From Silvibacterium bohemicum (GTDB taxonomy: Bacteria; Acidobacteriota; Terriglobia; Terriglobales; Acidobacteriaceae): a stretch of 64,000 bases of DNA. This document shows positions 1-64,000 of the stretch, in pieces. Where the stretch lies: assembly GCF_001006305.1 (NCBI RefSeq), contig NZ_LBHJ01000001.1:1-64000 (forward strand). Reading direction: 5' to 3'. The notes beneath the pieces are model-generated. The model made no database searches. It was not told the DNA's origin and saw nothing but the letters and a program-made list of their open reading frames with translations. A program made the position numbers and the translations under genes. The first letter of the stretch is position 1. Each line of letters starts with the position of its first letter.

Positions 1-70
1 GCACTTGCGCCGCCTTTTCCATCAACCCTGCAACCAAACCCCCAAATCAACCTTGACAAATCAGACAGTC

Positions 71-95
71 GCTGAGCGTAGCGAAGAATCTCAGC
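71..95. repeat. short inverted repeat downstream of the first gene
   Basis: GCTGAG at 71-76 pairs with CTCAGC at 90-95. It lies 28 nt past the stop of the minus-strand gene that follows, so it could be a weak 3' hairpin, but no T-run follows it on either strand. The segment from 1 to 122 otherwise shows nothing recognisable. Confidence 0.35.
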
Positions 96-122
96 TCAAT
101 TCAGCCCCGAAACAGTCGCCGC

Positions 123-968
123 TTATTCCGCGGTCTTCACTTCAATCAAAACCAGATTGTGCACGGAGCGCGCTGGGCGCTTATCTTCTGTCACGACCAG
201 CTTGAAGGGGCCGTTCGTCGCATCGAGCGGCTTGCCGTCCATGGCGTCGGCGACGATGACGTCTCCAGGATGGAACTCGGGATCGAGCTCAGCCAGCGCC
301 AGAACCGCCTTGTAGCCGTCGGAGCCGGTGGCGACGATGTAATCGGAGAGCGGCTTTCCGTGCAGGTCTTTTCCGTGGGGCACGCCCAGCGAAGCCAGCA
401 GATCGATCAGCGGGACACCGGTGTAGGTTTCTTCGGCCTTGGTATGGACGTTGTGGAACTTGACTGTCCTTTGGGGCATGGTCTTGAGTGTGGCGAGGTC
501 GATGGTTTTGGTGTGATCGGGTCCAGCAGAGATATAAAGTGCACCCACCACTTCGGCAGGGAGCATGACCGTTAGCGCGGGATGTTCAGGATTTAGATTG
601 GGCCCCAAAGAGATCACCGGACCGGTCCCGGTCGCGACAGTTAAGGCAAATTGAAGTATCTGCGCCGCGGAATTCTGTACGTTGAGTGATTTGGCCAGTG
701 GGAAAAAGCCAGAAGAATAAACTGAGACCTGGTAGCTGCAGGGCTTTAACGCTACGGCGAGAGTGCCCGTCCCGTCGGTCTGCGCGTCAACCTGAGAACA
801 AGAAGCAGAGGGGATAATCGTGACCGCTGCGCCGGAAATAGGTGTGCCTGTGACGTCGGCGACGTGAATCGTTATTGGGACAGATTTCTCCTGTTGAGCA
901 AATGCACATACGGAAATCACTACCGCAAAGACGACGGCTGCCAACGATTTGGAATTGACGGGAAGCAT
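123..968 (-). CDS. secreted protein with carboxypeptidase-regulatory-like and molybdopterin-oxidoreductase-like domains
   Basis: A 281-residue exported protein. An N-terminal signal peptide (hydrophobic run ending in CAFAQ) is followed by a beta-sandwich segment (about residues 25-110) of the carboxypeptidase-regulatory type. The C-terminal 150 residues resemble the oxidoreductase molybdopterin-binding (sulfite-oxidase-like) fold: 'GVPLIDLLASLGV', 'GSDGYKAVLALAELDP', and an ending 'RSVHNLVLIEV'. No conserved cysteine of true sulfite oxidases is visible in that part, so cofactor binding is doubtful. The start at 968 is preferred because GGAG lies 5 nt upstream on the coding strand; an upstream in-frame ATG at 992 has no such site and would put a polar stretch before the signal. 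The gene is divergent from the NuoI-like gene. Role unknown; periplasmic location is inferred. Confidence 0.7.
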   Translation of the reverse strand: MLPVNSKSLAAVVFAVVISVCAFAQQEKSVPITIHVADVTGTPISGAAVTIIPSASCSQVDAQTDGTGTLAVALKPCSYQVSVYSSGFFPLAKSLNVQNSAAQILQFALTVATGTGPVISLGPNLNPEHPALTVMLPAEVVGALYISAGPDHTKTIDLATLKTMPQRTVKFHNVHTKAEETYTGVPLIDLLASLGVPHGKDLHGKPLSDYIVATGSDGYKAVLALAELDPEFHPGDVIVADAMDGKPLDATNGPFKLVVTEDKRPARSVHNLVLIEVKTAE

Positions 969-1020
969 GCGTTCTCCAATCCCTATCAACATGCCTGCCC
1001 ATCCTAATACGAAATTCCGC

Positions 1021-1095
1021 GCTTCACGCTTGTTGCTGACCGGTTTTTCGCCGCCCGGACTTTGGCCACCCGCTTTCCAGCCACCCGCCCCTTAG
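1021..1095 (+). repeat. 15-nt-period degenerate tandem repeat array
   Basis: Five consecutive 15-nt units, for example CCGCCCGGACTTTGG (1051), CCACCCGCTTTCCAG (1066) and CCACCCGCCCCTTAG (1081), with degenerate units at 1021 and 1036. Consensus CYNNCCGSNNNTTAG. The array ends 15 nt before the ATG of the NuoI-like gene. Related arrays are found at 30121-30195 and 31795-31935. Confidence 0.7.
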
Positions 1096-1110
1096 CCGTA
1101 TACTGGATCC

Positions 1111-1605
1111 ATGTCGATCGTGCGCAACATCGCCGGAGTGGCCAAGGGCATGAGCATCACCTTTGGGGAGATGTTCAAACCAACCGAAGTTGAGAACTAT
1201 CCTGACGGTCCGGGCCCCACGCGCGGCGCCATGTTGCAGGAGCGCTTTCGCGGCGCGCACGTGCTGCAGCGCGACGAAAACGGCCTGGAGAAATGCGTTG
1301 CCTGCTTCCTTTGCGCGGCGGCGTGCCCCTCCAACTGCATCTACATCGAGGCTGCGGATAACACCGCGGAGAAGCGCATCTCGAGCGCCGAGCGCTATGC
1401 CAAGGTCTACAACATCGACTACAACCGCTGCATTTTCTGCGGATATTGTGTCGAGGCCTGCCCGACCGACGCCATCACTCATGGCCACGGCTTCGAGCTG
1501 GCCAGCCTGAATGCGACCAATCTGGTGATGCGCAAGGAAGACATGCTGGTGGCGACCGTAGGCATGCCGGGCGAGCTGGCTGCGCATTCAGATTCCATCA
1601 AGTAA
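1111..1605 (+). CDS. nuoI: NADH-quinone oxidoreductase subunit I-like 2x[4Fe-4S] ferredoxin
   Basis: A 164-residue protein with two classical 8-iron ferredoxin motifs: Cys62-x2-Cys65-x2-Cys68-x3-Cys72-Pro and Cys107-x2-Cys110-x2-Cys113-x3-Cys117-Pro. Length, motif spacing and the N-terminal 'ITFGEMFKP' segment match NuoI of complex I, which passes electrons between Fe-S centres N6a and N6b in the peripheral arm. No other nuo gene lies in the window, so this is a stand-alone copy, either a second set elsewhere or a dispersed complex I. A 15-nt repeat array sits immediately upstream. The next gene follows 50 nt downstream on the same strand. Confidence 0.88.
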   Translation: MSIVRNIAGVAKGMSITFGEMFKPTEVENYPDGPGPTRGAMLQERFRGAHVLQRDENGLEKCVACFLCAAACPSNCIYIEAADNTAEKRISSAERYAKVYNIDYNRCIFCGYCVEACPTDAITHGHGFELASLNATNLVMRKEDMLVATVGMPGELAAHSDSIK

Positions 1606-1655
1606 TCGGGCGGCGCGATCCTTGCCAGGGGTGCTGCCTTCCATCTGAGGAAACC

Positions 1656-2252
1656 ATGATCCAGTGCTGGGTCGCTTCTGTCGGTTCCATCGCGCTATCC
1701 ATTTCGCTCGCTTCGCCCTCCGCTCTTCCTGCGCAAACGGTCACAGAAGGAACTCCGCTCTATCTCGCTCCGGCGCAGCTCAAGCCCGCGGGGCAGGCGC
1801 CTGCGATGAAGGTGCAGCTGCTGAGCGACCAGGGCGGCCAAAAAGACTATGCCGTGATCTTTTATAAGGGAGACGAGGCGCTTTCCGGGCTGACCGCGTT
1901 TGCTCAGAAGTACGACATCAAGAGCGCTCACTTTACGGCAATTGGTGCAGTAAGTGCCGCGTCGATCGGCTGGTTCGATCCCGCTCGAAAGCTGTACAAG
2001 GTGATGCCTCTGACCGGTCAGATGGAAGTGGTCTCGATGATCGGCGATATTGCGCTATATAACGGCAAGCCGGTGGTTCATACCCACGTGGTGCTGGCTC
2101 TTCCCGACGGTACGACGCGCGGCGGGCATGTCGTCGAGCTACAGGTGAAGCCGACGCTGGAGGTGATGGTGACGGCCGATCCGAAGGATCTGCATAAGCG
2201 CCTCGACCCCGAGACCGATTTCGCGCTGATCGACCCGGCTGCGAATCAATAG
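1656..2252 (+). CDS. secreted PPC/DUF296-domain protein
   Basis: A 198-residue protein with a signal peptide (hydrophobic stretch ending ALPAQ) and one PPC (DUF296) domain over about residues 45-185. Typical features are 'YKGDEALSGLTAFAQKY', 'HFTAIGAVSAASIGWFD', the 'HTHVVLALPDG' histidine motif and 'GGHV'. The domain is best known from plant AT-hook proteins, and bacterial stand-alone copies form trimers of unsettled function. Export is unusual for the family, but homologues with signal peptides occur. The start at 1656 is chosen because TGAGGA lies 4 nt upstream and the signal peptide begins there. Confidence 0.78.
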   Translation: MIQCWVASVGSIALSISLASPSALPAQTVTEGTPLYLAPAQLKPAGQAPAMKVQLLSDQGGQKDYAVIFYKGDEALSGLTAFAQKYDIKSAHFTAIGAVSAASIGWFDPARKLYKVMPLTGQMEVVSMIGDIALYNGKPVVHTHVVLALPDGTTRGGHVVELQVKPTLEVMVTADPKDLHKRLDPETDFALIDPAANQ

Positions 2253-2481
2253 AAATCTTTTCGGCGAAATCTAGCGGCTCGCTTGCTCTTTGGATACTTT
2301 CTCCTTCCTCAACCCTGAAAACCGGCTCAGAATCGTTGAAGTGCAGTAACCGGAGAAGAATGCCCGGGTTCGATTTGTTTTGTGGCTGCTCTCTGAGCGT
2401 GTGCAGGGGACGGAAATTCTATATGTCTCCTATCCACACGCAAACTATTTTGGTATCAAAAAATGGAGTAAGCTAGCCGCC

Positions 2482-2850
2482 ATGAATGACGGGCAACAAT
2501 CAATTCTTCATGTATGCAGCCGCGAGACGATCCTCGATCTGCGCGATCAGATTTTGAAGCTGCACGGTTACAACGTGGAGTCGACGCTCTCGCTCGACCA
2601 GGCCCTGCAGTACGCGACTGCTCGCGAGCATGACCTGGTAGTGATCGATGTAGAAGGAGACGGCCGGATTCCGGCAGCGGAGAAGCTCTGCAACGATATC
2701 AAGAAGCTTCGCCCGGGCCAGGAGATCGTCTTCATCTGCAACTACCGGGTTTCGATTGAAAGCGAATGCCCGGATGAAGTGATCCGCAGTGAATTCAATC
2801 CGGCGGCGATGATCGAGGGCATCCAGGCTATTCTTCGCAAAAAAGCGTAG
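2482..2850 (+). CDS. response-regulator receiver-like protein
   Basis: A 122-residue single-domain protein with a CheY-like layout: 'SILHVCSRETILDLRDQILKLHGYNVES' as the first strand and helix, and 'HDLVVIDVEGDG' as the strand that carries the phospho-acceptor aspartate. The acidic pair expected near the N terminus is absent (Cys-Ser-Arg instead), so phosphorylation may be lost. There is no output domain. The 34 extra residues available upstream (from 2380) do not look like a receiver fold, so the ATG at 2482 is preferred although its ribosome site is weak. The 230-nt gap upstream holds nothing recognised. It is convergent with the glucan-synthase-like gene. Confidence 0.65.
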   Translation: MNDGQQSILHVCSRETILDLRDQILKLHGYNVESTLSLDQALQYATAREHDLVVIDVEGDGRIPAAEKLCNDIKKLRPGQEIVFICNYRVSIESECPDEVIRSEFNPAAMIEGIQAILRKKA

Positions 2851-2892
2851 CTGCCATCTTGCGGCTCAATGTTCTCGGTGACGCAAACAATG

Positions 2893-5800
2893 CTAACTGG
2901 CCTGCTTGAGAGCCTCCGGCTTGCGTGCTTTCTTGGCTGGAGCGCTCTTTTGCTCCGACTTCAGTCCCGCCTGCCGGATCGGTTTTTCGTGCAGTAGAAG
3001 TTCGGTCGCACGAAATTCCGGATTGGCGTGGAACCATCTCTGTACGGCATCTTCTCCGAGCAGATTCAAGAGTGCGGTGAGCGCCATGCCCTGATGGTGG
3101 GCCATCCACTCGCGAACGACGATCGGCTGCGACGTTGACTGCGAATAGTCGGCCGCTTCGTAGAAGCCGTAGGCGCCTACCCACTTCATTTGTTCCATGC
3201 GGCGAAGGTTGCGCAGCGCTTCGGCCTGCTCAACCCCCAGCGCGAGAAAAGTAGAGTACGGAGAGACGACCGGGCCGGCTGTCGCGTCCCACTTGAGCGC
3301 GATGGAGGGGACGCCGAATGCCTGGTAGTGATAGTGTCCGGCGTCATCGGTCTCGCCATAGCCTGATTCGGAGATGCCCCACGGAACTCCGATGGAGCGC
3401 GCGAACTCCCGCTGGATGGCGACCGCTGCTGACAGCGAGCGCGAAATGAGGGTGTCGGGGTAGTTGCGCATCCACAGCGCCGGCATGAGGTATTCGAACA
3501 TGGTGCCGGTCCAGGACAAGAGGATGGCGCGGCCATAAGCCATGGTGTGCACGCGGCCCATCTTGAACCAGCCCTGCTGCGAGAGCTCGCCGCGTGCGAC
3601 CGCGATAAACGTGGCGATGCGGGCTTCTGAGGCCAGCATGTCATAGGTGGCAGAGTGCAACTTGCCGGTGCTCACCTCATAGCCGATGGATAGCAGCTGC
3701 CGGCCTTTGTCGACGAGGAAGGCGAAGTCCATATTTTCCGCCAGTTGCAACGCTCCGTCGGATACGTTGGACACGCCGTCCGCTAGCGCCACGAGATATC
3801 CTCGCGCGATGGGAAGCTCGGAGCGCAGCTTCTCTACCAGAAGTCCCTGCGCCGATCCCGCTTCGGTGGTGTTCAGCGTCGCCCAGGCGCGCGCCAGCCG
3901 GTGCTCGAGCTGATCGACGAAGTCCACGGCGTTTTCGAGCAACGGTACCGAGTCGCCATCTTTCAGGCTCAGCTCTACGGTTTCGTGCAGCGATGCGTAT
4001 TCCGGCAGCAGCCACGGCAATGCTTCGCGGATCAAGGCGGCGATGCTCTGCACACGCATCCGCGACTCATTCAGCCACCAGGCATGCTCGTCCGGAGACG
4101 GCTCGGAGTAAGGCGGGATATCTTGAAGCTCCGGAAGCTGCTCCGTCTCGAGGACCCAGGCGCACCAGTCATACACGCTAGCCGATGCAGAGGGAAGCGA
4201 ACGATTGGCGATTTTTGAGGTGGAATCTTTCTGTAACCGTAGCAGTTGCCAATGTGTCTCGAGTCCGCGGAACAGGGCCTTTGACAGCACGGGGCGATGC
4301 AGCAGCTCCGCCGCGCCGGTGCGCAGCGTGTAGAGCGACGCGACCAGATTGCCGCTGTCGACAGAAGAGACCGTGATGGGCAGCAGCGGCTCGAAGGTAT
4401 GCGTGTTGTACCAGTTGTAAAGGTGGCCGCGATGCTTCTGCAGGCGCTCCATTGCATTGAGGCTACGCTGGGAGAGATCGATAAATTCAGGCAGGGTGAT
4501 GAAGCCAAGCTCGATCGCTGCCTGACGTGCATTGAGCAGAAGACCGAAGTTGGTCGGAGAGACGCGCGCCGCTTCGAAGAGCGTCTTCTCCTCCACGTTA
4601 TCGGGAATCATGTAATTGTGTCGCGCGCCGCCGAATTCATAGAAGAATCGCCAGATGCGCAGCGCGTGCTGGCGCGCAAATGTTTCTTCCTGCGCCGTCA
4701 GGGGTTGATTCTGCTCGCGCGGCCTGCGGTTTAGCCAGACAGTGATGGCGCTTTCGAGTCCCCACAGGATCAGGATGGGCACGGCGATGACGAGCGATTT
4801 GGGGCGGAAGAATGCGATCGCCGCGCCGAGCGCGAGGGCAAAGACCGGGGTCGCGGCGAGATAGCGATCGACCGGCGTGCGCTTGCCTACGGAGGACTCG
4901 GCCTCGGCAGCGGTTTCCCATTCGAGCAGGCGTTGTCCGGTAATGAAGCGGCGCACCAGCGAACGCACGATGGCGTCGAGCGAAAGCATGGTCTGATGAG
5001 GCAGGAAGACGAGGTTCAGCAACGATACGAGGATGGACTGCAAAAAACCGATCAAGGCTTCGCGTACATCTCCCGCCATTTCGCTGGCCATGGCCCGCCC
5101 CATGCTGAAGGCGAGCTGAACCAGCGTCGGAGCGAAGAGGAGAAAGAGCGTAATCGCGGTCCAGTACAGAGCGCCGCCGGGCAGCCCCAGCCATCCGGCT
5201 ACGAGCAAGATCAGAGTAAGCGAATCGACCAGCGAACGGCGCAGGTTATCGAGGATCTTCCAGCGTGAAATCGTCGAGATGGGATTGCGAACGAAGCGTC
5301 CCGACTCGTCGGGCACGCGCGAGAACAGCCACTGCGCAATCTGCCAGTCGCCGCGTACCCAGCGATGCTGGCGGCGGGTATAGGCGCTGTAGTGGGACGG
5401 ATAATCGTCGATGACTTCAATATCGGTGGCGAGGCCGGCGCGCGCGTACGCGCCTTCGATCAGGTCATGGCTCAGCAGTGAATTGCGCGGGAACCTGCGT
5501 TCGAGGACCGTGTGCAGCGCGGAAACTTCGTAGATGCCCTTGCCGGTGAAGCTGCCCTCGCCGTAGAGATCCTGATAGACGTCGGAGATGGCGCGCGTGT
5601 AGATGTCGAAGCCGGTCTGTCCCGAGTAAATTCCGGCCAGCCGCGAGCGCGCCGCCGATTGCACGCTGACTCCCACGCGCGGCTGCAGAATTCCGTAGCC
5701 GGCGGTCACAATGCGCTTGTGGGGATCGATGATAGCGCGATTCAGGGGATGAGCCATCGCTCCGACCATGGAGTGCGCGGTGCCGCGGGGCAGTTGCGTG

Positions 5801-7431
5801 TCGGAGTCGAGGGTGATGATGTATTGCACGCGCGCGAGCGCGGCCATGTCACCAGCCTTGACCGGGAAGGCGTCAAACTCGCCCTTCAGATACTTATTGA
5901 GATCCAGAAGCTTGCCGCGCTTGCGCTCCCAGCCCATCCACACGCCTTGCTTGGCGTTGAAGATGCGATGGCGGTGCAGCAGGACGAAGGTGCCGTGCTT
6001 GGAGACAGTCGAAGCGTAGCGCCGATTCAGATCCTCGATCAGATTCACCGCAAGGTCGACGAGAGGATCGCTGTCTTTTTCGCGCGGACGCGACACCGAG
6101 TCCGGCAGGTCTGTCAACAGCGCGAAATGCAGATTCGGATCTTGATTAGCGAGGAATCGAACTTCGAGTTCGCCCACTAGTTCGCGGACCTGCTTCTCGT
6201 TCATCAGCAAGGTGGGAATCGCAACCATCGCGCTGTACTCCGGCGGAATACCTTTGCTGAAGTCCAGCTTGGGCAGGGCCTGTGCTTTCAGTAGCGCGGT
6301 CACCGTGTTGTTGACGAAGTCGACGGCGGTCTGCGAGACGGGAAGCAGCAAAAGGAGGAAGGCGATAGTGACTCCGCCAAAGACGGGATAATTCGGAATC
6401 AGCGGCAGCAGGATCGCGGCGATGAGCAGGACGGTCAGGATCTCGATGGAGCCGATGAAGAAGTCATCAGCGTGGCGGCGCAGGGTGATGCGAGTGCGAT
6501 CGATGAAGCGCGGCCGGTAGCCGATGGCTTTGGCCAGCTGCGGGAATCCGCTATCGATAAGGTAATAGCCGACATGCGCCTGGCGCAGGTAAAGGCGCGG
6601 ATCATCGATAGGATTCTGCTGCGCCTGGAGCGCGAGGTCGACGGCGGTCTGCGCGACCTGATTTTCCGTGTACTCAGAATAGAAGGCGATCTCGGCGACC
6701 CGTTTCCGGTATCCCTCGCGGCTGTCGAATTCCATGCGCGGATACGCCTTCGCGGGATCGTTCATGAGGATGGAATCGAAGACTACGAGCGGCTCCATCA
6801 GCGAGAGCCAATCCGCATGCCCAAGCTCGCGCAGGGTCTTGATGCGGGCCGTCAACATCTGTGGCGTGCCCGCGTCCGCCGACTGCGGCGTGTGCAGGCG
6901 GGCATCGGCCTGCACCAGTATGAGATCCAGGACCGCGAACTTGAGGAAGGCGGGCAGCACCCAGAGCTCACGAAGCTCGAGCGGATCGGAGAGCTGTGCC
7001 TCGTTCACATAGATGTGGAGAGCGGAGCCATTCCACACTGACTTGGCTCCGTTGAGATAGGCTGCGGCCAGGACTGCAGCGCGGGGCTCCTCGCCGATAG
7101 GCGAAAGCACGCGCGGCAGCTTGGGAATTTTCTTCTGGATCGAGCGCATCTCCGCCAGTGCGGCGCGAAAGAGGCGTGGATTCTCGCGAATCTCGAGCAA
7201 AGGGTTCGGACCACGCTCATCGGTAGCAGGCAGTTCGCTGAGCTCGGCCATCAAGGCGTTCAGCGAGGATTCGGCCTCCTCAATGCGAGGGATCAGCGTG
7301 AGCGGGGTTTGCGGCCGATGAACGACGGACCAGTGCGACACGGCGGCGCGGGCATGCGCGCGCAGGTCTATTGCCGTGATGCCGGCCTGGTCGAGAATCT
7401 CCTGGTCAATTGCTGGAATCTGGTAGGTCAT
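2893..7431 (-). CDS. cyclic beta-1,2-glucan synthase-like glycosyltransferase with glycoamylase domain, lacking the phosphorylase module
   Basis: A 1512-residue membrane protein of the NdvB/ChvB type. Order: N-terminal soluble region (1-320), membrane segments near 325-372, and a processive glycosyltransferase core with Asp542-Ser-Asp544 ('LDSDTQLPRG'), 'SHDLIEG' near 654-660 and the 'RRQHRW' (Q/RxxRW-type) motif at 686-691. More membrane spans follow, then a glycoamylase-like domain from about 960 to the C terminus ('LYNWYNTHTFEPL', 'VDSGNLVASLYTLR'). Rhizobial NdvB is about 2,800 residues and continues into a GH94-type phosphorylase domain that sets ring size; that module is absent here. 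The gene starts 9 nt after the ABC exporter stops, so the two are probably co-expressed. The product is likely a beta-linked glucan, with linkage and cyclisation unknown. Confidence 0.82.
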   Translation of the reverse strand: MTYQIPAIDQEILDQAGITAIDLRAHARAAVSHWSVVHRPQTPLTLIPRIEEAESSLNALMAELSELPATDERGPNPLLEIRENPRLFRAALAEMRSIQKKIPKLPRVLSPIGEEPRAAVLAAAYLNGAKSVWNGSALHIYVNEAQLSDPLELRELWVLPAFLKFAVLDLILVQADARLHTPQSADAGTPQMLTARIKTLRELGHADWLSLMEPLVVFDSILMNDPAKAYPRMEFDSREGYRKRVAEIAFYSEYTENQVAQTAVDLALQAQQNPIDDPRLYLRQAHVGYYLIDSGFPQLAKAIGYRPRFIDRTRITLRRHADDFFIGSIEILTVLLIAAILLPLIPNYPVFGGVTIAFLLLLLPVSQTAVDFVNNTVTALLKAQALPKLDFSKGIPPEYSAMVAIPTLLMNEKQVRELVGELEVRFLANQDPNLHFALLTDLPDSVSRPREKDSDPLVDLAVNLIEDLNRRYASTVSKHGTFVLLHRHRIFNAKQGVWMGWERKRGKLLDLNKYLKGEFDAFPVKAGDMAALARVQYIITLDSDTQLPRGTAHSMVGAMAHPLNRAIIDPHKRIVTAGYGILQPRVGVSVQSAARSRLAGIYSGQTGFDIYTRAISDVYQDLYGEGSFTGKGIYEVSALHTVLERRFPRNSLLSHDLIEGAYARAGLATDIEVIDDYPSHYSAYTRRQHRWVRGDWQIAQWLFSRVPDESGRFVRNPISTISRWKILDNLRRSLVDSLTLILLVAGWLGLPGGALYWTAITLFLLFAPTLVQLAFSMGRAMASEMAGDVREALIGFLQSILVSLLNLVFLPHQTMLSLDAIVRSLVRRFITGQRLLEWETAAEAESSVGKRTPVDRYLAATPVFALALGAAIAFFRPKSLVIAVPILILWGLESAITVWLNRRPREQNQPLTAQEETFARQHALRIWRFFYEFGGARHNYMIPDNVEEKTLFEAARVSPTNFGLLLNARQAAIELGFITLPEFIDLSQRSLNAMERLQKHRGHLYNWYNTHTFEPLLPITVSSVDSGNLVASLYTLRTGAAELLHRPVLSKALFRGLETHWQLLRLQKDSTSKIANRSLPSASASVYDWCAWVLETEQLPELQDIPPYSEPSPDEHAWWLNESRMRVQSIAALIREALPWLLPEYASLHETVELSLKDGDSVPLLENAVDFVDQLEHRLARAWATLNTTEAGSAQGLLVEKLRSELPIARGYLVALADGVSNVSDGALQLAENMDFAFLVDKGRQLLSIGYEVSTGKLHSATYDMLASEARIATFIAVARGELSQQGWFKMGRVHTMAYGRAILLSWTGTMFEYLMPALWMRNYPDTLISRSLSAAVAIQREFARSIGVPWGISESGYGETDDAGHYHYQAFGVPSIALKWDATAGPVVSPYSTFLALGVEQAEALRNLRRMEQMKWVGAYGFYEAADYSQSTSQPIVVREWMAHHQGMALTALLNLLGEDAVQRWFHANPEFRATELLLHEKPIRQAGLKSEQKSAPAKKARKPEALKQAS

Positions 7432-7440
7432 GCTTCTCCG

Positions 7441-9297
7441 TCAACGATAGCTCGCGGCCTGCATCTCAAACATCCCGGCATAGCGCGCTCCCAGGGCCAT
7501 CAATTGCTGGTGCGTGCCTTCTTCTACCAGCTGGCCACCTTCGAGCACGACGATGCGATCGGCCATGCGAACGGTGGAGAAGCGATGCGAGATCAAGAGC
7601 GCCATCTTTCCTTCGGTGAGCTCTGCGAAGCGCTCGAAGACTTCGAGCTCGCTGCGCGCATCGAGCGCGGCGGTCGGCTCGTCAAGAATGAGCAGCTGTG
7701 CGTCGCGCAGATAGGCGCGCGCCAGCGCGATCTTCTGCCACTCTCCACCGGAGAGGTCGACGCCGGTTTCAAATCTGCGGCCGAGCATCTGATCGTAGCC
7801 GCCGGAGAGCTTGGCGATGACGCCATCAGCCAGGCTCTTGTGCGCAGCGGTCTCGATCTCTTCGTTGGTATGAGGCGCTTCGATATGACCCACGATAATG
7901 TTGTCGCGCGCCGTCATCTCGTAGCGCATGAAGTCCTGAAAGATGACGCCCATCTCGTGATGCAGATCTTCGAGGTTATATTCGCGCAGGTCGACGCCGT
8001 CGAGGAGGATCTGACCTTCGGTGGGGTCGTAGAGGCGCGTGATGAGCTTGACCACTGTGGTCTTGCCCTGACCGTTTTCGCCGATCAGCGCGATGCGCTC
8101 GCCGGGGTGCAGCGTGAAGTTGAAGTTCTTCAGAACTCGACGCTCGGTTCCGGGATAAGCAAAGGAAACGTTGCGGAATTCGAAGCCGCGCTGAATGGGT
8201 CTCGGGACTAGGATGCCATCGGGCTTGGACTGCACGGTCGGTTTCATATCGAAGAAGGCGATCAGGTCGGTAAGGAAAAGCGCCTGGTCGGCGATGCCCG
8301 AGGCCGTCGAAAACGCCTGCTGGAAGTTGGAGCTGGCCTGCTGGATGGCGACCGTTATGAGTGAGAAGACACCGATCGTGGGGTAGCGGCCGATGACGGC
8401 CTCGTAGATGGCAAAGACATACGCTCCGTAGTAGCCGAGGGTGCTGATGAGCGAAAGCAGTCCGCCCCAGATCAGCTTCTTGCGCGAGAGAGCGATATCT
8501 TCTTCGTAGATGGCCTTGGAGAGCGACTTGAACCGACCGGTGAGGTAGTCGCTCAGATTAAAAAGCTTCAGCTCCTTGGCCGCTTCTTTGCTGCCGCCTA
8601 CCTGGCGGAGATAATCCATCTGCCGCTTGGCCGGGGTCTGGCGGAAGTTTTTGGCGTAGCCGAGGAAGGCGAAGTGCGTTTCTCCAAAGAAGGACGGCAG
8701 CACGCCTGCGATCAGCAGCAGGATCATCCAGGGCGAGCGGTAGACGAGCACGCCGCTCCAGATCGCTGTGAGCACCAGCTGCTGGAAGAGCCTGCCCATC
8801 TGCTGAATCATGGCCAGCCGGTCGGTGGCCTGCGCACGGGCACGTTCCAGGCGGTCATAAAAGACCGGGTCTTCGTAGGTGGTGAGGTCGAGCTGCGCCG
8901 CTTGCTGCATCACGCGCACGCTGACGTGATAGGTGTAGCGGTCGGCCAGCAGCTGGTCGCTGTAGTCGATGGTCCGGCTGAGAATGCCGTTCAGCAGAGC
9001 GAGCAGGACCTCTGCGCCGACCAGCCACCAGAAGTGCGGCAGCTGTGGCTGATGGCGAAGCGCGAGCGATACGCCGGTGATGATGCGCGCCGCGACGATG
9101 CCGATGCCCAATTGCAGCAGCGGAACGATGACGCGCAGGATGAGACCCCAGGTGACCACTGCGGGGCCGGACGCCCACAGGATCTCGAGGACCTGGGGCA
9201 CATTCTTCAGGGCCCTGATCCGGTCTCCCCACGCGCTGTGGCTGCTTGTCTTTTGATCGTCGTTCATCGCTTGGGCATTCAAGTTAGGTATTGCCAT
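7441..9297 (-). CDS. ABC exporter, fused membrane and ATPase domains (MsbA/NdvA type)
   Basis: A 618-residue half-transporter. The N-terminal half carries about six hydrophobic segments (from 'VVTWGLILRVIVPLLQLGIG' on). The C-terminal half has Walker A GENGQGKTT, Q-loop 'IFQDFMRYEM', signature LSGGEWQ, Walker B 'LLILDEPTAALDA' and the switch His in 'LISHRFSTV'. It would work as a dimer, exporting a substrate across the inner membrane. The glucan-synthase-like gene starts 9 nt after its stop, which matches the NdvA-NdvB (ChvA-ChvB) partnership of rhizobia, so a glucan is the best substrate guess. Family membership is certain; substrate is inferred. Confidence 0.87.
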   Translation of the reverse strand: MAIPNLNAQAMNDDQKTSSHSAWGDRIRALKNVPQVLEILWASGPAVVTWGLILRVIVPLLQLGIGIVAARIITGVSLALRHQPQLPHFWWLVGAEVLLALLNGILSRTIDYSDQLLADRYTYHVSVRVMQQAAQLDLTTYEDPVFYDRLERARAQATDRLAMIQQMGRLFQQLVLTAIWSGVLVYRSPWMILLLIAGVLPSFFGETHFAFLGYAKNFRQTPAKRQMDYLRQVGGSKEAAKELKLFNLSDYLTGRFKSLSKAIYEEDIALSRKKLIWGGLLSLISTLGYYGAYVFAIYEAVIGRYPTIGVFSLITVAIQQASSNFQQAFSTASGIADQALFLTDLIAFFDMKPTVQSKPDGILVPRPIQRGFEFRNVSFAYPGTERRVLKNFNFTLHPGERIALIGENGQGKTTVVKLITRLYDPTEGQILLDGVDLREYNLEDLHHEMGVIFQDFMRYEMTARDNIIVGHIEAPHTNEEIETAAHKSLADGVIAKLSGGYDQMLGRRFETGVDLSGGEWQKIALARAYLRDAQLLILDEPTAALDARSELEVFERFAELTEGKMALLISHRFSTVRMADRIVVLEGGQLVEEGTHQQLMALGARYAGMFEMQAASYR

Positions 9298-9434
9298 CGC
9301 CGTCTCGCGACAGGACTAGTAGCACCGTCTTTATCGGGGAGGGGAAGGCACTCACTTCGATGCCGAGGCAGGGGCATCCGTTGTTCCAAGCATATTCGAT
9401 AGCGGCCGGCGGGAGTGATTGGCTGAAATAACCG

Positions 9435-10406
9435 TTAGTGACCGGCTGAAATAAATTGAAGAGTGTAGGCCGTCGCCGGATCGATGGACCGCCGGAGGAC
9501 CTTGAGGTCCGTTAATTGGTGATCGAGCGCTGCCCACCGGTCGGGCTGCATGTCACCGTCCTTCGACGGATCGTCATCCGGATAAATGAAATGGCCGTCC
9601 TTCAGCGCCTGCCAGGTGAACTGCATCTGGTCGGGAGTCATAGCCGGGTTCAGCCTCAGCAGTTCGTCGTTGACCTGCTTCGGATCAGCCATGTAATCCC
9701 GCCAGCCGCGGAGCGAGGCGCGAACGAACTTGGCCACAACGTCGGGGTGGTCTTTGACGTAGCTCTGCGAGGTGAAGAAAACGCGATAGGGATCGTATCC
9801 CGTCTCGCTGATCAGCAAGGTGCGGATATCGGCGCCTGCTTTGCGGGCGAAAAAGGGCTCCGACGTCACGAATATCTGCTGAATATAGTTGCGATCCTGC
9901 AAAAAGTTGGCGATGGAGTAGGTCGCCGGTGTCTCGTGGACATTTTTGAGGTGGTAGCGCGCTACCAGATATTGGAACCAGGTCGCGCCGGTCTTGATGG
10001 CGATGGTGTGGCCTTCCAGGTCGCCAAATTTATGCACCGGCGAGTTGGCGTGCATCATGATGCCTTGGGGATCGTGCTGCATGGTGGCGGCGACCGCCAC
10101 CAACGGCTGCCCTTGCGCAACCGCGTCGAGGATGCGGTCGGAGGAGCTCATGCCGAACTGTGCGCCGCCCAGCGAAACCTGCTGTTCCGCGACGATGTAC
10201 GGCCCGCCGGGAGCGATGGTCACGTCCAGGCCCTCCTGCTGGTAGTAGCCCTTGAGCTGCGCCTCGTAAAAGCCGCCGTGCTCCGGCTGCGGATACCAGT
10301 CGGTCTGAAATTTCACTGGAATGAGATTGCTCTTGGCGCCTCCGTGACAGGCCACGAGGGAGAGCAGAGCCAGCGAGAGCGCGACGCACTTGGTCACTCG
10401 AATCAT
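9435..10406 (-). CDS. ABC transporter substrate-binding lipoprotein, NMT1/THI5-like
   Basis: A 323-residue periplasmic lipoprotein with lipobox LVAC (Cys20 when starting at 10406). The mature part begins with 'FQTDWYPQPEHGGFY', the hallmark of the NMT1/THI5 group that binds pyrimidines, riboflavin precursors, sulfonates or nitrogenous small molecules. The cognate ATPase and permease are probably the SsuB/SsuC-like pair at 16.2-17.8 kb on the other strand, because no closer partners exist. The ATG at 10406 gives a standard lipoprotein signal; a TTG at 10421 would add five residues. It follows the amidase gene by 30 nt on the same strand, consistent with one transcript. Confidence 0.83.
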   Translation of the reverse strand: MIRVTKCVALSLALLSLVACHGGAKSNLIPVKFQTDWYPQPEHGGFYEAQLKGYYQQEGLDVTIAPGGPYIVAEQQVSLGGAQFGMSSSDRILDAVAQGQPLVAVAATMQHDPQGIMMHANSPVHKFGDLEGHTIAIKTGATWFQYLVARYHLKNVHETPATYSIANFLQDRNYIQQIFVTSEPFFARKAGADIRTLLISETGYDPYRVFFTSQSYVKDHPDVVAKFVRASLRGWRDYMADPKQVNDELLRLNPAMTPDQMQFTWQALKDGHFIYPDDDPSKDGDMQPDRWAALDHQLTDLKVLRRSIDPATAYTLQFISAGH

Positions 10407-10436
10407 GCCCGAGCTTAACAATCGGCCGATAGCGGA

Positions 10437-11723
10437 TCAAGATGCAAGTTCGATGGCCAGCGCGTCACCTAGGAGATATGCAAATGCCAGCAGCTCTGCA
10501 TCCCGGCCATGTGCCGCCATCAGCTGCATTCCTATGGGCTGTGCCGGCAGGACTACGGTGGGCAGCCCCGTCAGACTTCCCGGGGTGGTGTAGCGCAGGA
10601 TGCGGGGCCGTGCCTCAGCGTGGTTCGCGCCCGCGACCAGGCGAGGCACGGGAAGAGCGGGCATGAGCAGGAAGTCAAAGCGCGTGAACAGCTCGGCGGT
10701 CCGGCGAACGAATGTCTCCTGTTTCGCGCGCCATTCGCCGATCTCAGCAAGGGTGAGTGAGGCGCCCCAGCGCAGCCGCTCGGCGATGGCGGGCTCGAAT
10801 TCGTCGTAGAAGCCGGTGTGCAATATCGAAGCCTCATGCGCCTGGATGGGCGCGTAAATTTCATATGATTCGCGCCAGAAGTCTGCCTGAAACAATTCGG
10901 TATGCGCGCCGGACCTTTGAATTCGCTCCTCCCAGAGGCCGCGCCCATCGAGTACGGATCTCTCGCACTCGTCGAGCAAACCTTCGCGCAGGAAGCCGAC
11001 GCGGGCTGTGGCCGGGGCGACGCTGGCAGCAGCAAGATCGAAGAGGGCATGGGCCAGCAGCGGAAGGTCGCGGAGATCGCGGCAGAGCCAGCCTATGGTG
11101 TCAAAGGATGGCGCGAGATGCGCGCCGCCGCGCCAATCTCCTACGCCGAGAGACGCGCGGTATCCGGCGAGGCCGCAGAGAGCGGCTGGGGCTCGCACCG
11201 ATCCTCCGGTATCCGTGCCGATGGCGGCAAGCGCCGATCCTTCCTGGACCGCGGCCGCCGATCCGCTGGACGATCCGCCGGTCAACAGGGAAGCATCGTC
11301 GGGCTGGAGGCAATCGCCGTAGTCGCGATTCTCGCCGGTAATTCCATACGCCAGCTGATGCAGGTGGGTTTTGCCGGTGATGACCGCGCCCGCAGCCTTG
11401 AGCCGGGCTGCGACCCAGGAGTCTGCTGACGCCGCAGCATTGTGGCTCGCGTAGAAGCGAGACCCGCTGCTGGTGACGAATCCTTCGAGATCGAAACAGT
11501 CTTTGAGGGCGACCGGAACGCCGAAGAGCGATCTGCCGCCGGCATGTTGGGCCAAGCTGCGGGCCTGATTCTGCGACCACTCGGCGTCCAGCACAAGATA
11601 AGTATTTTTGCCTGCGTTCCCATTGGCGTTTGCGAGGGCGGCGGACACGACCGCTTCCGGGCTTGCGCTTCCCGCGGAGATTTCTTTGAGCAGCTTCGCA
11701 ATCGGCGAGGGAGCGACTTCCAT
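10437..11723 (-). CDS. amidase-signature hydrolase
   Basis: A 428-residue enzyme of the amidase signature family, with the Ser-cisSer-Lys triad visible: Lys74 in 'VPVALKD', the GGSSSGSA loop at 149-156, and the nucleophile Ser175 in 'DTGGSVRAPA'. The family includes GatA, fatty-acid amide hydrolase, allophanate hydrolase (AtzF) and many broad amidases. It would hydrolyse a C-N amide bond in the cytoplasm; there is no signal peptide. It lacks the C-terminal domain of urea-amidolyase-type allophanate hydrolases. It is divergent from the deaminase gene with 84 nt between them, and lies just upstream of the binding lipoprotein. The context suggests the last amide-breaking step of a nitrogen-compound pathway. 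Confidence 0.86.
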   Translation of the reverse strand: MEVAPSPIAKLLKEISAGSASPEAVVSAALANANGNAGKNTYLVLDAEWSQNQARSLAQHAGGRSLFGVPVALKDCFDLEGFVTSSGSRFYASHNAAASADSWVAARLKAAGAVITGKTHLHQLAYGITGENRDYGDCLQPDDASLLTGGSSSGSAAAVQEGSALAAIGTDTGGSVRAPAALCGLAGYRASLGVGDWRGGAHLAPSFDTIGWLCRDLRDLPLLAHALFDLAAASVAPATARVGFLREGLLDECERSVLDGRGLWEERIQRSGAHTELFQADFWRESYEIYAPIQAHEASILHTGFYDEFEPAIAERLRWGASLTLAEIGEWRAKQETFVRRTAELFTRFDFLLMPALPVPRLVAGANHAEARPRILRYTTPGSLTGLPTVVLPAQPIGMQLMAAHGRDAELLAFAYLLGDALAIELAS

Positions 11724-11807
11724 GGAGCGATTGTATCGGGAAGCAAATCGGGGAGAGGATCGAAAACAACCGCTTGGATTTCCGTCCGCTCATGCTAAAT
11801 TTCGTCA

Positions 11808-12326
11808 ATGGGAAAGCCTTCGAGCTCCAGTCGTGATCGGGATGTTGCGATCATGACCGAGCTTGTCCGCTTCACCGCCCGCAGCTTCGCGACAGAGAAT
11901 CCCGTGCCCTTCGGGGCAGCCATTGTTCACAGTCAATCCGGCGAGATGCTCTATCGCGCGCGCAATGCCGTGATGCGCGAGAACGATCCCAGCTCGCATG
12001 CCGAGTTGAGGACGGTACGGCTGGCCTGCAAGAAGCTGGGCAAGCCTTCGCTGGCCGGATACACGCTGTACTCCACCTGCGAGCCCTGCCCCATGTGCAT
12101 GGCCAACGCGCTGTGGGCACGCCTGGACCGCGTGGTTTATGGCGCCACCATCGAGGATGCCAACCGGCACTGCAACCAGATTCGGATTCCTTCCGAAGAA
12201 GTTTCAAGCCGCAGCGACATGCCATGCGAGGTCGAAGGAGAGCTGCTGCGCGACGAGTGCTACGGCCTCTTCACCGATCTTCGGATGCTCAAGGCATTCA
12301 AGAAGTGGAGCACGGGCAAGCCATGA
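11808..12326 (+). CDS. zinc-dependent nucleoside/base deaminase
   Basis: A 172-residue cytidine/guanine-deaminase-superfamily enzyme. Zinc ligands are His64 (motif His-Ala-Glu, with Glu66 as proton shuttle), Cys94 and Cys97 (motif CEPCPMC). The family deaminates guanine, cytosine, tRNA adenosine, or related rings such as creatinine analogues. The 'MANALWARLDRVVYGAT' segment after the second motif is typical of the guanine deaminase/TadA-like branch. Its stop overlaps the start of the next gene in ATGA, so the two are translationally coupled. A second possible start is the ATG at 11853. Being in an operon with an oxidase and an amidohydrolase points to ring-nitrogen catabolism rather than tRNA editing. 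Confidence 0.85.
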   Translation: MGKPSSSSRDRDVAIMTELVRFTARSFATENPVPFGAAIVHSQSGEMLYRARNAVMRENDPSSHAELRTVRLACKKLGKPSLAGYTLYSTCEPCPMCMANALWARLDRVVYGATIEDANRHCNQIRIPSEEVSSRSDMPCEVEGELLRDECYGLFTDLRMLKAFKKWSTGKP

Positions 12327-13690
12327 AGGAGCTTCTGTCGCGCTCGATTCCCGGTCTCATCGCTGACCCGCTGCGATTCGTGACTGCGCCTGCCGTGGTC
12401 GAGCGACTGTCGAAGGATTTCTATTGGTATTCGCCGGTTCTAAAGAAGCAGCTTGAGGACAAACACGCCGAAGCCGTGGTGCAGCCGGTCAACGTCGAGG
12501 AGATTCGCAACATCCTGCGGTTCTGCTACAAACACGATGTTCCAGTTACGCCGCGCGGCGCAGGCACAGGCAATTATGGCCAGGCGATTCCGCTGCACGG
12601 CGGTCTGGTGCTCGACCTGTCGCGCATGGATCGCATCGAGACGATAACCGAGGAGGGCGTGGCCATCTGCGAGCCCGGCGTTCGACTTGGCGCGCTTGAA
12701 ACCGAAGCGCGCACACGCGGGCGGGAGCTTCGCTGCTATCCCAGCACCATCGTCAAAGCCTCTCTGGGAGGATTTCTGGGCGGCGGTTCGGGAGGCATCG
12801 GCTCGGTTGCGCATGGCGGCCTGCGCGATTTCGAAACGGTTCGGGCGGTCGAAGTGGTGACCATGGAAAATGAGCCGCAGGTACACCTTCACGAAGGCGC
12901 TGCGGTGCACGACATTTTGCATGCGTGGGGCACGAACGGCATCATCACGAAGATATGGCTGGCTCTCACGCCCAAGGTAGAGTGGGCGCAGTGCGCGGCG
13001 GCGTTCGACGAATTTGCATCTGCATATAACTTCAGCGAAGGCATTGCCGTTGGTTCCGAATGGACCAAGCGTGTGGTGACCACCTTCGAATGGCCGATCC
13101 CGTCTTACTTCAGTCCTATCAAGTCTGTTGCACCGCAGGGCAAGCACCTGATCTTTTTCATGATCGCCGAGGCGCAACTCGCAATGTTGGAGCAGGCAGC
13201 GCGTAGCGCGGGCGGCACGGTTACGCACTCGGGCGCATACAGCGGTCTGCGCACGACGCCGCTGCTGTCCGATTACACCTGGAACCACACTACGCTGTGG
13301 GCCATCAAGCACGACGATGCTTATACCTATCTGCAATGCGGTTTCGACCCCGACCGCGTTCGCGAGCAGATGAAATTACTCAAGGAAAAGTTCGGCGATG
13401 AGATCCTCTTCCACATCGAGTTCATGAAGAATGGCGCGGGCCGCGTGATTCCGGGAGCCATACCGCTCGTCTCTTACACCACGGAGGAGCGATTGAACGA
13501 GATGATTGGCACCTGCCGCGAGATTGGCGTCTTTGTTGCGAATCCGCATGTAAACAATGTCGAGGATGGCGGCCGGTTCCGCGAAGACCACGTGCAGCTC
13601 GCAGCCAAACGGCGCTACGACCCTAAAGGCTTGCTGAATCCCGGCAAGATGCTCAGCTTTCAATCTGAGACAGAGGTCGTTCGCACGTGA
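12323..13690 (+). CDS. FAD-binding oxidase, GlcD/vanillyl-alcohol-oxidase type
   Basis: A 455-residue flavoprotein. The FAD_binding_4 (PCMH) domain occupies about residues 45-220: 'VPVTPRGAGTGNYGQAIPLHGGLVLDLSRM' and 'GGFLGGGSGGIGSVAHGGLRD'. The C-terminal part ends with 'RYDPKGLLNPGKML', the usual GlcD-family tail. Such enzymes oxidise alpha-hydroxy acids, alcohols or amines with FAD. The start at 12323 overlaps the deaminase stop (ATGA), and the following gene begins with a GTG overlapping its own stop (GTGA). The substrate is unknown; by context it is an intermediate of the same pathway. Confidence 0.85.
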   Translation: MKELLSRSIPGLIADPLRFVTAPAVVERLSKDFYWYSPVLKKQLEDKHAEAVVQPVNVEEIRNILRFCYKHDVPVTPRGAGTGNYGQAIPLHGGLVLDLSRMDRIETITEEGVAICEPGVRLGALETEARTRGRELRCYPSTIVKASLGGFLGGGSGGIGSVAHGGLRDFETVRAVEVVTMENEPQVHLHEGAAVHDILHAWGTNGIITKIWLALTPKVEWAQCAAAFDEFASAYNFSEGIAVGSEWTKRVVTTFEWPIPSYFSPIKSVAPQGKHLIFFMIAEAQLAMLEQAARSAGGTVTHSGAYSGLRTTPLLSDYTWNHTTLWAIKHDDAYTYLQCGFDPDRVREQMKLLKEKFGDEILFHIEFMKNGAGRVIPGAIPLVSYTTEERLNEMIGTCREIGVFVANPHVNNVEDGGRFREDHVQLAAKRRYDPKGLLNPGKMLSFQSETEVVRT

Positions 13691-14481
13691 AGACCTGGAT
13701 TCCCGACTCTCGAAACTTCGCCTATCTCCGCTGGCCGGAGGTTGAAGCCCTGCCGAAAGATTCGACGCTGCTTGTTCTGCCTACCGCAGCCATAGAACAG
13801 CATGGCCATCATCTGCCGCTCGCGACCGATACGCTCATCAACAATCTGCTGCTAGGTAAGGCGCTGGAAAAGCTTCCTGCGGAGATGAGCGTTTATGCGC
13901 TGCCGCCGGTTTGCTATGGCAAGAGCAACGAGCACATTGGCTTTCCGGGAACGCTGTCGGTTTCCGCGTCGACATTCATGTCCGTCGTTCGCGATATCGG
14001 CGCGAGCGTTGCCGCAGCGGGATTCAAGAAGCTTGCGCTCTACAACACACACGGCGGGAACGCGTCGCTGGTCGACGTGATGGCCCGCGACCTTCGCGCC
14101 GAGTTTGGATTACGGACCTTCACCCTCTTCGGCTCCGGAGGAATCAGCTTCGAAGGCATCAGCGCGCAGGAGAAGGCTTATGGCTTTCATGCCGGCGAGA
14201 TCGAAACGGCGTTTCTGCTGAGCGCAACGCCGGAGCTCGTCGACATATCGGCATACACGGTCAACTACATTGCGAATATCGATGCGCCCGACCTGCTGCG
14301 TCCCGAGAATGCGGCGGCGACCTTCGCCTGGCTTACACGTGACATCGCGGCGAGCGGCGTGATGGGTGATCCGACTCCTGCGACCGCCGAGAACGGCACA
14401 CGATGGACTGACCAGGCTTCGACCCGCATTGCGCAAGCGCTTGAGGCGATGGTCAAGTACGAGAATTTATACCGGCCGTGA
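13687..14481 (+). CDS. creatininase-family amidohydrolase
   Basis: A 264-residue metal-dependent hydrolase of the creatininase fold. Expected metal and catalytic residues are visible: Glu and His in 'AAIEQHGHHLPLATD', the aspartate closing that motif, 'YNTHGGN' and the glutamate of 'HAGEIETA'. Family members open cyclic amides (creatinine) or remove formyl groups (formamidopyrimidine amidohydrolase); MftE is a peptidase variant. A GTG start at 13687 overlaps the upstream stop by four bases, and its own stop overlaps the next GTG. Together with a deaminase and an amidase, this supports opening of a nitrogen ring, with creatinine, hydantoin or pyrimidine derivatives as candidates. Confidence 0.87.
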   Translation: MKTWIPDSRNFAYLRWPEVEALPKDSTLLVLPTAAIEQHGHHLPLATDTLINNLLLGKALEKLPAEMSVYALPPVCYGKSNEHIGFPGTLSVSASTFMSVVRDIGASVAAAGFKKLALYNTHGGNASLVDVMARDLRAEFGLRTFTLFGSGGISFEGISAQEKAYGFHAGEIETAFLLSATPELVDISAYTVNYIANIDAPDLLRPENAAATFAWLTRDIAASGVMGDPTPATAENGTRWTDQASTRIAQALEAMVKYENLYRP

Positions 14482-16214
14482 GTGTGTCATCTATGAACGG
14501 GTCTTCTCTCATCGATTGTGGAAGCGGAGTGCGGCTGGAGCGCTCGGTGCCATGCGTGCTATCGGATGATGTGACGCTGATTTCCGACCACTATTATCCG
14601 GCGCAGGATGTGTGGGGTGCGGGGCCGCATCCCACGCTGCTGATGCGCCAGCCCTATGGGCGCGACATCGCGTCCACGGTGGTGTATGCGCATCCCGTCT
14701 GGTTTGCGCGACACGGATACAACGTGGTGATCCAGGATGTGCGTGGGCGCGGCGATTCCGAAGGCGAGTTCTACCCCTTTCGTCACGAGCGTCAGGATGG
14801 CGCGGAGACTATTCGCTGGCTGCGGACGCGTCCCGAGTCCAACGGCAGAGTTGGCATGTACGGATTCTCCTATCAAGGCGGGACGCAGTTTCTCGCTGCC
14901 GCAGAACAGCCCGAAGGATTGCTCGCCATTGCGCCGGGCATGGCCGCCTGCGATCTCTATCACGGCTGGTTCTATCACAATGGAGCGCTGCGGCTCTCCT
15001 CCACGATGGGCTGGGGATTGCAGATGCTCAAGATGGATGCGCGCCGGCTGCAGCTGCGCGAAGCCAGCGACCGGCTCGAGGCAGCCTGGGCGGATGTGCG
15101 CAACCAGGTCAACGTGCTTCCCTTTCGCTCGCATCCCGCTCTGGAGTCAGAGGGGATGCCGTCCTATGTGCTGAACTGGTTCGATCATGATGCGCCTGGG
15201 CCTTACTGGGAGATGCAAGACGTAAGCGCAGCTCTGCATAAGATCAATGTCCCCGCTCTGCACATATCAGGTTGGTTCGATACTTATCTGAAGGGAACGA
15301 TCGACGGCTATCTGGCGCTGCGCGAGCATGCAGCGACGCAGTTCGCGCGCGAGAATCAGTACCTTGTGGCCGGCCCCTGGACCCACATTCCGTGGGGCGA
15401 CCGCATCGGCGAGATGAACTTCGGAGCGGAAGCGCAGATCGACACCGACACCATTCTGCTGCGCTGGTTCAATCACTGGCTCACGGATTCAGGAGAGTTC
15501 GCGAGCGAGCCACGCATCCGGCACTTCGCGCTCTTTGAGAACAGCTGGCATGGTGCGGATCGCTGGCCATCGAAGACCAGCCTGACGCTGCATCTGCACA
15601 GCGACGGCCGCGCGAATTCACGCAAGGGCGATGGCCGGCTCGATGCGAACGCCGCTAGTCAGGACGAGCCCTGCGATGTCTTCATCTACGACCCGGAAGT
15701 GCCGGTGGTTGCTCCTGGAGGCCCGCAGGCATTGAGCGGCACGCATAATCAGGCCGCATTGGAGATGGGCAATAACCTGCTCGTTTACACCGGGGAAGCA
15801 CTCGCAGACGATGTCGCGGTATTTGGAACGCCAAGACTGACGCTCTATTGCGCGGCTTCGGCGAAGACTACGGACTTCACGGGAAAGCTGGTTCGCGTCC
15901 GTCCCGATGGTCACGCGGATTTCATCTGTATGGGCATTGCTCGCTCGAGCTTTCTCTTTAGCGATAGCTTCGAGCCCGATACGGTGCATTGCTGGGAGTT
16001 CGATCTGGAGCCGACGTCATGCACTTTTAAGGCCGGCGATCACATCCGCCTGGAAATCGCGAGCAGCGCATTTCCGCTTTATGACCGGAATCCAGGTACC
16101 GATGTGCCGTCGCCGCGGGCTACGTCCTGGGACTGGCAGCGTTCGACGCAATTTGTTTACCACGATGCGGCGCGTCCTTCTGCCCTGCATTTGCCGCTGC
16201 GGAGCGACGTGTGA
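14478..16214 (+). CDS. CocE/NonD-type serine hydrolase
   Basis: A 578-residue X-Pro dipeptidyl-peptidase-like (S15) alpha/beta hydrolase. The nucleophile elbow is 'MYGFSYQGG'; the oxyanion region precedes it ('MRQPYGRD', 'VIQDVRGRGDSEGEF'), and a C-terminal jelly-roll domain (from about residue 400) carries 'LEIASSAFPLYDRNPGT'. Relatives are cocaine esterase, glutaryl-7-ACA acylase and alpha-amino-acid ester hydrolase. The GTG start overlaps the creatininase stop (GTGA). No signal peptide is seen, so it probably acts in the cytoplasm, perhaps unmasking an ester or amide taken up by the ABC system. Confidence 0.86.
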   Translation: MSVSSMNGSSLIDCGSGVRLERSVPCVLSDDVTLISDHYYPAQDVWGAGPHPTLLMRQPYGRDIASTVVYAHPVWFARHGYNVVIQDVRGRGDSEGEFYPFRHERQDGAETIRWLRTRPESNGRVGMYGFSYQGGTQFLAAAEQPEGLLAIAPGMAACDLYHGWFYHNGALRLSSTMGWGLQMLKMDARRLQLREASDRLEAAWADVRNQVNVLPFRSHPALESEGMPSYVLNWFDHDAPGPYWEMQDVSAALHKINVPALHISGWFDTYLKGTIDGYLALREHAATQFARENQYLVAGPWTHIPWGDRIGEMNFGAEAQIDTDTILLRWFNHWLTDSGEFASEPRIRHFALFENSWHGADRWPSKTSLTLHLHSDGRANSRKGDGRLDANAASQDEPCDVFIYDPEVPVVAPGGPQALSGTHNQAALEMGNNLLVYTGEALADDVAVFGTPRLTLYCAASAKTTDFTGKLVRVRPDGHADFICMGIARSSFLFSDSFEPDTVHCWEFDLEPTSCTFKAGDHIRLEIASSAFPLYDRNPGTDVPSPRATSWDWQRSTQFVYHDAARPSALHLPLRSDV

Positions 16215-17023
16215 GGGGTGATGCCGCAAGTCAGTTCTCGCGAGAATACGCAGTTCCCCAGGTCGAACTAAGTTCAGTCTCGAAGCAATACGGCAATGGC
16301 AGAGCGATCCTCGATAGCTTGACGCTGTCGATCGCGAAGGGCGAATTCGTCAGCCTTGTTGGTCCTTCTGGCTGCGGAAAATCGACGATTCTCAAGCTTG
16401 TCTCGGGCTTGAGTCCCACGACTGCGGGTGAGATTCACGTCGATGGTATGAGCCCTGAGAATGCGCGCGAGACGATGTCCTTCATCTTTCAGGAGGCCAC
16501 TCTTCTGCCGTGGAGAACGGTTCGCCAGAATGTCGGCCTGGGCCTGGAGTTGGAGCGCGTTCCGCGCGAGAGACGGCATGCAAAGGTAAATTCGTTGCTG
16601 GATCTGGTTGGCCTTTCGCACGTGGGCGAAGCGTACCCACGAGAGCTTTCGGGCGGGATGAAGATGCGGGTCTCCATCGCTCGCGCTTTGGCCACGGGGC
16701 CGAGGCTGCTGCTGATGGACGAGCCTTTCGCGGCGTTGGATGAAATTTCACGCGACCGGCTGAATGAAGAGCTGCTGCGGCTGCGCGAAGAGCAGAAGTG
16801 GACGGTGATATTTGTAACCCACTCGGTTGCTGAAGCGGTTTTTCTCTCCACGCGCATCGTGGTTTTGGCGTCCGATCCGGGGCGCATCCATGCAGATGTT
16901 GCTGTCGATCTCGCATATCCCCGCACCGCGGAGTTGCGAGCGTCGCCGGCTTATGAGCAGAAAGTGATCGAGATTTCGCGCCTGCTTCGGGATGCGCGCT
17001 CGCTCGCGGAGAGCGGCGCGTGA
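16211..17023 (+). CDS. ABC transporter ATP-binding protein, SsuB/TauB/NitT type
   Basis: A 270-residue ATPase with Walker A GPSGCGKST, signature LSGGMKMR, Walker B 'LLLMDEPFAALDE' and switch His in 'FVTHSVAEAVFLS'. Its family powers importers for sulfonates, taurine, nitrate and pyrimidine precursors. The GTG start at 16211 overlaps the hydrolase stop, and the permease starts in the last four bases of this gene. Its binding protein is probably the NMT1/THI5-like lipoprotein at 9.4-10.4 kb. Confidence 0.9.
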   Translation: MRGDAASQFSREYAVPQVELSSVSKQYGNGRAILDSLTLSIAKGEFVSLVGPSGCGKSTILKLVSGLSPTTAGEIHVDGMSPENARETMSFIFQEATLLPWRTVRQNVGLGLELERVPRERRHAKVNSLLDLVGLSHVGEAYPRELSGGMKMRVSIARALATGPRLLLMDEPFAALDEISRDRLNEELLRLREEQKWTVIFVTHSVAEAVFLSTRIVVLASDPGRIHADVAVDLAYPRTAELRASPAYEQKVIEISRLLRDARSLAESGA

Positions 17024-17811
17024 AGCAAAAGATTTTCGTTTTCCTGAACGCTATCGGTATTTTCGCAGCGCTGCTGCTGCTCTGGCAGCTTGTCATCTGG
17101 CTGGGGCATGTTCCGCCGTTCATGCTGCCATCGCCCTGGCGAGTCTTCCGCGTGATTGCCGAACGCTTCTCTTCGCTGGCGGAGTCATTTGAAATTACGG
17201 CGACCGCCGCTACGTTTGGACTCCTCGGCAGCATCGTTGTTGGCGTCGCAATCGCCCTGATCTTCGCCCAGTCGCGATGGGTACGCCGGATGTTCTATCC
17301 CTATACGCTCCTCTTGCAGACGGTGCCCATCGTCGCCATCGCGCCGCTTATTCTTATGTGGGTCGGGGCCGGCTGGGGCGCGGTCACGTTGATCGCGTTC
17401 ATCATCTGCCTTGCTCCGATCATTGCGAACACCACACAGGGACTCATCAGCGTTGACGAAAATCTGATTCATCTCTTCCTGATGCACAACGCCTCGCGCG
17501 GCCAGCTTCTGCTCAAGTTGAGGCTGCGCCACGCTGTGCCTTCTCTGTTCGTGGGTATACGGATTTCTGCCGGAATCGCGGTGATCGGCGCCATCACCGG
17601 AGAACTTTTTGCCGGCTCCACGAGCGTGGGACGCGGCGGTTTGGGCTACTCCATCATTTATGCCCTGCAGCAGTTGCAGACAGATTATCTCTTTGCCCTT
17701 ATCGTGGCGGCGACCGTGCTGGGGTTTCTGTTTTATTTCGTCGTCTCGTTCTTCGAATGGTACTTTCTGCATAAGTGGCACGAGTCGGCGCGTACGCCTG
17801 AAGTGGAATGA
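17020..17811 (+). CDS. ABC transporter permease, SsuC/TauC type
   Basis: A 263-residue inner-membrane protein with about six hydrophobic segments, the first at residues 5-30. The BPD-type coupling loop is seen in 'EARATHLFLMHNASRGQ'-like spacing near residues 145-175 ('DENLIHLFLMHNASRGQLL'). It pairs with the ATPase whose last four bases (GTGA) it overlaps. The segment 'GAITGELFAGSTSVGRGGLGY' is characteristic of the sulfonate/nitrate/pyrimidine permease family. Substrate unknown. Confidence 0.9.
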   Translation: MKQKIFVFLNAIGIFAALLLLWQLVIWLGHVPPFMLPSPWRVFRVIAERFSSLAESFEITATAATFGLLGSIVVGVAIALIFAQSRWVRRMFYPYTLLLQTVPIVAIAPLILMWVGAGWGAVTLIAFIICLAPIIANTTQGLISVDENLIHLFLMHNASRGQLLLKLRLRHAVPSLFVGIRISAGIAVIGAITGELFAGSTSVGRGGLGYSIIYALQQLQTDYLFALIVAATVLGFLFYFVVSFFEWYFLHKWHESARTPEVE

Positions 17812-17862
17812 AGTTTGCAGGTATTTTTTATTGATTGAGGATTGGATTGGGTAGCTTCGATC

Positions 17863-18684
17863 ATGCTTCGGCTTGAAACAGAAAACGGATGGTGGCTGGT
17901 TACCCATGTCGACCACGCACGGCTGGCGGGGGCCTTCGCCGCGAAGTGGGGAAACGATCTCTTTCGAGCGCCGGAACCGCGTGCGCATGTGCTCGAGGGC
18001 ATCGCCCGGCATGACGATGGATGGCGTGGGCGGGATGCGAATCCGAAGATCACACGCGCAGGAAAGCCGAGCGCCTTCTCCGTGGAGTTAGTAGGCAAGT
18101 ATTCTGCATTTGAAGAGATCGATCTGCCGGACTATCTTGCGGTTCGTGAAGCTGCGGTTCGACTGATTGCCGAAGAAGATGCTTATGCCGCGACTCTGGT
18201 TTCGATGCACACTTACAATTTGCTCACCGAGAGAGCCGACCGTTCGACAATCGCTTCCGCAGAGCTTCCTCTGCTCGATAGCTTCCTGACTCGACAAAAA
18301 GAGCTTCAGCAAATGCTCCGCAGACGCATAGCAGAAGATAAATCGTTATCGTCTGAGGAAAAGAGCGAGGCGCGAATTATCGATCACTTTCGTTTATTGC
18401 AGGCGGTTGATAATCTCTCGCTGCTTACCTGTGTGGACTATCGCGAGCCCGCAACGCTCCTCCACCCATTGCCGTTGTGCACGGGCGGACATGCGGAGAT
18501 CAAGGTGCAGCCTCAGGGCGAGCGGTCCTTTCGGCTTATGCCGTACCCTTTCGAAGCTTCGCCGGTTCGCCTTACATTTCCGGCGCGGCATATCGAGGGA
18601 GAAGTTTTTGCCAGTGCGGAGGAACTGCAGGAGCGGTACCTTGCCGCGCCGCTGCAGATGTTGACCGTTTCTCTCTTCGGATAG
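17863..18684 (+). CDS. DUF3891 family protein
   Basis: A 273-residue soluble protein of the DUF3891 family, mostly helical in its first 200 residues, with conserved polar motifs 'THVDHARLAG', 'GIARHDDGW' and 'VSMHTYNLL'. The His/Asp pattern resembles metal-binding HD-like proteins, but this is only an impression. It follows the permease by 51 nt and is the last gene of the plus-strand operon, before a strong palindromic terminator. The ATG at 17863 is preferred over a TTG at 17842 that has GAGG almost touching it. The biochemical role is undescribed; context suggests service to the same nitrogen-compound pathway. Confidence 0.78.
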   Translation: MLRLETENGWWLVTHVDHARLAGAFAAKWGNDLFRAPEPRAHVLEGIARHDDGWRGRDANPKITRAGKPSAFSVELVGKYSAFEEIDLPDYLAVREAAVRLIAEEDAYAATLVSMHTYNLLTERADRSTIASAELPLLDSFLTRQKELQQMLRRRIAEDKSLSSEEKSEARIIDHFRLLQAVDNLSLLTCVDYREPATLLHPLPLCTGGHAEIKVQPQGERSFRLMPYPFEASPVRLTFPARHIEGEVFASAEELQERYLAAPLQMLTVSLFG

Positions 18685-18698
18685 ATCTTTCTTCGTAG

Positions 18699-18734
18699 CA
18701 ACGACAAAGCGGCCCGCGGGCCGCTTTGTCGTTG
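18699..18734. terminator. bidirectional intrinsic terminator
   Basis: A perfect palindrome with 17-bp arms that meet at a central GC. Both arms contain AAAGCGG / CCGCTTT. It sits between the convergent DUF3891 gene and the TonB-receptor gene and could end transcription in both directions. Confidence 0.85.
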
Positions 18735-18748
18735 TGGCTGGTTGAATA

Positions 18749-21700
18749 TCAGAAGCTGAAATGTAAAGACATCTGAATCTGACGTGGACTGCCGATGGTG
18801 TGCTTCACGATGCCTAGCGTCGTCGGGCAGCTATAGAAAGTATTCGCGGGGGCGCTGGCCGACTGGCATTGCGCCGGCGTGGGGGCAACTTCGCTATAGG
18901 AGCTGGAAAGATTGGGTGCGTTGTTGTAGCCGGCGTTCTGGGTAACGTCGTCATTGGGAATGTCGAAGCTGCTGGTGTTGGTCAGGTTGAAGACGTCGAA
19001 GCTGTAGCGCAGAGAATACTTCTCGCTTACCTGCAGTGACTTGACCAGCGACGCGTCGGCGCGTTTCTGGAATGCCTGCCGGAAGATATTGCGCTGGCCG
19101 CTGGTGAAGGTGGTTTCGAAGTCGTCGCCAACCGGCACACCGTCAGTGCCCGCGGCAACGATCGGCAGGGTGAAGCATGATGCCTTGAGCGCCGCGCTGT
19201 TGGGGTTGGAGGCCTGATAGAAGGCACCGGAGCGGCCGGTAAGCGCGTTCTTGGCGTTACAGCCCGGAGCGAGCGGAACGATCGGATTGGTGATGCCGTC
19301 GAAGGTGCTGTAGTACAGACTGCCGACGGCGCCCGAGTAATCGATGACGCTATAGGGCTGCCCACTTTGAATGATCACTAGGCCATTGAGGGTCCAGTCG
19401 TCGACGATCTTGCCGGCGAGGGAGTGTTGGCTGTAGAGCTGCGGCAAGGTGAATCCGTAGGTGAAGTTCAGCACGTGCTTGCGATCGAAGTCGGACGAGC
19501 CATAGCCGCTGCGTAGATTGCGAGGGTTGCTGCCGTTGTAGAAGAGGCCGAGCGCGCTCTGCTCGTCGGTCGCATGGGAGAAGGTATAGGAGACGCCAGC
19601 CTGAATTCCGTGGCTTATCCGCTTTTCCACGTGCGCCTGCAGCGCATGATACGCGGAGATGCCTGCAGCAGTGTACGACTCCGACTCGGACGAATATCCG
19701 AGATAGGGCACGCGTAGATCCACGTTGCCGCCCTCGTAGTTCTGCTGCATGGAACCATAGGTGCAATTCGGATCCTGATTTACGCAGATGGGGGAGAAGG
19801 TAGTCGGATCGAGCACGGTGTAGCCGTAGCTGAAGTTCTGCTGTGCCGCGCCGCCAGGGTGCGTGGGCTTGGTCAGCGTTGCAATCTGCGCCTGATTGAA
19901 GGGCAGCGGAATTACCTGGTGGCGTCCCAGGTTGCCCACGTAGCCGAGCTCGATCATCAGGTCGCTGCGCGGCTGGAACTGCACATCGAGAGTGAAGTTG
20001 ATGCTGTAGGGAAGCTTGTTGGCGCGGTTGTATTCGCCCAGGGTAAAAGGCTGGTTGCCGGCAATGATTCCAGCCGCATTGGGCAGATAGTTGATGAGGT
20101 CCGAGGCCTTGGGGTTGCTGGGTGCAGGCGATCGCGTTGTGCCCCATGGAGTGCCGAGGTTGTAATCGAGGTTCGCGCCGTCTTCGGGTGAGAAGGGGGC
20201 GAGGCCGCAGATGGGAATGTAGAAGTTGTAGAGGAAGCTGGTGTTGCCATACGGCGAAGCGCTGTAGGGGCAGCCTTGCCCGGTCACGAACGGAGGAGTC
20301 TGGCTCACTCCGAAGGGGCCGCCAGCAACTTCTCCCGCGGCATATCCCGGAGAGAGATAGGTGTAGAGCTCACCGCGATCGTAGTAGAGGCCGGTGCCGC
20401 CGCGCACTACGATCTTGTTCTGGAATGTCGAAGGCTGCCACGCGAATCCGAGGCGAGGCGCAATGCCCCATTGGCGTCCGGTAAGCGTGGTATCGCTCAC
20501 TCCGGAGGTTCCGTTGACATTGTTGCCGGCGATGATGAGGCCGGGGCTGGTGATGGCATCCGATCCGGCGTCGTAGCTGTATTGTGTCGGATCGAAGTTG
20601 AAGAGGCGGCCGTATTTTTCCGTCAGCCCGCCGTTCCAGTCATAGCGAATGCCGGCCGTGATGCTGAGATTCGGCCGGATCTGATACTTATCCTGCAGAT
20701 AGAGGCCAGTCTGGTTGGCACGGTAGTAGCGGTTGGCGTCGCCTTGAAGGAAGGTAGTCGCGACAAATCCATTCGTCGAGTAGGGCGTGACCCAGTTCAT
20801 CGCGTAGGTCGAGAAGTCCGGTGTTGCTACGCTGCCTTTGCCGGTGCGCTGATCGCGAATGTTCAGCTGGGTGTAGGCCCAGCTTCCACCGAAGGTGAAC
20901 GAATGCGGTCCCTTGGTCCAGATGGCATTCGCCGAAGGCTGAATGCGATTCTGGAACATGCCGGTGAAGGCGCTCTGATTCGCCGCTCCTGGGCCGATGT
21001 TGAGAGCCTGCTGCGGCAGACCGGCGCCGTAGTCTCCGAGAGCGTCAACGATGGTGATGCCCGGAAAATACGAGCCGAAGCTGCTGGTCATTCCCGCAAT
21101 CGGCGTGCCCGATTGGCCGGGTCCCCAGAGCTGATCATTCGTGCTGTAAGCCTTCTCGCGAACGAAGCCGAGCGTCTCGGTCAGGCTGAAAGAAGAGCTG
21201 AGCGTCTGGATATTGTTGATCGCGAAAACCTGTGAGCCTGCATCCAGATGCTCGGCGAATCCAGGCACGCTGGAAGTTGCATAAGGCGTGCTATTGGGAT
21301 CGTGCTGATAGTAGTACTTCAGGCTGACCTGGTCTTTCGAGCTGGCATTCCAGTCGAGATTGCTCACCAGCTGATCGGCGATGAAGTACGAGGTGCCGGT
21401 TTCGAAGGCATTCGATGGCGACAGGGCATCCGGTTTGTGGCCGTTGTCATTAGGAATGAGCCATTGACCATTGGGCAGCTTGGCCTGAAAGAGCGCCAGC
21501 CCTACCGGATTATTCGACCAGTCGGCGCCGCTGACCGTGAATCCATTGGCAGCGTCTTCGCCGCCCCAGTTGTTATTGACGAGTTGAGCCAGGCCGCCGG
21601 CATTGCGGTTGTTGTCGCTCAAGCCTTGCGGGACCGCGATCAGCGTGTCGCCGGTTTCCTGGTCGGATACGTGCAAGTGCTGATAGGCGATAAAGGCGAA

Positions 21701-22723
21701 GAGCTTGTCTTTGATGATGGGGCCGGAGATGGTTCCGCCGGCAATGTACCGATGCAGCTCAGGATTCTTATCGGCGTCGGGAATGCCGGTGTTGTTCTTG
21801 AAGAAGAAGGGCGCGGCATTCAACCAGTTCGTTCCGCGATGTCCGTAGAGGCCGCCGTGAATGGTGTTGCCGCCGGAGCTGGTGCTCATGTCGATGTGCG
21901 CGCCGCTGGCCGAGCCTTGCTGCGCGTCATACATCGATGCGTTGACGCGAACCTCGGAGATCGTCTCTGGAGCAGGCGTGGGGATGGCATTGCCAATCGA
22001 GAGATAGACAGAGGATGCGCTCTGTTCGACGCCTGCGCTGGAGTTGCCGTTGCCGGTGTTGTTCACCACGCGCGCCGACTGCACCTGGCTGGTGCTTTTG
22101 CCGTTGAACAGGTTGCTGCCGTCGACGCCGTTAAGTTGGAAGCTGTTCGAGGTGTCGCGCTGTCCATTGGCCCAGATGGGAGCATTGCCGAGTCCGCTGT
22201 TGACGCCGGTGCCTCCAGGCAGCTCCGCATTGACGCCGGGCGAGAGGATGGCCACGCCGGTGAAGCTTCCCGTGGGCAGCGGGATGGCGTCGATCTGCGT
22301 TTTGTCCAGAACATAGCCGTTGGTGGTGTCCACCGCATTCATCAGCGGAGATTCTTCCACCACGACCGATGTGCTCACCTGGCCGATCTTCAGCTGCGCA
22401 TTGATGGTCGCTGTGCGATCAGCCTGCACCGCGATGGACGGCACCTTCTGCGAGTCAAAGCCTTCGTGAACGAAGGTGAGGCTGTAGCTATCGATAGGAA
22501 GATTGGCAAAGGAATATCCGCCGCCCGCGTTGGTTTTTGTGGATCGGGTGAGGCCTGTGCCGAGAGCGACAGCGGTCACCGTGGTATCTGCCAGCAGGCC
22601 GCCCGAAATGTCGGACACCTCGCCGGTGATGCCGCCAAGCGTCTGTTGCGCCCAGCTGGAGTGAGTGAGAAGCAGCATACTGAGGAAAAAAGCAATGACA
22701 AAAACAGGAAGTCTCTTGAACAT
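18749..22723 (-). CDS. Oar-like TonB-dependent outer-membrane receptor
   Basis: A 1324-residue outer-membrane protein. It has a signal peptide (to about residue 25), a carboxypeptidase-regulatory-like domain (about 28-115, starting 'GGITGEVSDISGGLLADTTV'), a plug region (about 120-300) and a long beta-barrel ending in aromatic 'LHFSF', the usual outer-membrane assembly signal. Acidobacterial members of this family are thought to bring in oligosaccharides or other bulky nutrients. It lies between the two halves of the nitrogen-catabolism island, so it may carry that substrate across the outer membrane; this is inference. Large open frames on the opposite strand are shadows. Confidence 0.9.
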   Translation of the reverse strand: MFKRLPVFVIAFFLSMLLLTHSSWAQQTLGGITGEVSDISGGLLADTTVTAVALGTGLTRSTKTNAGGGYSFANLPIDSYSLTFVHEGFDSQKVPSIAVQADRTATINAQLKIGQVSTSVVVEESPLMNAVDTTNGYVLDKTQIDAIPLPTGSFTGVAILSPGVNAELPGGTGVNSGLGNAPIWANGQRDTSNSFQLNGVDGSNLFNGKSTSQVQSARVVNNTGNGNSSAGVEQSASSVYLSIGNAIPTPAPETISEVRVNASMYDAQQGSASGAHIDMSTSSGGNTIHGGLYGHRGTNWLNAAPFFFKNNTGIPDADKNPELHRYIAGGTISGPIIKDKLFAFIAYQHLHVSDQETGDTLIAVPQGLSDNNRNAGGLAQLVNNNWGGEDAANGFTVSGADWSNNPVGLALFQAKLPNGQWLIPNDNGHKPDALSPSNAFETGTSYFIADQLVSNLDWNASSKDQVSLKYYYQHDPNSTPYATSSVPGFAEHLDAGSQVFAINNIQTLSSSFSLTETLGFVREKAYSTNDQLWGPGQSGTPIAGMTSSFGSYFPGITIVDALGDYGAGLPQQALNIGPGAANQSAFTGMFQNRIQPSANAIWTKGPHSFTFGGSWAYTQLNIRDQRTGKGSVATPDFSTYAMNWVTPYSTNGFVATTFLQGDANRYYRANQTGLYLQDKYQIRPNLSITAGIRYDWNGGLTEKYGRLFNFDPTQYSYDAGSDAITSPGLIIAGNNVNGTSGVSDTTLTGRQWGIAPRLGFAWQPSTFQNKIVVRGGTGLYYDRGELYTYLSPGYAAGEVAGGPFGVSQTPPFVTGQGCPYSASPYGNTSFLYNFYIPICGLAPFSPEDGANLDYNLGTPWGTTRSPAPSNPKASDLINYLPNAAGIIAGNQPFTLGEYNRANKLPYSINFTLDVQFQPRSDLMIELGYVGNLGRHQVIPLPFNQAQIATLTKPTHPGGAAQQNFSYGYTVLDPTTFSPICVNQDPNCTYGSMQQNYEGGNVDLRVPYLGYSSESESYTAAGISAYHALQAHVEKRISHGIQAGVSYTFSHATDEQSALGLFYNGSNPRNLRSGYGSSDFDRKHVLNFTYGFTLPQLYSQHSLAGKIVDDWTLNGLVIIQSGQPYSVIDYSGAVGSLYYSTFDGITNPIVPLAPGCNAKNALTGRSGAFYQASNPNSAALKASCFTLPIVAAGTDGVPVGDDFETTFTSGQRNIFRQAFQKRADASLVKSLQVSEKYSLRYSFDVFNLTNTSSFDIPNDDVTQNAGYNNAPNLSSSYSEVAPTPAQCQSASAPANTFYSCPTTLGIVKHTIGSPRQIQMSLHFSF

Positions 22724-23099
22724 CTATGGCCTCATTGAAATAGAAAAAGACAACTTGGTCGTCAAGCGACCTTCACCGTGCCCTGAACCTTTATCGGGGA
22801 CGCCTTGAGGCACTCCCAGGCTTAGAGAGGAGGAGCTGCGAAGTTTGTAATGGGCAGCTTTTTGAAAAACTTTCGGTGAGCATATCGCAGAAAGAATCGT
22901 CACTAAAGGGAAAAGTGACCGTATGCTCCGTTTGCCGGAGGAGGGTAATAAAACTTTCTTATAGGTGCGCCGTCAAAGAGCAAACTCATGGGAACAATTG
23001 CAAATATCCCGCTGAAACGGAGCGCTTCTCTGTGGTGTCCGGGTCTTTTCGAGGGATTCGCCGCAGTGAATTTGTCACTGTAAGTGAACAAATGGCCGT
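22724..23099. other. 376-nt intergenic region with nested inverted repeats
   Basis: No gene was found here. GAGCATA (22878-22884) pairs with TATGCTC (22922-22928), and inside it GTCACT (22899-22904) pairs with AGTGAC (22914-22919). The structure lies about 155-206 nt upstream of the TonB-receptor start, so it may be an operator or a leader hairpin. No known riboswitch was recognised. Confidence 0.5.
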
Positions 23100-23480
23100 T
23101 CAGGGCAGAGTCGAAACGTGTGCCGAGACGATCTTCCATCCGTCGGGGAAACGCACCCATACCTGACTTTGTCGTCCTTGCACTGTTTTGCCGCCGACTA
23201 CGCGTTCGAACTCCAGCGTTACGCTTCCGAAATCGCGGCCGAAGGTTACGATGTCGAGCCGTTTGACGGTCCGCTCGAGATTTACTGCCGGGCGGCTTTT
23301 CCGGAACGCTGCGATCTCTTCCGATCCGTGCAGGTTTTCCGTCGCGCCGAAGCGGAGCGCGTGCGGCGACTCCCAGAACATCGCGGTCAGAGTGCCGGCG
23401 TTGTTGCTTACGAGCGCAGCTTCGTATTTCGGATAGAGCGCAGTGAGCTCCGCTACGATCTCCGGATCGTTGACGACCAT
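23100..23480 (-). CDS. HpxZ/AtzH-like NTF2-fold protein (DUF3225)
   Basis: A 126-residue cone-shaped (SnoaL/NTF2-like) protein. It begins 'VVNDPEIVAELTALYPKYE', continues 'MFWESPHALRFGATENLHG', and ends 'QSQVWVRFPDGWKIVSAHVS', a pattern I associate with DUF3225/AtzH-like proteins. Named relatives are HpxZ of oxalurate (purine) catabolism and AtzH of cyanuric-acid degradation, where it processes a carboxylated biuret intermediate. Its start lies 3 nt after the formamidase stop, so the two are probably co-translated. This gene is one of the better pointers to nitrogen-heterocycle breakdown in the island. Confidence 0.75.
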   Translation of the reverse strand: MVVNDPEIVAELTALYPKYEAALVSNNAGTLTAMFWESPHALRFGATENLHGSEEIAAFRKSRPAVNLERTVKRLDIVTFGRDFGSVTLEFERVVGGKTVQGRQSQVWVRFPDGWKIVSAHVSTLP

Positions 23481-23482
23481 GT

Positions 23483-24415
23483 CTAGAAGAGGCTCCTCTC
23501 CGGAAGAACAGTTTTGGCGATCGCCGCGGTGACGGTCGTCATCGGTTCATTGACCACCTGGCTGAGACGGAGATCCATGGCTACGCTGCACAGCAGATAA
23601 GCATGCTCCGGCGTAAAGCCCCAGTGACTGCTGAGCAGATCCACCATGCGCGAGGTTGCGGTGCGCGCCGCGGTCAAGGCGTCGGCAGCAGACTCGACTA
23701 CGATCCATTCGCCTCCGCTGCACGGCCTGGCGTTTCCCGAGGCTATGAGCGGTCCGGAAATACTGCGGTGCTTGTGAAGATGGAAGCGCAGCGTTACGTC
23801 CGCAGGACACTCGATGCCATTGATGCAGATCTCGCCATCGCCTTGCGCTGCATGAGCGTCGCCGGCGGAAAAGAGCGCGCCTGCGTTCAGCACCGGCAGA
23901 TAGACCTTCGATCCCGCCGTGAGGTCGCGGACATCCATATTGCCGCCGAAGCTTCCTGGAGCGCGGGTGCGGAACTCGCCGTCTTCAGCGGGCGCCACGC
24001 CCATGACGCCGCAAAAGGGGCGCAGTGAAACGATTGCCGGGGCCAAGGAGCGCGTGACGCCCGGCTCCAATTCCCAGTGGAAGAGAAACGGATCCTTGAA
24101 GCGGTCTTTGAGGAACCCCAGACCGGCGATGATGCTCGTCCATCCCCAGCCTTTGTGTTGCACGTCGAGAATTTCTACTTCGAGCGTGTCGCCTGGTTCG
24201 GCATTCTGGATCGCGATGGGGCCGGTCAACGCGTGAATTCGGCCGCGATCGATGGTGAGGTATTCGTCGACCGTCATTCCGGGGCGAACCTGTCCGTCGC
24301 TGGCGTCGACGCATTCCATGTGAACGGTGTCGCCGGATGCGATTTCCAATCGTGGTTCGAGATTGCGGTTCCAGCGCGAATGGGTGGGCCCGGCGGAGAG
24401 CGAGTGTTCAGACAT
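23483..24415 (-). CDS. acetamidase/formamidase family protein
   Basis: A 310-residue FmdA/AmdA-family amidase. Recognisable blocks are 'GDTVHMECVDASDGQ', 'GPIAIQNAEPGDTLEVEILDV', 'RPFCGVMGVAPAE' and 'GGNMDVRDLTAGSKVYLPV', followed by 'DAHAAQGDGEICINGIE'. It would release ammonia from formamide or a small amide in the cytoplasm. RidA lies directly upstream and the HpxZ-like gene directly downstream on the same strand, with gaps of only a few nucleotides. Formamide is a plausible end product if the creatininase-like enzyme or deaminase acts on formylated rings, but this is inferred. Confidence 0.9.
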   Translation of the reverse strand: MSEHSLSAGPTHSRWNRNLEPRLEIASGDTVHMECVDASDGQVRPGMTVDEYLTIDRGRIHALTGPIAIQNAEPGDTLEVEILDVQHKGWGWTSIIAGLGFLKDRFKDPFLFHWELEPGVTRSLAPAIVSLRPFCGVMGVAPAEDGEFRTRAPGSFGGNMDVRDLTAGSKVYLPVLNAGALFSAGDAHAAQGDGEICINGIECPADVTLRFHLHKHRSISGPLIASGNARPCSGGEWIVVESAADALTAARTATSRMVDLLSSHWGFTPEHAYLLCSVAMDLRLSQVVNEPMTTVTAAIAKTVLPERSLF

Positions 24416-24420
24416 CGCGA

Positions 24421-24873
24421 TTAGATCTCCACCGTCATTTGCAGCTCGACCATCGCGTTGCGCGGCAGTGCGGCTACGCCGAGAGCGGCGCGCACATGCT
24501 TGCCGTTTTCCCCGAAGACTTGAATCAGCAGATCGGAAGCGCCATTGATTACCTTGGGCGAATCGGCGAATCCGCTGACGGTGTTTACGTAGCCGTTAAC
24601 GCTGACGATTTGCTTGACGCGGTCAATCGAGCCCAAGGTCTGTTGAAGCACGGAAAGCTGGGTCAAGGCACAGCGCTGGGCTGCCTCGTACCCATCCTCA
24701 GTCGTTCGGTTGACGCCGACAATGCCGGTCAGCACGCCGTTCTCATCGCTGGAGACAACGCCGGATAGAAATACCAAATTGCCCACGATCTTGGCGGAAA
24801 GATAATTTCCTCCCGGAGCGGGCGGCGGGGGAAGTGTGTAGCCAAGGGAATTCAACATCTCTTCTGCACTCAT
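24421..24873 (-). CDS. RidA/YjgF family protein
   Basis: A 150-residue RidA-superfamily protein (enamine/imine deaminase). The typical layout is seen: 'LNSLGYTLPPPPAPGGNY', 'GNLVFLSGVVSSDENG', and 'VRAALGVAALPRNAMVELQM' with the substrate-binding arginine. RidA paralogues such as RutC occur in pyrimidine-breakdown operons. The start at 24873 fits the family's usual N terminus; the open frame continues upstream to a TTG at 24918. It heads the RidA-formamidase-HpxZ-like operon and is divergent from the cytochrome gene. Confidence 0.85.
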   Translation of the reverse strand: MSAEEMLNSLGYTLPPPPAPGGNYLSAKIVGNLVFLSGVVSSDENGVLTGIVGVNRTTEDGYEAAQRCALTQLSVLQQTLGSIDRVKQIVSVNGYVNTVSGFADSPKVINGASDLLIQVFGENGKHVRAALGVAALPRNAMVELQMTVEI

Positions 24874-24980
24874 TTGCCCGTACTCTAACACGGGTTTCAT
24901 CCGTGGGCTGGTTGACAAATGGTGTATGCGGGAGATGAAAGAGGGGAATTTTTTCGCCGTCCCGCAATCATACCCACTAT

Positions 24981-25877
24981 ATGATGAGCCCCATGCAATC
25001 CTCGTGGCTGAGCGCCGTGCTCGCGGTAGCTAGTTTGTTCTCGTCTTTTGTTTTCACCGGCGACAAGATCGAGCTCAAAGACAAGAAACAATCGCCGCAG
25101 GATCTGCAACTCGCCGGCGATCTGCCGGGTTTGCCGCCGGGCTCGGTTCGATTCATTAGCTATGAGCAGCTGAGCCGCTTGCCACAGGTGGATTTCAAGG
25201 TCACCGACGATTTCAACTTTCATGGGCCCATGGAAATTGGCGGCGTCTCTCTCGATGAGATTTTGAAGGCCCTGAATATTCCAGACAAGGGCACGTTGAT
25301 CGCCGCCGATTGCGACGACGAATATGAGGCGCACTATACCGACGACTATCGGCACGCGCACCGCCCGATTCTCGTTTTGCGCCTGAACGGAAAGCCGCCT
25401 GCGCAGTTTCCACGGACGCGCGATGACGGTACCTATGGGCCGTATCTCATCTCGCACGCTTCGTTCACGCCGCGTTATCACATCCTCGCGCACGCCGAGG
25501 AGCCGCAGATACCCAATGGCTTAGTCGAGCTGCGTTTCCTCAAGCAGGATGTGGTGCTCGATGCCATTCGTCCGCACGGCAGCTTTTCCGAGAACTCACC
25601 GGAGATGCAGGGCTATCAGATCGCCCAGCAGAACTGCTTCCGCTGCCACAACGAAGGCGACTACGGCGGACATAAGGCCGGCCGATCGTGGCGTGCGCTG
25701 GCCCGCATCGCGCAGGCCAGTTCGAAATCATTCGAGGCCTACACGAAAGATCCGCAGTCTCAAGATGAAACAGCGCAGATGCCCGGCAATCCCGAATACG
25801 ACGATGCGACCCTGCATGCTCTGACCGCATATTTCAAAACCTTTGCGCCGTTGGCGACGGGATCGGCCGCGAAATGA
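24981..25877 (+). CDS. exported c-type cytochrome with molybdopterin-fold-like N-terminal domain
   Basis: A 298-residue periplasmic protein. It has an N-terminal membrane-targeting hydrophobic segment (residues 5-25), a domain (about 50-190) resembling oxidoreductase molybdopterin-binding folds ('GVSLDEILKALNI', 'DGTYGPYLISHASF'), and a C-terminal monohaem cytochrome c with Cys-Phe-Arg-Cys-His near residue 219 and the Met ligand likely in 'AQMPGNPEYDD'. ATGs at 24981, 24984 and 24993 are all possible starts. The DUF2165 gene begins in its stop codon (ATGA). It probably carries electrons for a periplasmic oxidation; the partner is unknown. Confidence 0.78.
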   Translation: MMSPMQSSWLSAVLAVASLFSSFVFTGDKIELKDKKQSPQDLQLAGDLPGLPPGSVRFISYEQLSRLPQVDFKVTDDFNFHGPMEIGGVSLDEILKALNIPDKGTLIAADCDDEYEAHYTDDYRHAHRPILVLRLNGKPPAQFPRTRDDGTYGPYLISHASFTPRYHILAHAEEPQIPNGLVELRFLKQDVVLDAIRPHGSFSENSPEMQGYQIAQQNCFRCHNEGDYGGHKAGRSWRALARIAQASSKSFEAYTKDPQSQDETAQMPGNPEYDDATLHALTAYFKTFAPLATGSAAK

Positions 25878-26371
25878 GCCTGCGCATTGCCAAAATCCTG
25901 TTGGTCGCGGCGGTGGCGTTTTTCTACACGCTGGTGGTCTTCAATAACTCCACGGACTACGGTTCCAACTATCAGTTTGTGCACCACGTCCTGCTTATGG
26001 ATACAACTTTTCCCGGCAACCACGGCATGTGGCGGGCGATTCACCTTGTCCCGGTGCAGGTTGTTTTTTATGACGGCATCATTGGTTGGGAGGCGTTCAC
26101 CATGATCCTGACCTGGGCCGGCGTTGCGCAACTCGTGCGCGCGCTGCGCAAGCCTGCATCCGCTTTCAATCGCGCCAAGAGGACTGCCATCGTTGCGCTG
26201 ACCATCGGGCTGCTATTGTGGTTCGTGGCCTTCATCAGCGTGGGCGGAGAGTGGTTCCTGATGTGGCAATCGAAAATCTGGAACGGCCAGGAGGCGGCCT
26301 TCCGCATGTTTGCCTGTGTTGGCATCGTCTTTCTGCTGCTCGCTATGCCGGAGGCTGAAGGCCAGCCGTGA
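25874..26371 (+). CDS. DUF2165 integral membrane protein
   Basis: A 165-residue inner-membrane protein with about four transmembrane segments (residues 5-25, 60-90, 105-125, 140-158). The family signature 'VFNNSTDYGSNYQFVHHVL' and 'WQSKIWNGQEAAFR' are typical of DUF2165. It overlaps the cytochrome stop by four bases, which suggests a joint role, perhaps as membrane anchor or quinone contact for the cytochrome. Function is undescribed. Confidence 0.85.
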   Translation: MSLRIAKILLVAAVAFFYTLVVFNNSTDYGSNYQFVHHVLLMDTTFPGNHGMWRAIHLVPVQVVFYDGIIGWEAFTMILTWAGVAQLVRALRKPASAFNRAKRTAIVALTIGLLLWFVAFISVGGEWFLMWQSKIWNGQEAAFRMFACVGIVFLLLAMPEAEGQP

Positions 26372-26459
26372 TCGTTTGAAACCACATCGTTTGAGACCGC
26401 ACAGATCGATATCCTTCGGATTTGTCGCACCCATCACACTCCTGGAGTTCAAAGCACTT

Positions 26460-28025
26460 ATGCGGAACTGCGCTCTCGTCTTCGCTCTCGCTCTATTTGC
26501 CGCACCTCTCATCGCTCAGAGCGGCCTTCCGCCTCGCGAGATCGTCGCCGACGTATCGCACGTAGCCGGTCCGCATTCCAGCACGCCTTTGATGACGGTA
26601 GGCGCAGGACGCGCCAATGAGGGGCTGCGCGCCGATTGGCAGCAGCAGCTGGCTGTTGTGCAGAAGGAGATCGGCTTCCGGTATCTGCGCTTCCATGGCC
26701 TGCTCCATGACGATATGGGAGTCTACGACGAAGATGCGAGCGGCAAGCCGACATATAACTTCCAGTATGTCGACGCGCTTTACGATGCGCTGCTCGCCTT
26801 GCATATTCGCCCCTTCGTCGAGCTGTCCTTCATGCCGGCCAAGCTGGCCAGCGGCACGAAGACGGTCTTCTGGTGGAAGGCGAACGTCACGCCGCCGAAG
26901 GATATGGACAAATGGAACGGCCTTATCCGCGCGCTTTTGCAGCATTGGCGCGAGCGCTACGGCGAGGACGAGATTGCGCAGTGGTACTACGAAGTCTGGA
27001 ATGAGCCTGACCTCGATGGCTTCTGGAGCGGGACGCAGCAACAGTATCTCGATCTCTATCGCAACACCGCCGAAGATGTGAAGTCTGTTTGCCGCCGATG
27101 CCGCGTGGGTGGACCTGCCTCGGCAATGGATGGTCTGCAGCCGATATGGCTGAAATTCATTGCTGACAACCATGTGCCAGCTGACTTTCTTTCCACACAT
27201 ACGTATGGCGTGATCAAGGGAGCTTTTGACGCCGACGGCAAGGCGGGCACAGTGCTCGACGTCAGCCCGGATTCGATCGTGAAGCGCGTGCGCGGATCGC
27301 GCAGCGTGATCGATAGCTCAGCCACACCCAAGCTGGAGCTGCACTACACGGAGTGGAGCACCAGTTACACGCCGAGCGATCCGATCCACGACCAATACAT
27401 CTCCGCCCCATTCATTTTGCAGAAGCTGCGCGAGACTTCGCCGCTGGCGCAATCCATGTCCTATTGGACCTTCACCGACATCTTTGAAGAGAGCGGCCCG
27501 CGCTTCACGCCTTTTCATGGCGGCTTCGGCCTGATCAACTATCAGGGCATTCGCAAGCCATCGTTTTTCGCCTACAAGTGGCTTGCGCAGCTCGGCAGCG
27601 AGGACATTGAGAGCAACGACCGGCAGAGCTGGATCACGAAAAGCGGCGATGGCTCGGTGCAGGCGCTCTTCTGGAATTACACGGCTATCGCGCCGCCTGG
27701 TGACGAAACCAACCAGGTGTTTTACAAGCAGGAGCAGCCGTCCAATCCCGCTCCATCTGCGGATTTGAAGATCGAGGGCTTGAAGAGCGGGCGCTACCGG
27801 GTGAATGTTTATCGCACCGGCTATCGGCAGAACGATGCCTATACGGCATATTTGCACATGGGATCCCCCCGCCAGCTTACCCGCGCGCAAGTCGCCGAGC
27901 TTCAGTCCGCGGCCAGCGGAGCTCCGGTGGAGACGCGCGATGTGGACCTGAAGAACGGCGTCTTTACTGAGCGCTTTGAGATGCATCAGAACGACACGGT
28001 GTTGGTGATCCTCAAGCGCGAGTAG
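26460..28025 (+). CDS. GH39-type glycoside hydrolase (beta-xylosidase-like)
   Basis: A 521-residue exported enzyme with a signal peptide (residues 1-20, ending LIAQ). The TIM-barrel shows the GH39 acid/base in 'YYEVWNEPDLDGFW' and a nucleophile glutamate in 'LHYTEWSTSY'. Family members cut beta-xylosides or alpha-iduronides. The ATG at 26460 is chosen because the signal peptide starts there; the open frame upstream reads into unrelated sequence. A C-terminal beta-rich part (about 400-521) follows the barrel, as usual in this family. It is downstream of the DUF2165 gene by 88 nt and upstream of the SAM riboswitch. Confidence 0.85.
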   Translation: MRNCALVFALALFAAPLIAQSGLPPREIVADVSHVAGPHSSTPLMTVGAGRANEGLRADWQQQLAVVQKEIGFRYLRFHGLLHDDMGVYDEDASGKPTYNFQYVDALYDALLALHIRPFVELSFMPAKLASGTKTVFWWKANVTPPKDMDKWNGLIRALLQHWRERYGEDEIAQWYYEVWNEPDLDGFWSGTQQQYLDLYRNTAEDVKSVCRRCRVGGPASAMDGLQPIWLKFIADNHVPADFLSTHTYGVIKGAFDADGKAGTVLDVSPDSIVKRVRGSRSVIDSSATPKLELHYTEWSTSYTPSDPIHDQYISAPFILQKLRETSPLAQSMSYWTFTDIFEESGPRFTPFHGGFGLINYQGIRKPSFFAYKWLAQLGSEDIESNDRQSWITKSGDGSVQALFWNYTAIAPPGDETNQVFYKQEQPSNPAPSADLKIEGLKSGRYRVNVYRTGYRQNDAYTAYLHMGSPRQLTRAQVAELQSAASGAPVETRDVDLKNGVFTERFEMHQNDTVLVILKRE

Positions 28026-28111
28026 ATTGCGAAGGGTTCCGACAGCTTGCATCGCAATCCGCGCTGTGGTATCTAATAGATATTCAAGTTTGCTCTCACG
28101 AGCGAGCCTGA

Positions 28112-28231
28112 GTTTCATGAAGAGTGGCTGAGGGACGGGCCCTGTGACGCCACGACAACCGGCTTAGGCAATCTAAGACATCGGTGTCAACTCTCTCCTA
28201 AATCCGGCAACGGAGGCGGGGAACATGAGAT
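28112..28231 (+). promoter_or_regulatory. SAM riboswitch (SAM-I family)
   Basis: P1 forms between GTTTCAT (28112-28118) and ATGAGAT (28225-28231). Conserved core pieces are GAGGGACGGGCCC, GACAACCGG, GGTGTCAACTC and the closing CGGAGG arm, in the order expected for a SAM-I aptamer. It lies about 180 nt upstream of the threonine-synthase-like gene. When S-adenosylmethionine is abundant, such elements turn the downstream genes off, so the operon should serve methionine or SAM synthesis. Confidence 0.9.
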
Positions 28232-28409
28232 TCGGGGATGCACGCAGTATCGCATCTCGCCAAATCCCAGCAGTACCGGATTCATTCCGGTGTAGTACCG
28301 ATGTTTTAGCAGAGTTCGTCACGCGTGCCCGTGCATTTGTACCCGTAGGAGAATACTCCGATGGGTCCCGCCGTCACTCCTGAAGTTGGTTTCAGGAATC
28401 GAGGGTTCC
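28232..28409 (+). promoter_or_regulatory. riboswitch expression platform and leader
   Basis: Between the aptamer and the coding start is a hairpin ACCGGA-TTCAT-TCCGGT near 28276-28292, followed soon by GATGTTTTAG. This may be the switching terminator or anti-terminator, though the T-run is short. A GGAG-preceded ATG at 28361 opens an out-of-frame 70-codon frame; it probably is not a gene. Confidence 0.5.
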
Positions 28410-29678
28410 ATGGCGCTTGCTTACGAATTACGTTGTCGGGAATGCGGGAAGACGTATCCGAATACTCCGCTGTCGATCTGCGATGCTTGCTTTTCTCCGC
28501 TCGAAGTCCATTGCGATCTCGAAGCGGCTCGCGGCTCTTTCACACGCGAAAAGATTGCCCAGGGTCCGGATAGCATGTGGCGTTACAAGGCCCTGCTGCC
28601 GGTGCCGGAAGATTACGTTCCTGCAACGCCCGCCGGTTGGACGCCCCTGCTCGCCGCGCCCCGGCTGGCATCGCGCATCGGCGCAAAGAATCTCTACATC
28701 AAGAACGATGCCGTCTGCCTGCCGACGCTGAGCTTCAAGGACCGGGTGGTCTCGGTCGCGCTGGCCAACGCGCAGATCTTCGGCTTCGATACGGTAGGCT
28801 GCTCCTCGACCGGCAATCTCGCGAACGCGGTGGCCGCGCAGGCCGCACGCCTGGGCCTCAAGACTTATATCCTTGTGCCCTCCGACCTGGAGCCGGCCAA
28901 GATTCTCAACACCCAGGTCTATGGCGCGAAGCTGGTCCGCATCGACGGCAACTACGATCACGTCAACCGCCTTTGCTCGCAGATCGCCGAGCGCTACAAC
29001 TGGGGCTTCGTGAACGTGAACCTCCGGCCCTACTATGCGGAAGGCTCGAAGACGGTCGGCTATGAGATCGCCGAGCAGCTGGGCTGGCGACTGCCCGACA
29101 ACATCGTCTGCCCTATGGCTGGCGGGTCGTTGATCACGAAGATCAAAAAAGCATTCAAGGAGCTGATCGCGCTGGGTCTGGTCGAAGAGAAGGAAGTGCG
29201 CTTCTTCGGCGCGCAGGCCACTGGCTGCTCGCCCATCTCGACCGCGGTGAAGACCGGCGCCGATCACATCGAGCCGCAGCGGCCTTCCACCATCGCCCGT
29301 TCGCTGGCCATCGGGAACCCTGCCGATGGCATCTATGCGGCGCGCGCCATTCGCGAAAGCGGCGGCTGGGCTGAGGATGTGTCGGACGTGGAGATTGTCT
29401 CGGCGATTCAGGAGCTGGCCGAGACCGAAGGCATCTTTACCGAGACCGCGGGCGGCGTAACGACTGCTGTGACCGCGCGCCTCTACGCGCACGGCCGTAT
29501 CAAGGCCGACGATCTCACCGTCACCTGCATCACCGGCAACGGATTGAAGACAACCGACGCGCTGGCGGGCGCCTATGAAGTAGAGCGCGCCGTTCGCCCG
29601 AGATTGTCCGATTTCGAAGCCTACATCGAAGAACAGACTGAAGACCGCGCCATATTGGAGGGAGCAAGTGTCCGTTAA
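28410..29678 (+). CDS. threonine-synthase-like PLP enzyme with N-terminal zinc ribbon
   Basis: A 422-residue fold-type II PLP enzyme. A four-cysteine ribbon (Cys9, Cys12, Cys24, Cys27) precedes the catalytic domain. The PLP lysine is Lys110 in 'LSFKDR', the phosphate loop is 'CSSTGNLANAVAAQAARLG', and 'CPMAGGSLITKI' and 'TETAGGVTTAV' match threonine synthases of the archaeal type. The start at 28410 has GAGGG 5 nt upstream. Two facts argue against plain threonine synthesis: the SAM riboswitch upstream, and the sulfur-carrier gene overlapping its end by 11 nt. It may replace the phosphate of O-phosphohomoserine with sulfur to make homocysteine. That idea is inference; threonine synthase remains the simplest call. 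Confidence 0.85.
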   Translation: MALAYELRCRECGKTYPNTPLSICDACFSPLEVHCDLEAARGSFTREKIAQGPDSMWRYKALLPVPEDYVPATPAGWTPLLAAPRLASRIGAKNLYIKNDAVCLPTLSFKDRVVSVALANAQIFGFDTVGCSSTGNLANAVAAQAARLGLKTYILVPSDLEPAKILNTQVYGAKLVRIDGNYDHVNRLCSQIAERYNWGFVNVNLRPYYAEGSKTVGYEIAEQLGWRLPDNIVCPMAGGSLITKIKKAFKELIALGLVEEKEVRFFGAQATGCSPISTAVKTGADHIEPQRPSTIARSLAIGNPADGIYAARAIRESGGWAEDVSDVEIVSAIQELAETEGIFTETAGGVTTAVTARLYAHGRIKADDLTVTCITGNGLKTTDALAGAYEVERAVRPRLSDFEAYIEEQTEDRAILEGASVR

Positions 29679-30027
29679 AGTCCTATTGCCGAACGCATTC
29701 CAGAAGCACACCGATGGCACCAAAGAGATTCAGTCGAGCGCGCACAACCTGCCCGAGCTGATCACCGAGATCGAAACCAGCTTTCCCGCGCTGAAGACCC
29801 ATCTGCGCGACGAGCAGGGACAGGTGCGCCGCTTCATCAATTTCTACGTAAACGAAGAAGACATCCGCTTCCTCGGGAACGAGAAGTACGACTTCAAGGA
29901 TGGCGACGAAGTGCTGGTGATCCCCTCCATCGCCGGCGGGTGCTCCCCGCACGGGGACACGCGCTTCGCGCCATCTCAGCTCTGCTGCTGTTCTTATTGT
30001 GGCCAGGAAGAGTGTTCCTGCGCTTGA
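29668..30027 (+). CDS. ThiS/MoaD-type sulfur carrier with cysteine-rich C-terminal tail
   Basis: A 119-residue beta-grasp protein. The ubiquitin-like domain runs from residue 1 to 91 and ends 'VIPSIAGG', the diglycine that in ThiS, MoaD and CysO is thiocarboxylated. Here it is followed by 28 more residues (92-119) that hold seven cysteines, four of them in 'CCCSYC'. A carrier must end in Gly-Gly to work, so the tail would need to be cut off (as the JAMM protease does for HcyS or CysO-cysteine), or it is a read-through: a single C-to-A change in the codon after Gly91 (TGC to TGA) would restore a stop. The GTG start at 29668 has GGAGGGAG upstream and overlaps the PLP-enzyme stop. Confidence 0.83.
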   Translation: MSVKVLLPNAFQKHTDGTKEIQSSAHNLPELITEIETSFPALKTHLRDEQGQVRRFINFYVNEEDIRFLGNEKYDFKDGDEVLVIPSIAGGCSPHGDTRFAPSQLCCCSYCGQEECSCA

Positions 30028-30044
30028 GGACTGGCCGTCCAGGC
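30028..30044. repeat. 17-nt sequence shared with 49274-49290
   Basis: GGACTGGCCGTCCAGGC occurs here, immediately after the sulfur-carrier stop, and again identically at 49274-49290 upstream of trigger factor. Both copies are intergenic and GGAC/GTCC within it are self-complementary. Confidence 0.7.
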
Positions 30045-30087
30045 GAGGGCGCGCCTGTCCTGGTGGTAATCAGGACGTTTGTAATCT

Positions 30088-30118
30088 CCCACATCTCAAG
30101 AGCGAGATGTGGGGCACC
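30088..30118 (+). repeat. palindromic element, copy A
   Basis: CCCACATCTC (30088-30097) pairs with GAGATGTGGG (30104-30113) around a 6-nt loop, followed by GCACC. The same element is in murI (32071-32101, opposite strand) and, degenerate, at 63132-63160. Here it lies in the convergent gap between the sulfur-carrier and TonB genes and could act as a 3' hairpin. Confidence 0.8.
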
Positions 30119-30120
30119 GG

Positions 30121-30195
30121 TTGAGCGGGTGTTTGCTGTCCGGATCTCAGCCAACCGGTGTTATGCTGCCCGGACTTAAGCGAACCGCAACTCCG
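30121..30195 (+). repeat. 15-nt-period degenerate tandem repeat array
   Basis: Five units in exact 15-nt phase; clear ones are CTGTCCGGATCTCAG (30136), CCAACCGGTGTTATG (30151), CTGCCCGGACTTAAG (30166) and CGAACCGCAACTCCG (30181). The array ends 6 nt before the stop codon of the TonB gene and starts right after palindromic copy A. Confidence 0.75.
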
Positions 30196-30201
30196 CCGCC
30201 C

Positions 30202-30894
30202 TTAACCCTGATACCGCTGGCTCATCGGAAACACCAGCTCCGACACTGAAGCCACCGGGCTTCCATCGAGCGTGGCGGGGTGGAACTTCCAGCCTCTCAC
30301 CGTATCGAGAATGGCTTGGTCGATGCTGTTGCCTAATCCGCGAACCAGTTTCTCATCCAGCACTTCGCCCTGCGCGCTCACGTTCACATCGACAACCACG
30401 TTCGTCTCTTCATTAGGAAGCAGTCCGCGGTCTCTGACCGGCGGGTTCGGCGAGTAGACGGGAAAGGCCGGGTTCAGATCCTGCGAGCTGGTGCCTGCGC
30501 CGCTGATCTGCGATTGAGAATTCGAGTTGGAGCTGCCTGCCTGGCTGGCCTGCACCTGTCCGTCCTTGGTCTTCGCCTCGATCAGGGCCGGTTCCTTCTT
30601 GCGGGCGAGCGGAGTCGTCTCGGTCTTCTTCTTCGCCGGTGAGACGTTGAGCTTGCCGGTCACGTGCATCTGCACCGCGCCCGTCCCCATGCCGTCCTTC
30701 CAATAAAGCAATACGGCGGGATGGCCGCCTCGGGAGCTCGCCGGGCGCACCTTCCAGGCATGGTGTCCGCCAAGGATCAGGAGCGCCAACAGACCGGCGT
30801 GGGCGGCGAACGATATCCATGGTCCGGCAGCAGCGTGGGATCCGGTAACAGGCTTAGCCTGCTCTTCGATCTGATGATTTTCTTCGTTCGCCAT
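30202..30894 (-). CDS. TonB-family energy-transducer protein
   Basis: A 230-residue protein with a single N-terminal transmembrane helix (about residues 24-45, 'WISFAAHAGLLALLILGG'), a long polar, Lys/Ser-rich periplasmic linker, and a C-terminal TonB domain (about 150-230) containing 'VVDVNVSAQGEVLDEKLVRG' and 'VRGWKFHPATLDG'. It would couple proton-motive force to outer-membrane receptors such as the two Oar-like proteins in this window. The linker lacks the usual Pro-Glu/Pro-Lys repeats. The ATG at 30894 is chosen because GGAGGG lies 4 nt upstream; a GTG at 30918 has none. Confidence 0.84.
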   Translation of the reverse strand: MANEENHQIEEQAKPVTGSHAAAGPWISFAAHAGLLALLILGGHHAWKVRPASSRGGHPAVLLYWKDGMGTGAVQMHVTGKLNVSPAKKKTETTPLARKKEPALIEAKTKDGQVQASQAGSSNSNSQSQISGAGTSSQDLNPAFPVYSPNPPVRDRGLLPNEETNVVVDVNVSAQGEVLDEKLVRGLGNSIDQAILDTVRGWKFHPATLDGSPVASVSELVFPMSQRYQG

Positions 30895-30996
30895 AGACCC
30901 TCCCTGCTGGACACTCACGCAAAGCTAAATTGAACATCAAGAGCCGGGTTCATCCAACGGAGCGCGAAAAGCGCAGATCGCCGGACGCGCAGTCCC

Positions 30997-31764
30997 CTAG
31001 AAGCCCATGATGTTGTAGCCGGAGTCGACGTAGATGACTTCGCCGGTTACTCCGGATGCAAGCTGCGATGCCAGATAGACGGCGGTGCTGCCCACTTCGG
31101 CTTGCTCGGTGTTTCGGTGCAACGGAGCGCGGTCGGCATGGGCCTTCAGCATGTCGCTCAGGCCGCCGATGCCGCGAGCGGCGAGCGTCTTGATGGGGCC
31201 GGCGGAGATGGCATTCACGCGAATATTCTGCTTGCCGAGATCGGCGGCAAGATAGCGGACAGTCGCTTCGAGCGCGGCCTTAGCCACACCCATCACGTTG
31301 TAATGCGGAACGACCTTTTCGGCGCCGTAATAGGTGAGGGTGATGATGCTGCCGCCCTCGGACATGAGCGGGGCCGCGGCACGGCTGAGCGCGATCAGCG
31401 AGTAGACGCTGACGTCGTGCGCGACGCGGAAACCCTCGCGCGAGGTGTGCACAAAATCGTTCTTCAATTCCTCGGCAGGCGCAAAGGCTACCGAATGCAC
31501 CAGCACATCGAGCTTGCCGTAGCGTTCTTTGAGCTGGGCGAAGACCTGGTCGATCTCGGCGTCGTTCGAGACATCGCACTGGAAAGCTTCTGCTCCGGGC
31601 AGGTCATTGATCAGGCCTTCGGCTTCGGCCTTCATGCGTTCGTTCTGATAACTGATGGCGAGCTTGGTGCCGGCCTCGTGCAGCTTCTGGACGATGCCCC
31701 AGGCAATCGAGCGCTTGTTCGCCAGCCCGAAGACAACGGCGACCTTTCCTTCAAGATTCAACAT
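30997..31764 (-). CDS. fabI: enoyl-[acyl-carrier-protein] reductase (NADH)
   Basis: A 255-residue short-chain dehydrogenase of the FabI branch, catalysing the last step of each fatty-acid elongation cycle. Hallmarks are 'GLANKRSIAWGI' (FabI-type nucleotide-binding loop in place of TGxxxGxG), 'HSVAFAP', and the Tyr-x6-Lys pair in 'YNVMGVAK'. The ending 'VTGEVIYVDSGYNIMGF' is family-typical. The ATG at 31764 has GGAGGA 8 nt upstream; the open frame also allows a TTG at 31782 inside that ribosome site. A repeat-filled 177-nt gap separates it from murI upstream. Confidence 0.94.
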   Translation of the reverse strand: MLNLEGKVAVVFGLANKRSIAWGIVQKLHEAGTKLAISYQNERMKAEAEGLINDLPGAEAFQCDVSNDAEIDQVFAQLKERYGKLDVLVHSVAFAPAEELKNDFVHTSREGFRVAHDVSVYSLIALSRAAAPLMSEGGSIITLTYYGAEKVVPHYNVMGVAKAALEATVRYLAADLGKQNIRVNAISAGPIKTLAARGIGGLSDMLKAHADRAPLHRNTEQAEVGSTAVYLASQLASGVTGEVIYVDSGYNIMGF

Positions 31765-31794
31765 GAAAGCGTCTTCCTCCAAACAATAAGGATA

Positions 31795-31935
31795 GCAGTC
31801 AGCTAAGGTCCGGTCGGCTAATGAGCGGGTCGCTAAAGTCCGGTTGGCTAAAAGGCGGTCCGCCGGTTGACATGCGCCAACCGGCTCTAAGCTATCCGCT
31901 TTTTGCCACCCGCACTCTAGCCACCCGCTTCTTCG
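31795..31935. repeat. two converging 15-nt-period repeat arrays
   Basis: From 31795 to 31869 there are five 15-nt units reading on the minus strand (for example CCAACCGGACTTTAG, CGACCCGCTCATTAG and CCGACCGGACCTTAG). From 31877 to 31935 four units read on the plus strand (CCAACCGGCTCTAAG, CCACCCGCACTCTAG, CCACCCGCTTCTTCG). The two arms point toward each other and fill nearly the whole gap between murI and fabI. Confidence 0.75.
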
Positions 31936-31941
31936 CTTTCA

Positions 31942-32760
31942 TTAGCCGCCCAGATCGACAAGCGTGACCTGATCGATGCGTTGGCCGAGGAACTTTGCGC
32001 CCAGGCGGCAGAATTTCGTTACCGAATCCGTTGCGTAGAAGAGACGCGAACCTTGAATTCCCGAATTTTGGGTGCTCCACATCTCGACTTTGAGATGTGG
32101 GATAGCGCTCGCCACCTGCGCCGCTGTTACATCGGCTGAGTCGATCACGCGAATCGACGCTGGAACCGCTCGCTCGATGTTGGCGCGGAGCAGAGGATAG
32201 TGCGTGCAGCCCAGCACCAGGGTGTCGGGATCGAGATTGCGCTCTGCCGATGCAGTCAGCAGTTCAGCCAGGTAGATGCGCAGCACCTCTTCGGTCACGG
32301 GATGATCGATCCATCCCTCCTCGACCAGCGGCACCAGCAAGGGGCAGGCCTTCTCATACGCGCGAAGGCCGCGTTCTGCGCAGGCTCCCGAGTAGGCGTG
32401 GCTTTCTACGGTTGCGGCGGTGGCTATGACCAGAACATCCTTCGATTTCGTAGTGGCGAAGGCGGCGTTTGCGCCGGTTTCGATCACGCCCAGCACCGGC
32501 ACGCGAACCGCATCGCGAATCGCGTCGAGTGCGAGTGCGCTGGCTGTGTTGCAGGCGATCACCAGGTATTCCGCGCCTTCTTCCACCAGAAAGCGGGCGC
32601 TCGAGACGGCATAGCGCGCGACGGTGGCCTGTGACTTGGCTCCGTAGGGAAGCCGGGCCGTATCGCCGAGGTAGGTGTAGTTCGCGGCAGGCAGCTGTTC
32701 GAGCAGCGCGCGCAGCACGGTGAGGCCTCCGAAGCCGGAGTCGAAGACGCCGATGTTCAT
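31942..32760 (-). CDS. murI: glutamate racemase
   Basis: A 272-residue cofactor-independent racemase that makes D-glutamate for peptidoglycan. The catalytic cysteines lie in 'VIACNTASALAL' and 'VLGCTHYPLL', and the N-terminal 'IGVFDSGFGGLTV' carries the active-site Asp-Ser. Length is normal. The start overlaps the end of the GerMN gene by four bases (ATGA). Near the C terminus, the linker reading 'IPHLKVEMWSTQNSG' is encoded by a copy of a dispersed palindromic repeat (see 32071-32101), which appears to have been taken into the gene without breaking the frame. Confidence 0.94.
   Translation of the reverse strand: MNIGVFDSGFGGLTVLRALLEQLPAANYTYLGDTARLPYGAKSQATVARYAVSSARFLVEEGAEYLVIACNTASALALDAIRDAVRVPVLGVIETGANAAFATTKSKDVLVIATAATVESHAYSGACAERGLRAYEKACPLLVPLVEEGWIDHPVTEEVLRIYLAELLTASAERNLDPDTLVLGCTHYPLLRANIERAVPASIRVIDSADVTAAQVASAIPHLKVEMWSTQNSGIQGSRLFYATDSVTKFCRLGAKFLGQRIDQVTLVDLGG
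32071..32101 (-). repeat. palindromic element, copy B, inside murI
   Basis: CCACATCTC (32077-32085) pairs with GAGATGTGG (32092-32100). Read on the minus strand, the element and its following GCACC match copy A at 30088-30118 except for a few bases, mostly in the loop. It is in frame within murI and encodes the residues His-Leu-Lys-Val-Glu-Met-Trp. Confidence 0.8.
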
Positions 32761-33419
32761 TGCGCCCCCGTGGCGGTGTCGGAGGCGAGATACACACGCG
32801 TGAGGTCGGCGTGCCCGGCGAGCGTATCTTTCGCATGGCCGTCGATGAGGAAGCGCACCTGCGTGATGGTGGGGAGATTGTCGTGCAGCGTGCCCAGGAT
32901 GGCCAGCAGCGTCAGGGTTTCGGGTTCGATGCCCGATGGGTGAGCAGCGGCGAAGGCCGCGCTGAGATCGACCACGGCCATCTCTTCCTTCACTGGCGGC
33001 GAACCCTTGGGTTGGGCAATAGGCATCAGAAAGACCTCGTCCAGATCCTGGCCGGCCGATGGACTTTCGCTGGCTTCGGCACTGCTGTCCTGTCCGGCAG
33101 CCGGAGCGATGGGATGCGTCGATTTCGGCTCGCGAAAGAGATGCAGCAGGGTCTCGATCAGCACGCGCGCGCGGGCACTCTCGTCCTGCGGCATAGGCAG
33201 GTCGCGGCGTATCTCCAGCAGCGATCCGTCGGTGTCGTTGGGCATCAGTAGCAGCACGGACTCCGGCGCCGCGCCGGCTGGTTCTTCCACCGGAGTTTCA
33301 TCCTGCAGAGCGCGCAGCCTGTCCTGGGCGCGCTCGCGCAACCGGATCAGGAAGGTGGCCATGGAGACGACCGCGATCAGCATTCCGATAAAGAGAATTC
33401 GTTGGGCGCGCGAGATCAA
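32757..33419 (-). CDS. GerMN-domain lipid-free membrane protein
   Basis: A 220-residue protein with an N-terminal transmembrane anchor (about residues 7-25) and a GerMN (sporulation/spore-germination) domain over about 50-215: 'ESVLLLMPNDTDGSLLEIRRDLP' and 'EMAVVDLSAAFAAAHPSG'. In non-spore-formers this domain is linked to cell-envelope work, and the setting here, between a cell-wall amidase and glutamate racemase, agrees. It overlaps both neighbours by four bases, so the operon is tightly coupled. The central linker (110-140) is low-complexity Ser/Ala-rich. Confidence 0.83.
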   Translation of the reverse strand: MISRAQRILFIGMLIAVVSMATFLIRLRERAQDRLRALQDETPVEEPAGAAPESVLLLMPNDTDGSLLEIRRDLPMPQDESARARVLIETLLHLFREPKSTHPIAPAAGQDSSAEASESPSAGQDLDEVFLMPIAQPKGSPPVKEEMAVVDLSAAFAAAHPSGIEPETLTLLAILGTLHDNLPTITQVRFLIDGHAKDTLAGHADLTRVYLASDTATGAQ

Positions 33420-34169
33420 GGCTGCTGTCTCCAGTCATTGCGCCACTGATCCATGGCTGCGGTCAGTGCATCGATTACAGATTTTTGATAACTGGCGTCG
33501 GAGATGTCTTTCCCCTTGGTGGTCGAGCCCTCCTGCAACGGAGCGATCTCAACCGCGACTGCGGGGCAGGCGAAGCTGTCCATCGGCTGCAGGGAGGTAC
33601 GGCCCAGCGTCACGGGAATCTCGGCGTGAGCGAGCGCCGAATCGATCTCCGAGGATAGCTTCAGGCTCTGCGTTACGTAGGCCGATTGCGCCGTCTGCCA
33701 GGGCATGAACTTGGTCAGCGGCGTGGGAGCCAACGACGAGGTGTAAAGATGGACGCCGCTGCCGGTTGCCGTGGCATGGATCAGGATGCAAGCTGCGGCC
33801 GATGCTCCATTGGCTATTTCCGCGCGAGCGATCCCGGAAAATTCGCCGTCCGATTCGCGGGTCGTGACCACTCCGATGCCGTGGGCTGAAAGCGTAGATC
33901 GGAGCCGTACGGAAAAGCTGAGAGTAAGTTCCTTCTCGAGCTGGCCGTTGCTGAAACGCGCACCCGTATCGGAGCCGCCGTGCGCCGCGTCGAGCACGAC
34001 GATGTAGCGCGGTGCCACGTTCGCCGGCTGCGCGCCCGGCAGTGCCGGCGTCGACTGCGACTGGACCGTGACTGCAGTAGGAGCGGCGGCAGGAACTGCA
34101 GGTTGAGATGTCTGCTGTGCGGAACAGGCCGCAGACACTAAAATCAGCGGCCAGCTCCGGCGGAGTCCA

Positions 34170-34183
<14 letters not shown>
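33416..34183 (-). CDS. N-acetylmuramoyl-L-alanine amidase (Amidase_3)
   Basis: A 255-residue zinc amidase that cuts the bond between muramic acid and the stem peptide. Visible motifs are 'VVLDAAHGGSDTGA' (first zinc His), 'LEKELTLSFSV' (zinc Glu), 'CILIHATAT' (second zinc His) and 'VAVEIAPLQ' (catalytic Glu). The N terminus is a signal peptide with a 'VSAACS' end, possibly a lipoprotein site. A Pro/Ala-rich linker follows. The start at 34183 overlaps the DUF1015 gene end by 14 nt; a GTG at 34198 is the alternative. Confidence 0.88.
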
Positions 34184-35516
<1,333 letters not shown>

Positions 35517-35966
35517 GAAATCGGGATCGAGCTCCTGGAACGTGAGGGTGGGTCGCGGTCAAGGACGGCATTCCCGCGGGGAGCCGGGGACGGGCAAATC
35601 CATACTCAGTCGTTCTGACAGATTGTAAATCAGTGCCTTGGCGTCCATCCCGTTCCGGCGCGGAGCCCTCCTCTACAGATGGATTGCTCCTTCGCCGGCG
35701 GGGAGGTAACCAAAGGGTTGCGACATCATGAAAGGGGTATCAGCAGCGGGTTTCCGGCCATGCTAGGATGCTGTGCACAAGCGCTTCGGGTTTTGCGCCG
35801 TTTTTCCGCCTGCTGTGGCATGAAGCGTTGTGAGAACCGGATGGCTCCGTCCATGTCTGCTACCCACAGCCCGGCCTGTTTGCGCTCGCCGGATGCCGTT
35901 GAGTTGGTTTCCGCTACTCCCCCGATCTCGGTTCCCGGCTCGTTTTCCCGATATCACGCCGCTCCT

Positions 35967-37025
35967 ATGCCCCGGCATGGCTGCGGACGAGCTTGGCTTC
36001 TGTCCAACCTGGCCGTTCTCGGGCCTGTAGCGTTGCTGGCAATGCTGGCCGTCTTTGCACCCTATCGTGCTTTGGGGCAGGAGAATCCGCTGAGTACGAT
36101 TCACGTGGCGCCTCCGCCACCACCCCCTCCTCCTCCGTCGACAGAACCACCTCCTGTGGAAGGAAAAGCGGCTCTGAAGGCAAGGGCAGGCGAGAGAATC
36201 CGCGTCGATGTGAACCTGGTTCTCGTGCCACTCACGGTGACCGATCCCATGGATCGCCTGGTTACCGGCCTGGAGAAAGAAAACTTCGCGCTCTATGAAA
36301 ATAATCACCCCGAAGCGCTTAAAAGCTTTTCGTCGGAAGACGCGCCTGTTTCCATCGGTGTCATCTTCGATCTGAGCGGCAGCATGGCCAACAAGGTCAT
36401 CCGCGCCCGAGACTCGATCCTGCAATTTATGAAGACCTCGAACCCGCAGGACGAATTTTTCGTGGTCGGATTCAACGACCGTCCCGAGCTGATCGAGGAT
36501 TTCACCTCGTCGACCGATGAGATCGACGCCCGCCTGTCCACGGTCAAGGCCGGTCACCGCACCGCCCTGCTCGACGCGATCTATTTTGGGCTCAACAAAA
36601 TGAAGCAGGCCAAATATGAACGCAAGGCGCTCCTGGTGGTGTCGGACGGCGGCGATAACCGCAGCCGCTACACCGAGGGCGAGGTGCGGTCCGTCGTTCG
36701 GGAGTCCGGCGTGCAGATTTACTCGATCGGCATCTTCGATCCCTATGCGGCGACCACGGAAGAGCGAATGGGTCCGCTGCTGCTCAATGACATCTCCGAT
36801 GAGACCGGGGGAAGGCTCTTTCGCGTCGACGACATTGCCGAGATGGGCGACATCGCGACCAAGATCAGCTCCGAGCTGCGACATGAATATGTGCTGGGTT
36901 ATAAGCCGACAGATGAGAAGCGCGACGGTAAGTGGCGTAAAGTGAGAGTGAGGCTGGTTCCGCCCGCGGGACTACCTCCACTCACCGTCCATGCCCGCAA
37001 CGGATACTATGCCCCTCTGCAATAA
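35967..37025 (+). CDS. VWFA-related Acidobacterial-domain protein 1
   Basis: A 352-residue exported protein with a hydrophobic signal/anchor (about residues 10-35) followed by a run of nine prolines (near 36115-36140) and a von Willebrand A domain. The MIDAS-type site is 'GVIFDLSGSMANK', the domain continues with 'LVVSDGGDNRSRY' and ends 'VHARNGYYAP', the mark of the family found in Acidobacteria. The open frame extends upstream to 35679, but those 96 residues look unlike an exported N terminus; the start is chosen to place the signal peptide first, and no ribosome site is convincing. It overlaps the next VWA gene. Confidence 0.85.
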   Translation: MPRHGCGRAWLLSNLAVLGPVALLAMLAVFAPYRALGQENPLSTIHVAPPPPPPPPPSTEPPPVEGKAALKARAGERIRVDVNLVLVPLTVTDPMDRLVTGLEKENFALYENNHPEALKSFSSEDAPVSIGVIFDLSGSMANKVIRARDSILQFMKTSNPQDEFFVVGFNDRPELIEDFTSSTDEIDARLSTVKAGHRTALLDAIYFGLNKMKQAKYERKALLVVSDGGDNRSRYTEGEVRSVVRESGVQIYSIGIFDPYAATTEERMGPLLLNDISDETGGRLFRVDDIAEMGDIATKISSELRHEYVLGYKPTDEKRDGKWRKVRVRLVPPAGLPPLTVHARNGYYAPLQ

Positions 37026-38169
37026 CCGGTTCCTGTTTTCGATCGCTCTTCTTTCCCTCGCATCTCTGCCCGCCTTGGGCCAGACCGCTCCCGCTGCGCC
37101 GGCGTCTGCTGCTTCTACGCCGCCTGCGGCGCAAGCTTCACCGAGGCAGGTTTTGCGTCCGGAGACTCAGCAGCCGCTCAATGTCGACCGGGACCCGATC
37201 ACTTCTCCGGACGCGACCGACAATGAGACCGTCAGCCCCGACCATGCGACCGCGGCGACCCACGGCGCGGACATCGAAAAGGGCAATCACGGCTTCACGC
37301 TGCGCCGGGATGTGGACGAGGTGGTGCTGAACGCGACCGTCCTCGAAGAAAACCGCCGGCTGGTGAATGACCTGAATAAAGAGGATTTCAAGATCTGGGA
37401 GGATGGCGCTCCGCAGGCCATTGCCTCGTTCCAGCACCAGGACATTCCCGTATCGATGGGCATTCTGGTGGACAATTCGGGCTCGATGCGTGACAAACGC
37501 GCCGCCGTTAACGCGGCCGCCCTGGACCTGGTGCGAGCTTCGAACGCGCAGGACGAGGCGTTCATCGTGAACTTTTCCGATGAAGCCTTCATCGACCAGG
37601 ACTTTACCTCCGATCTCGCCAAGCTGCGCGACGGCCTTGCCCACATCGATTCGAAGGGCGGCACGGCGCTTTACGATGCGGTGGTAGCGTCGGCCGATCA
37701 GCTGGCCAAGGGCGCGAAGCGCTCCAAGCAGGTACTGCTGATCATCACGGACGGCGAAGACAATGCTTCCAGCCTCACCCTGGAGCAGGCCATCCGCCGG
37801 GTGCAGCAGATGCAGGGGCCGGTGGTTTACTCGATCGGCCTGCTCTTCGGCGATGAAGGCGGCAGGGAATCGAGGCGGGCCAAGAGGGCTTTGCAGCTGC
37901 TTTCGGATGAGACCGGCGGCCTGGCGTTTTTCCCGAAATCGCTGAACGATGTCGACGTGATCGCCACCGAAGTGGCCAAGGATATCCGCAACCAGTACAC
38001 CATCGGCTATCACTCGACCAAGCCGGCCTCGCAAGGCGGCTACCGGACGGTGAAGGTGGAGGCTCGCGCCAGCGGTCATGGCAAAATGGTGGTCCGGACG
38101 CGCAGCGGCTACTATCCGAAGGTTTCCTCTACCGAGGTCGTGGCCCAGCCGGGCGCGGGAAGCAAATAG
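37009..38169 (+). CDS. VWFA-related Acidobacterial-domain protein 2
   Basis: A 386-residue paralogue of the preceding protein, also with a signal peptide (ending ALGQ) and Ala/Pro-rich linker. The VWA domain (about 125-330) has 'GILVDNSGSMRDKR' as the metal site, 'IITDGEDNASS', and ends 'VRTRSGYYPK'. Start overlaps the first gene's last codons by 17 nt; an in-frame ATG at 36991 is the alternative. Two overlapping VWA genes suggest a secreted heteromeric adhesion or scaffold complex. Function unknown. Confidence 0.88.
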   Translation: MPLCNNRFLFSIALLSLASLPALGQTAPAAPASAASTPPAAQASPRQVLRPETQQPLNVDRDPITSPDATDNETVSPDHATAATHGADIEKGNHGFTLRRDVDEVVLNATVLEENRRLVNDLNKEDFKIWEDGAPQAIASFQHQDIPVSMGILVDNSGSMRDKRAAVNAAALDLVRASNAQDEAFIVNFSDEAFIDQDFTSDLAKLRDGLAHIDSKGGTALYDAVVASADQLAKGAKRSKQVLLIITDGEDNASSLTLEQAIRRVQQMQGPVVYSIGLLFGDEGGRESRRAKRALQLLSDETGGLAFFPKSLNDVDVIATEVAKDIRNQYTIGYHSTKPASQGGYRTVKVEARASGHGKMVVRTRSGYYPKVSSTEVVAQPGAGSK

Positions 38170-38241
38170 GTCTTTGCTGGGAGTGATCGGGGCGTCTGCC
38201 TTTTCAGGGCATCGGGTTTGGCAGCGAATGCATAACCGGTT

Positions 38242-40104
38242 TTAGGCGAGGAGAACACTCTCCGCCGGGACTACCCGGTTGCGTCCCAGGTGCTTGGCTT
38301 CGTAGAGGGCGCGATCGGCGGAGCGCAGGATCTCTTCGACCGTTTCAGCGTGCTGCGGATAGATGGCCACCCCGATGGATGTGGTGACTTCGGGCAAACA
38401 CTCGCCGCGGTTATAGATGCGCATCTCGCTGACCATGGTCCGGAGCCCCTCGGCGCGCTGCATGGCTGCCTCCAGGTCCAGCTCAGGCAGGATGGCGACA
38501 AACTCTTCGCCGCCAAAACGGCAGAGGATGTCCTCGTTGCGAACCGCCTGCAGAAAATTCTCCGCCAGCTCGCGTAAGACGGTGTCTCCTGCCTCATGGC
38601 CGTAGGTGTCGTTGAAGCGCTTGAAGTGGTCGATGTCCATCATCATGACCGCTACCGGCTTATTGTGCCGCGCCCCGCGGCGAAGCTCGCGGTCCAGCGC
38701 CATCTCCATGTAGTGGCGATTGAAGAGGCCGGTGAGTCCGTCACGGATGGATTGCTGCTCCAGGCGGCTGCGCAGATTGAGGCCTGCAAAAGAGATGGAG
38801 GCAAGCTCGACAATCTGTTCGATGGGAGCCATGTTGGCATCGACCATCGCAGCTACGCCAGGAGAGAGGCACTCGATATAGACGACTCCGAGGGTGTCTC
38901 CATAGGCCGCGAGCGGGATGCAGACGTAGTATTCCGGCACGTGACCGTTGAAATGGGTGCAGTGAACCTCGGACTGCATGGGCCGGCGCCAGCGCATGCG
39001 CCCCGAGCGCAGCCCGCAGCAGCCTTCCAGCGTGAAGGCATCCATCACCAGGGTAGAGCTGCCCCAGGACGCTACCTCTTCCACCATGTGGCGGGTGTTG
39101 TTGGTCAGACAGATGCTTCCGGAGGTGCCGGGAAGCAGCTGCTCGAAGTAACGGATGGCGCACTCCTGGGCCTGCGCCAGCCGCACGCAAAGCTGTAGTT
39201 CATCGCGAACGCTGGTCAGGAGTGTCGACTCCTTGGCCTGCCGCTCGAGGGCGCGCACGGTGCTGGCCAGTTTCTCGTTCGCTTCATAGAGCCGCCGCTC
39301 ATATTGCTTGCGGCGAACCGCGTCGCGAAGAAGAAAGCCGAAGAGGGCCAGGATCACCAGGATGGAGAGAACGGTGAATGAGACGCTGAGAATGATGCTG
39401 CGCTGGGAATTCAGCTTTGACTCGTCGGTGCGTTGTGAGAGCAGTTCGCGTTCCACCTCCTGCAGCGTTCCCAGGATGAGGCGGCATTGCGAAAGAGGAT
39501 TGGTAACGGCGTCGCCTTGTTCTTTTAGCCTGCCAATAGCTTTGCCGAGGGAGTCTGCGCAGACCACCAGCTTTCTCGCCTGGCCATTTTGGCGGGGATT
39601 GTCGGAGGTGAGGTCCTGAAGGCGCAGTGCGCCGGAATTGAAAGATACCTGACTTGTTTGAGCGCTGCGAATGTTTTCTTCGTCCTTGGTGAGCTGGAAA
39701 AGACGGGTGGCAGTGTCAATGCGGTCGGCGACCTGGCTCTCTGAGCGCAGGCTCGACATCACGGTCTGCGAATGCTCGATCCAATCGCGGGACTCATTCA
39801 GCTTTTTCGCAGCGCTGTAGTGCAGCCAGCCGGCTGCAGCTACGCAGATACAGGCACCCAGTGCGGCTAAGATCAGGAGCTGGACGGCGCGATTTTTTCC
39901 GGGAAGCGTATTGGATAGTGCGATAGGCACGTGACCACCAGACAAAGAAGCAGATTTCGAAATCCTGGCTCGCTCAGCCGAGCGATGTGCGAACGAAAAA
40001 CCCAGGCGAAAACTGAGACTACTACCGTCAGTTAACGGCAAAAAGTGACTAAAGTTTACATTAGTGCCGCTCAAAGGCAGCGGAAAAAGCGTGAATTTGG
40101 ACAT
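38242..40104 (-). CDS. membrane diguanylate cyclase with CHASE3-like sensor, GAF and GGDEF domains
   Basis: A 620-residue signalling protein that should make cyclic di-GMP. Two transmembrane helices (about 74-96 and 235-258) bracket a helical periplasmic CHASE3-like region. A GAF-like domain (about 300-450) precedes the GGDEF domain (455-620). The active loop is GGEEF near residue 530, and an inhibitory I-site Arg-Asn-Glu-Asp lies five residues before it, so product feedback is expected. The first 58 residues are not membrane-like; a GTG at 39930 ('VPIALSNT') would be a shorter start. Divergent from the cysteine-synthase-like gene. Confidence 0.87.
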   Translation of the reverse strand: MSKFTLFPLPLSGTNVNFSHFLPLTDGSSLSFRLGFSFAHRSAERARISKSASLSGGHVPIALSNTLPGKNRAVQLLILAALGACICVAAAGWLHYSAAKKLNESRDWIEHSQTVMSSLRSESQVADRIDTATRLFQLTKDEENIRSAQTSQVSFNSGALRLQDLTSDNPRQNGQARKLVVCADSLGKAIGRLKEQGDAVTNPLSQCRLILGTLQEVERELLSQRTDESKLNSQRSIILSVSFTVLSILVILALFGFLLRDAVRRKQYERRLYEANEKLASTVRALERQAKESTLLTSVRDELQLCVRLAQAQECAIRYFEQLLPGTSGSICLTNNTRHMVEEVASWGSSTLVMDAFTLEGCCGLRSGRMRWRRPMQSEVHCTHFNGHVPEYYVCIPLAAYGDTLGVVYIECLSPGVAAMVDANMAPIEQIVELASISFAGLNLRSRLEQQSIRDGLTGLFNRHYMEMALDRELRRGARHNKPVAVMMMDIDHFKRFNDTYGHEAGDTVLRELAENFLQAVRNEDILCRFGGEEFVAILPELDLEAAMQRAEGLRTMVSEMRIYNRGECLPEVTTSIGVAIYPQHAETVEEILRSADRALYEAKHLGRNRVVPAESVLLA

Positions 40105-40150
40105 CCAGACAAGAGAAAAGTAACGTGCTGCTACACTAACTTGTTTTGCT

Positions 40151-41107
40151 ATGACTGAATCTACACTTCAAGTAACCGAAAGCGGTTTGCGGGTAGCCGG
40201 CGAGATCACCGAGCTGATGGGCCGCACTCCCATGCTGCAGCTGAACCGAATCGCCCGTCCGCATTGGGCTTCCGTCTACGTCAAGCTGGAGTTTCTCAAC
40301 CCCGGCGGCAGCGTCAAGGACCGCGCGGCGCTGGGCATGATCCTGGAGGCCGAGCGGCAGGGAAAGCTGACCCCGGGCTGCACCATCGTGGAGGCTACGG
40401 CCGGCAACACCGGGGTCGGGCTGGCCCTGGTGGGGGTGAACCGCGGTTACCGCGTGGTCCTGTTTGTCCCCGAGGGCTATGCCGAGGAGAAGTGCATCCT
40501 GATGCGGGCATTCGGGGCAACTGTCATTCGGACGCCTGAAGCCGAGGGCATGAAAGAGGCCATCCGGCGCGCGAAGGAACTGGCCGGGGAAGACCCCACA
40601 ACTTTCGCCGCCTTGCAGTTCGACAACCAGGCCAACCCGCAGTTCCACCACGACACGACTGCCGCCGAAATCTGGGAGCAGATGGAGGGCAAGGTGGATG
40701 CCTGGGTGAGCGGCGTGGGAACCGGTGGAACCTTCACCGGCGTGGCTCAGTTTTTGAAGGAGCGGAACCCATGCGTTCTGAACGTTGCTGTGGAGAGCCA
40801 GGGTTCGGTGCTGCAGGGCGGAACGCCCGGACCGCACAAGGTTGAAGGGATCGGTGTTTCCTTCATCCCAAAAACCTTTCATCACGAAGTCGCCGACGAG
40901 ATCATGATGGTGAGCGACGAGGATGCCTTCGCCATGGTGCGCAAACTGGCTGCCGAAGAAGGATTGCTGGGCGGATCGAGCGCCGGAGCCATCCTGCATG
41001 CCGCGTTGAAGATTGCCGAGCGCCTGGGGCCGGGAAAGCGCGTCGCAACCATTATTCCCGATTCGGCGGAGCGCTATCTCTCGAAGAAGATCTTTGAAGA
41101 AGCCTGA
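40151..41107 (+). CDS. cystathionine beta-synthase/cysteine synthase-like PLP enzyme
   Basis: A 318-residue fold-type II PLP enzyme with the Schiff-base lysine Lys56 in 'PGGSVKDRAA' and the phosphate loop 'GVGTGGTFTG'. The substrate loop reads 'EATAGNTGVGLA' rather than the 'TSGNTG' of most cysteine synthases; I associate the former with cystathionine beta-synthases and O-acetylserine-dependent CBS (MccA). The next gene is a cystathionine lyase/synthase, giving an MccA-MccB-like pair for converting homocysteine to cysteine. It lacks C-terminal CBS regulatory domains. Cysteine synthase A remains possible. Confidence 0.85.
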   Translation: MTESTLQVTESGLRVAGEITELMGRTPMLQLNRIARPHWASVYVKLEFLNPGGSVKDRAALGMILEAERQGKLTPGCTIVEATAGNTGVGLALVGVNRGYRVVLFVPEGYAEEKCILMRAFGATVIRTPEAEGMKEAIRRAKELAGEDPTTFAALQFDNQANPQFHHDTTAAEIWEQMEGKVDAWVSGVGTGGTFTGVAQFLKERNPCVLNVAVESQGSVLQGGTPGPHKVEGIGVSFIPKTFHHEVADEIMMVSDEDAFAMVRKLAAEEGLLGGSSAGAILHAALKIAERLGPGKRVATIIPDSAERYLSKKIFEEA

Positions 41108-41166
41108 TCCTGCTTCTTCCCTAACTGCGACGCCAAAACGGCCATGAACATCTGAAAGTGTCTCCT

Positions 41167-42321
41167 ATGACTGACAAGAAGCACGGCTTTGCAACACGAG
41201 CGATCCACGACGGCCAGGCTCCCGATCCCTTGACGGGTGCGGTGAATGTGCCGATCTATCTCACCTCGACCTATGCGCAGGAAGAGATCGGCAAGCACAA
41301 AGGCTATGAGTATTCACGCGTCTCCAATCCCACGCGCGATGCGCTCGAGGAAAACCTGGCCTCGCTCGAAGGCGGAACGAGCGCGCACGTCTTTGCCAGC
41401 GGCATGGCGGCGATCATGGCGATGATCACCATGTTCCGCAGCGGCGATCACATCATCTGCGGCGAGAATGTGTATGGCGGTACGCCGCGGCTCTTCAACC
41501 AGATCGTCACGCGCTACGGCATCGAGTTCAGCTACGTGGATACTTCAGACCCGGAGAATGTGCGCCGGGCGATCCGTCCCACGACCAAGCTGGTACACAT
41601 CGAGACGCCAACCAATCCCATCATGACGCTGACCGATATCCGCGCCGTGGCCGATGTGTGCCATGAAAAAGGCGTGGAGCTGGCCGTCGACAACACCTTC
41701 ATGTCGCCCTACTTCCAACGGCCAATCGAACTGGGTGCGGATATCGTGATGCACTCGACGACGAAGTTCCTCAACGGACACAGCGACGGCCTCGGCGGCG
41801 TGCTGGTGGGGACCAGGCCCAAGCACAAAGAGGACTTTGCTTTCGTGCAGAAATGCACCGGCGGCATTCTCTCTCCTTTTGAATGCTGGATGATCCTGCG
41901 CGGCGTGAAGACGCTGGCGGTGCGCATGCGCCAGCATGAAGAGAGCGGACGCAAGGTCGCAGAGTTTCTTGCCGGGCATAAGAGGGTGCAGAAGGTCTTC
42001 TATCCGGGCCTGACGACGCATCCGCAGCATGAGCTGGCGAAGAAACAGATGTCAGGATTCGGCGCGCTCATCTCCTTCGAGATGGGCTCACTCGAAAATG
42101 CCAACGCCATGCTGAAGCGGGTGAAGGTCTGCACGCTGGGTGAGTCGCTGGGCGGCGTGGAGACGCTGATCTCGCATCCCGCGACCATGACGCACGCAGC
42201 CATCGGAGCCGAAGCGCGCACCAAGCTTGGCATTACGGATGGGCTGGTGCGTATTTCAGTCGGCATCGAAGATGGGGACGATCTGCTCGCGGATCTGGAG
42301 CAGGCTTTGGAAGTGGTCTAA
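41167..42321 (+). CDS. cystathionine gamma-lyase/synthase family PLP enzyme
   Basis: A 384-residue Cys/Met-metabolism PLP enzyme (fold type I). The cofactor lysine is in 'HSTTKFLNGHSDGLGG'. Typical blocks are 'YEYSRVSNPTRDALE', 'VYGGTPRLFNQI' and 'ETPTNPIMTLTDI'. The family covers cystathionine gamma-synthase, gamma-lyase and O-acylhomoserine sulfhydrylase, which cannot be told apart by eye. Being 59 nt behind a CBS-like gene favours gamma-lyase in reverse transsulfuration. The ATG at 41167 is preferred to a GTG at 41158. Confidence 0.88.
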   Translation: MTDKKHGFATRAIHDGQAPDPLTGAVNVPIYLTSTYAQEEIGKHKGYEYSRVSNPTRDALEENLASLEGGTSAHVFASGMAAIMAMITMFRSGDHIICGENVYGGTPRLFNQIVTRYGIEFSYVDTSDPENVRRAIRPTTKLVHIETPTNPIMTLTDIRAVADVCHEKGVELAVDNTFMSPYFQRPIELGADIVMHSTTKFLNGHSDGLGGVLVGTRPKHKEDFAFVQKCTGGILSPFECWMILRGVKTLAVRMRQHEESGRKVAEFLAGHKRVQKVFYPGLTTHPQHELAKKQMSGFGALISFEMGSLENANAMLKRVKVCTLGESLGGVETLISHPATMTHAAIGAEARTKLGITDGLVRISVGIEDGDDLLADLEQALEVV

Positions 42322-42340
42322 AAGCTGCGGAGGAAAGCAG

Positions 42341-42384
42341 AAAGCCCCGGATCGGTCTGTGATGAGGACCAATCCGGGGCTTTT
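42341..42384. terminator. bidirectional intrinsic terminator
   Basis: AAAGCCCCGGAT... pairs with ...ATCCGGGGCTTTT through an imperfect stem with an inner GGTC/GACC pair. It lies between the convergent cystathionine-enzyme gene and the small Cys-rich gene, with a T-run on the plus strand and an A/T tract on the other. Confidence 0.85.
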
Positions 42385-42394
42385 GTGTTAGTTA

Positions 42395-42523
42395 TTAGCA
42401 GCAGCTGCTGCCGGTGCAGCAGTCGGGTTCGCCACAGCAGGAGGCAACGGTTGTTGCCGCCTGAGCGGTCAAAGAGGCGAAGAGAATTGCTGCGAAGGCA
42501 AATGCGAGTGCTTTGAGTTTCAT
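42395..42523 (-). CDS. secreted 42-residue peptide with three evenly spaced Cys-Cys pairs
   Basis: A very small gene. It encodes a clear signal peptide (MKLKALAFAFAAILFASL, cleavage near ALTAQA) and a mature part of about 20 residues with the pattern Cys-Cys-x4-Cys-Cys-x4-Cys-Cys ending at the C terminus ('SCCGEPDCCTGSSCC'). A good ribosome site (AGGAGA, 8 nt before the ATG) supports it as real. It is 68 nt downstream of another secreted cysteine-containing protein on the same strand and ends at a terminator. Metal chelation or a thiol-redox role is the obvious guess; no homologue is recognised. Confidence 0.75.
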   Translation of the reverse strand: MKLKALAFAFAAILFASLTAQAATTVASCCGEPDCCTGSSCC

Positions 42524-42591
42524 GGAAATATCTCCTGAGTTGATAGTGATGGTTGTGCGCCTGGAGGCGCATTACTTCACAGGAGATAGGT

Positions 42592-42963
42592 CTAGATTCG
42601 AAGATCGTCTTTGAGGTCGAAGACTTCGCGTTGATAGCGGAAGCTTGCGAGGAATTCTCCGCGTAGTCTGCGTTTAGATGACGGGTCCGGTCTGTGGGAG
42701 ATTTGTATCCGCAGAAATTCGCGCTGCCGCTGACTTTGGCGGCCTTCATCATCCCGCGTCTCTCGTACTGCGGCATTGGTAGTGAGTTGGCAGACAGGAC
42801 AAGATTCGCCGCTGTTATCGGCAGGCTGAGGGCAGCAGGGAGATTGAACCGGCTGGCACAGAGCAAATTGCGCAAAAGCCGATTCACTCCACGAGGCCGA
42901 CGCAACCCACGCCACTGCAAAGAGCAGAGCGCAAAGTAAACGGGTGCGACGGCAAAACCTCAT
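42592..42963 (-). CDS. small secreted cysteine-containing protein
   Basis: A 123-residue protein with a signal peptide (residues 1-31, ending SAFAQ). The mature start holds Cys36, Cys43-Cys44, Cys54 and Cys57 in a CPVC-type pair, then a polar, Arg/Gln-rich tail. It slightly resembles DUF2946-type proteins that sit beside metal-resistance genes, but the match is weak. Its start is 63 nt from the hairpin that follows lon, and the 42-residue Cys-rich peptide follows. Function unknown. Confidence 0.6.
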   Translation of the reverse strand: MRFCRRTRLLCALLFAVAWVASASWSESAFAQFALCQPVQSPCCPQPADNSGESCPVCQLTTNAAVRETRDDEGRQSQRQREFLRIQISHRPDPSSKRRLRGEFLASFRYQREVFDLKDDLRI

Positions 42964-43043
42964 GAAAAAACTCTACCTTCTTCTCGACGAGGCAGCAAGA
43001 ATCCAAGCGATTGCTTGTTGATGAACGGCTACTGGAAATGGAA

Positions 43044-43074
43044 AGCCGTGGCACATTCGCGATGCGCCACGGCT
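43044..43074 (-). terminator. terminator of lon
   Basis: GCCGTGGC (43045-43052) pairs with GCCACGGC (43066-43073), about 25 nt after the lon stop. The minus-strand transcript continues TTTCC, a weak T-run. Confidence 0.65.
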
Positions 43075-43099
43075 CATAGATCGGAAGTTGATTCAGAGG

Positions 43100-45547
43100 T
43101 TACTGGTGAGGACGCTGCTCCGGATTCACTGGCGGTGGCACGACCGCAGACAATACCTCGGGCGTGTCCTCGGTGATCTCGGGAAGAGGCGCGGCGAGCG
43201 CCAGCTTGAGCACTTCGTCCATGGTTTCGACGAAGTTCAACTTCATCGCGGTCTTCAGGTTCTCGGGCAGATCGGCGAGATCCTTCTGGTTGTCCTTGGG
43301 AAGGATCGCCTCGAAGATGCCGGCGCGATGGGCTGCGAGCAGCTTCTCCTTGAGCCCGCCGATGGGCAGCACCTTGCCGCGCAGAGTGATCTCTCCGGTC
43401 ATGGCGATATCGCGGCGCACCGGAATCTTGGCCAGCGCGCTAGCGAGCGCTGTTGCCAGCGTCACACCTGCCGATGGACCATCCTTGGGCACTGCGCCTT
43501 CGGGCACGTGGATGTGAATGTCGAGGTTGCGATAGAAATCACGCGGCAGGCCGAGGTGATGCGCGCGGCTGCGGATGTAGGAGAGAGCGGCCTGCGCCGA
43601 CTCGGTCATCACATCGCCGAGCTGGCCGGTGGTGGTGAGCTTGCCCTTGCCATCGAGGATCTGAACCTCAGTCTGCAGGATGCTGCCGCCGACCTCGGTC
43701 CATGCGAGGCCATTGACCAGGCCAATCTCGTTCTTCTCGTGCACCAGCGAATCGCGGAACTTGGCTACGCCGAGAAACTCGGAGACATTCTCTCCAGTGA
43801 CCGCCTCCTTATGCTTCGCGCCGCTCCTTACTACGCGACGAGCCACTTTGCGGCAGACATTCCCGATCTCACGCTCCAGATTGCGGACGCCGGCTTCGCG
43901 GGTGTAGCCGCGAATGATCTCGGTGAGCGCTTCATCGGTGAAGGTGATGTTTTTTTCCGTAAGACCGGTCGCCTCGCGTTGCTTCCTCACCAGATATTGC
44001 TTGGCGATTTCGAGCTTTTCCACTTCGGTGTAGCCGTGGAGGCGAAGAATCTCCATGCGGTCCTGCAGCGGGCCGGGAATGGTGTGCAACACGTTGGCCG
44101 TGGCTACGAACAGGACTTGTGACAGATCGTATTCGACGTCGAGATAGTGGTCCTGGAAGCTGGTGTTCTGCTCGGGATCGAGCACTTCGAGTAGAGCCGA
44201 TGCCGGATCGCCGCGGAAGTCGGAGGCCATCTTGTCGACTTCGTCGAGCATGAAGACGGGGTTCTTGGTGCCCGCCTTCTTCATCGACTGGATGATCTGC
44301 CCGGGAAGTGCGCCGATGTAGGTGCGGCGGTGACCACGAATTTCAGCCTCATCGCGCACGCCGCCCAGCGACATGCGGACGAACTTGCGGCCGGTCGCCT
44401 TGGCGATCGACATGCCGAGCGAGGTCTTGCCGACTCCCGGAGGTCCGACGAAGCAGAGGATGGAGCCTTTCGGATTCTTGACCAGCTGGCGCACGGCGAG
44501 GAACTCGAGAATGCGCTCTTTGATCTTTTCCAGGCCGTAGTGGTCGGCGTTGAGAACCTTCTCCGCGTGATCGATGCTGCGCGTTTCCTTGGATTTCTTC
44601 TTCCACGGCACGGCCAGCAGCCAATCGAGATAATTGCGTGAGACGGTCGATTCGGCCGACATGGGCGGCATTGCCTCAAGCTTCTTCAGCTCCTGGATGG
44701 CCTTGTCGAAGACATCCTTGGGCATGCCGGCGGTCTCGATCTTCTTTTTCAGATCGTCGAACTCATTCTTCTCGCCGCGGCCCAGCTCTTTCTGGATGGC
44801 CTTGATCTTCTCGTTGAGGTAATACTCTTTTTGCGCCCGCTCCATCTGCCGCTTCACGCGCGACTGGATGCTGCGGTCCATGTTGAGTTTTTCGATCTCG
44901 ACCTCAAGCACTTCGGCGACCATGGTCAACCGCTCGGCGGGATCGAAGACATCGAGGATATTTTGCTTTTCGGGGATCTCGAGCTGCAGATTGGCGGCGA
45001 TGGTGTCCGCGAGCTTCGAAGGCTCATCGGTGCGGACCGCGGCGATCATGGTCTCGTAGTTGAGAGACTGCTGCAGCTTCACATACTGCTCGAACAGGGA
45101 AGTGACGCGCTGCACCAGCTGTTCGATCTGCGGTGAGGCCTCAAGCGGTGCAGAGGCGGTGCGAACAGTGGCGACGAAAAAGCCGTCGGCGTCATTCATC
45201 TCGATGGCGCGTCCGCGTTCCAGGCCTTCGACGAGGACTTTGATGTTCCCATCCGGCATTTTGACGCTCTGCACGATGTTGCCGATGGTGCCTACGGGAT
45301 AGATGTCGTCGGCGTGAGGCTCATCCACTCGCGCGTCGTGCTGGGTAGCGAGAAAAATCTTACGGTCGCCATTCAGGGCCTCTTCGAGAGCGCGTACGCT
45401 CGACTCGCGGCCAACGACGAACGGCGTCATCATGTGCGGGAAAATCACCATGTCCCGGATGGGCATCATGGGGAGCTTACGTACATCGCTCTGCTCGCGA
45501 TTTTCGCGCGCTTCCTTCTTTTCGCGGCTCTCTTTGGATTGGGTCAC
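43100..45547 (-). CDS. lon: ATP-dependent Lon protease
   Basis: An 815-residue LonA-type protease that degrades misfolded and regulatory proteins. The N-terminal substrate domain begins near residue 22 ('[16 protein letters not shown]'). Walker [10 protein letters not shown] is near residue 365, and the protease domain holds the nucleophile Ser in '[10 protein letters not shown]' (about 691) with the partner Lys in '[14 protein letters not shown]' (about 732). Length matches the family. It is the last gene of the tig-clpP-clpX-lon block, separated from clpX by 210 nt with its own likely promoter; an inverted repeat lies in that gap. Confidence 0.96.
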
Positions 45548-45587
45548 AGGGTCCCCTTTTCTTCTTTCACTGTTAGATGAACTTTAA

Positions 45588-45643
45588 CGCATTCCGTCAC
45601 ATAACGGGCGAACTTCGGTCACGGAACGAGTATTCGGAATGCG
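45588..45643. promoter_or_regulatory. inverted repeat in the lon promoter region
   Basis: CGCATTCCG (45588-45596) and CGGAATGCG (45635-45643) form a perfect 9-bp inverted repeat 38 nt apart, about 40-95 nt upstream of the lon start. It could be an operator for a stress regulator; the arms do not match CIRCE. Confidence 0.5.
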
Positions 45644-45671
45644 TCGAATTTTCGGTTTTGCCATCAAAAGC

Positions 45672-45696
45672 GAAGGGCGGGCCGCAGCCCGCCTTC
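45672..45696 (-). terminator. terminator of clpX
   Basis: GAAGGCGGGC and GCCCGCC(C)TTC pair on the minus strand, followed by GCTTTTG. The hairpin lies about 60 nt after the clpX stop. Confidence 0.7.
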
Positions 45697-45757
45697 ATCT
45701 TTCCTTCGTACTTGTAACGTCAATGATTTCAACCAGCTTTTTGACCGGGTAACTGCT

Positions 45758-47035
45758 TTAACCCGCTTTTTCCAGTAAGGTAACTGACAAATCCCGCTTC
45801 TTTACCATTTCCGCGGTGATTTCCAGCTCCTTGATCTTCTTGTTACTGGGCAGGTGATACATCAGGTCGAGCATCAACTCTTCCAGAATCATGCGAAGTC
45901 CGCGAGCTCCGACCTTGCGGGAGAGTGCCTCTTCCGCCACGGCGCGCGAGGCCTCGTCGGTGAAGAGGAGTTTCACGCCCTCATACTCGAAGAGCCGCTG
46001 ATACTGCTTCAGGATGGCATTGCGCGGCTTGGTGAGGATCTCGATCAGCGCAGCTTCGTCGAGCTCATCGAGGATACCGAGAACCGGCAGGCGGCCTACA
46101 AACTCGGGAATCAGCCCGAAGCGGATCAGATCCTGAGGCTCGGCCTGGCGCAGCAGTTCGGAATCGCGCTGGCTGCGGCCCGTACCCTCCGGCTGCTGGT
46201 CTTTCTCCGCGATAGCCTTGAAGCCCAGAGCTTTTTTGCCCACGCGACGGCCGACCACGCGTTCCAGTCCCACGAACGCTCCTCCACAGATAAAGAGGAT
46301 GTTGGTGGTGTCGACGGGAGTGAATTCCTGGTGCGGATGCTTGCGTCCCCCCTGCGGCGGGACGTTGGCGACGGTGCCTTCAAGAATCTTCAGCAGCGCC
46401 TGCTGCACGCCTTCGCCGGAGACATCGCGGGTGATGGAGGGATTCTCGTCTTTGCGTCCGATCTTGTCGATCTCGTCAATGTAGATAATGCCGGTCTGGG
46501 CGCGTGCCACATCCCCATCCGCTGCCTGCAGCAGCTTCAGGATGATGTTCTCGACATCCTCGCCGACGTAGCCGGCTTCGGTCAGCGTCGTGGCGTCGAC
46601 GATGGCGAAGGGCACGTCCAGCATCTTGGCCAGGGTGTGCGCCAGGAGCGTCTTGCCGCTTCCGGTGGGGCCTACGAGCAGGATGTTCGACTTCGAAAGC
46701 TCGACGTCGTTGCCGCGCGTCCGGTTCATCTGGATGCGCTTGTAGTGGTTGTAAACCGCTACCGCGAGCTTCTTCTTGGTCTGGTCCTGGCCGATCACAT
46801 ACTCGTCCAAGAACGCTTTGACCTCGAGTGGCTTGGGGAGGTGAGCGGGAGCAGCCCCGGTGGGTGTTTCGCTGCGGTCATCTTCCAGAATGGAGTTGCA
46901 GACGGCAACGCACTCATCGCAGATATACGCGCGGGGGTAATCGCTGGGCGATGAAATCAATTTAGCAACGGCGTCCTGCGATTTATGACAGAACGAGCAC
47001 CGTAATGTATCGTCCGATCCCGTACGCGTTTTCAT
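45758..47035 (-). CDS. clpX: ATP-dependent Clp protease ATP-binding subunit ClpX
   Basis: A 425-residue AAA+ unfoldase that feeds proteins into ClpP. The N-terminal zinc-binding domain has Cys13, Cys16, Cys39 and Cys42. Walker A GPTGSGKT is at 122-129, and Walker B ('[10 protein letters not shown]') follows. The ClpP-contact loop reads '[11 protein letters not shown]'-adjacent, with the Ile-Gly-Phe-like loop unclear by eye. It follows clpP by 29 nt. Length is normal. Confidence 0.96.
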
Positions 47036-47064
47036 GTGGCTGCTCCTTCGGTTTGCCTTACTGC

Positions 47065-47673
47065 TCAGGCACGCGGCCGATCGATGATCTCATCGATAAT
47101 GCCGTATTCCTTGGCTTGGGGGGCGTTCATGATGAAATCGCGTTCCACGTCGCGTTCGATCCGTTCCAGCGACTGGCCCGTGTGCTTCGACATCAGGTTA
47201 TTCGTAATCTCGCGAATACGCAGAATCTCGCGAGCGTGGATATCTATATCGGTAGCTTGGCCGGAAAGTCCACCCATCGACGGCTGATGAATGAGAATTC
47301 GGGAGTTGGGAAGGGCAAAACGCTTGCCCGTGGTTCCCGCCATGAGCAGAAATGCGCCCATGCTGGCCGCCTGACCGATGCAGAAGGTCACGACGTTGTT
47401 CTTGATGTACTGCATGGTGTCGTAAATGGCCAGGCCGGCAGTGATCGAGCCGCCCGGGGAGTTGATGTAAAGCTGAATATCCTTCTCTGGGTCTTCGCCG
47501 GAGAGGAAAAGCATTTGCGCGATGATGAGGTTTGCGATCTGGTCGTCGATCGGTGTACCGAGAAAGATGATGTTGTCGCGAAGCAGACGGGAATAGATGT
47601 CGTAGGCGCGTTCGCCGCGACTCGTCTGCTCGATGACCATGGGTACGAGTGCCATATCTAGACTTACTCTCAA
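47065..47673 (-). CDS. clpP: ATP-dependent Clp protease proteolytic subunit
   Basis: A 202-residue serine protease with Ser104 in '[11 protein letters not shown]', His129 in '[11 protein letters not shown]', and an Asp in the 'ERDVERD' motif near 175-179. It assembles into a double heptameric ring that degrades unfolded proteins delivered by ClpX. It lies between trigger factor and clpX. The gap upstream contains a stem-loop but no strong terminator, so read-through from tig is likely. Confidence 0.96.
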
Positions 47674-47700
47674 TCCTTCCGCGATGGTGTGACGTTACGA

Positions 47701-47726
47701 CCCGTGAAAATCGCGCCTTTCACGGG
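47701..47726 (-). other. stem-loop between tig and clpP
   Basis: CCCGTGAAA (47701-47709) pairs with TTTCACGGG (47718-47726). No T-run follows on the minus strand, so it may be a partial terminator or mRNA-processing site that sets the tig/clpP ratio. Confidence 0.6.
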
Positions 47727-47740
47727 CCAGAATACTCCTC

Positions 47741-49147
47741 TTAAGCGAGACGCTCGTAGAGCAGGCTTCCTGTCTTTTCCCTGCGTAGTTGTTCACGAAT
47801 TCTAGCCAGCGAGCCTTCGTTCGTCAAACGCAGGCGCAGTGTTTCCAAGGGTTCGCGGGTCTGCAGAGAGATAAGCTGCAACTCGTTTTCCACGTCGTCA
47901 TCGCTGACTTCCACGTTCTCAGCGGAGGCGATTCTGTCCATGATCAGCGTGGCTTTGACTTCAGTGACCGCGGAGTCGCGCTGCGCCTCGCGCAGACGGG
48001 CGAAATCCAGCTTACGCATGTCTTCGGTGCGCATGCCTTGCGAGGCAAGCGCGCGCAGACCGCGATCGAGCCGTGCGTCAATCTGATTCTGAACGAGCGA
48101 TTCGGGAACCGGGAACTGATAGTGAGCGACCAGCGCCTCGGCCAGCTTATCGCGCGTCTCGGCCTTGAGGCGGCGTTCCTTGTCGTTGGCAAGGTGCTCG
48201 CGCAGCTTGTTCTTGAAGTCTTCGATGCCTTCGTATTCGCCGAGTTCTTTCGCGAATTCATCGGTGAGATCGGGCTGAATCTTCTTCTTGATGGCCTTGA
48301 TCTCGACGTCGTAGGAGACGGACTTGCCCGCCAGGCGGCGCTCGCCGAAATCAGCCGGGTAGCTGACTTCGAACTTCAACTCCTGGCCGGGCTTGGAGCC
48401 GCGCAGGGCATCGTTGAAGGCGGGAATGGTGTTCTCTCCGCCGACCTCGATCATGGTGTCCTGTCCTTCGATGGGCTGGCCTTCGGTCTCGGGCGCGTCA
48501 CCGACGATCTCGCCTTTGAAGCTGATCTGTGCCCAATCGCCATCGACCAGGGCCCGATCCTCGGCGACTGGCTCCATGGTGGAGCGCGAGTCGCGGACCC
48601 GCTCCAGCTCGGCGTTGAGCTCTTCATCGGTCAGCAAGGTGTCCGGCTTCTCGACCTTGATCTGCTGATAGCCGTCGATGGAGAACTCCGGCAGGACTTC
48701 GAAGATGGCCTTGAACTTCAGCGGCTGGCCGTCTTCGAGCTGCAGGTCGGTGACCTGCGGCTGCGAGACCGGCTTGAGGTTCTGCGCTTCGATGACGGTG
48801 CGGAAGTGGGCGGGCAACACGGCTTCGACCACATCCTGGCGGATGCCTTCGGCAAAACGCGTGCGGATGAGCGTCTCCGGCACCTTGCCGGCGCGGAAGC
48901 CGGGAATGCGGGCCTGCTTCTGATAGCGCTTCACGACGGTGCGGAAGCTGCGGCTGACTTCGTCCGCGGGAATTTCGACTTCGACTTCGCGCGTCACTTC
49001 GGGGTTCAGCGCAGGTCCGTGCTGATGACCCTCATGGTCATGCGTGTGACCTTCATGGTCGTGCGCGTGGTCATGCGCTTCTGTGTGCGCTGGGGCGGTC
49101 GGTTCGGCGGGATTGGGGGTGCTTTCGAGAGTCTCGGTTGTGCTCAA
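47741..49147 (-). CDS. tig: trigger factor chaperone with histidine-rich N-terminal extension
   Basis: A 468-residue ribosome-bound folding chaperone. The ribosome-binding signature appears as 'GFRAGKVPETLIR', the PPIase (FKBP-like) domain spans about 195-290, and the C-terminal helical arms follow. Before the ordinary start of the family ('REVEVEIP', residue 53) there is an extra segment with ten histidines between residues 21 and 43, in Asp-His/Glu-Gly-His repeats. This is unusual for trigger factor and suggests metal binding. A TTG start at 49147 is preferred: GGAAGG lies 8 nt upstream, whereas the open frame's earlier ATG (49225) gives a basic, non-family leader. Confidence 0.9.
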   Translation of the reverse strand: MSTTETLESTPNPAEPTAPAHTEAHDHAHDHEGHTHDHEGHQHGPALNPEVTREVEVEIPADEVSRSFRTVVKRYQKQARIPGFRAGKVPETLIRTRFAEGIRQDVVEAVLPAHFRTVIEAQNLKPVSQPQVTDLQLEDGQPLKFKAIFEVLPEFSIDGYQQIKVEKPDTLLTDEELNAELERVRDSRSTMEPVAEDRALVDGDWAQISFKGEIVGDAPETEGQPIEGQDTMIEVGGENTIPAFNDALRGSKPGQELKFEVSYPADFGERRLAGKSVSYDVEIKAIKKKIQPDLTDEFAKELGEYEGIEDFKNKLREHLANDKERRLKAETRDKLAEALVAHYQFPVPESLVQNQIDARLDRGLRALASQGMRTEDMRKLDFARLREAQRDSAVTEVKATLIMDRIASAENVEVSDDDVENELQLISLQTREPLETLRLRLTNEGSLARIREQLRREKTGSLLYERLA

Positions 49148-49273
49148 CGTGATGCCTTCCAGATGTGTCCGTCCAGATTTGTATTGGATGCGTTCGAGGT
49201 GCTCAAGATAGCGGCGGGAACGCAACGGTGGACGTCTCTCCTATGGTACGAAGCTTCCGCAGGAAAAACAAAC

Positions 49274-49290
49274 GGACTGGCCGTCCAGGC
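49274..49290. repeat. 17-nt sequence shared with 30028-30044
   Basis: An identical copy of GGACTGGCCGTCCAGGC in the gap between tig and the dGTPase gene. The rest of the gap is rich in CTTCGC/GCTTCG repeats. Confidence 0.7.
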
Positions 49291-49407
49291 CTTCCGCGGC
49301 TTCGCCGCCAGACCAGTTTGCTTCGCTTCCTTCGCTCGCTTCGCATTTACCTTCGTTTCGGGACCGGGGTGCTCTTTCTGGACGTGAGCCGCATCCGCCC
49401 GTTCCGA

Positions 49408-50556
49408 TTAGGTCTGGTCATCCCTGAATTCGGCGTAGCGGGCGAGGATGTAGGCGTCGGTCATTCCGGCGATGTAGTCGGCGACGATTCTTGGCGTGCC
49501 CTCTTTTTCGATTTCAGCCGCATGATCTCCCGGCAGGAGCTGTGGATTTTCCACCCATGCGTGAAAGAGCGATGTCACGACGAGTTCCGCCTCTTCGTGA
49601 TCCCGCTCCAGAGCCGGCGCGTGGTAGAGGCGCCGATACAGGTAACTCTTGGCCTCCAGGCGAAGCTCTTCCATGTGCGGTGAGAACGACGCAAGCCGCG
49701 ATGGAGCCTGCCGAATCGCTTCCACGGTGAAGGCCTGCGCTGTTTGTACGAGCCGCGCTGTCTCGTCGAGCAGATCCCCCACCAGCGCGTTGAGCGTGCG
49801 CTTGAGCGCCTCGTTGAAGACCAGCTTTTCTCGTGCCTGAGGATACTTTTCCCTCATGGGCAGATAAAACTCTTCGAAGATGCGCACGTTTGTCCGTACG
49901 TCGTCGAGCGAAAGAATCTCAGCCTCGAAGCCGTCATCGAGATCGGCTGTGAGATAGGCGATCTCGTCGGCCAGATCGATGAGCTGGGCCTCGAGCGGCG
50001 GTTTCTGATCGAGAAAATATTCGGCCAGCTCGGGATGTTCCTCCACCGAGTAATCGTGCGAGTGCTTGATGATGCCCTCGCGCACACCCAGGGTGAGGTT
50101 GAGGCCACGAAAACCGGCGTAGCGTGTCTCGAAGTGCTCCACGGTACGCAGCGCGTGCAGGTTGTGATCGAAGCGCAGGCCATATTGGCGTAGCGCCCGG
50201 TCCAGCGCCCGCTCGCCGGTATGTCCGAAGGGAGGATGGCCGATGTCGTGGACCAGCGCGAGGGACTCGGTGAGCGATTCATTCAAGCCCAGGGCCGCGG
50301 CGACGGTGCGCGCGATCTGCGCCACCTCCATGGTGTGAGTCAGGCGGCTGCGGAAGTGGTCGGAGTAGCCGTGGGTGAAGACCTGCGTCTTTCCCGCCAG
50401 ACGGCGAAAGGCGCGCGCATGAATGATGCGCGCGCGATCACGATCGAATGGAAGCCGGTACGGATGGGCCGCTTCCGGATACCTGCGCTGCGTGAGTTCC
50501 CCGTCATTGGGAACTGCACATCGGGGAGCGAGACAGCCGGGAGGAAGCAGTGGCAT
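49408..50556 (-). CDS. dgt: deoxyguanosinetriphosphate triphosphohydrolase-like protein
   Basis: A 382-residue HD-domain enzyme that removes triphosphate from dNTPs. HD residues appear in 'SRLTHTMEVAQIAR', 'LALVHDIGHPPFGHTGE' and a later Asp ('LIDLADEIAYLTADLDDG'). Length fits the type-2 (shorter) dGTPases. The ATG overlaps the stop of the upstream TPR gene (TGATG), so the two are translationally coupled. It may control nucleotide pools or act in defence against phage by dNTP depletion; the former is the default. Confidence 0.9.
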   Translation of the reverse strand: MPLLPPGCLAPRCAVPNDGELTQRRYPEAAHPYRLPFDRDRARIIHARAFRRLAGKTQVFTHGYSDHFRSRLTHTMEVAQIARTVAAALGLNESLTESLALVHDIGHPPFGHTGERALDRALRQYGLRFDHNLHALRTVEHFETRYAGFRGLNLTLGVREGIIKHSHDYSVEEHPELAEYFLDQKPPLEAQLIDLADEIAYLTADLDDGFEAEILSLDDVRTNVRIFEEFYLPMREKYPQAREKLVFNEALKRTLNALVGDLLDETARLVQTAQAFTVEAIRQAPSRLASFSPHMEELRLEAKSYLYRRLYHAPALERDHEEAELVVTSLFHAWVENPQLLPGDHAAEIEKEGTPRIVADYIAGMTDAYILARYAEFRDDQT

Positions 50557-52709
50557 CAGGGCTTGGCTGCGGCAGGCGACAGCGGAGAGCCTTCCTTCGC
50601 CAGGCGAACGCGGGCGCTATCGAGCCGCTTCTGCACCTTGGTCACGTCGCCGGGATCGATGTCGGCAGCGACGGTATGCCCGTATTCATTGAGCGATTCT
50701 TCCCACTGCGAGGCGGCCAGCTTCAGCCGGCCGGTTTTTTCGTATAGCTCGCCGAGGTGATCATGCACGGTCGCGTCGGTCGAATTGCGTTCGACGGCCT
50801 TGCGCAGATCTTCCTCCGCGAGGTTGTACTTGCCGAGCTTGAAGTAGGCCCATCCCAATGAATCTAGATACGCGTAGTTCTGCGGATCGAGCTCGACGGC
50901 CTTCTGGATCATGGCCAGCGCCTCGTCCAGCTTCATATCGTGGTCGGCGAGCATGTAGCCGAGATAGTTCAGCGTCATCGTGTTCTTCGGATCGATGGCG
51001 AGAGCGGCACGAAACTCGTTCTCGGCATCGGTGAAGAGCTTCTGGCGCTCGAACAGAGTGCCGCGCAGGAAATGGATGTAAAGCTTATCGTCCGCACCGC
51101 TGGAAAGCTGATCGGCCTGGTCGATCGCCTCCGACGCCTCTTTCCATCTGCGCAGCCGGGTGTAGACGTTGGCCAGCTGGCGATAGACTTCGAGGTCCGC
51201 GGGGGTCTTGTTGAGCAGCGACTTGGCCATGGCGACGCCTTCGTCGACGTGGCCGTTGTCGGCCAGCTGCGCGGCCAGCATCAGCTTGGCGGCGCGGCTC
51301 TTAGGCTGTTTGGCGACGGCCTCGCGGGCCACCTGCGTGGCCTTGTCGTAATCGTGAGCCTGGCGATAGGTGTCGACTTCGGCTTCGTATGCGTGGTCGA
51401 CGTATTCTCCGCCGAGCTCGGCCATCTTCTGGTAGGTGGCGATGGCTTTGTCGGTGTTGTTCTGCTCGCCGTAGATGATGGCCAGCCGCTCCAGGAAGAG
51501 CGAGCGGTTGCTCTTCTCTGAATCAGAATATTGACCGCTGGTGTGCTCGGAGTCGGCGACCAGTTTTTCAAAGATCTGCGCGGCGTCGTCGTAGCGGCCC
51601 AGCGCGTCGTCCAGCAAACCTTCATTGAAGCTGATCTCGAGAGAATCGGAGGCCAGCGATTTCGCCTTCTTGAGCGTGGTCAGGGCCTCTTCGTAATTGC
51701 CCTGGCGCCGCTCGATCTCAGAGATGCGCAGGTAGGCGTCCGGATCGCTGGGGTCGCCGGAAGCGATGTCCTGATAGGCCTGAAGAGCGGGCGTAAGCTG
51801 GTTGTCATTGAGCAATGCTTTGGCCAAGGCACGCTCGGCATCGAGATTGTCGGGCTCGAGGTCGAGAGACTTCCGATAGGCCTCGATGGCGCGCTTCGGG
51901 TCCTTGAGGCGGTCGTAGGTCGAGCCGAGGATGAACTCGGTTTTGCCGGTCTTGTCTTCCTCAGGCAGATCGTTGAGGACCTGGATGGCGCGTTTGGCGT
52001 CGCCCTGTTCGGTGTAGAGGCGCGCCATGTTCAGCGCCGTATCCTCCGAGCCGGGATCGATCTTCTTGGCCGCGGCAAACTGCTCTTCGGCGTGCGCGGA
52101 GTCATGCGCGAAGGAGTAGAGCTGGCCGAGCAACAGGCGGTCCTCGACGTTGTTCGGCTCTAAGCTGACAATCTTGCTGTACTCGCCAATGGCCAGCTTC
52201 AGCATCTCGTCGGAGGGGCTGCCCTGCTGTCCATCGCCGAGCGAGCGCAGATAGATGTTTCCCAGCAACTTGTGGGCTTCGAGGTTGTTAGGGTCTTTTT
52301 TGATCTGCTCCTGTGCCGCCAGGATCGAGTCGCGCACATGCCCGGTGCGGAAATAAAGCTCGGCCAATCCGCTGTTTAGATATTTGGAGCTGGGATCGTC
52401 GTTGAGTGCGAGCTTGTATTCCTCGATGGCGCGGGTCGCATATTCCGGACGGCCAGAAGTCGTGGCCAGCTCTTCGTATTCATGCGCCAGCATGTAGTGG
52501 TAGTAGGACTGGGCCAGATCGGGCTGCTGTCCTGCTGTCGGCTGCGCGGCGGGAGTCTTTTCCTGCACTGTCTTCGCACTCCCGGTCTGGGAATTTGTCT
52601 GCGCGAACGACGCAGGCACGGCGAGGAAAGCGGCGAGCGCGAGAGTAGCGGCGGTGAGGAGGGATGTTTCAGGACGGGCGATGATGCTCGAGTGCGGCTT
52701 GCTGCTCAT
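50556..52709 (-). CDS. secreted tetratricopeptide-repeat protein
   Basis: A 717-residue protein with a signal peptide (to about residue 36, ending SFAQ) followed by about fourteen TPR helical-hairpin repeats across 65-690, for example 'SYYHYMLAHEYEELATTSG', 'NVEDRLLLGQLYSFA' and 'YAYLDSLGWAYFKLGKYNLAEEDLRKA'. TPR proteins of this size act as periplasmic or outer-membrane scaffolds. Its coupling to the cytoplasmic dGTPase is unexplained. Confidence 0.85.
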   Translation of the reverse strand: MSSKPHSSIIARPETSLLTAATLALAAFLAVPASFAQTNSQTGSAKTVQEKTPAAQPTAGQQPDLAQSYYHYMLAHEYEELATTSGRPEYATRAIEEYKLALNDDPSSKYLNSGLAELYFRTGHVRDSILAAQEQIKKDPNNLEAHKLLGNIYLRSLGDGQQGSPSDEMLKLAIGEYSKIVSLEPNNVEDRLLLGQLYSFAHDSAHAEEQFAAAKKIDPGSEDTALNMARLYTEQGDAKRAIQVLNDLPEEDKTGKTEFILGSTYDRLKDPKRAIEAYRKSLDLEPDNLDAERALAKALLNDNQLTPALQAYQDIASGDPSDPDAYLRISEIERRQGNYEEALTTLKKAKSLASDSLEISFNEGLLDDALGRYDDAAQIFEKLVADSEHTSGQYSDSEKSNRSLFLERLAIIYGEQNNTDKAIATYQKMAELGGEYVDHAYEAEVDTYRQAHDYDKATQVAREAVAKQPKSRAAKLMLAAQLADNGHVDEGVAMAKSLLNKTPADLEVYRQLANVYTRLRRWKEASEAIDQADQLSSGADDKLYIHFLRGTLFERQKLFTDAENEFRAALAIDPKNTMTLNYLGYMLADHDMKLDEALAMIQKAVELDPQNYAYLDSLGWAYFKLGKYNLAEEDLRKAVERNSTDATVHDHLGELYEKTGRLKLAASQWEESLNEYGHTVAADIDPGDVTKVQKRLDSARVRLAKEGSPLSPAAAKP

Positions 52710-52727
52710 AATGGACGGAAATCCCTG

Positions 52728-52763
52728 CGCCCGGACTTAGCAACCAGCCGGCTCGACTTATCG
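52728..52763 (+). repeat. degenerate 15-nt repeat units
   Basis: CGCCCGGACTTAG (52728-52740) matches the core of the 15-nt unit found elsewhere, followed by a less regular CAACCAGCCGGCTCGACTTA. Only one or two units are recognisable. Confidence 0.4.
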
Positions 52764-52894
52764 ACTCAAAAAGACAGCTGAGATGCTCCTGCCGGTAGAC
52801 CGAAACATCTCCGCATCATTAAGACGATTGTAACCCGCCTCCGGGTTCACCCTCTCCAACTTTCATTTTGGCGAAATCGGATGTTCATCGCGCG

Positions 52895-54478
52895 CTAGTG
52901 GCGGAAATGCCTCATTCCAGTGAAGACCATGGCCACGCCGAGCCGGTCGGCGGCGGCGATCACGTCGCCGTCCTTGACCGATCCGCCGGGTTGGATCACG
53001 GCCGTCGCTCCGGCGGAGACTACGGTTTCCAGGCCGTCGGGGAAGGGAAAGAAGGCATCGGAGGCGGCGACGCAGCCCTGCAGCGGAAGCACGGCTTTGA
53101 GGGCTCCGAACCTGGCCGCATCCACGCGGCTCATCTGGCCGGCGCCCACGCTGAGCGTCTGGCCGTTGCGGGCGTAGACGATGGCATTGGACTTCACATG
53201 CTTGCAGACCCGCCAGGCAAAGAGCAGTGCGGCCAGCTCGTCTTCCGACGGCTGGCGAGCGGTCACGATCTTGAGTTCCGCCGCGGTGATGTGGCCGTGG
53301 TCGGCGTCCTGGAGAAGAGCGCCGCCCGACACCTGCTTGAGCACCTGGGCGACCGACGCCGGCTTCACTTCCACGAGACGCAAGTTCTTCTTGGCGGCGA
53401 AGCGGGCCTTGGCTCCTTCGCTGAAGGACGGAGCGGCAATGGCTTCGACGAAGAGCTTGGCGATCTCTTCCGCGGCGGCTTCATCTACCTCGCGATTGAT
53501 GCCGATGACGCCGCCGAAGGCGGAGACGGGATCGGCAGCCAGCGCCTTCTGGTAGGCCTCGAGGATGGTCGCTCCGGTGGCTGCGCCGCAGGGGTTGGTG
53601 TGCTTGATGATGGCTACGCCGGGGGCATCGAACTCCTGGGCCAGATCCCAGCAGGCGTCGAGGTCGACCAGGTTGTTAAAGCTCAACTCCTTGCCTTGCA
53701 GCTGTGTAGCGCCGGCAATGCCCAGCCCGGAGCCGTCCGAATAGAGAGCGGCGCGCTGATGCGGGTTCTCCCCGTAGCGCAAGGACATGGCCAGCGGATA
53801 GGAGATGCGGAGGGTCTGCGGGAACGGGGCTTGAGCAGGATCGGCAAAACGCACCGGCACGTCGGACTGCTCGGCCGACTCAATCTTCTCGAGCGCGTTG
53901 GCGATGGCGGTATCGTACGCGGCAGTCACCGCGAAGGCCTGCTTAGCCAGCTTCCAGCGGGTCTCGCGCGAAAGTGCGCCGCTGTTGGATGCCAACTCAC
54001 CGGCGAGGGCTTCGTAGTCCGATGCAGCAGTGACGATGGCCACGTCCTCGAAGTTCTTGGCGGCCGAGCGGACCATTGACGGACCGCCGATGTCGATGTT
54101 TTCAATCAGGTGGGCAAAGGACGCGCTGGGATTTGCCGCGGTCTTCTCGAAGGCGTAAAGATTCACCACCACCATGTCGATGGGTTGGATATCGTGCGCT
54201 TGCACTGCGGCGCGGTGCTCGGCGTTACCGCGGATGTGCAGAATGCCGCCATGAACCTTGGGGTGGAGGGTCTTCACGCGGCCGTCGAGCATCTCAGGAA
54301 AGCCGGTGAGCTCGGAGATGTCGAGGACAGGCAGCCCCGCTTCGCGCAGGGTGCGCGCCGTTCCGCCGGTCGAAACCAGCTCGACACCGAGTTCGGACAG
54401 CTGTTTTGCAAAGGGACCGAGCCCGGATTTATCGGTAACACTGAGGAGTGCGCGTCGCACCTGCTTATTGCCGCTCAA
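52895..54478 (-). CDS. purH: bifunctional AICAR transformylase/IMP cyclohydrolase
   Basis: A 527-residue enzyme that performs the last two steps of IMP synthesis. The N-terminal cyclohydrolase (MGS-like) part begins '[21 protein letters not shown]' and includes '[14 protein letters not shown]'. The C-terminal transformylase part holds '[13 protein letters not shown]', '[13 protein letters not shown]' and the catalytic '[13 protein letters not shown]'. Length is normal. Divergent from the rhomboid gene. Confidence 0.96.
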
Positions 54479-54620
54479 AGGAGTGCTCCTGACTTGCTGT
54501 TCGGAATATCTAACGCTCGTATCGAGTTTATCGGGTTATGTTGTGCAAACGCACGGCGGGGCGAACATCGAACCAGCTGCCGGTGCGGCTGACGTTATAG
54601 TGAAAGAAGACGAATTCTTT

Positions 54621-55592
54621 ATGGATCAGGCAGGGCAGCAGCGCGGCTCTTTCGAGGGCGGCAACGGAAGCACCGAACCGGGCTATCGTTATTCCCGCAT
54701 CGAGCCGGACATTCTTCCTCCGGATGGACGTACCGGCGGGCATGAAACTAACCCGCAGCCCTACTATGTTCCTGCCGTTGAGACGGAGCAGTACCAAGGG
54801 CCTGGCTACCAGGGGCCGGGATACGGCAACCCGCCGCCGTCCGGTCCCAGACGCCGCACGACCTGGGCTTTTGCGCCCGCTACGTACACCTTGCTGGGGA
54901 TCAACTGCGCCGTTTTTCTCTGCATGCTGCTGGCCGGCGTGTCGATTATTTCTCCCACTCCGGAGCAACTGCTGCGCTTCGGCGCGAACTATGGGCCGGC
55001 AGTCCTGCTCGGCGGGGAATGGTGGCGGCTGATTACCGCCATGTTCGTTCACGTGGGCATCATCCATATCGCAACGAACATGTGGTGCCTGTGGAACTTG
55101 GGCCTGCTCGCGGAACCGCTGATGGGACCGATGGGCGTGGTCGCCGCTTATGTGCTGACCGGCTTTGCCGGCAACCTGCTGAGCATCGCGGTGCATCCGG
55201 GCGTTGCCAATGGCAGCGAAGGCATCGTGGGCGCTGGAGCCTCAGGCGCGATCTTCGGACTGGCCGGCGTGCTGATTCTGCTGCTCAAGTCTCCGCTTTT
55301 GCCGCTGCCCAAAGAGGAGCTGAAACGGCTGCGCTGGAGCGTGATCCAGTTTTCTATCCTTAACTTCGGCATCGGGCTATACACGGCCTTCGGCAAGAGC
55401 CCGGTCCAGATCGACAACATGGCGCATCTGGGCGGGTTTCTGAGCGGGCTCGCTCTGGGAGTGCCGCTGGTGCCGCGCATCGGAGCGCCGCGGGAGCTGT
55501 TTAAGCGCCGCCGGCTGATGGCGGTGGCGGGCATCGGCTTCCTTCTGGTGCTGATTGCCTTCGGGTTGCACTCGTTCTGGCGCCCGGCGTAG
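54621..55592 (+). CDS. rhomboid-family intramembrane serine protease
   Basis: A 323-residue membrane protease. A soluble N-terminal region (about 1-80, Gly/Pro/Tyr-rich) precedes six to seven transmembrane helices. The catalytic Ser is in 'GAGASGAIFGLAG' and the partner His in 'IDNMAHLGGFLSG'; the conserved 'HVGIIHIATNMWCLW' is also present. Such proteases cut other membrane proteins. The ATG at 54621 is preferred because the upstream open frame overlaps purH on the opposite strand. A hairpin lies downstream. Confidence 0.9.
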   Translation: MDQAGQQRGSFEGGNGSTEPGYRYSRIEPDILPPDGRTGGHETNPQPYYVPAVETEQYQGPGYQGPGYGNPPPSGPRRRTTWAFAPATYTLLGINCAVFLCMLLAGVSIISPTPEQLLRFGANYGPAVLLGGEWWRLITAMFVHVGIIHIATNMWCLWNLGLLAEPLMGPMGVVAAYVLTGFAGNLLSIAVHPGVANGSEGIVGAGASGAIFGLAGVLILLLKSPLLPLPKEELKRLRWSVIQFSILNFGIGLYTAFGKSPVQIDNMAHLGGFLSGLALGVPLVPRIGAPRELFKRRRLMAVAGIGFLLVLIAFGLHSFWRPA

Positions 55593-55613
55593 GTTACCGC
55601 CAAAAACAGCAAA

Positions 55614-55635
55614 CCCCGGCTTGCGGAAGCCGGGG
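55614..55635 (-). terminator. intrinsic terminator
   Basis: CCCCGGCTT and AAGCCGGGG pair around GCGG. Read on the minus strand, it is followed by TTTGCTGTTTTT, so it best serves the XRE gene; it also lies 22 nt after the rhomboid stop. Confidence 0.8.
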
Positions 55636-55683
55636 CCTGACTTGTATCTAAACCTCAAGCGTCGGGGAATCGCCTCAAAATCA

Positions 55684-56037
55684 CTACCGGACAGCAGTGG
55701 CCGCGAACTTCTTTACCATGGCCAGCAATAGTTTGCGATCGCTGTCGTTTAAGTTCGACGAATAACGGCGAATTTGGGTTAGGAAACGAAGCTCGTCGTC
55801 GGTAAGCTTCTGAGGATTCAACTCACGGCCGAGCGAGTCTTCGGCGAAGAACTGAGCCAACGGAAGATCCAGCGCTTGAGCGATTTTTGCCAGCGTGTCG
55901 AGAGAGGGAACGGTATGACCGTTCTCAACCCGAGACAGATAGCAACGCAACAATCCGGTGCGTTTCTCGATGTCGCCTTGAGAAAGCCCCTTCTGGAGGC
56001 GGTAGCCCCGGATAGTTGTTCCAATTTTCATAGACAT
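55684..56037 (-). CDS. XRE-family transcriptional regulator
   Basis: A 117-residue protein with an N-terminal helix-turn-helix ('GTTIRGYRLQKGLSQGDIEKRTGL' through 'LARIAQALDLPLAQFF', about residues 5-65) and a C-terminal helical tail ('DDELRFLTQIRRYSSNLNDSDRKLLLAMVKKF') likely for dimerisation. Met1 and Met3 are both possible starts. The regulated genes are unknown; the 158-nt upstream gap shows no clear operator. Confidence 0.87.
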   Translation of the reverse strand: MSMKIGTTIRGYRLQKGLSQGDIEKRTGLLRCYLSRVENGHTVPSLDTLAKIAQALDLPLAQFFAEDSLGRELNPQKLTDDELRFLTQIRRYSSNLNDSDRKLLLAMVKKFAATAVR

Positions 56038-56195
56038 TGCCTATGACCGCACTTTCCCCTTCGGTACTTCAAGGTGGGTTTTAAGAGGTGTTGGCTGCAT
56101 AGTTAACACGCTAAAAGGGCATATGCAAGAACTATTTTGGTTTAGCGGCTACCGCGGTACTAAAGCGAACCAAAGTTGAGGCATCCGTAAACTAC

Positions 56196-56696
56196 TCACC
56201 AGGTATCTCCACCAGAAGGTGGAGGCCATACTCCAATAAGTTGTTGAAGTAATATGATACGGCCCAAGTGATACGCATTATGGGCAGCAATTCCTTCTAT
56301 CTGATCGCGCACAGGCATCACGCGAGATACCTCTGTGCCTTGGGAGAGACATTGGACGGGCTGGGCCAGCTGCTCCGGGCTGCCTGCGATTGCAGCCGCT
56401 GTCTGGAGCCCGCGGAGAAAACGATTTTTCAGGCGTGGCCATTCTTCGCTCGTAGAAGCGGGGGTGGTCGAAGCAGGGAAGCCCTCGCTGGCATGCTCGG
56501 GGTAGGGCGTCGGCTTGCCGGCGATCCAATCCAGGGATAACTCCATCCAGAAGGCCAGATGCCAGACCTCTTCATAAATGGAGTGCGGGGCGCCGGGGAT
56601 TCTTCGATGGGCCAGATGGCCGTCGACCGCCTCCAGCACATGGGCTGGAGGAGCTCCCACGCCGTTTGCGATCAGGGTGCGCTGCAGCTCGTTCAT
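56196..56696 (-). CDS. DinB-family protein
   Basis: A 166-residue four-helix-bundle protein of the DinB/YfiT type. Metal-ligand histidines appear in 'IYEEVWHLAFWMELSLDW' and 'EGIAAHNAYHLGRIILLQQL'. Members are thiol-dependent metalloenzymes (for example bacillithiol or mycothiol transferases) or damage-inducible proteins of unknown reaction. Start at 56696 has AGGAGA upstream. The 237 nt beyond it contain no gene. Confidence 0.88.
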   Translation of the reverse strand: MNELQRTLIANGVGAPPAHVLEAVDGHLAHRRIPGAPHSIYEEVWHLAFWMELSLDWIAGKPTPYPEHASEGFPASTTPASTSEEWPRLKNRFLRGLQTAAAIAGSPEQLAQPVQCLSQGTEVSRVMPVRDQIEGIAAHNAYHLGRIILLQQLIGVWPPPSGGDTW

Positions 56697-56933
56697 GGAA
56701 TTTCTCCTTTGAATGAGGGCATCTTAACCGTTGCGGTTTTCGAAGGTGCTTATGATAGCGATGAAGCGCTATGAATGCATCATGAGGGCGGCTTTTTCAA
56801 TTTGTTTGCGATTGTTCGGAATGACGCCGCATTTTTCAGTACGGTCACAGTTGGAAGCAATATCGCAGGCCGGGATTGCAGACCTGGCGCGATATCTCTA
56901 CATCGCACAGCTTGAGTCGACGGACAGGTTCGC

Positions 56934-57833
56934 ATGGGCTTGAAGGACACAACCAAGGGAGTGGTGCACACCTGCCGCGAAACCGCTAGCCTGCTGGTGG
57001 TTGTGTACCGCGAGCTGTGGCGGACCCGGGTCTTCACCATTGCCGCGGCGCTGGCCTTCTACTTTCTGCTGTCGCTGGTTCCGCTGATCGTGATTTTTTC
57101 CTCCCTGCTGCAGTTCCTGCCCATTCCGGATGTGTTCCAGAAGATGCTAGATCTGATGGCCGAACTGGTTCCGGCGGACTCGATGACCTTCGTCGAGTCG
57201 CTGGTGGCTAGCGTCCTTACTCCGGCGCGGGGCAAGCTGCTCTCCTTCGGCGTGGCCGGATATCTCTGGGCAGCGGCCGGAGGCTTTTCTTCGCTCATCG
57301 AGGCCCTCAACATCGCTTATGACGTTGCGGATTCGCGGGCCTGGTGGCGCGATCGGCTGCGCGCCCTGGTGCTTACCTTCACCAGCGGGGGACTGGTTTC
57401 AGCTTCGCTGCTGATGCTGATTGCCGGTCCCCGCTTCGGCCACTTCCTGACGGAATTCTTTCCGGCGTTCATGGGGTTCGAGCATGTATGGCCGGTACTG
57501 CGGTTGGGATTCACCTTCCTGACCTTTGTCGTCAGCCTGGAGCTGATCTACTACCTCGGCCCGAACGCGAAGCACAGCTTCTCTTCTACACAGCCGGGAG
57601 CGCTCTTTGCGATAGCGGTGTGGTTTCTAGGATCGACGGGGCTGAGCTTCTACCTTGGCCATCTTTCTAACTACAACGCAACCTATGGATCGATGGGCGC
57701 GCTGGTGGGGCTGATGCTGTGGTTCTATCTCACCGGGCTGGCCATTCTGATCGGAGCGGAGTTGAACGCGGAGCTGGCCAAGCGGCGCGCGCTGCAGGCC
57801 GGTGCGGAGTGCGTGATTCCGGCTGCGGGATAA
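56934..57833 (+). CDS. YihY/virulence-factor BrkB family membrane protein
   Basis: A 299-residue inner-membrane protein with about six transmembrane helices, starting at 'IAAALAFYFLLSLVPLIVIF', the family's signature first helix. Other blocks are 'LWAAAGGFSSLIEALNIAYD' and 'YGSMGALVGLMLWFYLTGLAILIGAELNAEL'. The old link with ribonuclease BN was an error; the function is not settled, though lipid or polymer transport has been suggested. The start is assigned by family alignment; its ribosome site is weak. Confidence 0.92.
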   Translation: MGLKDTTKGVVHTCRETASLLVVVYRELWRTRVFTIAAALAFYFLLSLVPLIVIFSSLLQFLPIPDVFQKMLDLMAELVPADSMTFVESLVASVLTPARGKLLSFGVAGYLWAAAGGFSSLIEALNIAYDVADSRAWWRDRLRALVLTFTSGGLVSASLLMLIAGPRFGHFLTEFFPAFMGFEHVWPVLRLGFTFLTFVVSLELIYYLGPNAKHSFSSTQPGALFAIAVWFLGSTGLSFYLGHLSNYNATYGSMGALVGLMLWFYLTGLAILIGAELNAELAKRRALQAGAECVIPAAG

Positions 57834-58541
57834 ATGAAATCGATGTTTCTGCAGATCATTGATTCGGGGCGTGTTTCTTAACGGAGCCGGCGACCAAGTG
57901 AGTCATTTCCAATGACTATCCTTTGTCTTCAAGGAATTGGCGGCAGTGAAGACAAATTAGTGATTGCGCCGGCAGACTGCAGGTCCTTCGACTCGCTTTG
58001 CTCCCTCAGGATGACAACTTCCAAGAGGATGTCAACAGAGCTAGGTATCTTCTAAAACTCTCGGCGGCCTGGCTGTTTCATTGAAGAAGGGAAGGCCTCT
58101 ATCTCCATTTTATCAAGTTGAGAATCAAGACCCGCCAGGCTTGCAGGTATTTAATTTTTACGAATGTTGTAGATGTAGAAGATTTGCGCGGACGGGTGTC
58201 GACAACCTGTTCGATCGCTCGAATCGGGATCTTCTCCGAGATCCGAAATTGAAAGCCGATTCGCGAAGGACGGCGACCTCATCGGCGAGATGAAATCCGC
58301 TCGGGAATAAAACCGGGAACCTCGTGTCTTATCCAAAACAAGAGTGTTGATTGTTTGTTGTCTGTCCCTTTGGGGCGATCCAATCCCATCTCCAGGATAT
58401 CTGCGATATCTGCGCACGCGCGAGGAGCGGTGTGTCCGGGTGAGCGGGAGGAAGATTCCGAAAACATAAAACCTTCTTTTCACCGAGGTCGCCTGGCGCG
58501 ATCGCGTTGAAACATATGCAGGACTTTTTGGAGAGCATTTT
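57834..58541. other. 708-nt region without a recognisable gene
   Basis: Only short open frames, none with a plausible ribosome site or protein-like composition. At about 57979-58018 there is CTTCGACTCGCTTTGCTCCC followed by TCAGGATGACAA, which I believe resembles a sequence scattered through many acidobacterial genomes. GGAGAG at 58529-58534 is the ribosome site of the receptor gene that follows. Confidence 0.55.
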
Positions 58542-61500
58542 ATGAGTTGTAGTAACAAACGAAACAGAATCGATTTTTCTAGCTTGGCCATGACTATCCG
58601 GGATTTGGCCGTCCCGGCTGTGATTTTCGCACTGCTCCTGTTTTGCTTTTGCGGCGTCCTGAACGCGCAGGTCGATACGGGACAGGTCTCCGGTACTATT
58701 TCCGATCCGGCGGGCTCGGTGCTGACCGGGGTGACGGTCGCGGCTCGCAATCTGGGCACGAACGCTGTGCGCAATGTTACGGCTAGCCAAAACGGCTTCT
58801 ATGAATTTGCCGATCTTGCGTCCGGGAAATACGAGCTTCGTGTAGAAGCTCCGGGCTTCGCGGTATTCGCGCAGCAGTTCGAGGTGACGGTCGGCGGGCA
58901 TTTTGCGCTGAATGTGAAGCTTTCGGTTGCCAGCGCCTCGGAGGAGGTGACCGTCAGTGCGGCAGGGGGGATTCAGGTCAACGCCCAGACTCAGGAGCTA
59001 TCGCAGGTCGTCAGCTCGGAGCAGGTGACGCAACTGCCGTCGCTGACGCGCAATCCGTATGACTTCGTTGCCATTTCCGGCAATGTAAGCAACGGCGACC
59101 GGGCGCAAGGCCACGATCAGAACAGCACTTCGCGCGGCGTCAACTTTTCGCTGAACGGCCAGCGCTCGACGGGCACCGACATCCTGCTCGACGGTGTCGA
59201 GAATATCGAGTTGTTCAACGATGCGGTAGGCCAGACGGTTCCGATCGATTCGGTGCAGGAATACCGCGTTACGACCAATAATTTTGCGGCGCAGTATGGC
59301 CGTGCCTCCGGTGGCGTGGTTAACGTCATCACCAAAGCCGGCAGCAACGCGTTCCATGGCAGCGCGTGGGAGTTCAATCGCCTCTCCGCGTATACCTCGA
59401 ACACCTACGACAACGATGCGAATGGAATTCCGAAGGGCACGTATACGCGCAACCAGTTTGGATTCGCGGTGGGTGGCCCGATCGTGAAGAACAAGCTGTT
59501 CTTCTTCGAGAGCACCGAGTGGCTGAGAACGCGCAGCTCGGCGAACTCGATCGCACTGGTTCCCGATCAAGCATTCCTGGCAGTGGCCTCGCCGAGCACC
59601 CGGGCTTTTTTCGCGGCGTACGGGCAGAATCAGCCAACGGCCAATGCTGGAATCATCACCCAGCAGCAGATTGTGAAAGGCTCCGGCGCTGCCTTCGGAC
59701 CCATGTTCAGCGCGCTTGCGCCGACCACGCCGATTTTCGACCGGGTGAGCTACTCTTCGCCGACCGATGCCGGGGGCGGTGCGCCCACGAACCAGTTTTA
59801 TCTCGACGGCCGGGTGGACTATAACTTCAGCGACAAGACGCAGACCTACGTTCGCTATGCGCTGCAGAAGCTTACGAATACCAACGGGTTCGATTCTTCG
59901 TCGCCTTACTCGCAATTCGATATCGGCGACGATGCCACGAATAATTCAGTTCTTTGGAACATCTCCCATATCTTCAATCCGCACCTTTTGACGAATACCA
60001 AGCTGAGCTATACCCGCTTTAATCTGAACCAGACCTTCGACACGGCATTGCAGGGCGCTCCGTCGTTGTACCTCTTTCCCAGCGCGACGATTCTCGGCAC
60101 TCCGACGATCTTCCCCGGCTTCTGGTCGACGAACCCGGATTCACTCACGAACGGATTGCCATTCGGCGGACCGGAAAACACCATCCAGTGGAACCAGGAC
60201 GTCACCTATTCGCGCGGCGCTCACGAATTGCAGTTTGGCACGCAGGTGATTTACCTGCAGGACAACGAGGCAGCGGGGATCTTCGCTCAGGCCGACGAAC
60301 AGCTGGGCACAAACCAGGCCAACTCGCTCGAAAACTTTCTGTCCGGCAACGTCTCGCGTTTTGCCGGCGCCGTTTATCCGCAGGGAAAACTGCCTTGCGC
60401 GGAAAACTACCTCACGGGCGGCCTCGCGCAGACTCCGCAATGCACCATCAATCTGCCCGCGACTCAACCGAGCTTTGCGCGCAGCAATCGGTTCCATGAC
60501 TGGGCCGCTTATGCGCAGGACTCATGGAAGGCGCGACCCGGGCTGACGCTGAATTATGGCGTGCGCTATGAGTACTATGGCGTGCAGCACAACAACAACC
60601 AGAATCTCGATTCGAACTTTTACTTCGGCGCCGGCCCGGGCATCGGTGAAGAGGTTCGCAATGGCCAGGTGCTGACGGCTCCGAACAGCCCCAATCACCG
60701 GCTGTGGAATCCGAGCTACGGCACGGTGGCTCCGCGGGTTGGCTTTGCCTATGACATCACCGGCGACGGCAAGACTTCGGTCCGCGGTGGCTTCGGCATC
60801 AGCTATGAGAGGAACTTCGGCAACATCACCTTCAATATCATCGAGAACCCGCCGAACTATGCGGTAGTCGAGATCACTTCGGGGACGCCGATCACGGTGT
60901 CCAGCGCGGGACCCCTGGCTGCTAATGGGGGATCGGTGGCGCTTCCGCCGACGGAACTGCGCCAGGTCGATCCGAACATTAAGACTGCGCAGACACAATT
61001 CTGGTCGCTGGCGCTGGAGCGGCAGATTGTTCCGAATACCGTGCTGTCTTTGCAATATGCCGGCGCACGCGGTATTCACCTGTACGACATCAAGGATTTC
61101 AATTCCCAGGGCGCCGGCAATGTGCTGCTGGGCGACCCCTTGCGCGCACCGGGTGAAGATCCATCCGACTTTCATTACTCGCGGTTGAATAATCAGTACA
61201 CGTCGATCAACACTCGCGGCTCGAATGGAGATTCGTACTACGACGCTTTGAACATCAGCCTGCAGTCCACGAACCTGGCGCACACCGGGCTAAATATCAC
61301 GGCGAACTATACCTACAGCCATAACATCGACGACATCAGCTCGACCTTCTCCGAAAGCAACAGCGCCAGCAACGGAGTGGGAAATCTGGGCTATCTCGAT
61401 CCTGAAAACCCAGGGCTTGATCGCGGCAATTCGGATATCGATCTTCGGCAGCGTTTCGTCCTGGCTCCTATCTGGAATACGCCGTGGTTCGAGGGGCAGA

Positions 61501-62078
61501 GAGGATGGAAGGCGAAGTCGCTCAGCGGCTATCACGTCTCCGGAATCTACCAGGTGCGGAGCGGAACGCCATTCTCGGTTTCTGACAGCAGCAACTCCCT
61601 AAACGCAGGCTCCGGCTATGGGATTCCGCGCTACGCTCCGGCTGCGGGCACAGCCCAGAAGCTGACCAAGAGCGCAATCGGCTCGAACTTCAACGGCACT
61701 CCGAATAACTTCCTGCTGGCGAACTTGCCGGCCGCGCTGAGTTATGGGAATCCGGCTCTGGGCGGCATCTCGGACTTCGGTCCCTACCCGGCATCTATGA
61801 CGGGACGGAACTACTTTACGGGGCCGGGCGCGTGGAATCTGGATTTGGCGGTGAGCAAGACCATCCCCATTACCGAGAAGCTGTCGTTGGAAGCGCGAGC
61901 GGAAGGATTCAATATCCTCAACCACTCGAACCTCTACGAGGACGGTGTCCAGAACGACGTAGCGCAATCGGGCTACGGGGTTCCCATTCCCATCCAGGCG
62001 AAGAAGGGCGGAGTCAGCAGCAGCAGCGCGGGGGATGAGCGCCGCTTCGGCCAGTTCGCGTTGAAAGTTAACTTTTAG
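58542..62078 (+). CDS. Oar-like TonB-dependent outer-membrane receptor
   Basis: An 1178-residue receptor with a signal peptide (hydrophobic to about residue 45, ending NAQ), a carboxypeptidase-regulatory-like domain (about 48-135), a plug (about 140-280) containing 'GVNFSLNGQRSTGTDILLDG', and a beta-barrel ending in Phe ('FGQFALKVNF'). It is a different paralogue from the receptor at 18.7-22.7 kb. The start is supported by GGAGAG 7 nt upstream. The substrate is unknown and no transporter or hydrolase gene is adjacent. Confidence 0.92.
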   Translation: MSCSNKRNRIDFSSLAMTIRDLAVPAVIFALLLFCFCGVLNAQVDTGQVSGTISDPAGSVLTGVTVAARNLGTNAVRNVTASQNGFYEFADLASGKYELRVEAPGFAVFAQQFEVTVGGHFALNVKLSVASASEEVTVSAAGGIQVNAQTQELSQVVSSEQVTQLPSLTRNPYDFVAISGNVSNGDRAQGHDQNSTSRGVNFSLNGQRSTGTDILLDGVENIELFNDAVGQTVPIDSVQEYRVTTNNFAAQYGRASGGVVNVITKAGSNAFHGSAWEFNRLSAYTSNTYDNDANGIPKGTYTRNQFGFAVGGPIVKNKLFFFESTEWLRTRSSANSIALVPDQAFLAVASPSTRAFFAAYGQNQPTANAGIITQQQIVKGSGAAFGPMFSALAPTTPIFDRVSYSSPTDAGGGAPTNQFYLDGRVDYNFSDKTQTYVRYALQKLTNTNGFDSSSPYSQFDIGDDATNNSVLWNISHIFNPHLLTNTKLSYTRFNLNQTFDTALQGAPSLYLFPSATILGTPTIFPGFWSTNPDSLTNGLPFGGPENTIQWNQDVTYSRGAHELQFGTQVIYLQDNEAAGIFAQADEQLGTNQANSLENFLSGNVSRFAGAVYPQGKLPCAENYLTGGLAQTPQCTINLPATQPSFARSNRFHDWAAYAQDSWKARPGLTLNYGVRYEYYGVQHNNNQNLDSNFYFGAGPGIGEEVRNGQVLTAPNSPNHRLWNPSYGTVAPRVGFAYDITGDGKTSVRGGFGISYERNFGNITFNIIENPPNYAVVEITSGTPITVSSAGPLAANGGSVALPPTELRQVDPNIKTAQTQFWSLALERQIVPNTVLSLQYAGARGIHLYDIKDFNSQGAGNVLLGDPLRAPGEDPSDFHYSRLNNQYTSINTRGSNGDSYYDALNISLQSTNLAHTGLNITANYTYSHNIDDISSTFSESNSASNGVGNLGYLDPENPGLDRGNSDIDLRQRFVLAPIWNTPWFEGQRGWKAKSLSGYHVSGIYQVRSGTPFSVSDSSNSLNAGSGYGIPRYAPAAGTAQKLTKSAIGSNFNGTPNNFLLANLPAALSYGNPALGGISDFGPYPASMTGRNYFTGPGAWNLDLAVSKTIPITEKLSLEARAEGFNILNHSNLYEDGVQNDVAQSGYGVPIPIQAKKGGVSSSSAGDERRFGQFALKVNF

Positions 62079-62094
62079 CCGCGGAATTTTGCGA

Positions 62095-62125
62095 AACAAA
62101 GGCACGGCTTCGGCCGTGCCTTTGT
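62095..62125 (+). terminator. intrinsic terminator of the receptor gene
   Basis: ACAAAGGCACGGC pairs with GCCGTGCCTTTGT around TTCG, a UUCG-type tetraloop, followed by TGTTT. It lies 17 nt after the stop. Confidence 0.9.
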
Positions 62126-62277
62126 TGTTTCCAGCGGAGGCTCTAGTCTCTTGAGTCACGAGTGTGTGGGACATGGAAGTCGCTCTGCTGCTGTGCCGGG
62201 CTTAAAAAAACTGCAGATCCCACCACTGCGCTACGGTCGGGAAGACAAATTGTGAGAGTAATCGCAGACTCAAGGCT

Positions 62278-63024
62278 CTAGGCCATGTGCATGCCGCCGT
62301 TGACGTCGAGGGTGTGGCCGGTGATGTAGGCGGCTTCCTCGGAGGCCAGGAAGCGGACGGCGTGGGCGACATCCTGCTCGGTGCCGGCGCGGCCGAGCGG
62401 AATCTGCGCCAGCATGGCTTCGAGCTGCTTCTCTTCGAGCACTCCGGTCATCGCGGTTTCGATATAGCCGGGCGCCACGGCATTCACGGTGATGCTGCGC
62501 GATGCCAGCTCGCGGGCCAGGGCCTTGGTGAAGCCGATGAGCCCAGCCTTGCTGGCGGCGTAATTGGCTTGTCCTGCCTGTCCGGTTTCGCCGACGATGC
62601 TGGTCATGTTGATGATCCGACCCCAGCGCGCTTTGAGCATGGAGCTCAGCACGGCCTGGGTCATCAGGAACTGGCCGGTGAGGTTGGTCTGGATGACGCT
62701 GTCCCAATCGGCGCGCTTCATGCGCAGCAAGAGCGTGTCCTTGGTGATGCCGGCGTTATTCACCAGGATGTCAATGCTGCCGAAGTGGGCGATGGCGGCC
62801 TTGGCTCCGGCCTTGATGGAGTCTTCGCTGGCGATGTCGATGGCGAAGACCTGGGCGGCGCCTCCGGCGGCGGTGATTTCAGCGGCGACGCCGGCCAATT
62901 TCGATTCATTGCGTGCGGCGAGAGCGATGCGGGCTCCGGCCTTGGCCAGCTCCAGTGCGCAGGCCCGGCCGATGCCCTGCGAGGCTCCGGTAACGAGTGC
63001 GGTTTTTCCTTCCAGTGATGCCAT
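62278..63024 (-). CDS. fabG: 3-oxoacyl-[acyl-carrier-protein] reductase
   Basis: A 248-residue short-chain dehydrogenase that reduces beta-ketoacyl-ACP with NADPH. It carries the 'TGASQGIGRA' nucleotide loop, 'NNAGIT', the catalytic Ser in 'NMTSIVGETG', and Tyr-x3-Lys in 'YAASKAGLIGF'. The ending 'ITGHTLDVNGGMHMA' is FabG-typical. No other fatty-acid genes are adjacent. Confidence 0.92.
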   Translation of the reverse strand: MASLEGKTALVTGASQGIGRACALELAKAGARIALAARNESKLAGVAAEITAAGGAAQVFAIDIASEDSIKAGAKAAIAHFGSIDILVNNAGITKDTLLLRMKRADWDSVIQTNLTGQFLMTQAVLSSMLKARWGRIINMTSIVGETGQAGQANYAASKAGLIGFTKALARELASRSITVNAVAPGYIETAMTGVLEEKQLEAMLAQIPLGRAGTEQDVAHAVRFLASEEAAYITGHTLDVNGGMHMA

Positions 63025-63096
63025 GCTTTTGGGGGTTCTCCAATGATTACCTGGGGATAATTATAAAAGAGCGGGGTGTAAGAGCAGGGTGGAAGA

Positions 63097-63126
63097 GCAG
63101 GGGTTAGGGTGTAGGGGTTAGGGTGG
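63097..63126 (+). repeat. G-rich inverted repeat, left arm (G-quadruplex-type)
   Basis: Thirty bases beginning GCAGGGGTTAGGGTG; runs of G at 63100-63103, 63107-63109, 63114-63117 and 63121-63123 meet the four-run G-quadruplex pattern. The reverse complement of 63834-63863 agrees with it at 24 of 30 positions. Confidence 0.75.
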
Positions 63127-63131
63127 ATGTT

Positions 63132-63160
63132 TCCACATCTCGGAGTCGAGTGGGCACCCA
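63132..63160 (+). repeat. palindromic element, degenerate copy C
   Basis: CCACATCTC is followed by GGAGTCGAGTGGGCACCC, matching copies A and B except that part of the right arm (ATG) is missing, so the hairpin is broken. Confidence 0.6.
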
Positions 63161-63261
63161 GCCCTTGCTCAATCCAGAATGCTGCTGACCATTGTCGTGC
63201 CTGACGGCTAGCTGCCATCCGGGATAGAATTAATACCAGGTAACACCTTGGAGTACCGCAC

Positions 63262-63546
63262 ATGTCTTCCTCTGCGACTACCAGCATCAAGCTTGACGAG
63301 AAGATGAAAGAACGAGTTCAGCGCCTTGCGGCGTTGCGACGCCGCACTCCCCATTGGATTATGCGGGAGGCAATCGAGCAGTACGTTCTTCATGAGGAGA
63401 AGCGGGAGCAGATCCGACAGGACGCGCTGGCGGCCTGGGCTCATTACCAGGAGACAGGCCTGCACGTTACAGCCGAGGAAGCCGATGCATGGCTGGCGAA
63501 GTTGGAGGCCGGTGAGGATGCGCAGCCGCCTGAATGCCACGCCTGA
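63262..63546 (+). CDS. ribbon-helix-helix (CopG-type) antitoxin
   Basis: A 94-residue protein. The N-terminal ribbon-helix-helix reads 'TTSIKLDEKMKERVQRLAAL' then 'RRTPHWIMREAIEQYV'; the acidic C-terminal half would wrap the toxin. It overlaps the ParE-like gene by 13 nt. Such proteins bind their own promoter as dimers and repress the operon with the toxin as co-repressor. Confidence 0.88.
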   Translation: MSSSATTSIKLDEKMKERVQRLAALRRRTPHWIMREAIEQYVLHEEKREQIRQDALAAWAHYQETGLHVTAEEADAWLAKLEAGEDAQPPECHA

Positions 63547-63824
63547 AGTGGTCGCAGCCCGCGCTGCTGGACGTCGCCCGTCTGCATGATTTTCTTGCTT
63601 CCAAAAGCAAGGAAGCAGCGAAGCGCGCGGTCAGAGCTATCCGTGAAGGAGTGAAGGCGCTCGGTACACATCCGGAGATTGGCCGTCCAGTGGAAGAGTT
63701 GCCCGACGAATTCCGCGAATGGGTCATCGAATTTGGCAAGGGAGCCTATGTGGCTCTTTACCACTATGACGGAAAGCAGGTCGTGATCCTGGCTATCCGG
63801 CATGGGCGCGAATCCGGATACTAG
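63534..63824 (+). CDS. ParE/RelE-superfamily toxin
   Basis: A 96-residue toxin: 'KWSQPALLDVARLHDFLASKS', 'IGRPVEELPDEFREWVIEFGKGAYVALYHYDG', and 'VVILAIRHGRESGY', the ending typical of ParE. ParE toxins poison DNA gyrase; RelE relatives cut mRNA on the ribosome. The Arg and the final Tyr region are intact, so it is probably active. Confidence 0.9.
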   Translation: MPRLKWSQPALLDVARLHDFLASKSKEAAKRAVRAIREGVKALGTHPEIGRPVEELPDEFREWVIEFGKGAYVALYHYDGKQVVILAIRHGRESGY

Positions 63825-63833
63825 GGCCTTTCC

Positions 63834-63863
63834 CCACCCTGTTTCCTATACCCTATCCCCTGC
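63834..63863 (-). repeat. G-rich inverted repeat, right arm
   Basis: C-rich on the plus strand (ends CCTATCCCCTGC). Its reverse complement starts GCAGGGGATAGGGTATAGG and matches the left arm at 63097-63126. It lies just after the toxin gene and 1 nt beyond the stop of the partial gene at the window edge. Confidence 0.75.
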
Positions 63864-63864
63864 T

Positions 63865-64000
63865 TTATAGCGGCTTGGCTGCCGGTACGGGCTGTCCGGC
63901 GCGCTGCCTTACCAGGGCGGGCAGCTGCTCCAGCGACCAGATGTAGACCACCAGCTCGCGGCTGTAGTGGAGCAGGGGTTTGGTATCGGGCAGGACGATG
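63865..64000 (-). CDS. partial gene, C-terminal end only
   Basis: Forty-four codons then TAA on the minus strand, continuing past the window edge. The last residues ('TKPLLHYSRELVVYIWSLEQ' and onward to 'PVPAAKPL') have a protein-like composition. The family is not recognised. Confidence 0.6.
   Translation of the reverse strand, partial: IVLPDTKPLLHYSRELVVYIWSLEQLPALVRQRAGQPVPAAKPL

Follow-up and report, generated by a model that had tools for sequence, protein, structure and literature searches.

A probable MetM/MetO-type operon for homocysteine synthesis under a SAM riboswitch in Acidobacteriota

Described systems with carrier proteins

In Streptomyces albulus the carrier gene metO reportedly lies downstream of metM. 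The HcyS-MetY system, credited to Krishnamoorthy and Begley in 2011, is said to combine a PF01053-type enzyme and O-acetylhomoserine with a carrier whose tail is trimmed by a protease, and the CysO-CysM-Mec-MoeZ system of Mycobacterium tuberculosis makes cysteine from O-phosphoserine. HcyS-MetY of Wolinella succinogenes is cited in PMC5764234. The MetM/MetO route was reported in 2024 in Streptomyces, where MetM is a homocysteine synthase converting O-phosphohomoserine (Hasebe et al. 2024, AEM e01247-24, as cited in PMC12172450). The citing article also places a SAM riboswitch upstream of MetM in S. albulus, names the carrier gene metO and mentions MetM homologs in cyanobacteria. The Streptomyces report was not known to the reader who made the initial annotation of the locus described here.

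Riboswitch, enzyme and carrier

The window, a stretch of 64,000 nucleotides from the soil bacterium Silvibacterium bohemicum, carries on its forward strand a SAM-I (S-box) riboswitch aptamer, the gene of a threonine synthase-like PLP enzyme, here ThrX, and an overlapping gene of a ThiS/MoaD-type sulfur carrier. All three had been proposed in the initial annotation and were borne out by model searches. The aptamer (28112-28231, + strand) matched the full RF00162 model (positions 1-108) with 65.2 bits (E 6.6e-13), clearly above the gathering score of 44.4 bits in the covariance-model scan, and was the single match in the whole 6.46 Mb genome; two non-standard pairs were marked in the displayed portion of its alignment. 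It is followed by a leader of 178 nt (28232-28409, +), the putative expression platform, in which leader segments paired with aptamer segments when folded as free RNA. A 16-bp helix of this fold (TCTAAGACATCGGTGTC with GTACCGATGTTTTAGCA) was absent from all four same-genus leaders folded. An 11-bp helix (GGGCCCTGTGAC with GTCACGCGTGCCC) was seen again in one same-genus leader (L006) and in a shorter version in two others (L037, L038). We rejected a classical terminator for this riboswitch, as there was just a weak 5-bp terminator-like hairpin (28288-28300); U-run terminators were recognized by eye in the leaders of three relatives (L043, L045, L047). As to the ON/OFF logic of the switch, we infer lower expression when SAM is abundant.

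ThrX (422 residues, from an ATG at 28410 to 29678, +) belongs to PF00291 (PALP, E 7e-69) and has a C9-C12/C24-C27 motif at its N-terminus. It is a MetM-like PLP enzyme and a predicted O-phosphohomoserine:carrier-thiocarboxylate homocysteine synthase. Family models label it threonine synthase, so that annotation would show a methionine gap: TIGR00260, the NCBIfam thrC model, scored 276.7 bits, above its cut-off of 167.1, and NF006050 fell slightly under its own (292.8 vs 303). The top PDB matches of the AlphaFold2 model (pLDDT 87.4) were also threonine synthases, the best being 2c2b, a plant threonine synthase solved with SAM (Z 48.5). Furthermore, PMC12172450 describes a cyanobacterial homolog that acts in vitro both as threonine synthase and as threonine deaminase, and cells whose methionine was not raised by treatment with threonine. 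The thrC model score, the predicted structure and the activity of the homolog would fit a second, SAM-controlled threonine synthase, or a dual enzyme mainly producing threonine; the first and the last also count against a role in homocysteine synthesis.

We nevertheless consider a threonine-producing ThrX very unlikely. ThrX is distinct from the ordinary threonine synthase of the cell, because a separate thrC-thrB pair lies elsewhere in the genome and because ThrX falls into a clade of its own with 100/100 support. This clade, which includes cyanobacterial and Nonomuraea homologs, comprised 33 rows vs 14 ThrC-type rows in a tree of hand-chosen rows, the Nonomuraea row being long-branched. ThrX did not group with the ThrC of threonine operons in this tree, nor does it have the conserved residues of ThrC in common: 39 columns were conserved differently and identity to ThrC-type proteins was just 30-37%. 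A carrier partner is present and the acyl-homoserine route is missing, which also argues against threonine as the main product. Finally, the initial annotation had reasoned that a normal threonine synthase would have no obvious reason to be SAM-repressed; we agree that threonine synthesis gives little reason for repression by SAM.

The carrier gene overlaps the ThrX gene by 11 nt. It starts with a GTG at 29668, with GGAGG ahead of it as seen by eye, ends at 30027 (+) and encodes a MetO-like protein of 119 residues with ThiS/MoaD fold (PF02597, E 6e-10). The ubiquitin-like core, residues 1-91, has SIAGG at its end. The nearest PDB chains were 4n6e, a ThiS/MoaD family protein, and 3dwg, CysO. 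This relationship, a weak match of ThrX to the cysteate synthase model TIGR03844 (51 bits vs a cut-off of 324.9) and a CysM-like gene upstream in two Omnitrophota loci (L143, L154) could be read as signs of a CysM/CysO-type cysteine synthase acting on O-phosphoserine. Such an activity of ThrX appears extremely improbable, since another contig of the genome already carries a CysM-JAMM-carrier-MoeZ cluster (L184) and the window a CysK (40151-41107, TIGR01139 over cut-off), the regulator is SAM, and homoserine kinase and aspartate kinase predominate among the pathway neighbours of ThrX, where it has any. Moreover, no cysteine synthase model was among the best 25 of the 39 models matching ThrX, so that any such score would be below 32 bits, vs 293 for threonine synthase.

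Past the GG, the carrier continues into a Cys-rich C-terminal extension of 28 residues (29941-30024, +), which the initial annotation had not mentioned. Comparison of carriers delimited a conserved CCSYCxxExCxC motif within it (29986-30021, +), which 6 of the 7 fetched carriers of the window's genus share, as do 3 of the 74 carriers in the best 80 related loci; its five Cys codons were each found as TGC and as TGT. The conserved Cys-rich tail past the GG in this genus is an addition of this analysis and constitutes a testable oddity. Its removal would be required before adenylation of the carrier GG. A more far-reaching proposal, which we regard as possible but rather doubtful, is that the carrier of the genus is a pro-protein whose tail, presumably cut by a JAMM zinc protease, also binds zinc or senses the redox or sulfur state, the cut gating the amount of carrier available to methionine synthesis. 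If true, methionine synthesis would be controlled at a second level in addition to the SAM riboswitch. A candidate terminator-like hairpin after the carrier gene (30056-30077, +) has a 9-bp stem followed by TTTGTAATCT and was assigned from its match to the consensus.

Methionine genes in the genome and spread across the class

The initial annotation had called for a search for a second threonine synthase and for missing standard methionine enzymes, a sole threonine synthase beside a complete standard pathway being one of its two refuting cases. This is not what the genome shows, and the other case, an aptamer without a covariance-model hit, did not occur either. A second threonine synthase is encoded at G000:C4:831170-832153 with homoserine kinase next to it (832318-833175), and no carrier gene was found near this pair. 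A profile search of the genome yielded no convincing MetX, HTS/MetA had no match there either, and HcyBio (PF01837) was found in none of 16 genomes including this one, whereas three control genomes did match. The best MetX-like gene (G000:C1:339664), with 157.7 bits for TIGR01392, was rejected because NF005757, a 'hypothetical protein' model, fits it far better (357.4 bits, above the cut-off of 332) and because the same-genus genomes G001, G002 and G008 had no match for MetX. Two further MetX-model matches were weaker (105 and 89 bits). MetH is encoded. In the window, the gene at 41158-42321, the sole gene in the genome to match PF01053 strongly, fits cystathionine gamma-lyase and gamma-synthase models, all below cut-off among the best 25 listed. 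We considered it together with the adjacent CysK as an alternative homocysteine route and dismissed the pair, as 41158-42321 alone cannot complete forward transsulfuration; the covariance-model scan found no riboswitch there.

ThrX was detected in 93 of 151 sampled genomes of the class, and its relatives include Terriglobus and Edaphobacter. Terriglobus roseus DSM 18391 (L101) and Edaphobacter lichenicola (L099) have riboswitch, thrX and carrier in this order. Strong MetX occurred in 5 of the 93 genomes with ThrX vs 39 of the 58 lacking it (Fisher p 2e-16, uncorrected for phylogeny), 'strong' referring to a gap in E-values chosen by us because the TIGR01392 cut-off was reached in 0 of 14 control genomes. 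In 62 of the 93 genomes ThrX is preceded by a SAM riboswitch at a distance of 94-266 nt; in the other 31 none was detected just upstream, under stricter filters and with some contigs short. Homologs in Nonomuraea (L196), a Gemmataceae MAG and a Kiritimatiellae MAG have it as well; scans of 6 cyanobacterial, 3 Omnitrophota and 1 Dormiibacterota loci detected none. This analysis adds that the system is widespread within one Acidobacteriota class, and the evidence suggests that MetM/MetO is the main homocysteine route in much of this class. The 31 genomes without riboswitch and the 5 with strong MetX speak against the MetM/MetO reading, as do two relatives (G021, G022) with ThrX and carrier yet also HTS.

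The initial annotation had also proposed to follow the gene pair across genomes. Of the 80 best related loci, 74 have a carrier beside ThrX, which argues that the pairing is not due to chance. Together with E1 (MoeB-type) genes after the carrier in three loci (L143, L154, L144), this backs the carrier as partner of ThrX. Both observations, and a carrier and aspartate kinase under a SAM riboswitch of their own in G075 (L208), make it unlikely that ThrX forms homocysteine from O-phosphohomoserine with free sulfide while the carrier has an auxiliary role or belongs to a different reaction. Free sulfide would agree with the 6 loci without carrier and with the riboswitch operons of G056 and G107, where ThrX-MetY-MetX occur without carrier and ThrB follows further on; both also count against the carrier-dependent reading that we prefer. 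Na2S was indeed tried with the cyanobacterial homolog, giving just an unidentified peak according to PMC12172450.

Homoserine kinase (ThrB) is encoded downstream of ThrX in 7 of the 80 loci, with the carrier between or not, which backs O-phosphohomoserine as substrate. There were 21 riboswitches in the class that are not upstream of ThrX, and 11 of these loci were fetched. Besides the MetO-like carrier of L208, they include two cysteine desulfurases (L204, L205) and two genes without NCBIfam match at the thresholds used (L202, L203). Some relatives thus tie ThrX, through a shared operon or a riboswitch, to homoserine kinase, aspartate kinase, cysteine desulfurase or E1, and these ties sketch a testable pathway.

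Proposed pathway and comparison with known systems

Very probably, the two genes form an operon that SAM represses and that serves to make homocysteine along the MetM/MetO route. From the parts, their conservation, the genomic links and the missing alternatives we infer the chemistry, the partner protease and E1 and the direction of the switch as follows. O-phosphohomoserine would be made by ThrB, whose gene lies beside thrC outside this locus. A JAMM protease encoded elsewhere would most likely cut the carrier tail and so free the diglycine, and an E1-rhodanese of the MoeZ type would adenylate and thiocarboxylate the carrier; the CysM-JAMM-carrier-MoeZ cluster of the genome counts in favour of the route. 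ThrX would then remove the phosphate from O-phosphohomoserine and the carrier sulfur would be transferred to the gamma carbon, whereas threonine synthesis would put water on the beta carbon. Homocysteine would be released and methylated by MetH to methionine, and abundant SAM would act through the riboswitch on both genes. Thiocarboxylate-dependent synthesis from O-phosphohomoserine had already been suggested in the initial annotation, and the genomic positions of ThrB (7/80) and of carriers (74/80) are consistent with it.

ThrC shares with ThrX the fold, the cofactor and the presumed substrate O-phosphohomoserine, but the two form separate clades with 30-37% identity and other conserved residues. 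The DUF39/HcyBio pathway is another homocysteine route, for which the genome has no PF01837 match. CysO-CysM of M. tuberculosis likewise pairs a PLP fold-type-II enzyme with a carrier thiocarboxylate but differs in its product, cysteine. HcyS-MetY resembles the proposed pathway in drawing the sulfur of homocysteine from a protein thiocarboxylate and in tail trimming; its partner enzyme, however, is of the PF01053 type (MetY), whereas ThrX is a PF00291 protein, a fold-type-II relative of threonine synthase. In Nonomuraea, a member of another phylum (Actinomycetota), riboswitch, enzyme and carrier occur in identical order, and the enzyme groups with ThrX; its homologs are 53% (ThrX) and 33% (carrier) identical to those of the window. 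The Nonomuraea and cyanobacterial carriers examined end at GG, unlike the window carrier with its Cys-rich tail. MetM/MetO of S. albulus, as described in PMC12172450, is alike in the threonine synthase-like enzyme, the SAM riboswitch upstream and the carrier gene. An enzyme apart from ThrC, an adjacent GG carrier, an upstream riboswitch and a missing acyl-homoserine route are all found in the present genome. All in all, on that description the pathway is already known, being of the same kind as MetM/MetO of Streptomyces.

The riboswitch locus and the threonine synthase family

A SAM-I aptamer at 28112-28231 (+ strand; RF00162, 65.2 bits against a gathering score of 44.4, E 6.6e-13) is followed, after a leader of 178 nt, by the gene for ThrX, a PLP enzyme of 422 aa (28410-29678, +). 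The gene for a ThiS-family carrier of 119 aa (29668-30027, +), with a GTG start and GGAGG ahead of it, overlaps the ThrX gene by 11 nt. The arrangement that the initial annotation had read from the sequence was confirmed by this clear covariance-model match, and a scan of the whole genome found no second RF00162 match. A glycosyl hydrolase family 39 gene just upstream on the same strand (26310-28025; PF01229, E 1e-107) seems unrelated to the locus.

ThrX exceeded the cut-off of the NCBIfam thrC model (276.7 bits against 167.1), and the solved structures closest to its AlphaFold2 model (pLDDT 87.4) were threonine synthases (Z 38-48.5). It is not the ordinary threonine synthase of S. bohemicum. 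The second such enzyme that had been asked for is present in a thrC-type gene (G000:C4:831170-832153, G000 being the S. bohemicum genome), followed by the homoserine kinase gene thrB (832318-833175; 228 bits, cut-off 168); no SAM riboswitch was found in the 19 kb scanned around this pair (L032). With a further NF006050 threonine-synthase-family gene at each of G000:C12:442150-443106 and G000:C1:97665-98621 (L033 and L034; 521 and 537 bits, cut-off 303), the genome holds four genes of the family.

Relatives split cleanly into two families, ThrX-type proteins being 60-91% identical to the window ThrX (alignment A1) and ThrC-type proteins of the fetched loci 30-37%. In a tree of 47 hand-picked proteins, for which the program flagged long branches, that of Nonomuraea included, 33 ThrX-type proteins grouped in a single clade (100/100) that excluded the 14 ThrC-type rows. 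Its members come from Acidobacteriota, Cyanobacteria, Nonomuraea, Omnitrophota and MAGs of Gemmataceae, Kiritimatiellae and Dormiibacterota. Between 29 ThrX and 10 ThrC rows, 39 columns were conserved differently, 36 of them residue for residue; R206 and Y209 of ThrX, for instance, are N and R in ThrC.

The regulation of ThrX points to methionine. At least 62 of the 93 ThrX genomes of the host's class carry a SAM riboswitch 94-266 nt upstream of the ThrX gene, a lower bound because stricter filters were used. Riboswitches also precede the homologs in Nonomuraea and in the Gemmataceae and Kiritimatiellae MAGs; none was found in the six cyanobacterial, three Omnitrophota and one Dormiibacterota loci scanned. 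A terminator right after the aptamer is the usual SAM-off design, and in three relatives (L043, L045, L047) U-run terminators, judged by eye, directly follow it. The window leader offers no more than a weak hairpin resembling a terminator. In its free-RNA fold the aptamer pairs with the leader, and the folds of four leaders from the same genus lacked the longest such helix.

Among the 21 SAM riboswitches of the class that do not precede ThrX, 11 loci were examined. One riboswitch stands ahead of a MetO-like carrier and an aspartate kinase (L208), and three ahead of an aspartate kinase (L206, L207, L199); two have a downstream gene without family match and one was left unclassified. At L204 (G113) and L205 (G051), both in ThrX genomes, cysteine desulfurase genes follow the riboswitch, at L204 with a CysK-like gene and a serine acetyltransferase behind; this linkage suggests the desulfurase as the source of the carrier's sulfur. 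Cystathionine-gamma-synthase-like genes follow in genomes that lack both ThrX and strong MetX (L199, L200, L201), at L199 behind the aspartate kinase and with an aspartate-semialdehyde dehydrogenase. These genes possibly represent a further way to homocysteine, which may start from O-phosphohomoserine as it does in plants.

Homocysteine routes and gene neighbours

The usual homocysteine routes are missing from the S. bohemicum genome, as the initial annotation had proposed to check. Its best MetX-like protein (157 bits) belongs to another hydrolase family and was rejected, no match to HTS or MetA was found in it, and HcyBio was absent from all 16 genomes searched, this one included. The genome does have MetH, in two open frames. 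The sole strong PF01053 gene, cystathionine gamma-lyase/synthase-like, lies in the window at 41158-42321, next to a CysK gene that passes the TIGR01139 cut-off (both within 40151-42321).

Across the 151 class genomes sampled, ThrX occurs in 93 and strong MetX in 44, both together in five and neither in 19 (Fisher p 2e-16, kinship ignored). ThrX was counted at E below 1e-150 and strong MetX at E at most 1e-100, limits that we chose within wide E-value gaps; not one genome, the control genomes among them, scored as high as the curated MetX cut-off. The counts exclude contig-edge fragments of ThrX (G091) and MetX (G135). In a genome of the host's family without a ThrX gene (G016), MetX adjoins a MetY-type gene. 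Another relative, 99% complete (G018), lacks a strong ThrX, any match to MetX, HTS or HcyBio and a clear ThrB, carries two strong PF01053 genes and is possibly a methionine and threonine auxotroph.

The substrate and the sulfur donor of ThrX can be read from the gene order of its relatives, taken as the best 80 of at least 590 confirmed matches in the species collection. The carrier is present in 74 of these 80 (72 under a stricter strand and distance test), so that the pair does co-occur across genomes. A homoserine kinase lies downstream of ThrX or ThrX-carrier in seven of the 80 (L118, L138, L139, L140, L141, L142, L165); the three tested scored 229-260 bits on TIGR00191 (cut-off 168). In two Omnitrophota loci (L143, L154) a MoeB-type E1 gene comes directly after ThrX-carrier, and at the Gemmataceae locus (L144) the carrier comes 1 kb downstream of ThrX and is itself followed by an E1 gene.

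On another contig of S. bohemicum (L184, G000:C9:283500-294000, at 4181-7399), CysM, a JAMM metalloprotease, a second, ThiS-type carrier ending in GGLA and a MoeZ-type E1-rhodanese stand in a row. Taken by itself the cluster resembles a cysteine system of the CysO type, here in an acidobacterium, and its JAMM and MoeZ-type proteins could trim and charge the window's carrier.

The Cys-rich tail of the carrier

Six of the seven carriers fetched from the window's genus bear a CCSYCxxExCxC tail past the GG, the carrier of L012 being without the motif; the tail recurs in three of the 74 carriers of the relatives' loci (best 80 of at least 590 matches) and looks new. Across nine motifs both TGC and TGT were seen at each of the five Cys codons, 145 of the pairwise codon differences were synonymous versus 79 nonsynonymous, and linker length is variable, which suggests selection on the protein sequence of the tail. 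In 72 carriers, the GG was followed by no residue in 25 (15 ending in VAGG counted among them), by 1-3 in 34, by 5-7 in five and by at least 14 in eight. Since the tail must go before the carrier is activated, maturation by proteolysis is suggested.

Comparison with MetM/MetO

Thiocarboxylate-dependent homocysteine synthesis from O-phosphohomoserine, the initial proposal for this locus, is supported as a prediction by the separate thrC, the missing MetX/HTS and the carrier and ThrB neighbours. For the window locus we infer the enzyme activity of ThrX, the maturation of the carrier and the direction of the riboswitch.

Several points were counted against a MetM/MetO reading. The carrier is missing in six of the 80 relatives (L118, L125, L138, L142, L146, L165; best 80 of at least 590 matches). 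G056 and G107 (loci L197 and L198) have ThrX-MetY-MetX under a SAM riboswitch, with ThrB nearby and without carrier: two homocysteine routes share one switch, and one is perhaps replacing the other. In two genomes (G021, G022) HTS occurs beside ThrX and carrier. A cyanobacterial ThrX homolog is reported, in passages of PMC12172450, to form threonine and deaminate it.

In Nonomuraea gerenzanensis (L196), an aptamer (5825-5966), an enzyme 53% identical to ThrX (6001-7212) and a carrier ending in GG (7216-7512) match the order of riboswitch, ThrX and carrier in the window. In Streptomyces, metO reportedly lies downstream of metM, and thiocarboxylated MetO is said to be the sulfur donor. MetM is described as a homocysteine synthase converting O-phosphohomoserine, with homologs in cyanobacteria, a SAM riboswitch upstream of metM in S. 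albulus and metO named as sulfur carrier (Hasebe et al. 2024, doi 10.1128/aem.01247-24, as cited in passages of PMC12172450); the same passages give a Microcystis ThrC homolog as 51.6% identical to MetM. From this description and the likeness of the Nonomuraea locus, ThrX and its carrier are best filed as MetM/MetO.

According to passages of PMC5764234, at least one homocysteine route was still unknown in 2018, with Aquifex aeolicus, Pyrolobus fumarii and Acidimicrobium ferrooxidans as the organisms named. The titles and abstracts searched held no description of a MetM/MetO-type system in Acidobacteriota, and Hasebe et al. 2024 may mention one. The system is already known in kind; our analysis adds the extension of MetM/MetO to Acidobacteriota and the tail of the carrier.
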